NCBI RefSeq assembly: GCF_032854445.1
Contig: NC_088301.1
Span: forward strand, 868,001-932,000
Source of the DNA: Liolophura sinensis
Lineage: Eukaryota > Mollusca > Polyplacophora > Chitonida > Chitonidae
Direction: 5' to 3'
Length of the DNA: 64,000 nt
Shown: in pieces, positions 1 through 64,000 of the stretch
How the letters are laid out: the number at the start of each line of letters is the position of its first letter
Position numbering within the stretch: position 1 is the stretch's first letter
Made by a program: the position numbers and the translations under genes
Notes under the pieces: model-generated
Database searches by the model: none
What the model saw: the letters and a program-made list of their open reading frames with translations, nothing else
Told to the model about the DNA's origin: nothing

Positions 1-271
1 GAACTTGAATGAACTATACTGCAGAAGGCCACTTGGCCCATGAGCATACAATATAATATAATTTCCATATGCCGATGCATACATGTACATTTGACACACA
101 AACATTGAATTATTGGGAGAAAAATACCCGTCATAATTAACACTGTTGTGCAAATTGAAGGTTTTTGCATAAAACGATATACGTTGTCAGTTTTCAACAA
201 TTCAGCACATTTTTGCCTCAGAATAATAACTTGTGACGTTATTCTGGTGAAGACACAGACAACATGCCGAT

Positions 272-675
272 CAGACGATAGTCCCCACGCTCCTGTTCCC
301 CACACGATGGTCCCCACACGATGGTCCCCGCACGATGGTCCTCAAACGATGGTGCCCACACGATGGTCCCCGCACGATGATCCCCACACGATTGTCCCCA
401 CACGATGATCCCACACGATTGTTCCCACGCGATGTTCCCCAAAAGATGGTCCTCACACGATGGTCCCCACACGATGGTCCCACACGATGGTCCCATCACA
501 ATGGTCCCCCACACGACTGTCCCCACACGATGGTCCCCACACGGTTGTCCCAACACGCTGGTCCCCAAACGCTGGTCCCTACACGTTGTCCCCACACGAT
601 GACCCCACACGATTGTCCTCACACGATCGTCCTCACACGATCGTCCCCAAACGATGCTCCCAAAAAGATGGCCCT
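272..675. repeat. 14-bp minisatellite (CCCCACACGATGGT-like)
   Basis: About 28 head-to-tail copies of a 14-bp unit, with substitutions in the last four bases (GGT/TGT/CGT). Single-base length changes give some 13- and 15-bp units. The unit lacks stop codons in several frames, so several long reading frames cross it on both strands; they are repeat artefacts. A C-rich tract follows at about 739-762. Confidence 0.95.
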
Positions 676-882
676 CCACAAGCGACTTCAAACTTCGAAG
701 TCTAAGGCCGGGCTAACGTTGGGACTGAACACGCCCCCTCCCCCGTCCCCCCCCCCCCCCCCAAAGACCAAACAAAAGCTCCCTAGATCTGCAAAACTAG
801 GTTCCGTCCATCATCTTAAATGTAGGCATTTTGTGCAGATTAAAATGGAAGGCGGTTTCATGACATAATCAGGGTAGCTTAC

Positions 883-2351
883 TACACTGAATTCCAAAAG
901 AAACGCGAATTTTTCCAACGTCAAATCGGAAGTACTGAGTAATCAAAAGTGCGTAGATATGTAATGGATATCCCTGAGAGTATTTTTTAATTTTAAAGAT
1001 GAGTATCTTCCGCAAAAGTACCAACCGTGGTGTCAGGCGGCACAAAATTGTACTGATTTTCATTTTCACATCCCTTGTGAAGTGTTTGCTGGTTGAGTTG
1101 AATGCGCTTTCTTTTCACGAGATTCTTGTTCTGAGAATGCTTCTTGAGGAACATAAATCGCACAGCTGTTGCATTCGTATTTTGATGCAACATTGACCAT
1201 GCCACGATTGAGTGCTGATGAACGTCAAAGAGCCATCGGCAACATTGTGGTAAGTTGGAACGTCTCACGTGTCGCCAGGCATTATGGTGCTCATCAGTCC
1301 ACCATATACAAACTGCTTGAGCCTTGCAGCAGACAAACACAGTTAATGACAGTGCTCGAAGCGGACGACCTCGTGTGACATCAAACCGTCAAGACCGTTT
1401 CATTGTCAATTCCCATCGTCGGAATCGGTTCCTGCAAGCAGCCACTACACCTCGAAACACAGTTGGAACAACGAACCGACCCATCAGCACCAAAACTGTA
1501 CGTCGCCAACTCAACGACGCGGGTTTACGCTGCCGTCGACCTTATGTTGGTTCACCTTTGACTCCACGTCACAGACTTAACTGAGCCGCAGGTCATCGGA
1601 ACAGGCGCAATGGCAGAATATCGTCTTTTCCGATTTCGATTTTGCATCGACGCAGTGGACGGCCGAGTGAGGGTATGGCGACGTAGAGGTGAAAGGTTTA
1701 GTGATCTATGTGTACTCTATGTGATATTCCCAAACAACGGACAGGGACGTGGTAGAGGCGTTACGGCGCAGCGCTACCTCGATGAAGTGTTGAGGCCTGT
1801 GGTCGTTTTGCTCGAAGACGCAATCCTGTTCTACTGCAAGACAATGCAAGAGCACATACCGCAAGATTGACACAGATATTTCTACTGAACAACGACACCC
1901 AGACGATAGATTGACCATCTTTAAGTCCGAATATATAAATCCTATCGAGCACATCTGGGATGAAATTGAACGCCGCATTCGCCATCAACTCATGCAGCCA
2001 TTTTCCTTGCACAAAGCGTCGCTGACACTTACAATAACATTCCTCAAAGGTTCGTCCGAAGTCAACAAAATGGGTAGAAGATGTGCTGCTGTTGTTGACG
2101 CTAATGGGGGTCACACTCGTTATTGACGTTAATTTTTATTCCATCAGAAAAACAATTCCCAAAATCTGTTGAGCCAGATTAGATGAGTTCTCCCATTACC
2201 ATTCATGCAGAAGAATCAGCATGATATGAGCTATTAATTGAGCTATTGTCGTGATGTATAAGAGACATGTGTTTTAATAAAGTCAACCGGCTCTTACTCA
2301 TTTACAGTTTATACTATTTCTCCCATTCGCGTTTTTTTAGAATTCAGTATA
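883..2351 (+). mobile_element. Tc1-like DNA transposon, degenerate copy with TIRs and TA duplication
   Basis: The left end at 885 reads CACTGAATTCCAAAAGAAAC. The right end, read inward from 2349 on the other strand, starts TACTGAATTCTAAAAAAAC. The two ends match over about 27 bp as terminal inverted repeats. TA dinucleotides at 883-884 and 2350-2351 fit the TA target duplication of Tc1/mariner elements. The 1465-bp body is the usual size for the superfamily and holds a broken transposase on the plus strand. I see no second copy in this window. Confidence 0.85.
1199..2126 (+). pseudogene. Tc1-like transposase (DDE), broken by frameshifts
   Basis: Pieces of a Tc1-type DDE transposase can be read in order but in changing frames. 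From the ATG at 1199 comes an N-terminal helix-turn-helix segment (ADERQRAIGN, ending STIYKLL). A frame change near 1340 leads to RSGRPRVTS and the second DNA-binding half, which ends at a stop near 1582. A third frame near 1660 gives the VWRRRGERF block. The catalytic LQDNARAHTA block lies near 1830-1865, in a further frame. The final NPIEHIWDEIERRIR block, carrying the third acidic residue, lies near 1936-1982. At least three frameshifts and one stop separate the blocks, so no functional enzyme is encoded. Family assignment rests on the order and spacing of these motifs. Confidence 0.85.
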
Positions 2352-4478
2352 GGACTGGCAAATACTGCAATACTGACGACAAGTGTTGTAATCAGAGTGT
2401 TCAAGAATGGCGTCATCTGCTTGAATGACGATTATTCTTCGAGTTGTTGGGTTTACACGCTGTTCGCCGCGACACTAGGCCTTAAGGCTTTGTGGAAGAC
2501 AACTTTTTTTCATCATATTTTATTATACGCCATTTTAAAGATTGGCTGTTCGGCATTATATATACGGCAAAACGTTCCTCTCACATTAGCGACATGTTGT
2601 AAGATTATGTAATAGGCCCACAATGAGAACGAGTAAGTATGTCGGAGTGATGGAGACAGAACAACTTGGATAACAAAGGTCATTAGCCCTGCGGTATGGT
2701 CTGGTCGGCGCTTCGCTGACGAAATCCATGGGAAGTGATCAAGAAATAATGAAGGAACTATTAACCTGGGGATATATCAGAAATGACTTTAAGCTTTTTG
2801 AATTGTGTGACCTCCTTATCGTGGAGGATCATGGGAGGAGCTGTAGCAGGCCCAGTTGTACAGTGTAGCAAGTGAACTGAGCTGAAGGCCTATTTATATC
2901 TTATTTGTGGATATTATTGTATCTACTTGGCTTAAGAATGCCCCCCCCCCCCTCACCCCCACCCCACCCCCCACCCCACCTCACGACCCCTTTGGTTAAT
3001 AACTGGCTTGTGCTTGCCAGAAATACATGTAATCTGCTACATGTCTCATTATTCCATAAAAATGTAAAACAAAAAATGCTTTCTAATTAAATGAACCTTT
3101 AGCAAAATCTGAAATCAATAGTTTGTATCACGGCAGCTTTTTTGTTCACATAAGCCTACTAAGATGGAAATCGAATATTACCGTGAAATACTTCCTTGGT
3201 TACTGGACATGAAGACCTTTAGATCGATACAGTAAATCTGAATCTACCGAGGACAGGTAATTTAATTTTTTTTTACGGAAAGGATTGTTGTACGTATCGC
3301 ACTTCAAAAAGCACTAGGTCTTTCCTGTGGCACGAGGATGGCTTGTGGTAGCGGGCGACACCAGTCGGAAATTATTGATAAAAGGCTTAGCACCGTATTT
3401 TTGCAAAGTAATCACGTCGGTAATTCAAAGCTTAAAAAGAAAATCATGACAGGGATCGGGAGCCAATTAATCAGAAGTGGCTTCAGACCTGATATCAGGC
3501 TTTAAGCCACATCTGTGGTGAGCTTTACACTTCATGAAACTGGTAGAAAGCGGGTCAAAAATAAATATATAAATAGTCATATAGAAGGAATTACAACTTA
3601 CCGAAACTTTATCTGTGAAACTCAGCGATGAGTACGCGACTCTGAGAGTAGTGTCCCTTCGTTAATGATCTTTTGTGATGGGAGGTATTAAACACATCTG
3701 CAACTCACTTCCGCATCTCGTCAATATTCAATATTCAGCTTAATACGATATCTTGAGAAACTTTGTGCACCGGACCTGACATCACGTAGTCACTGCGGCG
3801 CATGCTCAAACAAACGAATGCTCCCAAACATAAGCACGTGTACAGGATGTTGACGTTAATGGGACAGTTACATGCACCCAAGTTCAGTTGAGTTTATGTT
3901 GATCTTTGTTTAATGTATGTCTTTTTCAAATTCGCTTTGAAAAACTGGATAAAGTACGCGATCATTTCTTGAAGAATATTGTCTTATTTTCTGGATATCG
4001 ACATAATCAAAGTTTAGGCCCAAGAGTGCGTACATTTGTAGCATAACAAATGAAATGTAGTGCATGGCATGCAGGTCAGCCTACACGGTGACAATCTGTT
4101 TTAGGTATGCCCCCAGAAGTCCTTACATAGTCCTATTGTAACAATGTGACTGTCAAATCAGACGGATCCCTAAGAACACAGTAACGCCTTGACTCGGAGC
4201 CATACGTGTATGCACTTTTAATTGAGTTGTTAGGCTTGTCAGATGTCAGATGGATTAAGCTAGCTAAAGAAACAAAAGGAATTTACTGGTAACTGTAAAA
4301 GAACTTCATTAGGTATATGAAAGATATCGGTAATTACGCATTTCTATTCATTTTAGCATATTTACTGCCTTGAATATTAATACACCATATTTATATATTA
4401 TAGCCTGAATTCACATATCATATAAGTAGTAAATGCATCTTATTTAGTGTAAGACTTTTGCCAATATTTGTTATGTCA
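2352..4478. other. No gene recognised
   Basis: AT-rich unique sequence. It contains one C-rich simple tract at about 2940-2985 and no coding region with family resemblance or splice-site support. It stops at the assembly gap. Confidence 0.6.
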
Positions 4479-4678
4479 NNNNNNNNNNNNNNNNNNNNNN
4501 NNNNNNNNNNNNNNNNNNNNNNNNNNNNNNNNNNNNNNNNNNNNNNNNNNNNNNNNNNNNNNNNNNNNNNNNNNNNNNNNNNNNNNNNNNNNNNNNNNNN
4601 NNNNNNNNNNNNNNNNNNNNNNNNNNNNNNNNNNNNNNNNNNNNNNNNNNNNNNNNNNNNNNNNNNNNNNNNNNNNNN
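4479..4678. other. Assembly gap of 200 N flanked by identical 18-mers
   Basis: Exactly 200 N. The 18 bases immediately left (4461-4478) and immediately right (4679-4696) are identical: CCAATATTTGTTATGTCA. This pattern is expected when two contigs that overlap by 18 bp were scaffolded instead of merged, so the real gap may be zero or slightly negative in length. Reading frames drawn through the N run are meaningless. Confidence 0.95.
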
Positions 4679-4696
4679 CCAATATTTGTTATGTCA

Positions 4697-5315
4697 GTTA
4701 AAAGTGTTGCGGAGAAAATTAAAAGAGACTGCATGCTTACCAAAATTAAGGGATAAATAATTTGATGTTGTTACATGCTCAACCTCTGTGTATACAATGA
4801 TCAACGCAGGGTTATCTCCATAGTTGCCACATGAAAATTGCAAAAAATAATTCAGTAAAAAGGCCAAAAAGTTTGAAGAGAGAGGAAAAACTTAATAATT
4901 TTACAATGAACACAACATAATGATAAATGTAACATTACACTGTATTCATGGTAGTTGCCTGTGAAATGTGTTAAGACCTGACACTTTCAAAATGTAGAAA
5001 GCATAAGGTTTGAAATGCTTGGGCCCTGTGCATTTACATGGCATTTTAGACATATTAAGGGCAATGAATGACACATGTACAGCAAAGTCAGCTAACTGCA
5101 ACGGATATGTGTATGTAGATAGTGGGGTACACCATGCAGAGAAATCTTAGGAATTGAGCATTTTTGCCCAAAATATAACTCAAATTAGCGGAGACACTCT
5201 GTACATAAGGAGCACCAGAGGTCGCCTGAGATACCCAAACCATGGGAATTGAAACGTTTCCTAGTGAGGAATGGTGCAAAAAAAGCATTTCGCATATTTA
5301 CTTTAGTAAGACTAG
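4697..5315. other. No gene recognised
   Basis: Unique AT-rich sequence with no coding or RNA feature that I can support. Confidence 0.5.
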
Positions 5316-5327
5316 CAGTTGAGAATG

Positions 5328-5548
5328 AGTGAGTGAGTGAGTGCTTGGGGTTTAACAATTTTTCAGTCATATGACGACGAAGGAATCCTTAGGGTGTATG
5401 TAATGTGCCTCCTTACCGCAGGACGGATTTTCACCCCTCTTTTATCTAGTGCTGCTTCACTGAGACGACTTACCGAAGGCAAGTAAGCCGCACCGCCCGA
5501 GCCATTATACTGATACAGGTCAACCAGTCGGTGCACCAGAAAGTTACA
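5328..5548 (-). mobile_element. SINE, 5'-truncated, antisense, with 12-bp target duplication
   Basis: Minus-strand copy of the SINE that is complete at 12807-13167. The plus strand begins with the reverse of its ACTC tail (GAGTGAGTGAGTG), then runs through the conserved body and ends inside it. The tRNA-like head is missing. CAGTTGAGAATG occurs at both 5316-5327 and 5549-5560, a perfect 12-bp target-site duplication typical of LINE-mediated insertion. Confidence 0.85.
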
Positions 5549-5560
5549 CAGTTGAGAATG

Positions 5561-6286
5561 CAAATAAACAAGTATGAGTGAATATAATGTCTGAATGTTT
5601 AAAGACCATCTTTAAGTATGAAAAATGTAAATGTATAATCAATCAGTCCTGCACACATATCTGTCATGGTGGATATAGAGGCTGCGGATATTAACCAGGG
5701 ATCCAAGTTATATCCACATCCAGTGTGTATATCTACAATGAAAACATTTCATTATTAAACACATGTGGAGGTTAACATGAGAGTACTATGTGTACTTGCT
5801 CTTATTTAGCATATAACTTGGCTCAAATACGCAGTGGGTCATGGGTTTCACCCACCATAATGCTGGCCGCCGTTGTTTAAGTGAAATATTCTTGAGTACA
5901 GCGTAAAATACCAATCAATTAAATAAATAAATCAAATACCCAGTGCCACATTATGTATAAGGAACAACTGCTCCCTACAGTTAGCATCCATGTAACCATG
6001 CAATGACTGCTCCCTCATTTGCTGGACAACCTCATGCAGTAAAGTCCTCCTCATCTTGATCTTCTCTCTGCTCTCCTTTCTTATAAATGTTTTCATTTGG
6101 GGATCTTCAGTGGTGTTTTTTTAAACATGAAGTATTGGTATAAAATTAACACACATGTACAAATGCACATAATTCTAAGTAATCACTCCAATAGATGCAA
6201 ACTGATTGCATTATAGATGAAATCCTTTTAAAGGAGTAGAAACATAAAAAATGATGCCAAAATCATATCAGACTATACCAGCTAGT
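5561..6286. other. Intergenic sequence, one dispersed-repeat tail
   Basis: No coding region is supported. The only recognisable item is the dispersed repeat at 5841-5934. Confidence 0.5.
5841..5934 (+). repeat. Dispersed repeat tail (CACCAATCAAATAAATAAA family)
   Basis: Contains the CCCACCATAATGCTGGCCGCC block, then AGTGAAATATTCTTGAGTAC, then a (AAAT)n end. The same order of blocks recurs at 11289-11410, 15870-16095, 16270-16329, 39110-39205 and 42283-42384, so it is an interspersed element and not local duplication. An A-rich end suggests retroposition; I cannot name the family. Confidence 0.75.
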
Positions 6287-6846
6287 TGTGATGAGGTCAG
6301 ACTGTTCAGGTGTACAGCCAAACCTCATCACACCTTGTACAGTCTGACCTCCTCACACCTGGAACAGTCTGACCTCATCACACCTGGAACAGTCTGACCT
6401 CATCACAGCTGGTACAGTCTGACCTCATCAAACCTGGTACAGCCAGACCTCATCACACCTGATAAAGCCAGACCTAATCACACCTGGTACAGTCAGACCT
6501 CATCACAGCTGTTACAGTCTGACCTCATCAAACCTGGTACAGCCAGACCTCATCACACCTGATAAAGCCAGACCTAATCACAGCTGGTACAGTCAGACCT
6601 CATCACACATGGTACAGTCTGGCATGACACCTGGTACAGTCAAACCTCATCACACCTGGTACAGTCTGACATGACACCTGGTACAGTCAGACCTCATCAC
6701 ACATGGCACAGTCTGACATGACACCTGGTACAGTCAGACCTCATCACACATGGTACAGTCTGACATGGCACCTGGTACAGTCAGACCTCATCACACCTGA
6801 TACAGTCAGGCCTCACCACACCTAGTACAGCCAGACATCACACCTC
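6287..6846. repeat. 25-bp minisatellite with an inverted first unit
   Basis: Tandem copies of a 25-bp unit close to ACCTGGTACAGTCTGACCTC plus ATCAC. The first 30 bases (6287-6316) are the reverse complement of the unit, so the array starts with a head-to-head junction. From about 6600 on, a longer composite unit appears that alternates full units with shortened ones containing CTGACATGACACC. Confidence 0.92.
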
Positions 6847-8627
6847 AAATATATTAATGAATAGAATAATTTTTATCTCTGCCATCCTTGTGCATGTACC
6901 TGTACTACATTTACCATTAATTGCCGCATATATGTTAATTATACTGAAGTACTCAACTGTACACCAGAAGCGAATGAATAAATTTGTTACACAAAAATGC
7001 AGTGTGACCAGTTGTTATGATAGTGACCAAGGGACATCAGCAATACTGACTTCACAAATTAGACACCCAGATTATTTGTGTATTTATTGATTTGATTGTC
7101 CAGGTGTTTGATGCTGTGAAGACTGTTTCTTTTAAATGTTTATGACGAAAGTCTTAAGATTTATAGATGGATGGATGGAGTGAAGAAACTGGGCTAAGCA
7201 TAAGTAGCATGTTGCCTTATCTCTGACGAAGACAAGTATTGATACAAGCTACAGTGGAGCTGAGTCGGAGGCGATAAAACATGTGACCTCACTGGACAAG
7301 GACCCACATATACCAGAGAGGTGATTCACAGATCAACGAAAATGTTTTCAAATCCAACAGTACATGGCTATTTGAAGTATACGACTATAAGCACATAATA
7401 TGCGTTAATACATGTAATGTAATGTTTTTTTTTTTTCCTGAATTCCACTGTAAAGCTGGTTACTACTTTGTCACTACTGCCCATTTTTTCAATTTTGCAT
7501 GTGACTGAAGCACCAATAACATAAATAAATTTAATGATATGGGTTGCATCATGGTAAATATTTCCATGTCAATTAAAATGCATATCATTGGAGTATTTAT
7601 AAGCCTATGAGTACATTTTGTATACTGGTAAACAACTTGGATTGGTATGAGAAGCTGGTAGTTATAAGGATCTTAATTCTCGGATCGTTTGAACTATATA
7701 CATGTGGGAACGTAGTACGGCCCTAAAAATTTGCTCCAAAAGCTCACCTACAGAGGCAACCAAAGGTCATAGAATAATATTATACCATTGCGTTGAAACA
7801 TATTTTTCTAGCCCCTCGAGAAGGACATCATCTTAATTACCTTTTAACAAACCTGTAAACAACTTTATAAGATCAACATAGTTTTCAGAATTAGGCCAAA
7901 AGCATGAATAACTTAATCATGGTCGAAATTTTAGCTCATTTACAGAATCGGTAATCATGGAGGTACATGCATGTTGGCCTAGAATAGTCCAGCTCCATCT
8001 GTTCATGATATGCATGTAAGCCCATACTGACACCTATAATAATAGCCATGTTGAGCTTAAATGTAACTTTACAAAGCAGCCACTGAATACCCTTTTACAT
8101 CTTCACTCTAACAATCCACAGGGTGAATATTGCTAGTCGCGTAACCTTAGAGAGAGCAAATTTCTGACTAGATGAGCACACATGTAACAATACGTAGGCA
8201 TCCGTCGAATGTTTTACTAGACGAGTTAAAAACACTAACTTCGGGATAACCTCCGAAATGACCAATATATATTGTTTAAGTTTTTATTTTTGAAGACACA
8301 GTGTATACTTGTTCTTGTGTATTAGTTATTTAATATTATTATTTGTCTCTCCTATCGCTCTTTTAAATCTTTGTGGGATGATGCTATAAGCTGTCTTCTT
8401 TTTCCGTGAGGATGAGCACATACGACTGTGTTCGGCTCGAAAAGACGTTGTGGGCATGCGCGTCATGTCAGTGCGTTTTATGTGATGTCAGATCCGGTGT
8501 ACAAATTTTCCCAAGATTACCGATAATCAGCCACGCTGAGTTTCCACATTTCAGATGAGCGAATGTCTTGTTTGAATACCAGGACGAAGTTGGGCCTTAG
8601 TCCGTGCGGAGTTATTCACAGGACGCA
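6847..8627. other. Upstream region of ALG2; no separate gene seen
   Basis: AT-rich sequence without a supported coding region. The last 200 bp before the ALG2 start are richer in CpG and G+C than the rest, as expected for a promoter and 5' UTR, but I find no TATA box or other element placed well enough to call. Confidence 0.45.
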
Positions 8628-10953
8628 ATGGTTAAAGTGGTCTTTCTTCACCCAGATTTGGGAATCGGAGGCGCTGAACGAGCGGTCATCGACGCGGCAC
8701 TCGCCTTGAAAAGTCGGCAACACAGGGTTGAGTTTGTGACATGTCATCATGATCCCAACCACTGTTTTCAGGAAACAAAAGACGGTAGTTTAAAAGTGAC
8801 AGTAGTCGGGGACTGGCTACCCCGCAGTGTGTTCGGCCGCTGCATGGCTCTGTGCGCTTACATTCGCATGATTGTGGCCGCTTGCTACCTCGTCATGTTC
8901 AGCAGCATTCAGTACGACGTAATATTCTGCGATCAGATATCCGCCTGTATACCAGCCCTCACATTCAGTGGCAAGAAGGTGCTGTTTTACTGTCACTTTC
9001 CGGACATGCTGCTTACCAAACGACAAACATTCCTGAAGAGACTGTACCGAGGACCTATTGATTGGCTTGAAGAGAAGACTACTGGAATGGCAGACTGTGT
9101 GCTAGTCAACAGTAAATTTACAGGTGCTTACTCATTTTATGTAGAACCTATGCAGTGTGACGCATTAAACACAATGTCAATATGTGCAACACTCGCTAAC
9201 GCTACGAAAATGAAGCTAATGAACTATGGGGGTGGCAGACACTGTATAACAGTGGTCGTAACGTGCTTAATTACATGCTGACATTGGGTCGAAGTAGTGA
9301 TTCAGTAGACATTATATCAAGTGTAACTTTGATATGTAGCCTAAAAGTGTTGAAATATAAAAAATAAGTGGCGTCGGGGTGTGCACTTGTCGTCTTGAGT
9401 CAAGCAGACCTGTGCATTAGATGTGACAAATGAAAAGTTTATTGGATCTTATTCAATCAAATTTTGTGGTCAATTTGTGTTTAAACCCATGTATTTATCT
9501 CAAAATTTGTGTTTATATGATCATTTAAATGATGCTGTACAACTGCTTTATGTTTAAGTTCACCTGAATTTCTTCATTGTTCTTAAGAATTCCCTGTTAT
9601 TTCCGATGTTTCAGCCACTGTCTTCAAGTCATCCTTTAAGTCCCTGTCTCATATCCAGCCTAAGGTGGTCTACCCAATTCCTGATTTTTCCGCCTTCCAA
9701 AAGCCAATAGATCCCCCAGGAGATCTCCTCCCTAAACAGGCAAGAGTGATTTTCCTGTCCATCAACCGATACGAGAGAAAGAAAAACTTAGGGCTGGCCA
9801 TCCAGGCACTAGGTAAGTCTGAAAAGCTAGTCTGGCATCAGCCAGATTAAATTTTGGAGATTTGTTAAAATTATTGTATTCCTGATGTTTGCTAATTCAT
9901 GAGATGTCCCATAGTTTGTTTATTGTAATAGTACAAATAAAATCAATGTGTAACGACAGCTTGGTAGTGGATAGTTCAAATAAAGTGACTTAAAAAAAAT
10001 CTTCAAAAACACACTAACATCAAGTACAGGTATCCACATCCAGATGTTATAGAAAGTGTAGTATTAGTCACCAGGAAACAAATTTATCCTGCAAATACCC
10101 AACAGTTCTGTGCAGAAAACCGATGTATAGGTGAATGACTTCAGTGATGTGACCATCGTTGGACCCCATCAGTGAGAGATAACCTACTCAGCAGACACAT
10201 TTGATGTCTGCAGGATTTGAGAATATATCTGTACCCCACATCACTGTTGTTGTCCATTGCAAAATCGGAGTATTTTGTCTGATGTGGGATAAAGTGCTTG
10301 TCATGGGGGATATAGACCATGATGGTCTTTTCGTTGGCTTAAAACCCCAAGATAATTGGAAGTACATGTGCATGCCCACCCAGTCAAGGTGTGTCAGAGG
10401 ATCCATTGTAACATTTTTAATGCTATTATTTTTGTCAGCTAAACTTGAGGAAAAGCTAGGAAGTCTGGACAAAATCCACCTAGTAATGGCAGGAGGTTAT
10501 GATGACCGAGTTGTGGAGAATGTGGAGCATTACACAGAACTGAGGAAACTGACCACAGATCTGAAGCTGGACGACCACGTGACGTTCCTAAGATCGTTTA
10601 GTGATACGGAGAAGCGAACTTTGCTGCATAACAGCTCCTGTCTCCTCTACACCCCAGACAAAGAGCACTTTGGGATTGTTCCTGTAGAGGCTATGTTCAT
10701 GAAGTGTCCTGTGATAGCAGTGGCCAGTGGTGGGCCTCTGGAAACAGTAGCTGATGGTCAGACAGGCTACCTCTGTGAACAAAGCCCAGAGAGTTTTGCT
10801 GAAGCCATGGTGAAAATTACAACAGATGAAAAGCTCAAAGCCAAATTAGGGCAGGCAGGACATGACAGAGTCATAAAGATGTTTTCTTTTGATGCTTTCA
10901 CCAAACAGCTGGACAGTATAATTAATGATCTTGTACCCAGTGTTAAGAGTTAA
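8628..10953 (+). CDS. ALG2: Alpha-1,3/1,6-mannosyltransferase ALG2, three exons
   Basis: Exons are 8628-9123, 9615-9812 and 10439-10953 (TAA at 10951). All introns are GT/AG and both are phase 1, giving 402 residues; vertebrate ALG2 is slightly longer, about 416. ALG2 is a GT4 glycosyltransferase on the cytosolic face of the ER. It adds the second and third mannoses to Man1GlcNAc2-PP-dolichol from GDP-mannose. Seen in the translation: [11 protein letters not shown] at residues 8-18 (glycine-rich nucleotide-sugar loop), a hydrophobic segment at about 73-93 likely to contact the ER membrane, [13 protein letters not shown] at 120-132, [11 protein letters not shown] in exon 2, and EHFGIVPVE at 307-315, the E-x7-E motif of the family. 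The ATG at 8628 is chosen because the family starts a few residues before the HPDLG motif; the reading frame is open upstream to 8604 but has no earlier ATG there. Reading on past 9123 gives unrelated intron sequence. Confidence 0.96.
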
Positions 10954-11165
10954 ACCAACAATCGGTTGTGTGTGAAAACGGACATACAAGCCACAGAAAA
11001 GCAAGAATAATAAAGAGAGATGCAAATGTTATCAAATGTTATAAACAGTTATTTATTTTACTGGTAAGGTACCAACAAAAAGATGTCTTTCATGCAATGA
11101 TATAACATTGATAGTAAAACCTGGTGTTCTTCATAAACATCTCCAGTTGTTTTGGAGAAGGATGA

Positions 11166-11188
11166 AATAAATTTATACTTTCAATAAA
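11166..11188 (+). promoter_or_regulatory. Candidate ALG2 polyadenylation signals
   Basis: Two AATAAA hexamers, at 11166-11171 and 11183-11188, lie 213-235 bp after the ALG2 stop in AT-rich sequence. Position and motif suit the end of the ALG2 transcript. Transcript data would be needed to choose between them. Confidence 0.4.
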
Positions 11189-11288
11189 TATCCTTTATCG
11201 ATTGTAATTTTATTAGATTCTAATCTGGGTCCTGTTTCACAAGGAAATCATGGACTGATAAATTCACTGAGATGAACTTCTCCTTATG

Positions 11289-11410
11289 CCCGCTGTGGAT
11301 GTGCATGGGCCCTGGGCTTTGCTCAGTTTCCTCTCGCCATCATACTGGCCGCAGTCATATAGGTGAAATATTCCTTAATATTGCATAAAACACCAATCAA
11401 ATACATAAAT
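11289..11410 (+). repeat. Dispersed repeat tail between the convergent genes
   Basis: Degenerate copy of the family at 5841-5934: a CAGTTTCCTC block, then ACTGGCCGCAGTCATATAGG, then TGAAATATTCC and AAAACACCAATCAAATACAT. It lies between the 3' ends of ALG2 and WDR70. Confidence 0.7.
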
Positions 11411-11843
11411 CTAATAGATCCTTGTGCCAGTTTCAGTCTTTCAAACACGCACCATATCAGAGTTCATGCCAACAATGTACTTTAGTCTCTTTAATCGACT
11501 CTACGTACAAGGTTAGGTAGTAATATTTTAACCTATTTGTTTGGCACTGTTCATCCAGTAATTTGCTGACCAATAGTGTCTGTAGTACTCCAAACTCATA
11601 TCTTCATCTGCTTTTTGAATTGCCTGTCTGAACATGTTAGATTCCTTAAAATGTAAGGAAAAATGCTTGCAACATGTTTTGAGACATATATCCCAGAAGT
11701 TGTTCCTAGGAATAGGGTATGCTGGCACAGCAGTGCATAGGCATGGGCCAGTGGCCAAATACAGAAGAACCTTTCTCAGTTACACATGATCCTAGCAACT
11801 GGTCCCTACATAAAAGTATCTGATTCATTCCATCACTAATCAA

Positions 11844-14800
11844 TCACTGAGTGAGCTTTGCTTTTTTCCACAAAGGTTCTGTGTCTGTTTCTTCTTCCTC
11901 CTCCTCCTCCTCTTCCTGGAAAATCGCTTTTGGCTGAGTTCTGTAACAAGCCAAGGGAGACCACTCTGCGTCAGGCTAAGCTTGTTCGCTCATATGAATT
12001 ACTTCCCTTCTTTAAAGCGTTATGGTTTCATTTTAGATTAGGCATACCCCCCAACTAATTTCAAATCGATAAAATTTCCTAATAAATTTTATGAAATGAG
12101 GGCAATATATCCTTGATCCAAGCACTTCCAACATGAAAGAATGTATGTGAAAAAATTTACTCGTGAAATATTAGCCCTCGAGATGTTAATATGGGTCTGC
12201 ATTACACGCAATACATTTTAACACACAAGTGCAGTCACCCCTCAAAAATTACGCAGATCTATCTCTTACCAACATTATTACTATTATTTTAGAACAGTCA
12301 AAATAAATCACCATTCACAAAATATCGACCTCTGTGCACATGTTGCCTTTCAAATTCACTGATATTTACTGTTTTTATCCTGGTAAGTACAGAAAATTTG
12401 ACTTGATTAGCAAATATTTTTTTTAAGATTTTTTTGTCAAAAATAGATAACCTCTTAAAGCATATAGAAATGATAATTTAGCAAATTGGCCAAACCTTGC
12501 GTAGGCAGGAGCTATCCAGTAGGGGTTCTCGGAGGCCTCCTTGGCATGCCGCAGAATGGCATTCCTGGGGTCCTTATCGGCAGCATCTGGCTTCCTCAGC
12601 ACCAATTGCTGGACAACGTACTGTGACAAAGTGGCTCCCTTAGCTCCCACTCGGCCTCCCTCCCCTGGGGGAAACATACAAAATACCATTCACAACTACT
12701 CCCATAACATGAACAGCACAGGTAGAATAGCCTGAAGGACTATCTGAAAACCAACATAATTTCCATGTACCATACAAAAAGGTTGTATACTGATTTCATA
12801 CATGCCACCGGCCCGGATAGCACAGTTGGTAGAGCGTCCGCTTCGGGACCGGTAGATCCAGGATCAATCCTTGGTCGAGTCACACCTAAGACTTTAAAAG
12901 AGGAAGTTGTAACTTCCTCGCTTGGCGTTCAGCATGAAGGGGATAGTGCAACGACTGGATGACCCGTATCAGTATAATGGCTCGGGCGGGGCGGCTTACT
13001 TGCCTTCGGTAAGTCGTCTCAGTGATGCAGCACTAAATAAAAGAGCGGTGGAAATCCGTCCTGCAACAAGGAGGCACATTACACGTGCATGCACCCTAAT
13101 GATTCCTTCGTCGTCATATGACTGAAAAATTGTTGAGAACGACGTTAAACCCCAAGCACTCACTCACTCATACATGCCCTTATGCAGCATTTCATATTTT
13201 ATAAGCAACATACATGCATACTATGTTTTTTTTTCAGACAAGAGTCCTTGAGAATGAGTGTTAACAACCCAAACACGTGCTGATGTGCATGTTCAAGTCA
13301 GATAATTAATTCTGAACAGACCTGGACCGGTGACTGGCAATTCTGGTCTTCGACTCTTGACTGGATCTTTCCGTAACTTCTCCTCTGTCTTCCTTGTACT
13401 GGTAGGCCGGCCTTCTCGGTACATTGGCAAGGCATAAGCTGTGAATAGAAATAAGGAATTTTCTTAAGAAAACATTATACTTGTTGATATTCAGAATGAA
13501 ATACACAGTTACTACTCACTGGTCAAACCTGTGAACTCCATACTTTCTGTCAATCTCAACACAAACTAAATGTAACTTTGCCAAGACAGCAGCAAGTGCT
13601 GATCTACATACATGTAGTTCATTTTTATACTGGAAGGTCAGCATCGCCATGACATGGCTGAAATATTCTGCCAAACCAAAGAGCCTGGAAGTCTTACTTT
13701 CACAATACAAGATCTCTAACAGCTCAAATAATAATCAGGTCAAAGTCAGAACAAAACGGCCATGATTTTACCAAAAATGGACAAAATGGGCCAAAACTCA
13801 AACTTGGTGAACTCATTTGACAAGTTCCGACTCAGTTCAGGATGATAAAACGTTATGAAAAAAAAATCTGGAAAACTGTTTCGTGGTTCACAAATGCATA
13901 GACAGATGAGAGGTAAACCATACCAGCATTAATAAGATGCCAGATGAAATTTGTTAAGTTTTATCACAGGAAAAACATCGACCATAGCACCAGTAAAGTA
14001 TGCCTGCATACAGCTAGAAACTACAAAATTAAAAAAAAGAAAGAAAAAATTCCCTACATGAGTCAGAAACTGGAGATTTGGGCTTTATAAATACATGTAC
14101 TGTATCAGTCTGAATGGCTTGAGTAGTTGTCAGTGCAGCACTCACGTGTTATGATGTGTTTGTCTGCCATGACCTCCACATGCTTGGTCTTCCTCTTTGT
14201 CTTCACCACACACAGCATGGCACCTCTGCACATGGACAATCACAGGTAGATTTAAATAATACTAGGGCACCAGTAACCTATAATAGTACTGAACTAATAG
14301 GAGAGAACCAGTACAACCTCCTCTACCGAGAGCATGTATGTATACTGTATCTAGTACACTGTGCGTCCACATGGTCTTGTACACCTTCAATCAGACAGCA
14401 AATTGTCTTAGCATGTGTTGTGAATAGTGCACCACCATTATCAGAGGCTAAAAGAGACTACAAAAGAACATCCTTCCAACATGAATATGAGTATATGTCC
14501 CACTTTCCCACTCCCACAGCCCACCATATAAACCCTGTAGGAAAATGTCCACCACAGACTCCTCCCAGGATCATACCATATGGTAGTGCTTCACTCTCAC
14601 AGCCCACCACATAAACCATACAGGACAATGCTCACCTCTGACTGTTCTTAGGATCATAGTACAGCTTCATCTTCCCACTCCCACAGCCCACCACATAAAC
14701 CATACAGGACAATGCTCACCTCTGACTGTTCTTAGGATCATAGTACAGCTTCATCTTCCCACTCCCACAGCCCACCACATAAACCATACAGGACAATGCT

Positions 14801-17800
14801 CACCTCTGACTCTTCTTAGGATCATAGTACAACTTCACCTTCCCACTCCCACAGCCCACCACATAAACCATACAGGACAATGCTCACCTCTGACTGTTCT
14901 TAGGATCATAGTACAGTTTCATCTTCCCACTCCCACAGCCCATCACATAAACAGCACAGGACAATGCTCACCTCTGACTGTTCTTAGGATCATAGTACAG
15001 CTTCATCTTCCCACTCCCACAGCCCATCACATAAACAGCACAGGACAATGCTCACCTCTGACTGTTCTTACAATCATAGTACAACTTCACCTTCCCATTC
15101 CCACAGCCCACCACACAAACCCTATAGGGCAATGCTCACCTCTGACTCTTCTTAGGATCATAGTACAGTTTCACCTTCCCATTCCCACAGCCCACCACAC
15201 AAACCCTATAGGGCAATGCTCACCTCTGACTCTTCTTAGGATCATAGTACAGCTTCACCTTCCCATTCCCACAGCCCACCACACAAACCCTATAGGGCAA
15301 TGCTCACCTCTGACTCTTCTTAGGATCATAGTACAACTTCACCTTCCCACTCCCACAGCCCATCACATAAACAGCACAGGACAATGCTCACCTCTGACTG
15401 TTCTTAGGATCATAGTACAGTTTCATCTTCCCATTCCCACAGCCCACCACACAAACCCTATAGGGCAATGCTCACCTCTGACTCTTCTTAGGATCATAGT
15501 ACAGCTTCACCTTCCCACTCCCACAGCCCACCACATAAACTCTACAGGACAATGCTCACCTCTGACTCTTCTTAGGATCATAGTACAACTTCACCTTCCC
15601 ATTCCCACAGCCCACCACAATCTGGTTCAGTTTGGGGTGCCAGACACAGCGCACAACACTCTGCAAATTATCAACAGCGCATATAATTTATAAGTACAGT
15701 GTAGTGGCTGGGACATAACTATGACATCATATTTCAGCACTTTATTAGTTTTATTCTATGTTTTTCAACCTACTTGTATATTTCGTAACACTTATTGGCA
15801 GAATGTACATGTACAAAACATTAGTATGTAGTTAGCCAAAGATGACAGCCATAACAACCTGGGAACAGTTGTGGGTTTCCCCAGGACTCTGCCCGGTTTC
15901 CTCCCACCACAATGCTGGCCATTGTCGTGTGGGTTTCCCCCGGGCTCTTCCCAGTTTCCTCCCATCATAATGCTGGTCGCTGTCCTGTGGGTTTCCCCCG
16001 GGCTCTGCCCAGTTTCCTCCCACCATAATGCTGGCCACTGTCATATAACTGAAATATTCTTGAAAACTGCGTAAAACACCAATCAAATAAATAAACAGAC
16101 AAACATTACTGTAACATTTACCAGGGTATAATCAAGTACATGTATTACATGTAATAAGTGATAATCTTTATAGTAAGATTAATGAAAAGAACTGTAAAAC
16201 CAGGCCTTGCAATCATCATTCACCTATAAACAACTTAATTAACTCCACTAACTCTCTAGGTCACCTTCATATAAACAAAATATCCCTGAGTACGGCCTAT
16301 CCACACCAATCAAATAAATAAATAAATAGACTCACTGAAGTGGTGACATCCATAGAATGAGCAATATCTAGAGTCTCTCTATCCAGAAACACAAGTTTTC
16401 CTGCTGCTTCGTTCTTCTTCACAGATAAGCCAGTAACAACCAGCCTGTCATCAGGGCTGAACAAACAGTCTGTCCTGTAATCAAGGCAGATACAATATGA
16501 ACACCAGGTCCACACCCATGTACTATCAGTAAAACTACATGTAGTATGTACGAACACCAGGTACACACCCGTGTGTTATCAGTACAACTACATGTAGTAT
16601 GTATGAACACCCGGTGCACACCCGTGTGTTATCAGTACAACTACATGTAGTATGTATGAACACCCGGTGCACACCCGTGTGTTATCAGTACAACTACATG
16701 TAGTATGTATGAACACCAGGTGCACACCCGTGTGTTATCAGTACAACTACATGTAGTATGTATGAACACCCGGTGCACACCCGTGTGTTATCAGTACAAC
16801 TACATGTAGTATGTATGAACACCAGGTGCACACCCGTGTGTTATCAGTAAAACTACATGTAGTATGTATGAACACCAGGTGCACACCCGTGTGTTATCAG
16901 TACAACTACATGTAGTATGTATGAACACCCGGTGCACACCCGTGTGTTATCAGTACAACTACATGTAGTATGTATGAACACCAGGTGCACACCCGTGTGT
17001 TATCAGTACAACTACATGTAGTATGTATGAACACCCGGTGCACACCCGTGTGTTATCAGTACAACTACATGTAGTATGTATGAACACCCGGTGCACACCC
17101 GTGTGTTATCAGTACAACTACATGTAGTATGTATGAACACCCGGTGCACACCCGTGTGTTATCAGTACAACTACATGTAGTATGTATGAACACCAGGTGC
17201 ACACCCGTGTGTTATCAGTACAACTACATGTAGTATGTATGAACACCCGGTGCACACCCGTGTGTTATCAGTACAACTACATGTAGTATGTATGAACACC
17301 AGGTGCACAACCGTGTGTTATCAGTACAACTACATGTAGTATGTACGAACACCAGGTACACACCCGTGTGTTATCAGTACAACTACATGTAGTATGTATG
17401 AACACCAGGTGCACACCCGTGTGTTATCAGTACAACTACATGTAGTATGTATGAACACCAGGTGCACAACCGTGTGTTATCAGTACAACTACATGTAGTA
17501 TGTATGAACACCAGGTACACACCCGTGTGTTATCAGTACAACTACATGTAGTATGTATGAACACCAGGTGCACACCCGTGTGTTATCAGTACAACTACAT
17601 GTAGTATGTATGAACACCAGGTGCACAACCGTGTGTTATCAGTACAACTACATGTAGTATGTATGAACACCAGGTACACACCCGTGTGTTATCAGTACAA
17701 CTACATGTAGTATGTATGAACACCAGGTACACACCCGTGTGTTATCAGTACAACTACATGTAGTATGTATGAACACCTGGTGCACACCCCTGTGTTATCA

Positions 17801-20800
17801 GTACAACTACATGTAGTATGTATGAACACCAGGTGCACACCCGTGTGTTATCAGTACAACTACATGTAGTATGTATGAACACCAGGTGCACAACCGTGTG
17901 TTATCAGTACAACTACATGTAGTATGTATGAACACCAGGTACACACCCGTGTGTTATCAGTACAACTACATGTAGTATGTATGAACACCAGGTGCACACC
18001 CGTGTGTTATCAGTACAACTACATGTAGTATGTATGAACACCAGGTCCACACCCGTGTGTTATCAGTACAACTACAGGTAGTATGTATGAACACCAGGTC
18101 CACACCCGTGTGTTATCAGTACAACTACATGTAGTATGTATGAACACCCGGTGCACACCCGTGTGTTATCAGTACAACTACATGTAGTATGTATGAACAC
18201 CTGGTGCACACCCGTGTGTTATCAGTACAACTACATGTAGTATGTATGAACACCCGGTACACACCCGTGTGTTATCAGTACAACTACATGTAGTATGTAC
18301 GAACACCAGGTCCACACCCGTGTGTTATCAGTACAACTACATGTAGTATGTATGAACACCAGGTCCACACCCGTGCGTTATCAGTACAACTACATGTAGT
18401 ATGTATGAACACCCGGTACACACCCGTGCGTTATCAGTACAACTACATGTAGTATGTATGAACACCAGGTACACACCCGTGCATTATCAGTACAACTACA
18501 TGTAGTATGTATGAACACCAGGTGCACACCCGTGCATTATCAGTACAACTACATGTAGTATGTATGAACACCAGGTACACACCCGTGTATTATCAGTACA
18601 ACTACATGTAGTATGTATGAACACCCGGCACACATCCACGTGTTATCAGTACAACTACATGTAGTATGAGGTGGTATGTACATGTAATGTAGCTGTAAAT
18701 TTTGTTAACTCCTGATAATGCATGCTCACAGATTGTGCTCTCAAAAAAAATCAGTAATCATAGACAATAACTTGAGAAGCAATATTAAGCATATTATACT
18801 ATATCTCCCATTTAGTCACAAACAGATACAGCTTCAGTTGTAAAAGCTTTTTTCTACATTGAACAACAAGGCTAACCATGCGTTCAAATTTATGACTGAC
18901 TCTTAGAGAACACCAATGAAATAAATCTACATTAGAATATAGAACTGTGCACAATTTTAAGTTGATCACAAAGCTCATTTACAAACACTGCCAGCTTTTC
19001 TCAAATAAACGAAATGCCAGAAGTACTGGCTGAAAACTTACATGGGGAAATAATTACACAAATTTTGTTTCACTCGGAGTGGCTGCTTAAAATTTCTGAT
19101 GTCCCATAATTTCAGGGTGTCATCACCTAAAAAGCAGACAAAGGCAACATCTGAACAAATGAAAAATTAAATCTGTAAATTTAGAGCACAGAATGTAATG
19201 TAGGTAATTTTATATATTTATAGAATTGCCAATTGTGCCTCAGACATGTCCACACCCATGTCAGGTGATAGACAGTGAGAGGGTACTTTTACATGCATTA
19301 GTACTACACCAATAATCATGGTTAGGTACTGAAAGTTTACAATCACCTCAAAATTAAAGAATCACAAGGGACCCTCCACATAAATAGTTTGCTTCAGGTT
19401 CGGTTAAAACAAATTAAATGAATGAACACTCAAACAATGGGTGTCAAGTTCATTCGATTTTTTTCCTTGCAACAGGATACGACCCAGCTGTGTTTATCTT
19501 TCCTACATCACACTTTCACAACGCAGTAAATTATATACCAAATTAAGTAACACATCACTTTTTATTTTAGCTTTCTCACCTTTTAGTTACTTTGTTAAAA
19601 AAATGTAATGTATCCAATCAGTCGATTGTTAATAATAACAACTCTCCCTTAAACATGAATAAAGCTTGCAAAAAAAAGAAAATGCCCTTGAGGGTAAAAC
19701 AATTGTGCCTGACTACAAAACAGGCTTCCCTGTAGTGGTCACGTGTCTACTTTGGCTGAAGAATGACATGAAACAACTCATTCTCAAGAATGGGGAGGTT
19801 GGGGAGTCTCATGGGGAGGGCATGAATTGGCCGAAAATTATTTAACTTTTTTAATTATTTAACTTATCAAATGGCACACACAGACCACATACATTTCATA
19901 TGACACCTGCAACCTGGGACAGGTGAGGTTCTGAAAGGTATCCCTCAATCGCTGAGACAACGTGATGTCTGTCCTTACAATGTCTGCAGTAAATTTAGCG
20001 CAGAATTGCCAATATGTAACACAGATGCGTATGAACTAATTATTTTAAAATTATGCTCGAAGATATGAATAATGTAGTTATGTATAACAAATTCCAGCGA
20101 ATACTTCACCTACGCTCCCACCCCTTGGAAGCCTCACTCAATTACTTCAGACTTGGATTGAACTGAAGATACTTTTCACAAGGATGAGAGTGACACAAAC
20201 TATACAATGTGTATGGATTACAAAATCTGCTAAATATTTCAGAAATTATTAGCAGATAACAAATACACAACAAAGAGCATGATTAAAATATTATTAATAA
20301 GACTTAAGACATAAGCTGGAAGTTGACAGCTAGTATGTACATGTATCCTGCAGAAATTTGTAAGTAGCTTTTGGTAATCATCTCTACTGGTACACTGGTA
20401 CGCCTACCTCTAAATATTTGGTTTCACCAAGACTTGGTGTGAGTACATGCTGACACCTGTTTAGAATCTTACATATGACAATGAAAACTTTTAATCAGCG
20501 GGAAGCAGAGCTCATCAGCAGGAGTCATCAACACCTGCACGACAGCCTTGGCCACATCCAAAGTCGCAAAGATGTATAAAATATTTTACATTAAATGCCT
20601 TAAATATTCTTGATTAGATCTTAAGCTAAGATTTGCCCAAATCTGGACAAAAGCCCATTGCACCATATAGCAGTCAGCACTCGACATCGGCTTTTACAAA
20701 ACCTCCAGTGCTACTGCAGGATGTAGCATAACTGGACAGTGGACACAAAAGTAGGCCTGTTTTAGATATAGGCAGGACTACATACTGTACGTCCGACCAC

Positions 20801-23800
20801 ATAATTAGGTCTATATACTTAACACCGTCAAAATATGTAAGTGCGAAACTTGTGCCTTGTGGGAAAAGGTTTCACAAGTGGAGCCACTGTTGCTGTTCAG
20901 ATTTGTTATATAAAGTAGACTGGCACTGATAGCCACTTTACCAATTGCCGGTTTACACAACGATGTTTAAATGTGGCCGACCGATGTGGGGAATCCTTTG
21001 ATTCCTTTAAATCGTTTAAACCGAATGGAAGGGCGTAGCTTGGATTTGTTTTTTTGGGAGAGAAAACATAAACGAATGCAAATGATTTATGGGGAAGGTC
21101 CCTAACATAACTCATTCCACATCGTTTCTAAGATGTGATAAGAACAGATAATTTATTCCCAATGCCTCTGACACTATTCACTGAGATATGAACACCATTT
21201 TCCTACAGGTCAAACTATGCTTATGCCCTAACAATTTACTAAAACTTCAGAATCTCCACAGCACAAATGTTGTCATCATGCTTACCTCCCCTTGAGGCTA
21301 AGACTTTTCCATCATAAGAGAATTTCAATGATGACGTGTCACTGCCGTTCATGTGAGCATTTCTATTCTTCAAAGCCACATTTACCTAGAGAAAGAGAAA
21401 CAGAAACAGAAAATATTACAACCCTGTACAAACACAGAAGGTTCTGGTCATTACAGCAACAACATGGATATTATCATCCTTTTCCAGACATTCCAAAGCT
21501 CACAGAAATTGTTGCGCTTAAAAATGAGATCTTGCTGGCCAAGTATAATCAATGGTGTCACACAATAGAATACAGTCTCCACTGGAAGATGACTGACCCA
21601 TAAATTTGACAGCTGCCAATTTTGGTAAAAGTACAATGTACAGCACCAATCAAGCAAGTGGTGCCAGTTAATGGAGATGTGAGAACACCCAGAGACAAGT
21701 CCTCATGGAATTAAAAAATATTCCTTCTCCCCATTACTATGGTAAATAAAACAATTCTTGTTTTCTTGTCCTAGTGACGATGTTGTGACTTAAATTAAAT
21801 GCCATTAAAGACTTGTAAAATGTTTAAGGTATAACATGTATGTTTTAGCCCTAAACTCACAAAAAACCTGCTATGTTCCCAGATCTGTATGGATCCATCC
21901 TGGCACGCTGCAGCCACATATCGCCCATCGTTACTGTACGTGCACGTTGTGGGAATTGTCTTCCTGCCCTGCTGGGACTTTGTCTTGATTATATTCTTAT
22001 GTTTACGCTCCTGATTCACATCCCATAACCTCACTGTTCTTCAAGACAGAACACGGAAACAGAACACACTTACATGTAAGCTTTACTCTGAAAAAGTGAG
22101 GCGATCGTAAGTGAGGGGATCGTAAGTGAGGTGATCGTAAGTGAGGTGATCATAAGTGAGAGGATCGTAAGTGAGGGGATCGTTCTAAACAGAAGTCTTC
22201 AAACTACATTTGAATCTGTATAATTTTTGCAACTTCTCTGAACAATACCTGGCATGATAAACATCCTGCGTTAGGGAATAGAAAAATTAAATTGTACAAG
22301 TTTACTTCAACTTGTATAAATGTTTATGGGACTGAATCGCACATCATTTGAAAAGTCACGTAAAGCACAGCGTTAACCTGAAAGACACTCACACAGAGTT
22401 AACCTTAAGGACACTCACACAGAGTTAACCTTAAGGACACTCACACAGCGTTAACCTGAAAGACACTCACATAGGGTTAACCTGAAAGACACCCACACAG
22501 CGTTAACCTTAAGGACACTCACACAGCGTTAACCTGAAAGACATTCACACAGAGTTTGCCTGAAAGTACATTTCTCTCCCATTTTATAAGATTTTTCACA
22601 AAACTTCACTTTCACTACAGAACAGTCATATTTTAAATGACTCTTCAATAGTGACAACAAGCAATTCTCATTCAGAGATTCAGTACTGTTATCAACTTAT
22701 ATTTCTCACCCATCATTTGCACATGTGAGAAATTCCTCCTTGATTTTCGGATTCCAGCAGCCGGAGTTCAACATGGCTGTGTGGCCCTGAAAACAAAACA
22801 GCAGTCCTGTGTAAAAACTACTCGCTATATTACATAGAGTTGAGAATTACAGGTGTTTCTATATATAGCACAATCTCCATCTGAGAAATACACTTGAGTC
22901 AGTGAGAGCCCCCTCACCTTGGTACTGGCCATATCCACCAGGTACTGGTCTCCTTTCACACACTCCATCTTCTCAAAGCCGTCTCGGTCTATGACCTTAG
23001 CCTGTGAGTTGCCAGCCACAACAAGAATGACCTCTCCAGTAGGGCTGTACTCAAGGGTTTTGATCTGGTGACTGAATTACACAAGACGTATCAGACACAA
23101 GACGTATCAGGTACAAGCCATATCACACACAAGACGTATCAGGTACAAGACATATCACACACAAGATGTATCAGACACAAGACATATCAAACACAAGATG
23201 TATCACACACAAGACATATCACACACAAGACGTATCAGGTACAAGACGAATCACACACAAGACGTATCACACACAAGATGTATCAGACACAAGACATATC
23301 ACACACAAGATGTATCAGACACAAGACATATCAAACACAAGATGTATCACACACATGACGTATCACACACAAGACATATCACACACAAGACATATCAGAC
23401 ACAAGACATATCACACACAAGATGTATCACACAGAAGACGTATCACACACAAGACGTATCAGACACAAGATGTATCACACACAAGATGTATCACACACAA
23501 GACGTATCAGGTACAAGACGAATCACACACAAGACGTATCACACACAAGACGTATCACACACAAGATGTATCAGACACAAGACATATCACACACAAGATG
23601 TATCAGACACAAGACGTATCAGATACAAGACGTATCACACACAAGACATATCACACACAAGACGTATCACACACAAGACATATCAGGTACAAGACGAATC
23701 ACACACAAGACGTATCACACACAAGACATATCACACACAAGACATATCACACACAAGATGTATCAGACACAAGACATCACACACAAGATGTATCAGACAC

Positions 23801-26800
23801 AAGACGTATCAGACACAAGACATATCACACACAAGGCATATCACACACAAGACGTATCACACACAAGATGTATCACACACAAGACGTATCAGACACAAGA
23901 TGTAACAGACACAAGACGTATCAGGTACAAGACGTATCACACACATGACGTATCAGACACAAGACGTATCAGACACAAGACGTATCACGTACAAGACGTA
24001 TCAGGTACAAGACGTATCAGACACAAGACGTATCAGACACAAGATGTATCAGGTACAAGATATATCAGACACAAGATGTATCAGACACAAGACATATCAA
24101 ACACAAGATGTATCACACACAAGACGTGTCACACATAAGTGATATCAAATGCAACAAAGGAATCTTTCAATACACAATAAAGTGGAAGCTCTAAAAATTT
24201 GGCTTTTTGTAAACATTTACTACTGTGTCGGTTACTTAAAAAACACTACAAATGTTTCCATGAAAATCACAAAATACAAGCAATCCTACGTACGTGTACG
24301 CAAAGATATCAAACAGACAAAAAACTACGACCTGGTTTAGGCATTTAATGTAACAGTAGTTATGGTTGACCACCTACCATTCACAAGGACGCAGCTGTCT
24401 GAAGGACTTAAAAGAGCTATCCATGCCAGCAAAGTCCCAAAATTTGACATTGTAGTCAAACCCTCCTGTGACAAGACGAGCTCCAGACGGGTCCAGGGCA
24501 AGAGCAGATACCTAAAAAGATAACAATAGTGTTTAGGTCTAGCTGGGAGAAACATCCATTGTCTTTCATAAATGGGCAGTTATCTCCCCTGAAGTACTGT
24601 CAAAATGTAATACTGGAACTGAAAGTACACCACATTCATCAGATGCCATGTGGAGAGCAGGGTCTCACCCTAAAACGTAACTGAAACATTTACGATCTAA
24701 GCTTCTTCTCTTCTTTATAGGGCATCAAAAGAGTTTTTAATGGCATAAGGAAAAAAGTCTAAACACTTGAACATCATAATTTAGACAACTGATCTATCAT
24801 CTATGTCCTTTACTTTATTTTGAAACTATCATGGCCGATTTATTGGGGATGTCGGAGCTATTGCAATTTTGTCCTTGTTTTCCATTTATTTCATTGATTC
24901 ATTCTGTACTCAATACTATTTCAGAACATCTGACCACTTACTGTTTTGTCCCCATGATCCAGCTCTGTCTCGTGACTTTCTGGAATACGACTTGTTAGGC
25001 CCTGGACAGACAAGGAAAATAACAAGTAACTACATTCTGTAGTACACTGCTACAAACCATCTTCCTGTCAGCAACATTAATACTTACTTTAGGCTTCGTA
25101 ATCACCTTTGCTTTACTGTACATATCAAAGTCTTAGGAAACCTACTCTTTTGACAACCGATGACATTAAGGCATGCATACTTCCACCAGGGCATTTTCAA
25201 CCAATCATTGATCGTCCCTTTCAAGTGTGTATTTCCTTGGTTCAAAGGACGTGCGCATTTGGATCCAATTTATTCCTTGAGGCAACATTATACAGTAATA
25301 AGCAGAGCTATGAACAGTGATCGATGGGCTTTCACTGAAACGAACAGGCAGCAGAAAATCAAAGCCGATCAATGTAGACTATGTTGTTGTCATTTTGCCA
25401 TTAATTTCTACCAAGCCTACTTGGCCTCAAAATGACCGTCCCCCTACAACCCTTAACACGTCGATGTGCAGGGACATATTATGCGCAAGCACATTAACAC
25501 CTAGCTGTGAAAAAAATTTATTTCATACACCGCATACTTCTCACGACAGCTACATCCCATGTTGTTTTGAACTTCTGTCAGTGTCAATAACAAAGGTTAT
25601 TAGACCATGAATCATGCGTACTTCTAAAGGAAAGTTCAGAGTTTTGAAGAGTTAATATAGCTCAGTAAATGTCAGACATCGCTCGCTTGATTACATGAAG
25701 ATGCTATAAACGAACCTGAGAGGAACCATAAAACAAGAATTCATAACCTTTTTTTTTTCTCATTAAACACAGTGGCCTTCAATTACAGCTGGCCTGCCTT
25801 ACATTAAGTCAGCAGCAAATGCCATAAGAAGCTAGGATATTTAACAAAGAAGACCAATGGTGTTGAAATGGTTCCTAAGTCAATTCCATGACTGTCATTA
25901 AATGGCTGGAAGTTTGCCATCTTAAGAGTTTTTGTCTTACCTCCTCCTCCTCCTCTTCACTATCCCCATCTTCATCCTCATCCTCACCCCTCTCTCTCTG
26001 TATGGACACTGCCCCTGACTGCCCTCTGCCTCCCTCCACACTCTTTCCATGGGACCTCTTCAGAGTGTGACCGCTCGAGTCAGGGGCCTTAAAGCCTGGG
26101 GGTAGTGGAGGACCCACCATGTCATCTTCAGGTGCCTCTGTCCGGCCAGTGGCTTTCTGTGCAGGTTTGGTACCTGGTGGAAGGGGAGGACCAATCATTT
26201 CATCCTCAGAGACACTGGAGTCTGAACCAGAGTCACTCTCAGAGTCAGATCCGCTACTGCTCGATGAGCTGGGCCCTTTGCCAGTTTTTACTGTGTCTTC
26301 TTTGTCTTCATCTGAAAAATGTGTTTGATTGATGTTTAACGCCATTATATACCCAAAACTTTTCACTTACAAGACAGTAATCAGGTTTTTGGTCAGAACA
26401 ACCCAGAGTGCGCAGAATAAACCATTATCATTTCCTAAGCACCTGTCACACTGCCTTAGACTTGCACGCAAAACTACGGCAACAGTAGTGAGAGATTTGT
26501 GACCTCAATGATCTTGGGCCTATTAGCTGAGAAAAACAGAACCGAAAGTATCCAATGAGCCAGCAAGAAATTAATGTCTTTAGGAAAAGTATAAATCTTT
26601 ATAAAACTATTTCATACAATCACAGAATGAAAAATAAACCAAGGAATGCTAACCCACTGCTTTTCATTTCATGTAGTCAAAGCCCTTTACAAAAGTGTAT
26701 TATTAAAATTATGTTTAGAAACCTTCCATAAGAATGAGCATATATGCACTATGAGTGCTGGGGTTTAATGTTATACTTTGCAACTTTTCAGTAATATGAC

Positions 26801-27415
26801 AACGAAGGAGTCTTTAGAGTAGGACTCTGCTGAAGGTGATGGGTTATCACTGCAAAGTGACAAATAAAACTATTCAAGTAGATCAGTCCTATAATCTATA
26901 AAATAGTATGTTGTAAGCATAATTCTTTTACCTAGTGATGGCTGTGATCTCTCCATGGCTGTTTTCTTGGCCTCCTCAAACATAGCCATGAAATCAAACG
27001 TCCGTGCTTTCTTTTTACTGCCTGACAATGTAAACAATAAGTCCAAATAACTCAAACACAAGTACTATGATAAGACTAATATTCACAGAGACAGTGATAA
27101 CGTTGCTCTACATGCTTGGTGAGCATGATGTTTTCATAAACTTCACCCACCTCAGAAAATCTTTTTGTGACTAGAAATGTCCATGCGTTGGCCTGTTTTT
27201 ATATTTACAGTGCACCTATTGTCTAATCTTAAACTATCTATATACTGTGATACATGTGTGTAATTGGAATAGCGATACTGTGATATTTCATTCCTCAATG
27301 CTACAAATATTTTTATCCAGTAATACCTTATTGAAGACATCTTTGTATGTAAATAACTCCAAAAAGCAAACAAGGTAACTTTCTTACCATCTTGTGTTGG
27401 GTCTTTATCAGCCAT
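11844..27415 (-). CDS. WDR70: WD repeat-containing protein 70, 16 coding exons
   Basis: Exons in transcript order: 27388-27415, 26932-27021, 25941-26311, 24942-25001, 24378-24511, 22918-23071, 22710-22786, 21861-22038, 21286-21385, 19041-19126, 16336-16474, 15560-15660, 14146-14225, 13322-13438, 12496-12664, 11844-11940 (TGA at 11844-11846). All junctions are GT/AG and phases agree; about 659 residues, as in vertebrates (about 654). WDR70 is a nuclear WD40 protein linked to CUL4-DDB1 ubiquitin ligase and histone H2B ubiquitination in DNA repair. Seen: N-terminal KKKARTFDFMAMFEEAKK, an acidic/serine stretch, two copies of a D-[DE]-M-[IV]-GPPLPPG motif, an E-run, then WD40 blades (VSALALDPSGARLVTGGFDY, TVRLWD, SIQIW, LKLWD), MTDCLFSPDDRLVVTG, and a C-terminus ending in an acidic E-run and KKAKLTQ. 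Exon 15 has a weak donor (GTTTGG). Exon 10 must be 85 nt to hold frame, while my coordinate count gives 86; check this base. Confidence in identity is very high. Confidence 0.96.
12807..13167 (+). mobile_element. Full-length tRNA-derived SINE with target duplication
   Basis: A 361-bp element in WDR70 intron 14, antisense to the gene. TCATACATGCC flanks it at 12796-12806 and 13168-13178. The head has RNA polymerase III promoter boxes: box A TAGCACAGTTGG (12818-12829) and box B GATCAATCC (12862-12870). A conserved body follows (GGATGACCCGTATCAGTATA onward) and the tail is a short ACTC microsatellite. The same body appears antisense at 5328, 35377 and 36515, and as a decayed fragment near 26752. 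I cannot name the family by sequence alone. Confidence 0.92.
14499..15621 (-). repeat. 84-bp satellite copied from the WDR70 exon 12 / intron 12 junction
   Basis: The unit holds about 60 nt of the 3' end of WDR70 exon 12, its GTGAGC splice donor and about 24 nt of the following intron. On the plus strand the donor block CTCACCTCTGAC recurs at 14631, 14715, 14799, 14883, 14967, 15051, 15135, 15219, 15303, 15387, 15471 and 15555. Every step is exactly 84 bp. The copy at 15555 is the native exon edge; the other eleven lie inside intron 12. A more diverged copy lies at 14499-14630. The exonic part still reads GSGKVKLYYDPKKSQ-like peptide in most copies. The upstream half of exon 12 (15622-15660) with its acceptor is not duplicated, so the copies are exon tails without heads. 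Confidence 0.95.
15870..16095 (+). repeat. Dispersed repeat with internal triplication
   Basis: Same family as 5841-5934, in WDR70 intron 11. The front block (GTGGGTTTCCCC, CTCTGCCC, TTTCCTCCCACC, ATAATGCTGGCC) is present three times in tandem with a spacing of about 57 bp. A single GAAATATTCTTG and (AAAT)n tail follows. Confidence 0.8.
16270..16329 (+). repeat. Dispersed repeat tail abutting the WDR70 exon 11 donor
   Basis: Carries AATATCCCTGAGTACGGCC, then CACCAATCAAATAAATAAAT. It ends within about 6 bp of the GT of the exon 11 donor (exon edge at 16336, minus strand). Confidence 0.75.
16498..18667. repeat. 53-bp minisatellite, about 41 copies, with palindromic core
   Basis: Occupies most of the proximal part of WDR70 intron 10 and starts about 24 bp from the exon 11 acceptor edge (16474). 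Each unit carries ACTACATGTAGT, a perfect 12-base palindrome, plus the variable segment CACC(A/C)GGT(G/A)CACA(C/A)CCG. Between about 17300 and 17720 the variants cycle every three units, giving a 159-bp higher-order repeat. Length variation between units is almost absent; differences are substitutions. Confidence 0.96.
18668..21285. other. WDR70 intron sequence around exon 10
   Basis: Apart from exon 10 (19041-19126), the stretch is unique AT-rich intron sequence. I see no repeat, RNA gene or second coding region in it. Confidence 0.55.
22095..22183. repeat. 15-bp minisatellite (AAGTGAGGTGATCGT)
   Basis: Six tandem copies of a 15-bp unit in WDR70 intron 7, varying at two positions. Confidence 0.9.
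22371..22556. repeat. 26-bp minisatellite (GTTAACCTTAAGGACACTCA...)
   Basis: Seven tandem copies of a 26-bp unit in WDR70 intron 7. Units carry either GTTAACCTTAAGGACA or GTTAACCTGAAAGACA. Confidence 0.9.
23074..24139. repeat. 14-bp minisatellite (ACACAAGACGTATC), about 75 copies
   Basis: Fills most of WDR70 intron 5. The first unit lies immediately beside the exon 6 acceptor (exon edge 23071, with AG at 23072-23073), so the last bases of the intron, including the region where the pyrimidine tract should be, are repeat-like. Positions 1-4 alternate CACA, GACA, GGTA and AACA, and CGT alternates with TGT or CAT. Long reading frames such as YQTQDVSHTRHITHK arise because the unit lacks stop codons. 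Confidence 0.96.
25002..25940. other. WDR70 intron 3; no feature recognised
   Basis: Unique sequence. A few short open frames near 25.1-25.6 kb have no family resemblance and no splice support. Confidence 0.5.
26317..26352 (-). repeat. Dispersed-repeat tail at the WDR70 exon 3 acceptor
   Basis: On the minus strand, GGCGTTAAACATCAATCAAA leads directly into ACATTTTTCAG, the 3' splice site of exon 3. It resembles the GGCGTAAAACACCAATCAAA tail of the dispersed family with few mismatches. Confidence 0.55.
26752..26835 (-). mobile_element. Decayed SINE fragment, antisense
   Basis: Contains GAGTGCTGGGGTTTAATG, TTTTCAGTAATATGACAACG and AAGGAGTCTTTAGAG. These correspond with scattered mismatches to the tail half of the SINE at 12807-13167. 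It lies in WDR70 intron 2. Confidence 0.75.
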
Positions 27416-27610
27416 ACTTTACTGTTCAATACTGGCTCAAAGGTGGTTGAAAAGGGGCAATTCCTTCTGCAAAAGAGATACTGATATAATGATGGTATTA
27501 AAAATAAGTTTTATTACCACTGAAAAAGTCTTCAAAATGACATTGTCAGGTTACACAGACATTTGTCCACAGCATTTCTATACCTTTCAATTAAAGCTTT
27601 GAATTCCTGG

Positions 27611-27799
27611 ACGTGTTTAATTCATTGTTTGATGGTGGCCTAATGCTATACTCCTGGATGAATCACTCTTGACATGTGTTTAATTCATTGTTTGATGGTG
27701 GCCTAATGCCATACTCCTGGATGAATCACTCTTGACATGTGTTTAATTCATTGTTTGATGGTGGCCTAATGCTATGCTCCTGGAAGAATCACTCATAAT
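27611..27799. repeat. 63-bp tandem triplication
   Basis: Three near-identical copies of a 63-bp unit starting GTGTTTAATTCATTGTTTGA at 27613, 27676 and 27739. It lies in the presumed 5' UTR intron of WDR70. Confidence 0.92.
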
Positions 27800-28170
27800 G
27801 ATGACATTCAGGTTTATGCCTTTTTCCAGGCACCTCCTGACTTGAAGTCGGGAACAAGCCAACAGGGCCTGGGTTTATTGGTCATGGAATAATCTACAGC
27901 ACACGGGAGACAAAGCCGGTGACAGTTACGCTTGCACAAATTTGAACAGTCACCTTTGTTGAATAGGCCACAAGCTATGTCAAGAACAAACAAAAACCAA
28001 GACACAAAATGTCTGACGACTTCAGCAAATGTACACTGTTCATCAAAAATTATACTTCAGTTAATCTACACACTGTGTTAGTTGTTTCTTTTTAGCTGAC
28101 CTCTCTGAAATGCGCTCTATCATTCCAGTCTTAGCAAGAACCAAGCGTCAGATTTAATTTCCAAATAAAC

Positions 28171-28494
28171 TGGGTTGATCTAAAGACCGGAAAATCAGAT
28201 CGGACTAGTGTAAAGACTGGACTAGAGTGGAATCAGCTGTATGTAACATGGAAAATACTGAGAGGACATCCATAAATAAGCCCAGTTCAGAGAGAACACA
28301 TTTCAGGCTATTTCAGGGAATAATGACATGTTGCACATTTCTGGATAGCCTGAAATGTGCTCTCTCTGAATCAGGCTCATTCCTGAGGTCCACTCAGTAG
28401 TTTCCATGTTAAGGTCACCTATATGAAGCTGACCCCACCCTAGTCCAGTCTTTACACTGGTCTGGTCCTTTATTTCGGTCTTTAAGCCAACCCA
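28171..28494. mobile_element. Foldback / palindromic MITE-like element, arms about 150 bp
   Basis: The left arm (about 28171-28316) and the reverse complement of the right arm (about 28343-28494) align throughout. Shared blocks include GGTTG, then TAAAGACCG, GTGTAAAGACTGGACTAG, AACATGGAAA, and GAGCACATTTCAGGCTAT with one mismatch. A spacer of under 30 bp separates the arms. The transcript of the region would fold into a long hairpin. There is no coding sequence. No clear target duplication could be assigned. Confidence 0.85.
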
Positions 28495-28860
28495 CAAAAA
28501 TTCCATTCATCACATGCCTGACTGAGCCAAAAGGAATTTAAAAAGTGTTAAAGATTAAATGTTGCTCTGAGCCCATAGAACTCTATTTCTACTAATAATA
28601 CTATTAATTCTGATTTAATTTTCAGTGAAGTGAATTCTGTGAAACTAGGCAGAATCTAGCCTAATGAAGTAGATGTAGGCCTACCGTTAGCATACAACGT
28701 CAAATTCATTAGGCTGGACAGAATCATTTGACGGTGTTTGATTTGTATCCCTTTAGATCCGAGGTTTAGACTTACGCGTTTATTTCAGCCTGTAATCTTC
28801 CCATCACTTACCAACACCATGGTTAGCGGCAACACAAGGCTGGCAATCCAATTTCTCCCC

Positions 28861-29934
28861 GAAATATGATGCTGATTTCCACAGTTGTTATTGTTGTTGT
28901 TGTTTCAAAACGTCCACCAAGCTTTAATGATGACTATAATATAATTCATTTACAGTCTTTTCTGTAACAATGTATCACATCGCCACATATACAACTAGTG
29001 GCTTCAACAGCAACGAAGAATCTAAATTACGTTGAATTCATTCAAGAGAACAATACGCTCTCGTTCAGACGACGTTCTCGTTTGCCGCACGAGTCATTTA
29101 TTACCTTCAACGAAGAAGATCTATCCTGGGTCAGTATCCTGACGACAGATTAGACATTCTACAGTAGGTCACTGGTACTACAGCGGTTACTGTAAACTTC
29201 CTACGAATAGTAAGTTACGGGTACCCACTTATATATAAACATGTTTTTCACACTGTCGTAGTGAATTCTAATGGGAGTTAAATATTCATACTGTACTGAT
29301 GTTGTTGTTCTTATTTCTAAACGAACAGGTCACGCTTAATGTAAATAAATATCGACTCATGGTTTGGGATTATTGTCCTAATTAACCTTCATTCTGGTTC
29401 TGGTTCCCATGCTTGTGGGTCAGGTACTACCAGACTAATATTCAGGCTGTATATTTTCTCAAAAATAATACCGTTTTTTATGAGTAAAAATATTTTCTTC
29501 CTTACTTTTTATATTATTTTCTTCAGATTTTATTGAGAAAATAAAGAACCCCATACGAGAAATGGTTACATTATTGCAAAGTACGGAAGCAGAATCAGAA
29601 AGAAGGCGGCCAGTGATCGAGGTGAACGGTTCGAATCCATTTCTCGCGGTTTTAAGTCAAGAGGTTTGGCGAACATGTCCAGCAGAGTGCGTTAGTTTTC
29701 CCTGACCTATCCTCGATTTTCAAATACATATAAATTATAAAATGTAATTTATAATATACATTTCGCGTGGAATACAAGCCGATCTTCGAAACGTTTAACT
29801 GTGTGTTACGAAATGATATAGCAATGTCCGTCATGCCTAGTCCGTCATGCCTAGATTTGTACATATATATGTGGAATTATAGGCTTAAGTGGTGTCCAAA
29901 ATGGTAACGGGTAACGTGTGAAAAGAACAGGAAC
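28861..29934. other. Upstream of WDR70; possible tRNA-like remnant near 29560-29650
   Basis: Mostly unique AT-rich sequence. Around 29632 a perfect box B-type motif, GGTTCGAATCC, is followed by CCATTTCTCG. The reverse complement of that, CGAGAAATGG, lies about 70 bp upstream near 29557-29566. This resembles the ends of a tRNA fold, but no credible D-arm/box A can be placed, so I do not call a tRNA. Confidence 0.3.
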
Positions 29935-30156
29935 AGAAAACACAGAAGGCCTATTGTGTAGGTCTACACACGTTTGTCTGTGAACAGGAAAAGAAATCGC
30001 AGAAGGCCTGTTGTATAGATCTACACACGTTTGTCTGTGAACAGGAAAAGAAAACACAGAAGGCCTAGCGTATAGATCTACACACGTTTGTCTGTGAACA
30101 GGAAAAGAAAACACAGAAGGCCTAGCGTATAGATCTACACACGTTTGTCTGTGACG
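29935..30156. repeat. 57-bp minisatellite, four copies
   Basis: Units of 56-57 bp with GAAGGCCT at 29945, 30002, 30059 and 30115, each followed by TCTACACACGTTTGTCTGTG. Confidence 0.93.
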
Positions 30157-31384
30157 TGTTGGGGATGTGGGTCACTACATACAGGCTAACTGGTCCGGAT
30201 CGGGCGTGAGGCCGGCTCCCAATTAGCTACCATACCGTATGGTGTGAGGCATGTACAATTCACGTCACGCCCCGATATTATCGTGCTGGGTAACAGTTAA
30301 CAATAGCTTGGTACGCAATGTTACCACCGGAAATGCTCCAGTAATGTCCACAACATGCAGCCTGAGCTTGTCCTCTTGACAATTCGACTGAATGTTTTCC
30401 GGGTTTCCAACTTGGTACCCCGTCTGTATAACCTAACATATACTCAACGTAAACATTGTATAAGAATAAAATACGGTAGCCCATTAGTGCATTTTGTATT
30501 GCTTTGAAACCTATCATTATAAACAAAGGATCTGAAGTACATGCCAAAGAACTTGAAGTACATGCTACAAGATCTGAAGTACAGGCCAAAGGACTTGAAG
30601 CCAAAGCACATTAACGCAGAAAACAAAAGCATTTTACATAAAATTGATAAATTCTTCGAAAAACAGCGAAAAACGTTTTCCCCGCGGTGGAAAGCCTTTT
30701 ACCCCTGTGGAAAGCTTTTATCCGCGGAAAAAAGGTTTACGCCGCGGAGAAAACGTTTTTAGCTGTTAAAATGTTAAAAAGTCTTCACAAGTTAATATTT
30801 GCATGACCAGTATTTGACGCTCAGTTGCCATACTTACACCATTGTACTGGTGAGTGTATCCGCACGCGCTGCCTTTGATAAGGGAATGTTTGTTTTGCTA
30901 CTAGATTATGAATGTAGGATGAAATATCGTGCTGGCCAAATGCATCCAACTCAACGCGCATTAATTGAGCTCACTAAGTCATGGCTGTTAGCTAATGGAA
31001 GTAAAGAAATATTTTATGATGGAAAGTATATCTTAACAAGTTGGGATTTTATGAAAACACATTCATAATTTTGGCAAGTACAAATAGATTAAAGGCATGA
31101 AAATCCAAACTGACATGTTGCAGCTGAAAGCATGATCTGACAATGTTAAAACATTTTCAAACTCTTTACTAAAACATAGCGAGATCAGCCAAAGGGATTC
31201 GCTGAAGAATAAGTCCATCAAAAACTAGAGGAAAATGGTAAAGCATGAGTTAGAGATGTTCTGGTCAGACAACACCTGAAAAAGTTCATTCGTGTAGACG
31301 ATCATAAAGTTTTCAATGCCAGAAAATATCAAATACTGAGGATTTAAACAAATAAATACACTTTCCAGCTTCACCGAACTCAGG
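30157..31384. other. Intergenic; short local repeats only
   Basis: At 30530-30604 there are four copies of an 18-20 bp unit (GATCTGAAGTACATGCCAAA-like). At about 30665-30760 there are degenerate GGAAAG and CCGCGG-containing repeats. The open frame ending at 31068 has no recognisable family and no splice support. Confidence 0.5.
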
Positions 31385-32062
31385 CAACAGCGGTAGATAA
31401 AAGGGGGATGGGAAAACCACTGTATGGTGTTTGGATGGAAGAGACGTTGAAGATGACAGGCGGGAGGGGAAACCACTGTATTGTGTTTGGATGGAAGAGA
31501 CGTTGAAGATGACAGGTGGGAGGGGAAACCACTGTATGGTGTTTGGCTGGAAGAGACGTTGAAGATGACAGGCGGGAGGGTAACCACTGTATGGTGTTTG
31601 GCTGGAAGAGACGTTGAAGGTGACAGGCGGAAGGGAAACCACTGTATGGTGTTTGGCTGGAAGAGAGGTTGAAGATGACAGGCGGGAGGGTAACCACTGT
31701 ATGGTGTTTGGCTGGAAGAGACGTTGAAGGTGACAGGCGGGAGGGGAAACCACTGTATGGTGTTTGGCTGGAAGAGGCGTTGAAGATGACAGGCGGGAGG
31801 GGAAACCACTGTATGGTGTTTGGCTGGAAGAAACGTTGAAGATGACAGGCGGGAGCGGAAACCACTGTATGGGTTTACCTGGGAGAGACGTGGAAGATGA
31901 CAGCTGGGAGGGGAACCACTGTGTGGTGTTTTGGCTGGAAGAGACGTTGAACCTGACAGGCGGGAGGGAAACCACTGTATGGTGTATGACTGGAAGAGAC
32001 GTTGTAGGTGACAGGCGGGAGGGGAAACAACTGTATGGTGTTTGGCTGGAAGAGACGATGTA
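31385..32062. repeat. 55-57-bp minisatellite, about 12 copies
   Basis: The unit runs from ACCACTGTATGGTGTTTGG through GAAGAGACGTTGAAGATGAC to AGGCGGGAGGG. Because the unit length is not a multiple of three, all three minus frames stay open across it and give long, mutually shifted repeat peptides. These are not genes. Confidence 0.95.
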
Positions 32063-32784
32063 GGTGGGACAGAAATTGCCGAAAGAGTACAATTACTGGG
32101 AAACAAAGGCCTAAAAATATCAACTCTGTTTAAGAAACTTACATTTTCCCAATGGGAATTCATTTTATCTTCCAACTAACCTGAAAATAGTGGAACTCTA
32201 AGATTCATGTAAAATCAGTATCACTCAAACACAGAAATTTCTTGTGCATGAGAATATTTCCCCTTCAATAAATAGTTGAATGCGGTTGAATTGTTTAGCC
32301 ACTGCATTTGCCCGTGGTCTACCGGAATTAGGGGCCTGTGTGGAATGTTGTCTGCACTCTAAATCCTGGAACAGCCACGTGAGACGAGTTGTTCAGATCC
32401 GACCAATAAGACGGTAAAACTGGCCAGTCTAGCAGGGATAACCGAGGAAACTAATGAACTCTGGAAGTGTACGCCTAATGTCCCAGACATGAAAGGCTGG
32501 TGGGGGGGGGGGGGTGCAGGGTGTGCAGGCGACGCCAACGTTCTGCATGGCGTCACTTCAGCATGGCGTTCCTGCGAGACTGCGAGACGTCGATCTTCAT
32601 ACATTAAAAACACAGTGCCGATTTTGGCCCCAAAATAGGCGTTTTTGATCGAGAAGTACATCGAGTTATTACTAAGCAACCATCTATTCTATGGCTGTAT
32701 CCCTTAATGGGCGCTTCGACAATGTTTTAAACTTCTGATTCGGAAAATTTACAGAATGATGCTGGGATGATGAAATTTGCACTT
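32063..32784. other. No gene recognised; one G-tract
   Basis: Unique sequence with a poly-G tract near 32500-32514. No coding feature is supported. Confidence 0.5.
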
Positions 32785-33045
32785 TCCTGTCTCTGGGACC
32801 GATTCTCTGTCTTGCCATTACACTTTCTTATCGTATCTACCTGGGGCCAATTCTCCACCTTGCCTTTACACTTTTTTATGGTTTCTCTCCGGGACCGATT
32901 CTCCACATTGCCAGGTCCTTTCCACTGTCTTATCGTATCTCTCTGAGGCCGATTCTTTACCTTACCGTACCAGGTCCTTTACACTTTCTTATCGTATCTC
33001 TCTGGGACCGATTCTTCACCTTACCGTGCATGCCAGGTCCTTTGT
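32785..33045. repeat. Degenerate tandem repeat, about five units of 50-60 bp
   Basis: Units share TCTCTGGGACCGATTCT, CACCTTGCC or CACCTTACC, and ACACTTTCTTATCGTATCTC. Later units gain a CAGGTCCTTT insertion. Confidence 0.85.
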
Positions 33046-34654
33046 CAAAATATGTCAAAGTTAAGCATACACATCTCTTTAATTTGATGCACATTTTTAA
33101 TTTCTTAGCCCCAACTGTTTCATAAAATTAAAGTCTTAAATTTTTTGCCATATAATCCTGACTGTACAAAACTCTTAAAATATTTCGCGTGTATGTTTAA
33201 TTAATTGTGAAATGCAGCCTTAAGACGAATGTATGTCCACAATTAAACTCGCCGGATCACATTTTGGATCAAACTGAAAACGGTAATAGTAATGAAAGTG
33301 AAATAATTGATATTGATGACAGCTGATATTGTCTTGTATTTATATTATCAAGCCAGGATGTATACTGTTTTTAAACAATTATGAATGAAGTTTTTGTGTA
33401 TTGTTTAACATACATTCATTCAGAAAACAGCCGCGTGAAACCAGCGTATGAAAGATCTTACCACTGATTAGTTGCCGGATTAGCCTTGCAATACCAGGAC
33501 CCGCGGCAAAAGTGTATTTCATCGTCCGATTTCTAAGGAGCGTATATATATACAATAGGAAATTCTTGGATCTCGTTTTCATCGGTGTGGTTCTTTTGTT
33601 GTGTATTGAAATGTACAGAAAAATCAATGCTGAGGATTAAGAAATGCCAGTAGGGCATGTTATCTGCATATGTCCACTAGATATAATGAGTTTTTATCTC
33701 CTGTTTGTGTGTTTGCATGAGCAAGGGGGTGTCTAACGATTGGCCGTGTAGCCATATTTACACTGGAGTAGAAATTTGAATATCCGCGCTGTATGCTTAA
33801 TCAATGTCAAATTAATCCACGTGCAAAGTTTGGTGAAAAAAAAAAACAATTATGCAGACGTTGAAAAAAAAAACGCCTGGTCTGTACAAATATCAAACGA
33901 GACTAATGCTTGCAAAGAACTAATGAACCGGGCAACATATGTAAATTAAGCTAAGGGATTTTTATTGAATCAATCAGTGGCCACCCAACGTTTGTGGTTA
34001 GCGAGAAGCCGGCCATGAGCCGAGAACGAGGGATTAATGCGATGGCCCAGGAAGATAGATGCTGAGCCGGGGGAGAGGTGATGGCGAGAAGCCGCTATCA
34101 CCCTCCAGCACATGGTTCTAATCCTTCAGGCCCACTTACACTTCTCGATAAAATCGTATCCGTCCGGAGAATGAATAAGGCCTTGTTTCTAAAGGTTACC
34201 CTGCAAAGGAAGTTTGATCGACAAGGAGGAATAAAACATCTTACGGATTAAAGAGCGATGAAGCAGCGATTTACTCTCAAAGACCAGGGGCAGATGAATC
34301 TAGCTGCATCCGGACGAGCTTGTTATCAAGGCCAACAGGCAGCAATACGCCATTGTGCTGCAATTAAAACGGTTTGCCCCTTTTACTCCGTTTCCAAAGG
34401 AATTAATACAAATAATTGTTGGAGAATCTAAAGTGATAGGTTGAGACGAGTGTAACATTCAACGAACATCTCTAGTCGGAAAATCAACAGCAATAAACAT
34501 TCCCCCGAAACCGTTGTATGTTCCTCAAAAGAACTTCACAGCACGGTTTTCTTTTAACTCATAGAGAACAAGAAAAGTATCGTGTATACACCTATTGGGC
34601 TACTATAACGTACTCTTTACCATAAACATAACTCTTTTTTTAATAAGTACCATT
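33046..34654. other. No gene recognised
   Basis: Unique sequence, AT-rich to about 33.9 kb and more balanced in base composition from 33.95 to 34.4 kb. The latter stretch lacks repeats and could be tested for conservation as regulatory DNA, but the sequence alone does not show it. Confidence 0.4.
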
Positions 34655-35376
34655 AAGGAGCGACTGTATGAACTAGAGTGCCAAGGAGCGACTGTATGAA
34701 CTAGAGTGCCAAGGAGCGACTGAACGAACAACAGTGTCAGGGGGCGACTGAATGAAGTAGAGTGTCAAGGAGCGACTGAATGAATTAGAGTGTCAAGGAG
34801 CGACTGAATGAATTAGAGTGTTAAGGAGCGACTGAATGAACTAGAGTGCCAAGGAACGACTGTATGAACTAGAGTGTCAGGGGGCGACTGAATGAACTAG
34901 AGTGTTAAGGAGCGACTGAATGAACTAGAGTGCCAAGGAGCGACTGTATGAACTAGAGTGCCAAGGAGCGACTGAATGAACTAGAGTGTCAAGGAGCGAC
35001 TGAATGAGCTAGAGTGCCAAGGAGCGACTGAACGAACTACAGTGTCAGGGGGCGACTGAATGAAGTAGAGTGTCAAGGAGCGACTGAATGAATTAGAGTG
35101 TCAAGGAGCGACTGAATGAATTAGAGTGTTAAGGAGCGACTGAATGAACTAGAGTGCCAAGGAACGACTGTATGAACTAGAGTGTCAGGGGGCGACTGAA
35201 TGAACTAGAGTGTTAAGGAGCGACTGAATGAACTAGAGTGCCAAGGAGCGACTATATGAATTAGAGTGCCAAGGAGCGACTGAACGAACTAGAGTGTCAA
35301 GGAGCGACTGAATGAACTAGAGTGTCAAGGAGCGACTGAACGAACTAGAGTGTCAAGGAGCGACTCTATGGATGAG

Positions 35377-35665
35377 TGAGTGAATGAGTGAGTGAGTGAG
35401 TGAGTGAGTGAGTGAGTGAGTGAGTGAGTGAGTGTGTTCTTGGGGTTTAACGTCGTCATATTTTTCAGTCATATGACAACGAAGGAATCCTTAGGGTGTA
35501 TGTAATGTGCCTCATTGTTGCAGGACAGATTTCCACCGCTCTTTTATTTAGTGCTGCTTTACTGAGACGACTTAACGAAGGCAAGTAAGCCGCCCCGCCC
35601 GAGCCATTATACTGATACGGGTCAACCAGTCGTTGCACTATTCCCTTAATACTGAATGCCAACTT
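35377..35665 (-). mobile_element. SINE inside the 28-bp array, copy 1, expanded tail
   Basis: Antisense copy of the SINE family, truncated at the tRNA side. It is bounded by TATGGATGAG at 35367-35376 and 35666-35675. Its tail microsatellite (GAGT on this strand) is expanded to roughly 14-15 units. Confidence 0.92.
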
Positions 35666-36514
35666 TATGGATGAGAGTGTCAAGGAGAGACTGAACGAAC
35701 TAGAGTGTCAAGGAGCGACTTTATGAACGAGAGTGTCAAGGAGAGACTGAACGAACTAGAGTGTCAAGTAGCGACTGTATGAACTAGAGTGTCAAGGGGC
35801 GACTGAATGAACTAGAGTGTCAAGGAGCGTCTGTATGAACCAGAGTGCCAGGGGCGACTGAATGAACTATAGTGTCAAGGAGCGATTGTATGAACTAGAG
35901 TGTCAGGGGGCGACTGAATGAACTATAGTGTCAAGGGGCGACTGAATGAACTAGAGTGTCAGAGGGCGACTGAATGAACTAGAGTGTAAAGGAGCGACTG
36001 AATGAACTAGAGTGTCAAGGAGCGACTGAATGAACTAGAGTGTCAAGGAGCGACTGAACGAACTACAGTGTCAAGGAGCGTCTGTATGAACTAGAGTGCC
36101 AGGGGGCGACTGAATGAACTAGAGTGTCAAGGAGCGACTGTGTGAACTAGAGTGTCAGGGGGCGACTGAATGAAGTAGAGTGTCAGGGGGCGACTGAATG
36201 AAGCAGAGTGTAAAGGAGCGACTGAATAAAGTAGGGTGTCAAGGAGCGACTGAATGAATTAGAGTGTCAAGGAGCGACTGAACGAACTAGAGTGTCAAGG
36301 AGCGTCTGTATAAACTAGAGTACCAGGGGGCGACTGAAGGAATTAGAGTGTCAAGTAGCGACTGTATGAACTAGAGTGTCAAGGGGCGACTGAATGAACT
36401 AGAGTGTCAAGGAGCGACTGAATGAAGTAGAGTGTCAGGGGGCGACTGAATGATCTAGAGTGTCAAGGAGCGACTGAATGAAGTAGAGTGTTAAGGAGCG
36501 ACTCTATGGATGAG

Positions 36515-36760
36515 TGAGTGAGTGAGTGTGTTCTTGGGGTTTAACGTCGTCATATTTTTCAGTCATATGACGACGAAGGAATCCTTACGGCGTATGTAAC
36601 GTACCTCCTTGTCGCAGGGCGAATTTCCACCGCTCTTTTTATTTAGTGCTGCTTCACTGAGACGACTTACCGAAGGCAAGTAAGTCGGCCCGCCCGAGCC
36701 ATTATACTGATACGGGTCAACCAGTCGTTGCACTATTCCCTTAATACTGAATGCCAACTT
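36515..36760 (-). mobile_element. SINE inside the 28-bp array, copy 2, short tail
   Basis: Same truncation point, same strand and same flanking TATGGATGAG (36505-36514 and 36761-36770) as the copy at 35377. Neighbouring array units on both sides also match. The tail is about four units. This is a duplicate of the same insertion, not a second insertion. Confidence 0.92.
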
Positions 36761-36845
36761 TATGGATGAGAGTGTCAAGGAGAGACTGAACGAACTAGAG
36801 TGTCAAGGAGAGACTTTATGAACGAGAGTGTCAAGGACTGAGTTT

Positions 36846-39800
36846 ATAGAGATAGTCAAGGGGCATCTGTAAGGATGTGGAAGTTACGGAACAACTCTAT
36901 GGAGGAATCACGCAGGATCACCTTTTTTCTGGAAGACGTAACTGTCCAGGCCATTTCTGCCATTTTAATTTCTAAGTTACTCATTCTGCACATTACTGCG
37001 TGTTAGCCAGGCGTGCATTGTTACTAATATCCTCGACGGACTCAAATTCGAATTCACGCAAACCTTTAGGTCTTGTATCAGTTAAAGTTTGCCCGATTTT
37101 CCGCCCAGTTAGTTCCAGTTTTCCGCGATTTATATGTGCAGTCAGCGTGAGAGAGAGCCAGGGTATGAGTGGGTGAGAAAGGGCAGTGGAGGTGAGGCGA
37201 AGTTCCCCGGGGCACACGGCGACACCTCAAGAACTGCTCCCTGCCTTCGTGATCCAGGATGTCATAAAAGTGAACAGTCTCTCGACACGCGAGTGGTAAT
37301 GATAAGCCAAAGCTATCAAACAGTGTTATGAAAATACAAGTTAACCTCAGTGATTATTTAATGCCAAGTGAATTGAATTGTGATGAATTCCAACGTCGTT
37401 CCCAAATTAAGAGGTTAGTGCTTGCCGACGGGGTTTGTACTACTTGGCCTGATCGCCATCCCGCGATCGCTGCCCAACGCGTCGTCCCGATACACGGGCG
37501 GAGAAGTTACAATAGCATCAATGTCATCCACACCCTAATAACTCACATTGTGCAACATGATTTATGTCGCCTGCACGTTTCGGCATTGTCATCGTTAAAA
37601 AAGCCGTACCTTTGTTCGTTTTTCAATTTATGTTAACTAGATGTGTGTTAAAACGCTATTCGAATGTATTATTTATGTCTTCCATCTTTTCAAAAAGCGA
37701 CCGGCAGAACTTTTTTGTATCTTGACGAATACATACAGGGACAGCACTAAGAGACACAACGTCCATACGTAAATTTCTTCAGTCTGTCTTCATATTTCGT
37801 GAATTTCTTTATCATTTCAACCGTGTTTTACCCCGCACTCTATTACCCTGGTGTATTTCAAATATTAACGCCTTTCTTTCATATTCAAGCATGTTCGACT
37901 TAGCGGAAATGTATACGCACGTAGGGCTATATATGTATTTCTTTGTTAAAATATTAACATTTTAATCACTATCTCGTTTGGTCGATATTTAAGTTAAACA
38001 CTTCTTGTTTATGAGGATGCACATTGTATGTAATCCGACGTTGATATCAGGTTGGGCTAGAAACTCCCTTCTAGCTGGCCCACCCCTCACACTTAACTAA
38101 CCCGTCACATACGTCCTGAGTTGTCAACGCATCACAAGATTTAATGAAATTTGCCGACGGTTTAGTGTTATAGCCTAATAATGAGCCGAATGATAGCCAT
38201 TTAGCGTTGTGATTTAGTTCAAGGTCTGCACCATTAATGCATCTTAACTTTTACTACACATTTGTCCCGTGACGAGCTCAATTGACTGCTGTAGACAAAG
38301 CCCACTCGACTCGGGTCTCGTGTCACATTGTGGCCTGCACAAACGCAAATCGTCCGAAGAGGGCCTGATTGTTCCCCTCAATGGCCTTGTCGCGGGGGGT
38401 GGGGCTCGGACCGAGCAGTTCGGGATATACCGGGCGCGCTACCCCGCTCGTAAACACTCGCCGGCTGGCTGGGTTTCCTTTGACGAGAGCTCGGCCACTC
38501 CCGCCGAGCTGTCCTTGTCTGTCCGTTTGATGGGGCGGAGCTGCTAAAGGAGATCGCTAATCCCCGGTGGTCATTCCTTGGATGACTCCCTGAAACCACT
38601 GACCATTGGCTCCACTCATAAAATAGCATAAAACTACACTTTATAGCACAGATGAATGAGATTGGATACATACATGAATACATTTTCCCTGTTATTTATC
38701 CCGGTGTCAGTGTCAACAGGAGAACAGGGTAGAGTTATTTACTGCGAGTAGGGCTTACATTGCCGAAATAAAACTTCTGGCGAAACATGCCGATTCAAAC
38801 ATGCGACCGCATAAGTCAACGTTACCGTTGATCGGCTGTGGCGAATGATGCAAATTTATAGCGAAATTCAGTATTAAAATCTGTCAGAATGAAACTGCCT
38901 TGTGCCCATAACAGAAAAAAATCATGACACATACATTTTATATAGCTCCGGAGGTTTTGTTTTACAGTTATACATAATGTTTTATATCTGGACTATAGGA
39001 CTGTACAGCAAACAGTCGGCTATTACAACTTCATAGGAGTTCACACAGGAACATAAACTAACCAACACAGGGTGGACATTATCCAGATTGAACATCTTAC
39101 TTTGAAATATCAGGTGTCTTTCCACAATAATGCTAGTCGTCGTCGTAAAAGTGAAATATTTTTGAGTACGGCGTAAAACAACAATGAAATAAAAATAAAT
39201 AAAATTTTGAAATCATATATCAGTTATATTGCAGGTTATATTGTATGTTTCCAAATGCTCACAAGATCAATGTAGTTTCAACGATACCATTGCTTCCCAT
39301 GCGGGTAATAGCCGAATGTTTGTACTCTGTGATATAATAACTACGCTCTGTAATATAATTTGTACACCTGTATTTACGTCTGACATGAACACCTATAAAA
39401 GTCATGTACAACAATAGCTGTTAAGGGCTATATACGTGAAACTTGCGTTTCATTAGATCTCATGTGGTTGTATATGTCTTGCAGACTTTGACACGTTTTG
39501 GCCGGGTAAACCAGTCTGAGGATGTGCGTTAAGCATGCGTGTATGGCCATTATTTGCCCCCTTTTAACAAAGAACTTATATAGGTCTATATTTGTAAGCC
39601 TTGTTCTTCAAAATACAAAGTATTGACAACCCAAGCCTAACACGCCCTTCAAATTCATTTTTTTTCTTTTTGCATGTTTATAGCGTGAGTGAACGACTTT
39701 CTGTTCGTGAGACTCGTATGGGAAAAGTGGCGGGGTCGCCAGCTCATTATGTCATGGCTGACTTGGCTAATAATGATTTCTGGTAATGGAGCGGGTTCTG

Positions 39801-40526
39801 TCAGTCATTACACCGAGAAAGTGGGTGCGCACCGCTTTAAACGACACTTTCTCTGTTTACCTCGGCAGTTTTCTCCTCTGCTCAATCAGCGACGAACTGC
39901 CACGAATCCAGTCACACAATCTCATAAATACTATTTATTTGTCAGTGTTAAGTTAGACTGATAAGCGATGCTCATAAAGCATGCTGAATTTCCCTGCGCG
40001 GTACATTACACCCATGAGCAATCTGCTGGGGAAAAGCAGGCAGTGCGAGCGGCTCATATAAGTGGCGGAACACCGCGATCCCCAAGCAAGTTCAACCAAC
40101 CTTCCAGTCTTATGAAAATGCCTGGCACTTTAATTTCGGTCTTAGTTAGCTCTAATGACTTATTTTGTTAAGAATGCATAGAGGGGCTCAAAAGTGCAAC
40201 ACAAATTACTGAGATTATATTTTACCTTATATATCACAAACGCCAAAACTCAAATACAAGAAACAACTGTTTTAAACACTTTAGTACATGTATTTCAAGA
40301 ATCAGTGATGTATTAGTACTGCTATAAGCTTTGTTATCGCTACTTTTTCTATACCAAACAAATTCTTTTTAAATTATCTGCACAAAAATTTCCCTATTAA
40401 GTTTCCGACTGACGCCCCCCCCCCCCTCAAGTATGTTATACCGTTCTCATCTGTATGCGATACATGATTGAGAAACGACAGGCACTTTGTATTTTTGTGT
40501 CGTTATAGTGCCGTATACATGTAATG
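36846..40526. other. Gene-free stretch with a GC-rich island
   Basis: Mostly unique. The part at about 38260-38560 is clearly richer in G+C and CpG than its surroundings and includes an open frame of about 90 codons without family resemblance. It could be a CpG-rich promoter or regulatory island. A dispersed repeat lies at 39110-39205 and a short C-tract at about 40416-40428. Confidence 0.4.
39110..39205 (+). repeat. Dispersed repeat tail
   Basis: CCACAATAATGCTAGTCG, then GTGAAATATTTTTGAGTACG and GCGTAAAACAACAATGAAAT, followed by an A/T-rich end. Same family as 5841-5934. Confidence 0.75.
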
Positions 40527-41118
40527 TCATACCATTTCCCTCACGTTATGGTCATACCATTTCCCTCACGTTATGACCATTTCCCTCACGTTATGGTCAT
40601 ACCATTTCCCTCACGTTATGGTCATACCATTTCCCTCACCTTATGGTCATACCATTTCTCTCACGTTATGGTCATACCATTTCCCTCACCTTATGGTCAT
40701 ACCATTTCCCTCACCTTATGGTCATACCATTTCCCTCACCTTATGGTCATGCCATTTTCCTCACGTTATGGTCATACCATTTCCCTCACGTTATGGTCAT
40801 ATCATTTCCCTCACGTTACGGTCATACCATTTCCCTCACGTTATGGTCATACCATTTCCCTCACCTTATGGTCACACCATTTCCCTCACCTTATGGTCAT
40901 ACCATTTCCCTCACCTTATGGTCATACCATTTCCCTCACCTTATGGTCACACCATTTCCCTCACGTTATGGTCATATCATTTCCCTCACGTTACGGTCAC
41001 ACCATTTCCCTCACGTTATGGTCATACCATTTCCCTCACCTTATGGTCATACCATTTCCCTCACCTTATGGTCATGCCATTTCCCTCACGTTATGGTCAT
41101 ACCATTTCCCTCACGTCA
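40527..41118. repeat. 25-bp minisatellite, about 24 copies
   Basis: The unit is TTATGGTCATACCATTTCCC plus TCACG or TCACC. Substitutions are few, and one early unit is shortened. Three overlapping plus-strand frames stay open through it; these repeat peptides (SYHFPHVMVIPF) are not evidence of a gene. Confidence 0.96.
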
Positions 41119-42282
41119 TTATAGGCTAATCTCGGCTACAATTTTGCTATCAATATGCTTAAGTCTAGGAGAAAAGATCACGTGGCCTTTTGACAGAGGC
41201 CAATCCCCTTAAATAAAGTAAGAGTTAAGTTAAATTAAGAATTAATTATCATGACTTAATGCCTATTCGTCAATATTGAAGCTATATCGTGGCGATCGTT
41301 AAATTAGTTCAATTCTTTTTGCATAAATTTGTTTAACGGAAAGATTATACTGAAATTTCCCGGTCCAATAAGCGATTTGACAACAAAGGTCAAAAGGCCA
41401 TGGCATTGTATAAACCCAATTGGCTAATTGTTTAGCCCACGTGGTTTCCGAAGCTGTGATGTTGAGACAACAGGTCCCCGTATAACATACATTCGCCAAC
41501 CAAATCTACACTGCCCAAATAATCATTCGCCATGCAATGGTTGAAAACTGTGAAAAATGAAATTCATGAAATGAAAATACAAGCTAATGCGCATCCCGCT
41601 ATATATAGGCCTGTGTATAGGACACTTCCGTATATACGAACAGTATAGGGCACTTCCGTATATACGAACAGTGTAGGCTTAAATGTATGTGTACTGCCAA
41701 GACCACGCCTTTTTCTGTGATGTAAAGCTTTCACTTTTATCACATAAATCACATTGGAACATAAATATCCCATAAATATCGTAAATGAAGCTGTGGATAT
41801 AATACGGTTAGTTATTTGTCATTCTGTCTTAGAACGTCTGTTCCAATAGCCCACTCACACTTGTCACTCCGAACACGTCACAGTCGTCTTGCCGCACCAC
41901 ATTCTCATACCCCACACGATCAAGGCTCATCTGACAACAAGAACGCCACTTTATTTCCAACTTTCAAGCCATATCAATTAATTCTTGTTACGGGCAAACG
42001 TTTCCAGTTACAAATATGGGTTTACTTCTCATCTCACCATTAATTCTTGTTACAAGCAAACGTTTCCAGTTACAAATCTGGATTTACTTCTCATCTCACA
42101 GGGAGGCGAGAGAGAGGGTCAGTCGTTCAACCATTCCCTCTTACGGTGCATGAGATTACAGTCTGATTACACTAAAATAAACACGAAACTTTGTCTTCTG
42201 ACTTCAAAAAAAATCTGAAAAGAAAACTATAAACAGCATTTTTTTATTACTATTACTTATTTACTTATTTATTTTTCCAGCA
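41119..42282. other. No gene recognised; two short duplications
   Basis: A 28-bp direct repeat containing CACTTCCGTATATACGAAC lies near 41625-41671. A tandem duplication of about 60 bp (ATTCTTGTTAC through TTTACTTCTCATCTCAC) lies at about 41979-42100. Confidence 0.5.
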
Positions 42283-42384
42283 ACCTGCGGATGGTCGGGG
42301 GTTTCCCTCGAGTTCTGACCGGTTTATTAGTGAAATATTCTTCAGCACGGTGTAAAACACCAATGGAATAAATAACAAATAAAC
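42283..42384 (+). repeat. Dispersed repeat tail
   Basis: GGGTTTCCCTCGAGTTCTGA, then GTGAAATATTCTTCAGCACG, then TGTAAAACACCAATGGAATA. Same family as 5841-5934. Confidence 0.75.
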
Positions 42385-42446
42385 GTTATTTATTTGCTTT
42401 TGATCGTTCTGTAACGACATTACTCATACGATGTGACCTCGATATA

Positions 42447-42448
<2 letters not shown>

Positions 42449-42543
<95 letters not shown>
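42449..42543. repeat. (AT)n microsatellite, about 95 bp uninterrupted
   Basis: Pure alternating AT over about 95 bases. It is self-complementary and able to extrude as a hairpin, and its length is likely variable or uncertain in assembly. Confidence 0.97.
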
Positions 42544-42544
<1 letters not shown>

Positions 42545-44875
42545 CAAGGATTAAGCCAGTCATTATCAAGGTCATACAATCTGCATCAACATAGCCGGCA
42601 GTTGGTGTGTCCCGAATGTGAAAGTAGCTCAGAAACACGTGCTGGTGATGGTACGGAAACGCCTGTCGACACCACTTTGTCACGAAAGGTCACAGTTGGT
42701 GGTTTATTCTACAACAAAGGTCGTGATTCGCTACTTTCTCCGGATCACTTCGCGCGAAATCGGAGAAGTTGGTTGGGCGAAGGTCAGTGTTCACCCACGT
42801 TGACAGTTTCCAAATGCTCCGTGCAGAGAGATTTGTACTTGTAAGTGTAGTACTTTGCTATTATCTTTATCACGACCCTCTTACTCTGTAAACATCTGAT
42901 TTATGTTTTTGAAGATCATGTTGAGTTTTGTGAAGTTATACATGAAACATAAGGCCTACGTGAAAAATCTTAGGACTAGAATGTAAAATCGAGATGGTAT
43001 GACGCTGGCATGTTTTATAACTTCGCATACATCTATAGCGCTCAGTTTACCTTTTTTATATACTGGTATTATTGTACCTATAATCATTTTTCATAATCAT
43101 GCTTAATTGTAATGTTCTCAAAATAAAATATAAAAGCATTAATGTGTTGCATTTTTCCCTTTTATATCGGTCGTCAGAATTCTGTGCGCGAAGGTTTTAA
43201 ACTAAATGATGCAAACGATATTTTGATGTTCGTAAAACTGTCCTAGTTTAGTATACCGATCACAAAATATCTGCTTACAAAATCATATTTTTATATTACA
43301 TCAAAATGTACCACGTGACACTTCCAAAAGGGTCAAGAAAATAGGATAAACCTACGAACATCTTCGGGTATCAGCACATTTGTCAACGAGATAAATTTCA
43401 AAAGCCGCATTTCTAAGAAAGTATTTCTCTGATACCGAAAAACGTAAGGCGAGCTGAGGTAAACCATAGTGGTGACAACAGTGCGATATCAGGCATCACG
43501 TCAAACCAGTTCAATTTTGTTTTAATCCATCACGATCATACTTAACCTACGGAAATGAACGTACTCATCAACACCATGGTTGAAGTGAAACTTAGTGATT
43601 TCAAAGAAAATAGCAGAATAAACACACTTTTTCTTTCATATCGTCATACATGAAAGACATATCTGCATGAGTATAACGGCCGTATTGTTACAGTTATAAG
43701 TCAGGAGATTGTCGTAAGCACCGTGACCGCTTCGATGGGTTGTCGTGACCTTCCTATTTCTCAGTCTTGATGTAGACCCGCAAATATACCTACTCAGGCG
43801 CATGGCAGTTCTAATTTCCTTCTCATGCCATTCCTGTAATTCAAGTTAATTTCAATCCAGCTGACCTGTTCCTCTGTACCAGGATTCTACATACTGATAC
43901 ACTAACATGCAGATCTTGAGGAAAACACTTCGATTCGTCCAAATGCAGCTATAACCCGATTACCGGGAATCCAATCCAGCTGACCTGTTTGACTTTTTGG
44001 GGGTAAAATTACAAGCGATTTACTCGGAATTTATTAAATTTCTGGTTAAAACAATTTTAAAACGTTTATACACCAATAGTTTCCCTCACACATTGTTACA
44101 GGGCGTTAATGGAAGTCCTATATTTTTGGGAAAAAATTTATTTTTTTACAGTTACTTGTCTGAAGAACATGTCGGTTGTGATCAATGGTGCAGTCTACAG
44201 GAACGGACTGACGTATTTTTTGTAGGAACTGGTACATGTTGATTCGGAGACATCGTGGGCTACATGGAAGGCGCAAAACATACTATGTAGGGAGGCTGTT
44301 CATATTAATTATGGTTCAAAATTGTGTGTATCTGTAGAAGAAATTAACCAAAAATGCCAGGAAGCTGGGGTCGATTCCACAAAACCCTTTCTGACTTAAG
44401 CCAAAATAAAAAAGAAATCTGTACGATGTTTAATTTTCGGTACGGGATGTTGTAATTTGGACACATTTGTCTTAAGATAACATTGATGAGGTTACAAAAT
44501 TTTCATTTCTAAAACACAAAAATAGGCTTTTACACCCCATTTTAAAGTTTACCTTAAGTGTTTATTTTCAAAGTGTTTATGCTATAAATTTATTTGGCTG
44601 AAACTGAAGATTCTTATCATAAGGACTGCTTCCAATTTAACATATTTAGAGCAGGTTTCGTCATCTTAAAAGAATCAAAAGAAAAATTGTTGTCTAATAT
44701 TATATTGTACGATATAAAAGACTACAGCATAAGACGAGTACAAGCCGAGCAGTGACGACAGTGCGCTAGTTGACAAATGGTCAAATGGTGAAATAAGTGA
44801 AATCTTCCATCTTGTCATTTTACCTTAGTTAGGCTTTATTTCAACTCTTCATGTAAATGTTTAAATAGTAGAAAC
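42544..44875. other. No gene recognised
   Basis: Unique AT-rich sequence. The block AATCCAGCTGACCTGTT occurs twice about 118 bp apart (near 43855 and 43973). No coding or RNA feature is supported. Confidence 0.45.
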
Positions 44876-45124
44876 ACTGAAAAAATAATCTGTTAAATTT
44901 AACATAAAGTCTGTTGTCCGAGTGATGCTAGAATGTATTCTGCTATTGCAGTAGATTGTTCTGTTAAATATAACACACGTAGTCAATAAGTGTAACATAA
45001 AGAATCTATCAAACTAACAGATTATACAGTTGAATATTACAGAATATTGTGTTGTAGCAACAGAATACGTTCAACCATCACTGACAACATATTTTTATTA
45101 GAATTAACAGATTGATTTTTGAGT
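44876..45124. mobile_element. MITE-like palindromic element, copy 1
   Basis: The left end carries AATCTGTTAAATTTAACATA and GTCTGTTGTCCGAGTGATG. The right end, read on the other strand, gives ACTCAAAAATCAATCTGTTA and TGTTGTCAGTGATG. The arms are imperfect inverted repeats of about 60 bp. The interior is AT-rich and full of AACAGAATAT-like motifs. It has no coding capacity. A related copy is at 49453-49695. Confidence 0.75.
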
Positions 45125-45974
45125 GAACTTATACAACCTATAGCACCATGACTTAAGCAGTATTAAATAAACAAAAAATGCACTGAATTAATAACAATTC
45201 ATTAGAAGTCACTGATCTAGAATTACTCAAAGTGTGACAAACGATAACATGAAAACAATGGAAGTGGACAAAGCCTAGGGGATGCTTTGTCCACCAGCAT
45301 AATCCTAGGTTATGTAGGTATACAAAATACAACAATATAAAGATATGTCTCAAACAAAGTAGGTTATATTATGATAACACAGCACACGGTGGCTTTAACA
45401 CGACATAGCGCCTGCTCCATCCATATTGTAAATGATGGCAGCAGATAACTTAACTTGTTCTTTTTAAGGTTTCTAAGACTGTATACATTTTGCTGTAAAC
45501 TATACAGAGCTAAGAGGATGCCTTGTGTGTACAGTGTGAAGTTGTGACATGTGTTACATGTAAGTATATAGGCTGGGAGAATTAAGCCTTATTGCACCAG
45601 GCTGGCCCGACGGTTCTGGCCACAGTGGCTGTCCCGGCGGTGCTGTATGAGAGGCTGGCCAAGTCCAGAGTACCTCAACCAGTCAACGCGAAGAAATCGG
45701 TGGTCACATGACAGAGGGAGTCGACCAGTGCGGGGCCGGGTGGTCCCAAGCCGGCGGTTCATTGCTCCTAATCAGAACGGAGACGTTAATGACGTTTGAG
45801 ATGTTTCGTCAGCTGAACATGCAGTGAACAGCCCTTCTGCGCATGCGGAGGTTCTGAGAAAATATCGTACGAAAATTAAAATACGATGTAAACGAGAGTT
45901 GCTGTGTTGAAAGGATTTGGATGCGAGTCTTCGTGGACGACGGACAGATTTGGAGTATAGGAGCACTGTTACCT
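45125..45974. other. No gene recognised; G+C-rich segment at 45590-45780
   Basis: The segment 45590-45780 is markedly richer in G+C than its surroundings and holds an open frame of about 55 codons rich in Arg/Trp, starting without an ATG and ending near 45800. I do not recognise it. The rest is AT-rich. Confidence 0.35.
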
Positions 45975-46258
45975 ATGAAAGTAGACCACTGTCTAGCGCT
46001 ATATATACACGAAAAATAGACTACAGCCTAGTGCTGGATATGCACCAAAAGTAGACCAATACCTATAGTGCTGAATATCCACGAAAGGTAGACCACTTCC
46101 TAGTGCTGGATATCCACCAAAAGTAGACCACAACCTTGTGCTGGATATCCACCAAAAGTAGACCGCTACCTAGTGCTGGATATCCACCAAAAGTAGACTA
46201 ATACCTAGTGCTGAATATCCTAGAAAAGTAGACCACTATCTAGTGCTGGATATCTACT
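45975..46258. repeat. About 36-bp minisatellite, eight copies
   Basis: The unit is AAGTAGACCACTACCTAGTG plus CTGGATATCCACCA. Each unit contains the palindrome GGATATCC or a one-base variant of it. Confidence 0.92.
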
Positions 46259-46994
46259 GTTAAAGATCGAGGTAAGTGAATTTATTACATTTTTTCTGTG
46301 CATAACTAGGCAAAAGTGACATTCTTATTTTGGATTCCATTCATTATCTTTTTTCTAATTTTTATCTTTATATAACCTTTATAGACGGAAGTTTTTTTAA
46401 GAATTAAAGTGGAAGGGTCAGGAATGGATTATGGCGTTTTTACAATTCTGTTTTCATTAATGATCAGAGGGCATGAAGCATGAACAATGAAAAAACAGCC
46501 TTTTATGGTTTACTACAGCTATGTGAATGTCGGATTTGACGAACTAGATTACAAAGAAAGATATATAATAGACTAAGTTAAAGCTTTGTAGCTAATGCTT
46601 TTCCTTTATTTAAAACTCTGTACACCTTTACTGTCTAGCTGTATCTGTTATCTGTATATTCATTTATAAGTATTTAGGTTGTTTATTTCTCTTCGGCAAT
46701 GATTATTTCAACATTCCCGTGGAGCGGGATGCTTATTTGGTGTAAAACGTAAAATTATTTGTGGACGAAGGTTAAATCCATTAGAAGGAATTGTATTTAA
46801 GGAATACAATTCCTTTAGGTATTAACAGTTTAAAGATCATAAATTTATGACTAAACCAACGTATATACTGAAGATTTGGCTTTTTTAGACCCTGTCAGAT
46901 GCTCTTGACGAGTTTGCATTTTATATGATTATGCAGGTTATCGTGCACCAATGGTCGTAGGTCTGTGTCTAAAACCTGTGTCTAAAACTAGAGT
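46259..46994. other. No gene recognised; one short perfect hairpin
   Basis: AT-rich. A perfect 13-bp inverted repeat, AAGGAATTGTATT (46785-46797) with AATACAATTCCTT (46803-46815), is separated by five bases. Confidence 0.5.
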
Positions 46995-47511
46995 GAGAGG
47001 TTAATACGAGTCTTAATACGAGAACACTGTGTGGTTGAGACGTTTAGTGCTAATAAGAGAACTCTGTGTAGCTGAGGCGTCAGTACTAATACGAGAACAC
47101 CGTGTAGCTGAGACGTTAGTGCTCATACGAGAACACCGTGTAGCTGAGGCGTCAGTACTAATACGAGAACACCGTGTAGCTGAGACGTTAGTGCTCATAC
47201 GAAAACACCGTGGAGCTGAGACGTTAGTGCTCATACGAGAACACCGTGTAGCTGAGACGAGAACACCGTGTAGCTGAGACGTTAGTGCTCATACGAGAAC
47301 ACCGTGTAGCTGAGACGTTAGTGCTCATACGAGAACACCGTGTAGCTGAGACGTTAGTGCTCATACGAGAACACTGTGTAGCTGAGACGTCATTGCTAAT
47401 ACGAGAACACTGTGTAGTTGAGACGTTTAGTGCTAATACGAAAACACTGTGCAGCTGAGACGTCATTGCTAATACGAGAACACTGTGTAGTTGAGACGTT
47501 TAGTGCTGAAA
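46995..47511. repeat. 36-bp minisatellite, about 14 copies
   Basis: The unit is ACGAGAACACCGTGTAGCTG plus AGACGTTAGTGCTCAT. One unit near 47250 is truncated, and alternating GTCAGTACTA and GTTAGTGCTC versions occur in the first half. Confidence 0.94.
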
Positions 47512-49452
47512 AGAGAGTATAACCGTAACGGGTCTTTCTAACATTAGGGCGTTTTTCTCTCATTAGCTCCCATCAATGGCTGCTGTTAGATCACGACAGA
47601 GTTGTAAACTATCGCCTAGCAATATTATGAGACGGAGTTACAGGGAAGATCGTTATCAGTGTGGAGATCTAGATGCTGGCAGCGGAGGGAGAGATGTACA
47701 TGTACAGTGGGAGCCCAGCTTTCGGGTCTTGTCACCCCAGCCGTGTCACGCCGCCAGTTAATAACACACGATCTAACGTGGCAATGATGGAGCTGTTTTC
47801 ACCATGTGAACAAGAACATTTTCGCATTTCTTAGTCAACTCTGTATTGGGCGTGGAAGTTTGTTTTAATGATAGAGGTGGTAATCGCAGGGGTAGGGGTC
47901 ACTATTACCAGTCAGGTTGTCACTTTGCCCATGGATGACGGGGTGACGCACGAAACTCAGTTTTAAAATTTCTTTTCGCCTTAAAAGTTTGCCATTAAAT
48001 TATTTAGATCTTGTCTTCTGCACTCGGGGCACCTGCTTCCAAACTGATACTTCGAGATAAAAATGTAACGCTTCGGGCTATACATACAGCGCTGGCCATA
48101 CGCGCCATCGAGTATAGGATGACTTGTCCAACTTCCAAGAAAGTATTTTCAGTTCTGATGGACAAAGCAGGTACGTGAGATTCGGTGTGATATATTGTGC
48201 AATTTTGTGAAAAGACAGCCTCATTGTTTAGAGGAGAACACCGGAAAATTGTCTACTTCAGAATAAAACCTTTTTATATAGATCTGATTCAAGAGACACT
48301 CGTAACCACACAGGCACGTAACTACCATCCATGGCAACCATGCAGCTCTGGCGACATTACGTCACTGTGGAAGTTGTACGTGCTCGTAATGTTAAAACGA
48401 CTGTCCATCATTAATTATAGTGCGCGTCATCTGAAAGACAATTTCATACAGATTCCAGATATGGTTTTGTATTTTTTTCATTATTATTACCGTACTATTT
48501 TTTTTTTTGGGGGGGGGGGCACATTTTGGACCATTTTTATATTAAATAGTACAGCATCTCTATCTGCGTTTAATGTGCAGATATGACAGGGTATGTTTGA
48601 AGACTGGAACGAATCTGTCAGGTCACTTTGATTCAGCCTGTTCAATATATGGTCCAAAAAGTGCACAGTACAAGCGCATGGACCGGGGCTGATTTTGGTC
48701 CTAATGATGCACTGTATGCACGATCCGTGTGGGTAGTCTGTGTATTCTCTGAACAGACTGGCCTGTATCTTTTGGTAGTTTCCCAGTTATCTATAAAACG
48801 GTTTAATCTGACCGTTAACGCACGTAATGCTGACGCCAGGCGATTGACGACGGGTCGTTTAAATTGCACTGTGTAATGTATCGTCATGAGATTGTAACTG
48901 TTGATGAAAGTTTACACCAAATAACATTTACTAATTGCCGTCACCACACCCCGGCGCGGTCAATCTAGGTAGACACTAAACACATGCTGGTGCCAACGCC
49001 GAGGCCAAAAGACGTACCCAATGTTTGCCAAAGAAGAAACAAACCCAACGCTAAAATATAAAGAAAGATGAACTATAAAGTTATCTCCTGTTTAAGGACT
49101 ATTTACTTATCAGCGCTACAGCGGTGATCAGCCGGATATCATCGGCTTGTTGATAGCATCCAGGCGGTCTGATATGCCCAGTTTCGGCCAATCACAAGTT
49201 ATCTTCGTCTAAATATCATCTGGTAATGCGTATAAACAATTACATGCCAGATAACCGAAATAATCCAGTAGGGTGATAACCCATCGCTGGAGAAGAGCAC
49301 AGGAACCTGTAACGTAAGTAATATTCCTAACGTGTGTATAAGTAAGAATTCTAACCAATTTCTGCTTTTACGTTCAAGGAATTTCTGTTCATTACAGGTC
49401 GTCAGGTTTAACTCAATATGACAAAGGATACTTTTGGATATTTTTTTTCTTC
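47512..49452. other. No gene recognised; one G-tract
   Basis: Unique sequence with a T/G homopolymer tract at about 48500-48519. Short open frames at 47.6, 48.2 and 48.6 kb show no family resemblance and no splice pattern. Confidence 0.45.
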
Positions 49453-49695
49453 GAAACAATAATCCGTTAATTTTAACAGAAAGTCTGTTGTCTGGGTGAT
49501 GTTAGAATATATTCTGTTGTTGTAACATAAACTGTGTTATATTCAACGGAATATCCTGTTAGTCTAATAGAATCTTTATGTTGATTTAACAGAATATTTG
49601 TGGATTTAACAGAATAATTTGCTCAAATAACACAATACTTTCTGGCATCATTCAGACAACAGACTTTCTGTTAAATTTAGCAGATTTTTTTTGAG
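49453..49695. mobile_element. MITE-like palindromic element, copy 2
   Basis: The left arm is TTAACAGAAAGTCTGTTGTC, then TGGGTGATG. The right arm on the opposite strand is TTAACAGAAAGTCTGTTGTC, then TGAATGATG. The arms extend as inverted repeats over about 60 bp. Outer bases and interior motifs match the copy at 44876. Confidence 0.8.
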
Positions 49696-51644
49696 ATACG
49701 CTTTCCATCGAGTATCATATTTATCCCATATAGAATGTGATACCAGGGATATATATGTATTATGTGATGTTTCTAAATAAATATCTTCAAAATAAAGGTG
49801 TAGATGGTGTGAGCTTGGTTATATAGATATTTATTTATTTATGTGATTGATTTTTAAACTATTCTCATTGCATGACATGCAGGCAATAATGAACAACAGT
49901 TTCACCTCATATCAACAAGAAACGAACATCGATTTTCACCACCTGCCAGTCACATGTTCCAAGTTAATGGACACACGTATGCAGACTCAGGAGAGTTGTT
50001 CACTTCCATTATATACACATAAACAACACTTATAAGGACAAATAGTCCCTTATTAAATTTGAAAATAAAACATGGACAGACTTTCTTTTAACAGATTAAT
50101 TTTTTGAGTGTACTTGCACTCATGTGTCTACGTATAGCCTGTTTTAGACAGTCCCTTTCTCAGCTTAATGACATATATAATAGTTATGATTAAATTTTGA
50201 GTAAAAGAGCACTTAGGCAGAGCTGTCTTAGTAATGAACTGATTTCTGTATAGGAAAGGACGTTCGCGGCTATTTACCCTAGTCCTCAGCCACCTTACTC
50301 CCCACACGTCACTTAGCGACCGTGTCACTAACCTATGATGTGTTACACCACAGGTGCCCTTTGGCCTCTTAGAGATATTACTACTCACTTTCCCGCAGCC
50401 CCTTTCACTCATCTGTCCCTCCGCAGACACTTTAGCCGACGACTGAGTTTTATGTTTACGTCTTGCTGTCGTTACAACAGGTCAGGGCTATATTTTGGGA
50501 CGATAGTTAAAACTCTACCGCTTGGTAAAGATAGACGCCTTCTTCTTCCGCCTTTCATCTTCTCATATGTGATATCGCTCATCTTTTCCCTTAAACAAAC
50601 GTGTCAAATCCGCCATAACACACAGTACCCACACATCTCACCTCTCTCCCATGTTGTCTTACTTTTATACAGAGTTACCGTGCACTGGCGCTTGAAATTC
50701 TGATAAACTCATTGATGTTGTATCATTTTAAGGAAAGTCAATGAAAATGTTTCATTTAATTTTTCTGTCTAAAATCAAACAAAGCAATTAGTCCTCATTA
50801 AAGGTAAAGTCAATGGAAGAAATATGCATGATTGAAGCTAATTATCTCTGAGCAAGGCGATACACACGAAGGAAAAGAAAAACGGTAATTTCAACTATAC
50901 TCGAGTCTCAAATTTTTGTGAATGTAGCATAAGGATGATATCTGAATTCCAATCAAATGCTTAATCAAAGCGGAATAAGTGCCCTCACATTTCAAGTGGC
51001 GGAAAGCTTTTCGGGTGTGTGTGTGTGGGGGGGGGGGGGGGGGAGGGGGCATTGCGTGATTACGAATGAGCTAAGGGGCGGAACTCTTCAGTGATCAAGG
51101 ATAATCCACTCGCTTCGGACCACACACGGGAAACAGCCGCCCTGAGCCGTAATTTGGGAAATCGGTGGTCTGTGGTAAGCATCAAACAAGGCTTTACCCT
51201 AGACATGAACATGTCTCCTCAGCTCCTTCAGTCAGTTTTTATGTTTAAACATTAGTTAGACTTAATCACGACATTAAGCACTGATTAAGTCGTGAACAAA
51301 AATGTTATTTTAGAATCACTGCATAGAAAATGTAGTTTCTAGCTCTTGTTTCTATGTTATAACTAAATGTATTGTCCGTGGAAGGGCTGGAAAACAAAGA
51401 TATTTTAGTTCGTGAATGTTTTCCAATACTAAAGGAACGATGGTAACGGTTTATACTGAGTCTGTGATGTTTCTATCTTGAAAGTAGCGTTATTGTATTA
51501 TACATTCATCAATACAGGTAACAAAGTAAAAAATGTCAAATACTTAAAACAAAGCTTTCATATGAAAAGTTGTCTGGTCTGCAAGTCTGTTCAGATATGC
51601 TTTATCTTTCCTTACACATATCAAGATTGACCAACACTGAGTCA
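49696..51644. other. No gene recognised
   Basis: AT-rich unique sequence apart from the MITE fragment at 50074 and a GT/poly-G tract at about 51015-51050. Confidence 0.45.
50074..50110. mobile_element. Terminal fragment of the same MITE-like family
   Basis: GACAGACTTTCTTTTAACAG followed by ATTAATTTTTTGAGTG matches the right end of the copies at 44876 and 49453. The rest of the element is absent. Confidence 0.6.
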
Positions 51645-51940
51645 TGCAGGTCTATGAAGGATTCATGCATGTTATAAAGCATTCATCCTTGTCTATGGAG
51701 GATTCATACATGTCTATAAAAGATTTATCCATGTCTGTAAATTATTTATCCATGTTTTTGAAGTATTCATCCATGTTAATAAATGATTTAACCATGTCTA
51801 TAAGGGATTCATCTATCTCTATAAAGGATTTATCTATGTCTATAAAGGACTTATCCATGGCTATAAAGGACTTATCCATGACTATAAAGCATCTATCTGT
51901 GTCTGTAAAGGATTCATCTATATCTACAAATTATATACTC
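51645..51940. repeat. 21-bp minisatellite, about 14 copies
   Basis: The unit is TCTATAAAGGATTTATCCAT plus G, with drift. As 21 is a multiple of three, one plus frame reads a regular heptapeptide such as SIKDLSM, which explains the open frame here. Confidence 0.9.
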
Positions 51941-52024
51941 TGTACCAGTAGCATCCGCCCACTAGTGTTAAGACCATGCTTGCATATATGGCGATACAGG
52001 TATAGAAGTTTTTGTGTGATCTCT

Positions 52025-52385
52025 ACTGTATGTGCTAAGTGAACGCATCATAATGCCACAGTGCTGTGCTAATTGAACGCATTTTAATGTCACAGTACTG
52101 TGCTAAGCAAACGCATGATAATGTCACAGTACTGTGCTAGGTGGACGCATTTTAATGTCACAGTACTGTGCTAAGCAAACGCATGATAATGACACAGTAC
52201 TGTGCTGAGTGGACGCATGATAATGTCACAGAACTGTGCCGAGTGAACGCATGATAATGACAAGGTACTGTACTGAGTGACAGTATGATAATGTCACATT
52301 GCTGTGCTAAGTGCACGTATGATAATGTCGCAGTACTGTGCTAAATGAACGCATGCTGATTTCACAGTACTATGCTAAGGGAATC
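52025..52385. repeat. 34-bp minisatellite, about 11 copies
   Basis: The unit is TGCTAAGTGAACGCATGATA plus ATGTCACAGTACTG. Successive units are at 34-bp spacing. Confidence 0.93.
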
Positions 52386-54180
52386 CATCGCAAATAAACA
52401 TCCATGGCTTTCCAGTCTACATGAGCATAGAATTATCGGCTGTAATGTATTTAGCACCTCTCAGAACTCGATCCTCACAAACCGATTTTTGAAAGTCTTG
52501 AGTATAGATTACAAGCGATGTGCGTTTAGTTTGCTTCCTAAACTCCAGATCCAGTGAATGTTTGATCGTTTAAAAAACATGCTGACGCAACACTTTGGAG
52601 AGTTAAACTCGCGCTTTAAACAGAGACGCGTATTGTTCCTTAAAGTCGATGTAATTAGTCTTTCGGTGAATGAATTCTGCAGGGAGTAATTTGTTTTGAG
52701 TTGTCGTCGAGACAGTTGTCTCTTTGTGGCGAGAGCCTCTCTTTGATAAGTGACATGCGCAACAAGATGGTTAATTAGTCAATCACGGCGTGTCAGGAGG
52801 ACGAAATGGAGAACCAGTTGACGTGAATGCACGCTTTTCATAAGCCCTTTAAAAATGGCCCAAAAAATCCCCATTTACGAGGAAGCAAAGTGTATATTTG
52901 TAATTGGGTTACGCAGTGTTCAGCGCTGTGATCCTTGGCTTGAAATGCTGTTTTTACACTCATAATTAAAGTCTTCTGAGACAGCTGTATGGTGAGTGTA
53001 CATGTTGGTATGTGTAATAATTTATAGCAGTTCACCACGAGACTACTCCGTGTATCTGTGAGATTTAACCCACCATAGTATACTAGTTATTGTAAAAGAC
53101 ATTTTGTAATGAATTCCTCAAAATACTATGTTGTTTTGTATGACAGTTTGGGACAAAAGAAGTCATCCTTGTATTATTTTATATGTGTCTTTATACACAT
53201 TTTTTTTTTCTCAAAAATTCAATATAGAATTGTGTAAAACCACAAAAGGCAGTCTCACTCAGCATAAGGTTCAGCGGCCAATCGAATGAGGTTCAACCAG
53301 TCTTGCTTCAGCTGAATCCACTTTATTCCAACAATAAAATAGCACCCTGCCTGATCGGAATAAAACGCCATGTACTACCCTAGGCCGTGTGTATTACATC
53401 ACACTGGGCCGTGAATCACAGCACGTCTCCGAAAAACTTACAACATCATTTTTTATTTCCCCAAAACACTTGCCAATTTTTGAGCTATCTTTCATCGAGC
53501 TGAGGGTCATAAGGTATCGTTTAATTTGAGTAAACACGTAAGCGGAGCCCGTCAACATGGATGAGGAACGGACGGGCTGGGCTGGTGTTACAAACCAGCT
53601 CACTGTTTGAGGAGACTCATACTTTGATAGGGTCACCTTCTACCGTCATCTGTCACATCCTTCATCTTATCACGTCACTGCTCACGTGCTCGCTTAGAAA
53701 CAAGTTTATGATTACCAGGGGACAGATTAACGAGTGGTGGGGTCCGTAAAACAGCTAATACATATAATAAAGTAGATAAACTATTTTAAAAACTATTTAT
53801 GGGAGATGTATATGAACATGTATGGTTTTAATATGAGTCGGAGGAGACCGGTTACAGCCAGAAGAACATCCGAACACACCCGAGAACAACGATTTGAATA
53901 AACCGTCAGACCAAAACTGATCTTGAAAAGAGGATAAAACCTGCCACTAATATCACACAGCTTAAGAAAGACAAAAGTGAAGTGTGAAATTCTGTGTTTG
54001 ATTAGATATATGACAATATTTGTAACATTTAGCTCATGACAGATTGGACATTTTTATTGGATGGCTGTCATGTAAATTAAAATTTTTGTGTTAGATTTTC
54101 TTACTTTAAGATGTTGACAGGCAGATTTAGGAATGTGGGATAGCTTATTATTGTGACTATAAATGTTGTCTGGTGGACTT
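52386..54180. other. No gene recognised
   Basis: Unique sequence. Open frames near 53.4-53.7 kb have no family resemblance. Confidence 0.45.
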
Positions 54181-54895
54181 TCATAGTTTGGTGAGAAGAG
54201 AGGTAGTTCAGTGAGTGGTGTGGTGGTTCAGTAAGAAGACAGGTAGTTCAGTGAGTGGTGTGGTGGTTCAGTAAGAAGAGAGGTAGGTCAGTGACGTGAG
54301 TGTCAGCTCAGTATGCAGAGTGGTGGTTCAGTGAGGGGAGTGGTAGTTCAGTAAGAAGACATGTAGTTCAGTGAGTGGTGTTGTGGTTCAGTAAGAACAG
54401 AGGTAGGTCAGTGACGTGAGTGTCAGCTCAGTATGCAGAGTGGTGGTTCAGTGAGGGGAGTGGTAGTTCAGTAAGAAGACATGTAGTTCAGTGAGTGGTG
54501 TTGTGGTTCAGTAAGAACAGAGGTAGTTTAGTGACGTGAGTGTCAGCTCAGTATGCAGAGTGGTGGTTCAATGAGGGGAGGCAGCTCAGTTTGAAGAGTG
54601 GTAGTTCAATGACGGGAGTGGCAGCTCATTGATGGGGGCGGTAGTTCAGTGAGAGGAATGGCAGTTCATGGAGAGGAGTGACAGATCAGTGAGTGGAGAG
54701 GTAGTTCCGTGAAAGGAGAGGCAGCTCAGTTTGAAGTGTGGTAGTTCAGTGAGGGGAGTGGTGGTTCAGTGAGAGGAATGGCAGTTCATGGGGAGGAGTG
54801 ACAGATCAGTGAGAGGGGCCGCAGCTCAGTAAGAAAAATGGCAGCTCACTGAGGGAAGTGGTAGTTCAGTGAGAGGAATGGCAGTTTACACAGAG
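54181..54895. repeat. 18-20-bp minisatellite with 120-bp higher-order repeat
   Basis: Basic units resemble GTGGTTCAGTGAGAGGAG. From about 54185 to 54570 they are organised in a 120-bp block: TGTCAGCTCAGTATGCAGAG recurs at 54301, 54421 and 54541. The second half is irregular. Confidence 0.93.
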
Positions 54896-55815
54896 AAGTC
54901 CGTGGGTAGAAACACCTATTAGGTCTGGTTACTACCAGTCCTCGTGTAGGAATACTACCCAGTGAGTTTGGTTACAAGCAGCCAATGTTTAGGAACTCTA
55001 CCCTCTGGATTTGGTTACCTTCTGTCTATGTGTAGGAATACTACCCACTGGGTTTGGTTACCGTCAGTCTGTGTGTATAAATACTACCACTGTGTTTGGT
55101 TACCATCAATCCGTGTGTAGAAATATTACCCACTGGGTTTGGTTACCATTAGTCCGTGTGTAGGAATACTGCCCACTGGATTTGGTTACCATCAGTCTGT
55201 GTGTAGGAATACTACCCACTGACTTTGTTTATCATCAGTCCGTGTGTATGAATACTACTGGGTTTGGTTACCATCACTCCGTGTGTAGGGATACTACCCA
55301 CTGTAGTGGTAGTTTGGTTACCATGAGTCCTGTGTAGAAATACTACCCACTGCCTTTGTTTACCATCAGTCCGTGTGTAGAAATACTACCCACTGGGTTT
55401 GGTTACCAGCAGCCCGTGTGTAGGAACACTGCTCACTGTATTTGGTGACCATGAGTCCGTGTGTAGAAATACTACCCACTGGGTTTGGTTACCATCAGTC
55501 CGTGTGTAGGAATACTGCCCATTGGGTTTGGTTATCATTTGTCCATATGTAGAAATACTACCCACTTAGTTTGGTTACCATAAGTCTGTGTGTAGGAATA
55601 CTGCCCATTGGGTTTGGTTATCATTTATCCATATGTAGAAATACTACCCACTTAGTTTGGTTACCATAAGTCTGTGTGTGGGAATACTACCCACTGGGTT
55701 TGGTTACCATCAGTCCGTGTGTAGGAATACTGCCCATTGGGTTTGGTTATCATTTGTCCATATGTAGAAATACTACCCACTTGGTTTGGTTACCATAAGT
55801 CTGTGTGTAGGAATA
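54896..55815. repeat. About 43-bp minisatellite, about 20 copies
   Basis: The unit is TGTGTAGGAATACTACCCAC plus TGGGTTTGGTTACCATCAGTCCG. It follows the previous array without a unique spacer. Toward the end (55500-55800) two variants alternate, giving a composite unit of about 87 bp. Confidence 0.94.
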
Positions 55816-58036
55816 GTAACTCAATCCCGAGAAAACCATTTGACTGGTTACATTTGGCTTGTTTTGAAATTTTTGTCACTGTTTTTGGTTATCAGTAGTC
55901 TACATACGGATTTGGTTTGATTACCATCAATTTGTATGTAAGACTATATCTATCATTTTGGTTATCAAAAGTCTATAGTGGGGAATTCCTCTCTTTGGTT
56001 ACTGTCATCATCAGTCTGTGTGCAAACGTTTGACCACTAGTACCACTAGTTTATACAATGTATACTGGCCTACTTTTCAGTGGGTTTTCATCATTCTGTA
56101 TACAGCCTTTCAGCCACTGTTCTGCACCACTGGTATACATACAGGGGTGCTATAAAGCCATTGCGTTTAGTTTTTATCTGCCTTCATGATTTTGTTCCTT
56201 GTCCTGCTACTGATTGGTTATCACTAATCCTTATACAGGGGGCCTTGTCATCGATTTATCAGACACAACATTCATTTATGGGCGGATTAGGACGGTACAG
56301 CCTATAGCTATAACTCTTGTTTTCTAGCATAGTGGTGTACAAAAGCCCATAGCGGGAGCTGGATTTGATCGCGCGACGTCGTCCTTTTACATCACTCGTT
56401 GTAGCCTATATCCTTCAGTTTGGCTAAGAAAGGACCGTCTCACTATATTATGTGGTACAACGAACTCTAGACTGATACACACGTAAACGTCTACGTCTCA
56501 ATCGATGTCTGTAACTTGCAGCACAAACATGTTTTTTCGTCAGTGTGTATTATGTTGCATTAGTTGCCATTTGCTAATCTCATCTTCCTCGCCGGAACAA
56601 GACCACCATTATGTGTTACATGATGAGTACTGTTTTTTCCCCTCCCTTTTCGTGGGTCACGTGACAAATCAGCGCGTGCGGCGCATCACAGTACACATGA
56701 CACCCTTGCGAGCATTAATCGCATCAGACACGGACTGATATCAAGAGCCATTAGAAACTCATACAGTCAAGACAAAAGTGTTGTGTTTCCCAGGAGAAGT
56801 AAAGTAATGGTTTAGCCGTCTGATGTAAAGTCCATAAATATTTGACATCCAGTCCGCTTTACAACATGACCTTTCTTCATAGATTAACTAGGCATCGGCC
56901 TCTGTGTACTATTTACACGCACATGCAAGTAGATCGTTCAATTTTAGAACCAATGAAAGACAGTATCCACGAAATGTAACATAATTAGCCGAGAAATATA
57001 TGAAGCATGGGCGATACGAATAGCATTAGTGAAATCACCGCCCCCAAACCGCTTCTTGGCTCACCCCGCCTCTGAGTGGGTGGGGCTTTTAGGGATGGAG
57101 AAAAAGACTTATAGCCCCATTTAAGCCACTTACGGACAAACAAGCATGGCTTTCTCCGGCACATCTCGTTTTTATAGCTGCTACTCCACATCCGATATCG
57201 GGTACACATTTTTTCTTCTTTGCTATGCAGAGTTTGTGTATACTAAAAATGCAATTTCAAACCAAGTGTTACGGTATATTACCTCAGTATAAACGGAATG
57301 GAGGATGTTTGAAGCTGAGGGTATAACCCCGTGTATTCGCGTCTATCTCCTGCTTACGTATACTGGATAAAAGAAAAAACACAAAAATGATTTATTGTGA
57401 AATGAAAATCTATGAAGTAATGTAATAACCATGCGTGCAGGACGGCCCAGATATCTCCAGGCAATCTTGGAGAACATTCAGTTCAGGCCTTATTTCGCTT
57501 TTAGGCATTGGATACACTACGATTAGAAAAATATTAGTCCAGTTTAGAAGCCTTTTCGAAATGAAGATAGCTCGGTGAAATTTCAGACTATCAAGGTATT
57601 TGTGTATACCTTTTCTTCTATTTAATTCTGAGGGCTTATTTTTCGTTTATTTACTGTTTGAAGTATATTTATCTATATCTTACGTAACTGTATATAGGCC
57701 TAGGAGAAAAGATAGAGTGGTTTGTTTAGCTGTTACGGCGAGTGTGACAAGATGAGGCATGTGGAAGTAATTTCTGATGTGTAGAAGCTATACTTGTATG
57801 TATATACGAGCTGTGAGGTCTCAAATTAATCTGCATCAAAGTCTCTATAAGGACGTAGAGATACGTATATAATATATAGACCTACAGGAGAATGAGAATT
57901 TCTTTATATTTCTATTCATTTGTGAAGGTGCCTGTGCTCTAGTTTTGCTGATGGAGTATTCGTAACATCTGGCAGCAAGTCAGTTTCCTATTCTTAACCC
58001 ACTTATCTGCGAAAAGCAATTCTAACAGACGAATTC
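55816..58036. other. No gene recognised
   Basis: Diverged single copies of the preceding repeat continue to about 56050. Beyond that the sequence is unique. No splice-supported coding region is seen. Confidence 0.45.
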
Positions 58037-58537
58037 TGTTCGTCTGTCTGTCTGTCTGTCTGTCTGTTTGTAACTGTTTGTTCGTCCGTCAGTCTGTTCG
58101 TCTACCTGTCTGTCTGTCTGTTTGTGGCTGTCTATTCGTCTGTCCGTCCGTCAGTCTGTCCATCTGTCTCTGTGTAGGTCACTGTGTCTGTTCATTCGTC
58201 TTCTCATCTGTCAGTCAGTCTTGCTCTGTTTGTCCGTCCGTCAGTCTGTCGCCCTGTAGGTAGTTCTCTCTGTCCGCCCAGCAGTCTGTTCGTCTGCCCG
58301 TCAGTGTCTGTTCGTCTGTCTCTTTGTAGTTCGCTTTGTCTGTCCGTCCATCAGTCAGTTCGTCTGTCTCTCTGCAGATGGCTCTGTCTGTCCGTCCGTC
58401 AGTCTCCTCGTCTTTCCGTCTGTCAGTCTGTTCGTCTGTGCGTTCGTCGGTCTGATCGTCTGTCTCCCTGTACGTGGCTCTGTCTGTCCGTCTGTCAGTC
58501 TGTTCGTCTGTCCGTCCGTCAGTCTGTTCGACTGTCA
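58037..58537. repeat. (GTCT)n-derived imperfect satellite
   Basis: Begins as pure GTCT repeats and grades into longer units that mix TCTGTCCGTCCGTCAGTCTG, TTCGTCTGTCTC and GTAGGTGGCTCTG. Long frames on both strands result from the tetranucleotide base. Confidence 0.92.
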
Positions 58538-59164
58538 GTCCCATATTTTAACATGTGCTGTCCACCTAAAGATTGCCCCCAGACAATTTTCTCAAAAAAT
58601 GAAAATTGTATTCTTAAGGGAATTATTTTTACCGAAATGTTATTTTCAACGGTCAGAAATTCCGCCCAGATTTATCAACCCGTGACGTCTCGCGGGATAG
58701 ATACTTTTTCTGCAGACTGTATACACCATTACATGGCTATTTCCATAAGAACGCTGTTCTTCCACATTCTCAAGAAAATTCCAGCGATCTCAACTCCTGC
58801 AATGACGAGTATCTAGATAGTGACAAGAACAATATAATTCTATCACATGAAAAATACACAGCCATACCAATTCGATCCTTATTCGTAGCTACCACGGCAG
58901 TCGTCATTAACGACAAGCAAAAAGGCAGCGGCGATCCGCGGAGAGGGTGGACATATCGTCAGGAAGAAATAAATTTCTGTTAGGGCTAATTTCAAAATTT
59001 GACCGGTTTCTCGGCATCTAGGTTCTCGTAAACTTATACACGGTCGGATCTTAAGCATGGTTGTCATAGAGCCGGTGGTTTCCCACTGGCGATCCAGGCC
59101 GGATGTATGAGAGGACGTCCACCGGTGATAATGAATCGCCTCTTTATTTTCCGGGATTCATCGA
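58538..59164. other. No gene recognised
   Basis: Unique sequence between two satellites. No supported feature. Confidence 0.45.
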
Positions 59165-59745
59165 TCCCCACCGCCCGGTCCAACCGGCTGTATGAGAACA
59201 TGATCCACCGCTGGAACCAACCGGCTGTATGAGAACGTGATCCACCGCCGGATCCAAACGGCTGTATGAGAACTTGGTCCACCGCCGGATCCAATCGACT
59301 GTATGAGAACGTGGTCCACCGCTGGACCTAACGGGCTGCGTGAGGACATGGTCCACTGCCACATTCAACTGAATGTATGAGAACGTGGTTCACCGCTGGA
59401 TCCAACCGGCTGTATGAGAACATGGTCCACCGCTGTACCAAACCGGTTGTATGAGAACATCGTCCACCGCTGGATCTAGCCGGCTGTATGAGAACATGTC
59501 CACCGCTGGGCCTAACGGGCTGGGTGAGGACATGGTCAATACAATCCAACTGATTGTATGAGAACTTGTTTCACCGCTGGAACCAACCGGCTGTATGAGA
59601 ACGTGGTCCACCGCCGGACCGAACCGGCTGTTTCAGAACATGATCCACTGCCGGATGCAAGCGGATGTATGAGAACGTGGTCCACCGCCGGACCTAACCG
59701 GCTGTATGAGAACGTGGTCCACTGCAAGACCTAACCGGCTGTATG
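59165..59745. repeat. 37-bp minisatellite, about 15 copies
   Basis: The unit is CCAACCGGCTGTATGAGAAC plus GTGGTCCACCGCTGGAT. Variants include insertions such as CTAACGGGCTGCGTGAGGAC. Confidence 0.94.
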
Positions 59746-59984
59746 CAACGTCATGTGAACGTTTGAGTCGCAAGGCCACCGGGCACTGGTGGTCATCCGC
59801 CGTATGTGTGAGAACCAGGATTTACGAACACATCAAGACAATTAAGTGATGCATTTTAATTTATATGATAAACATGAGTTTGTATTGTAGACATTTTGTG
59901 ACAACCGGTTGAGGGTGGCCATTACAACTAGATATTAAGTTCCTGAAACAATTATCATAGCGTGCTATGTGCATGTTTTGTGCA

Positions 59985-61155
59985 CATTATGGTCAGGAAT
60001 ATTTTGTTTACACAAAGGTGGTCAGGAATATTTTGTTTACACAAAGGCGGTCAGGAATATTTTGTTTACATCATAGCAGTCAGGAATATTTTTTTTACAC
60101 TAAGGCGGTCAAGAAAATTTTTTTTTTACACAAAGGCGGTCAGGAATATTTTGTTTACACAAAGGCGGTCAAGAATATTTTGTTTACACTAAGGCGGTCA
60201 GAAATATTTTGTTTACACAAAGGCGGTTAGGATATTTTGTTTACACAAAGGCGGTTAGGATATTTTGTTTACACAAAGACGGTCAGGAATATTTTGTTTA
60301 CACTAAGGCGGTCAGGAATATTTTGTTTACACTAAGGCGGTCAGAAATACTTTGTTTACACTAAGGCGGTCAGGAATATTTTGTTTACACCATAGCAGTC
60401 ACGAATATTTTTTTACACTAAGGCGGTCAAGAAAATTTTTTTTTACACAAAGGCGGTCAGGAATATTTTGTTTACACTAAGGCGGTCAGGAATATTTTGT
60501 TTACACTAAGGCGGTCAGGAATATTTTGCTTACACAAAGGCGGTCAGGAATATTTTGTTTACACTAAGGCGGTCAGAAATACTTTGTTTACACTAAGGCG
60601 GTCAGGAATATTTTGTTTACACCATAGCAGTCACGAATATTTTTTTACACTAAGGCGGTCAAGAAAATTTTTTTTACACAAAGGCGGTCAGGAATATTTT
60701 GTTTACACTAAGGCGGTCAGGAATATTTTGTTTACACTAAGGCGGTCAGAAATATTTTGTTTACACTAAGGCGGTCAGGCATATTTTGTTTACACAAAGA
60801 CGGTCAGGAATATTTTGTTTACACAAAAACGGTCAGGAATATTTTGTTTACACTAAGGCGGTCAGGAATATTTTGTTTACACTAAGGCGGTCAGGAATAT
60901 TTTGTTTACACTAAGGCGGTCAGGCATATTTTGTTTACACTAAGGCGGTCAGGCATATTTTGTTTACACAAAGGCGGTCAGGAATACTTTGTTTACACAA
61001 AAACGGTCAGGAATATTTTGTTTACACAAAGGCGGTCAGGAATATTTTGTTTACACAAAGGTGGTCAGGAATATTTTGTTTACACTAAGGCGGTCAAGAA
61101 AATTTTTTTTTACACAAAAACGGTCAGGAATATTTTGTTTACACTAAGGCGGTAA
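59985..61155. repeat. 29-bp minisatellite, about 40 copies, with 232-bp higher-order repeat
   Basis: The unit is GGCGGTCAGGAATATTTTGT plus TTACACTAA or TTACACAAA. A distinctive variant unit (CATAGCAGTCACG) recurs at 60391 and 60623, 232 bp (8 units) apart. A related variant lies 11 units earlier, at 60072. Neighbouring variant units recur in the same order. Confidence 0.96.
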
Positions 61156-63208
61156 GGCCTTTGGGTTCAGAAATTCTAGTCTGGAGAACAACATCGCCCT
61201 TCGCTATAGGCATAGTATATACAGGACACCTGACACATCCCATGACGCAAAGCCACATGCCGACAAATTACCGAGACATCGGTTGACACGAGAGTGACGC
61301 TTAAGTCAATGAGCCAGTGGTTTTTCCTGTTTGTTTCAATGTTGTGTGCTGATCTGAATCACTCGGAAGTCCGTAACTAACGAACAGAAAATTCAAGGCA
61401 TTGAAGCAGCTGATAAATGCATCTCTTTGTGTCCTGTTCTCGTAAAGCACATGACATCTGGACTTGTTTTTGTTGGATTGATGACGTATTTAAATATGTT
61501 GTCGGTATCAAGGTCAAGCATTGTATTTAAAGAGCCACCAATGAATACGTCGCCTATGATCGTCAACTCACCTGTATCCGGTTCTGCCGGAAAATGCCTG
61601 GATCAGGAGAGTCGGCGCGAGCGGTTCCGAATCGCTTTCGAGTGCCTCGCTCTAATATAATTTCGCCACACCCACAGTACATTCTCACAACACGCTGTGG
61701 TCGGACGAAACGGAAGTATCAGTGTTTAGGGACATAGTATAGAGGTCTTAAGTTGATTTCTCGAAGGTGGTATTTTCATTAATATAATATTTGCCACAAG
61801 TGCGTATAGAACATATATATATATATATATACTTGATTCGGAATAACCAAGTTCTTTGCCTGGATGTGCCAGTTGTTTGTAAGTACACATCTAGCTATTT
61901 CTTTGGGTTCTATATATGAGCGTGGCAGGAGACGGGAAGAAGGGGGTGGGCGACAGCTCCAACTAATACAAACAACGAACACCATACCGAGCTTATAATG
62001 ATTTACATCCTGGGATAAAATGTTTGACTTTTTTCTCAGTTGTGAAGTTCTTTTTTCGTGTTGCTCATCAGAATTATAATGTTTTCGTTCTTTCATTTGC
62101 ATGACATACCCAATTAAGTATGAACTGAGGCAAACCTTTCCTGGTTAACATAAAAAAAAACTCACCAAGAACAAGGCTGCCAACAAGACGTTCTATTTAT
62201 TAACTGCTGTGACGTTTGGCATTATTTGACAATGTTTGGCCTCCTAGCGGTTTGCCTGGCTGTGACTATAAGTTGCCCATGGTTTGAAAATATCTGGACT
62301 ATAGATAGTGTTACCGTATAAGCATCACGTTCCACATCATATGATTATTATATTGTGTTTGCTGATGTTTGAAATATTTTTATAATGTTTCAGGAGGCTT
62401 TGACTATAGTTATGATTAACATAACATCAATAGTTAAGTAATAGCTATTAATAGTTTGTGAACGTTTGCAAATACAGTTATAATTAACCGGTGCTCGACA
62501 GTTCTCATGATAGGTTCGGAAATATGTAAACTATAGTTACTCATGATTCACGTTGAAGGTTTACGTGTAGCAATACGTCAGAGAATGTCATAATTCAGTT
62601 TAGATTAAAAAGTGTTTAATTAAGTATGGAAATGCTTTAATCGCAATATGATTAATATAATGCTAAGACTGAAAGTTCTCCGCTATAGAGTTCGGAAACG
62701 TTTGACGATAAAATAATGGTTATATATGCCTTACCATATCGTTAAGTTTACATTTCTACATTATGTTCATTTTGCACGTGAGTAATTATAAATATACTAA
62801 CTAATGTATTTTAATAAATGTAGAATTCAGATGGATTACCATCTAGATCTACTCCTAAATGTTAAAGTACAGTTAAGCACAATAAAAGTTTTAAAATACT
62901 GAGCTATGTTGTTGCATGGGGATGGCAAACATACTCATGCTCACAAAACCTTTGTGAATATTATCTTGAAACAGAGTTAGTCACTAGCCGTGGATATACT
63001 TTACTTCCCTCCTGTTCTTCATAGGGAAGTTTATTTTATGAGTTTTCAAGGAAAGATACGCCTACTGAATACAAATATCGCCATATATCGTCTGTTTCAC
63101 ATCAGGAATTTATATGACTCAGTTCTTTCTTTGAAACTTCCTGAATGAAATTCCGGGATTTTCAAGTTTATTCTTTATTCCTCATTATCTCAAAATTCCT
63201 TTTCTCAG
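61156..63208. other. Upstream intron or flank of the bHLH gene; no feature recognised
   Basis: AT-rich unique sequence with a short (AT)n at about 61817-61832. It ends in a pyrimidine-rich tract and TTTTCTCAG at 63200-63208, the acceptor of the bHLH exon. Any earlier exon of that gene cannot be identified here. Confidence 0.45.
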
Positions 63209-63234
63209 GTTTGTCTGACAAAGGTGTTTCGAGG

Positions 63235-64000
63235 ATGACCGCTGTGACGGATACACAGATGGAAAGACTGCCGCTTAAGTTGGAATCCAGATGTAGTGAG
63301 GAGAGTTATGAAGATGATGTGTTTCTGTCGAAACGCTCCATGGATGAACTTGCCGAAGGGTCGGACGACGACACACCAATTAGACCTATTGCTTTCCCCA
63401 AGCATGGAATGTTTTCAGATCTGACCGATAGGTCTTACGTCAGCGACACAGAAAGCGTAGATGGCGACGATTTATGCGATAACGTATTCATCGACACGCA
63501 CACTGATGACGTCAGCTTACGCCATCAAGGTTACATCTGTCTCCAATCGACGTCAACATCACCGTCGCCACCGTCGTCGGCGTTTACGCTAGGAAGCACG
63601 TCATCTTACAACATGAATGTTATCAGTTTAACAAGAACATCAGCCGACAGCCAGAGCTCTCCTCTGGACCTGAGGCGTAAACAACTTCATCGTTCCCATG
63701 GCGAAGAAGTGATTGTCACTCACGGAAACCCTCTAAAAAAAGTGGCGCGGAGAATGTTCACAAATTGTCGCGAAAGATGGCGTCAACAAAATGTAAATGG
63801 TGCGTTTGCTGAGCTGCGGAAACTTGTTCCAACACATCCACCGGACAAGAAACTGAGCAAGAACGAAATCCTCAGACTGGCAATAAAATATATAAATTTG
63901 CTGTCGAACGTCGTAGACTTCCAGAAAAAGACATCTGGGTGTCTGTCAGAGGAAGAAGCCATGGACATGGGAGAGAGGTATCCACGCCCTGCATCTCACC
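63235..64000 (+). CDS. TAL1: TAL/SCL/LYL-family bHLH transcription factor, 3'-incomplete
   Basis: Open frame of 255 codons that runs off the window, so the 3' end is missing. Residues 170-229 hold a TAL-type bHLH: basic region [19 protein letters not shown], helix 1 [11 protein letters not shown], loop [11 protein letters not shown], helix 2 [13 protein letters not shown]. In animals the TAL1/LYL1/TAL2 proteins pair with E-proteins, bind E-boxes and specify blood, endothelial and neural cells. The 170 residues before the bHLH are acidic, then serine-rich, without a known domain. Cys178 stands where vertebrate members have Ser in FTNSRERW. A good acceptor ends at 63208, and the frame is open from 63209 through the ATG at 63235. 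The ATG may therefore be the start, after a non-coding exon, or an internal Met continuing an upstream coding exon. Family is certain; the choice among TAL1, TAL2 and LYL1 orthologues cannot be settled, since invertebrates usually have one such gene. Confidence 0.9.

Follow-up and report, generated by a model that had tools for sequence, protein, structure and literature searches.

What becomes of splicing when the end of an exon, together with its donor, is repeated eleven more times in the intron that follows, and twelve identical donors face a single acceptor? This question is raised by a tandem array in the 64,000-nucleotide stretch of Liolophura sinensis DNA analysed here (the window), where the exon belongs to a minus-strand gene that the first-pass annotation had named WDR70. 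The features concerned are the following:

12496-25001, minus strand: part of WDR70 that was modelled, 12 exons with GT/AG joins, 464 aa without a stop
15560-15660, minus strand: WDR70 exon of 101 nt, ending in ...KKSQ plus AG and encoding SVVRCVWHPKLNQIVVGCGNGKVKLYYDPKKSQ(R), with an open frame, a CAG acceptor, a GTGAGC donor and a match to the WDR70 chain
14146-14225, minus strand: next WDR70 exon, 80 nt, with the acceptor GTCCATGTGCAG that all the donors face
15536-15619, minus strand: copy 0, the native unit (60 nt of exon and 24 nt of intron), donor GT at 15559-15558
14612-15535, minus strand: copies 1-11, intronic, 84 nt each, without indels
15475, 15391, 15307, 15223, 15139, 15055, 14971, 14887, 14803, 14719 and 14635, minus strand: donors of copies 1-11
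14529-14611, minus strand: 13th copy, diverged, its donor degraded to GTG/GTGGAC
14501-14528, minus strand: 14th copy, partial, a 28-nt stub that closes the array

Judged by its predicted protein, the modelled part of the gene reads as WDR70 with an open frame. The exon edges were set by our own reading of GT/AG sites and frame, and 460 of the 464 modelled residues align with the WD repeat-containing protein 70 chain 6zym_p (E 5e-208), whose sequence is identical in 7a5p, 8i0w and 9xtt; therefore, the name WDR70 stands. A 145-aa piece gave Pfam matches to WD40 (23.9 bits, below the curated cut-off of 27) and to the EML propeller (23.6 against a cut-off of 90, far below it), and since these matches are below cut-off the identity rests on the chain match. 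A large protein search for relatives returned 21 proteins, the best match being 60% identical. The exon overlapped by the array is the ninth of 12 consecutive joined exons. Upstream of these, at around 26.25-27.0 kb, there is more coding sequence, with ARTFDF... and an acidic stretch, and the last C-terminal WDR70 exon was not found in the gene reading of the window. Elsewhere in the window, a plus-strand open frame (8601-9278) carries a glycosyltransferase family 4 domain (Pfam PF13439, E 2.7e-13) and looks, we presume, like ALG2.

Regarding the array itself, TRF reported a single one at 14501-15619 (period 84, 13.3 copies, 91% matches, 0% indels, score 1690), which is in the minisatellite size range and takes in 60 nt at the exon's 3' end. 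The array had been annotated at 14499-15621; it is present, although its ends lie two bases inside that span on each side. In splice-site register the unit consists of 60 nt of exon end plus 24 nt of intron start. Between 14101 and 15720 we found 12 exact matches of TCAGAGGTGAGC on the minus strand, and the first intron bases after them fall at 15559, 15475 and so on to 14635, every step being 84 nt. The TRF result and these positions confirm the eleven further copies at exact 84-nt spacing and the diverged one that had been reported. The 13th copy has one 2-nt and one 1-nt indel and many substitutions. GAG/GTGAGC is found in 12 of the 13 full-length copies and is missing from the 13th, thus the native donor is itself part of the repeat and returns in later units. 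The eleven extra donors are indeed intact, as copies 1-11 have the same GAG/GTGAGC, and the acceptor of the next exon is at 14225, where it had been placed.

The choice among these donors matters for the product. If copies 1-11 served as donors, the exon would measure 185-1025 nt, versus 101 nt for the native one. In all 11 modelled alternative products a stop follows SQR immediately, 83-923 nt upstream of the next junction, which is what had been predicted from the codons AGG TGA for any donor other than the native one. This stop arises because the exon ends with AG in phase 2 and is followed by GTGAGC, hence it is no sign of design. By the usual rule, a premature termination codon calls for NMD when over 50-55 nt separate it from a junction downstream; the distances in the 11 modelled products all exceed this value, as in a poison exon, and the alternative products are expected NMD targets.

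Nothing in the donors themselves singles out the native one. By a general donor weight matrix that, like the U1 5' end used with it, was not derived from this organism, the 12 array donors tie for the best score (6.27) among the 161 GTs of exon and intron, the next best reaching 3.42, and the native donor ranks third of the 13 listed donors of the gene, which range from 0.49 to 7.22. We also considered an RNA structure that would hide the copies and leave the native donor free, and rejected it because predicted accessibility gives no discrimination: over 9 nt, the 12 donors range from 0.0005 to 0.041, the native one having 0.012 and 0.0028 at two settings (the gene's 13 donors range from 0.0001 to 0.17). 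The native donor is therefore marked locally by its position and by exon length alone.

Arrays of this type are known in other genes. The IFI6 minisatellite has a short unit of 12 bp and gives IFI6 isoforms. Two of the downstream repeat units of IFI6 are used as donors, according to PMC4526556. In human ABCA7, as described in PMC5954066, the intron 18 VNTR has a 25-bp unit that starts with the exon 18 donor, and the reference has 23.7 of these units. The transcript that retains a single unit makes up 2 +/- 1%, a share unaffected by VNTR length, and transcripts with a premature termination codon rise with cycloheximide; longer arrays are associated with lower ABCA7 expression and with increased skipping of the exon that follows (PMC5954066). 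The uniqueness that the first-pass annotation implied is thus not borne out, since donor-bearing minisatellites have been described in both human IFI6 and ABCA7 (PMC5954066, PMC4526556).

The WDR70 array resembles ABCA7 in being a tandem repeat right after an exon that repeats its donor, where use of the second donor means a premature stop. However, the ABCA7 unit begins at the GT, has no exon sequence and is polymorphic up to several kb, whereas the 84-nt unit of WDR70 carries 60 nt of conserved coding exon together with the donor. As in IFI6, a minisatellite at an exon end supplies several donors. Unlike in IFI6, where downstream donors are in actual use, any other donor of WDR70 would truncate the protein. 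There is also a likeness to the gain of introns through tandem genomic duplication (e.g. PMC4974935), in which a stretch bearing a splice site is copied inside a gene; nevertheless, no new intron is evident here and the copies, which have no convincing acceptors, lie inside an existing intron. Our literature search, of limited coverage and with further donor-bearing repeats perhaps in print, found nothing closer than IFI6 and ABCA7. The WDR70 array is best classed as a variant of the donor-bearing minisatellites, set apart from ABCA7 by the 60 nt of coding exon that accompany each donor.

We consider it about 80% probable that the array is a neutral donor-bearing intronic minisatellite, which expanded by chance from an exon-intron boundary and is tolerated since the exon-adjacent donor wins. 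The founding unit would have happened to straddle the boundary of the WDR70 exon, with 60 nt on the exon side and 24 nt on the intron side, and the array would then have grown into the intron via tandem duplication and unequal exchange. The native donor would be recognised by exon definition, closing an exon of normal size, and WDR70 would stay functional because this donor ends such an exon. Copies 1-11 would need the longer exons with their immediate stop, probably feeding NMD, and copy 1 may be used at a low level. The array with its identical donors, the gene being open over 12 joined exons and the use of the second ABCA7 donor at around 2% count for this reading, as do the origin of the repeat from the exon and the array-rich background, both set out below. 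Against preferential use of the first donor count the identity of the 12 donors from -8 to +10 and an accessibility that does not favour the native one; against neutrality, the effects of ABCA7 arrays on next-exon skipping and expression, and the use of downstream units in IFI6. Where 5' splice sites compete, splicing can move to the intron-proximal one when U1 binds several strong sites at once, and such multiple occupancy by U1 would oppose use of the first donor. A paper on U1 or U2AF stoichiometry did not decide the choice among tandem donors.

The decoy donors might instead form a regulated off-switch, in which U1 is sequestered or splicing is diverted to truncated NMD-prone products, perhaps as a feedback on WDR70, which is itself a spliceosome-associated protein; we regard this as quite unlikely. 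The immediate in-frame stop behind 11 of 11 alternative donors would suit such a switch, and so would the WDR70 chain in PDB 6ZYM, which is given as the H. sapiens C complex model in the key resources table of PMC8022279. A relative of the gene product is therefore part of one or more spliceosomes of solved structure. PMC7845644 reports more unspliced HIV-1 RNA after WDR70 depletion; in one place it describes WDR70 as not linked to splicing, in another as a possible member of the Prp19-associated complex. However, the stop follows automatically from GTGAGC in the native phase, the donor was lost in the diverged 13th copy, and the second donor of ABCA7 is used at only around 2% (PMC5954066). 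All 12 copies have the same donor, with identical sequence over 18 nt, which would also speak for a switch. Nevertheless, such invariance is expected by chance: when the 14 variable columns (out of 84 in the 12 good copies) were placed at random, the donor 9-mer was spared in 18% of the trials (P 0.18) and an invariant run of 18 or more appeared in 41%. The invariance is not beyond chance and was rejected as evidence of selection on the donors. A graded version of the switch seems more doubtful still. In it twelve identical donors would compete, conditions favouring the intron-proximal ones (a higher level of U1 or SR proteins, or a lower one of WDR70) would lead to truncated NMD forms, and copy number would set the gain.

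The same 12 copies differ from each other by a mean of 6.35 of 84 nt (7.56%, range 0-12), and copies 10 and 11 are the only identical pair. By eye, the distance table suggests interleaved subfamilies (1, 3, 4, 5; 2, 6, 7; 8, 10, 11), and the native copy has its closest match in copy 9 (3 differences), its neighbour being further off (6). This interleaved pattern seems easier to reconcile with several rounds of block duplication or exchange than with a single recent burst. Intact donors had been taken to imply recent homogenisation; with a mean divergence of 7.6%, and a donor 9-mer that chance alone spares in 18% of the placements, recent homogenisation is overstated.

These differences also bear on whether the assembler made or miscounted the tandem copies, which we find hard to credit. 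The identity of copies 10 and 11 would agree with it, and there is an assembly gap in the window, a run of 200 N at 4479-4678. However, two copies can differ at as many as 12 of the 84 positions, their variants are interleaved and the phase is kept; furthermore, the whole array, at around 1.1 kb, fits within one long read, and there are many other arrays in the window.

Slightly less probable again is that the array makes exon variants, the copies being extra exons or recursive splice sites in an intermediate of intron gain with AG/GT proto-splice sites. AG/GT is indeed present in 12 of 12 copies and the unit of 84 nt is a multiple of 3, but a native-frame stop stands in 12 of 12 units, and for this reason a coding use of the copies was rejected. 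Acceptors for cryptic exons inside the array look weak as well, though they might serve: the best AG, at 14534 and within the diverged copy, has 11 pyrimidines among the 19 upstream bases and those of the intact copies have at most 10, equal to the lowest of eight native acceptors that we checked, which have 10-14 of 19.

It could also be asked whether the exon came from the repeat. The 60 exonic nt encode VVGCGNGKVKLYYDPKKSQ(R), which aligns to human MVGTGNGLAKVYYDPNKSQR, and the native exon keeps residues common to the human chain, specifically, the second V of VVG, the N of GNG, the P of DP and the K of KSQ. In the intronic copies these conserved residues are altered: V becomes M in 3 of the 11, N becomes S in 7, P becomes C in 1 and K becomes N in 6, and six of the eight variable exon-derived columns change a residue. 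Because the segment is conserved in the WDR70 protein and the copies change conserved residues, these alignments show that the exon founded the repeat and not the reverse, and the intronic copies look free of coding constraint. With the native exon plus unit as query, no other copy of the unit was found in the window, the best outside match having 11 bases (E 1.4). Both results agree with the direction that had been proposed from the first reading. That the exon end was recruited from an older satellite is therefore extremely improbable, as the segment sits in a conserved protein, the unit is absent elsewhere in the window and no point in its favour was found there.

How unusual is such an array in this DNA? 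The minisatellite load is very high: merging the TRF output gave 33 arrays, their base periods set at 2 to 84 nt, that amount to 15,372 nt or 24% of the window, and six of them cover 33% of the modelled gene span. With our own exon edges and the six arrays of the gene, chance alone would be expected to place around 0.22 founder units across one of the 13 donors (summed periods). One donor-straddling array is thus mildly unusual, not extraordinary. Among the 26 modelled junctions, a count that leaves out the coding sequence around 26.25 kb, only 1 lies inside an array, versus an average of 8.6 when positions are shifted circularly (P = 0.009 for 1 or fewer). It is as if arrays over splice sites had mostly been purged as harmful, and the WDR70 array had survived since its first copy works.

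Other arrays of the window come close to WDR70 exons. A 16-bp array of around 66 copies (23079-24139) ends 8 nt upstream of the minus-strand exon at 23071, so the satellite forms most of the pyrimidine tract of this exon. A 53-bp array (16496-18668; 41 copies, 96% matches) fills most of one WDR70 intron and comes to within 22 nt of the acceptor for the exon at 16474. At 15870-16042 a 58-bp unit is present three times, beside a stretch that we take to resemble a mollusc-type SINE tail. Further away there is a 28-bp array of around 65 copies (34655-36503), with a short array of 28-bp period behind it (36757-36837).

Duplicated-splice-site experiments have been used to argue proximity against exon definition and against U1 occupancy. 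With twelve donors identical over 18 nt, each in a near-native exon context of 60 nt and all facing one acceptor, the WDR70 array is a natural experiment of this kind. Each choice of donor would give an mRNA of its own length, so that a ranking of the donors purely by position could be read from ordinary RNA-seq or long cDNA. Should nearly all the splicing go to the first donor, this would be strong in-vivo evidence for a choice limited by exon length. If the first donor does not dominate, the gene would have an unusual truncating switch.
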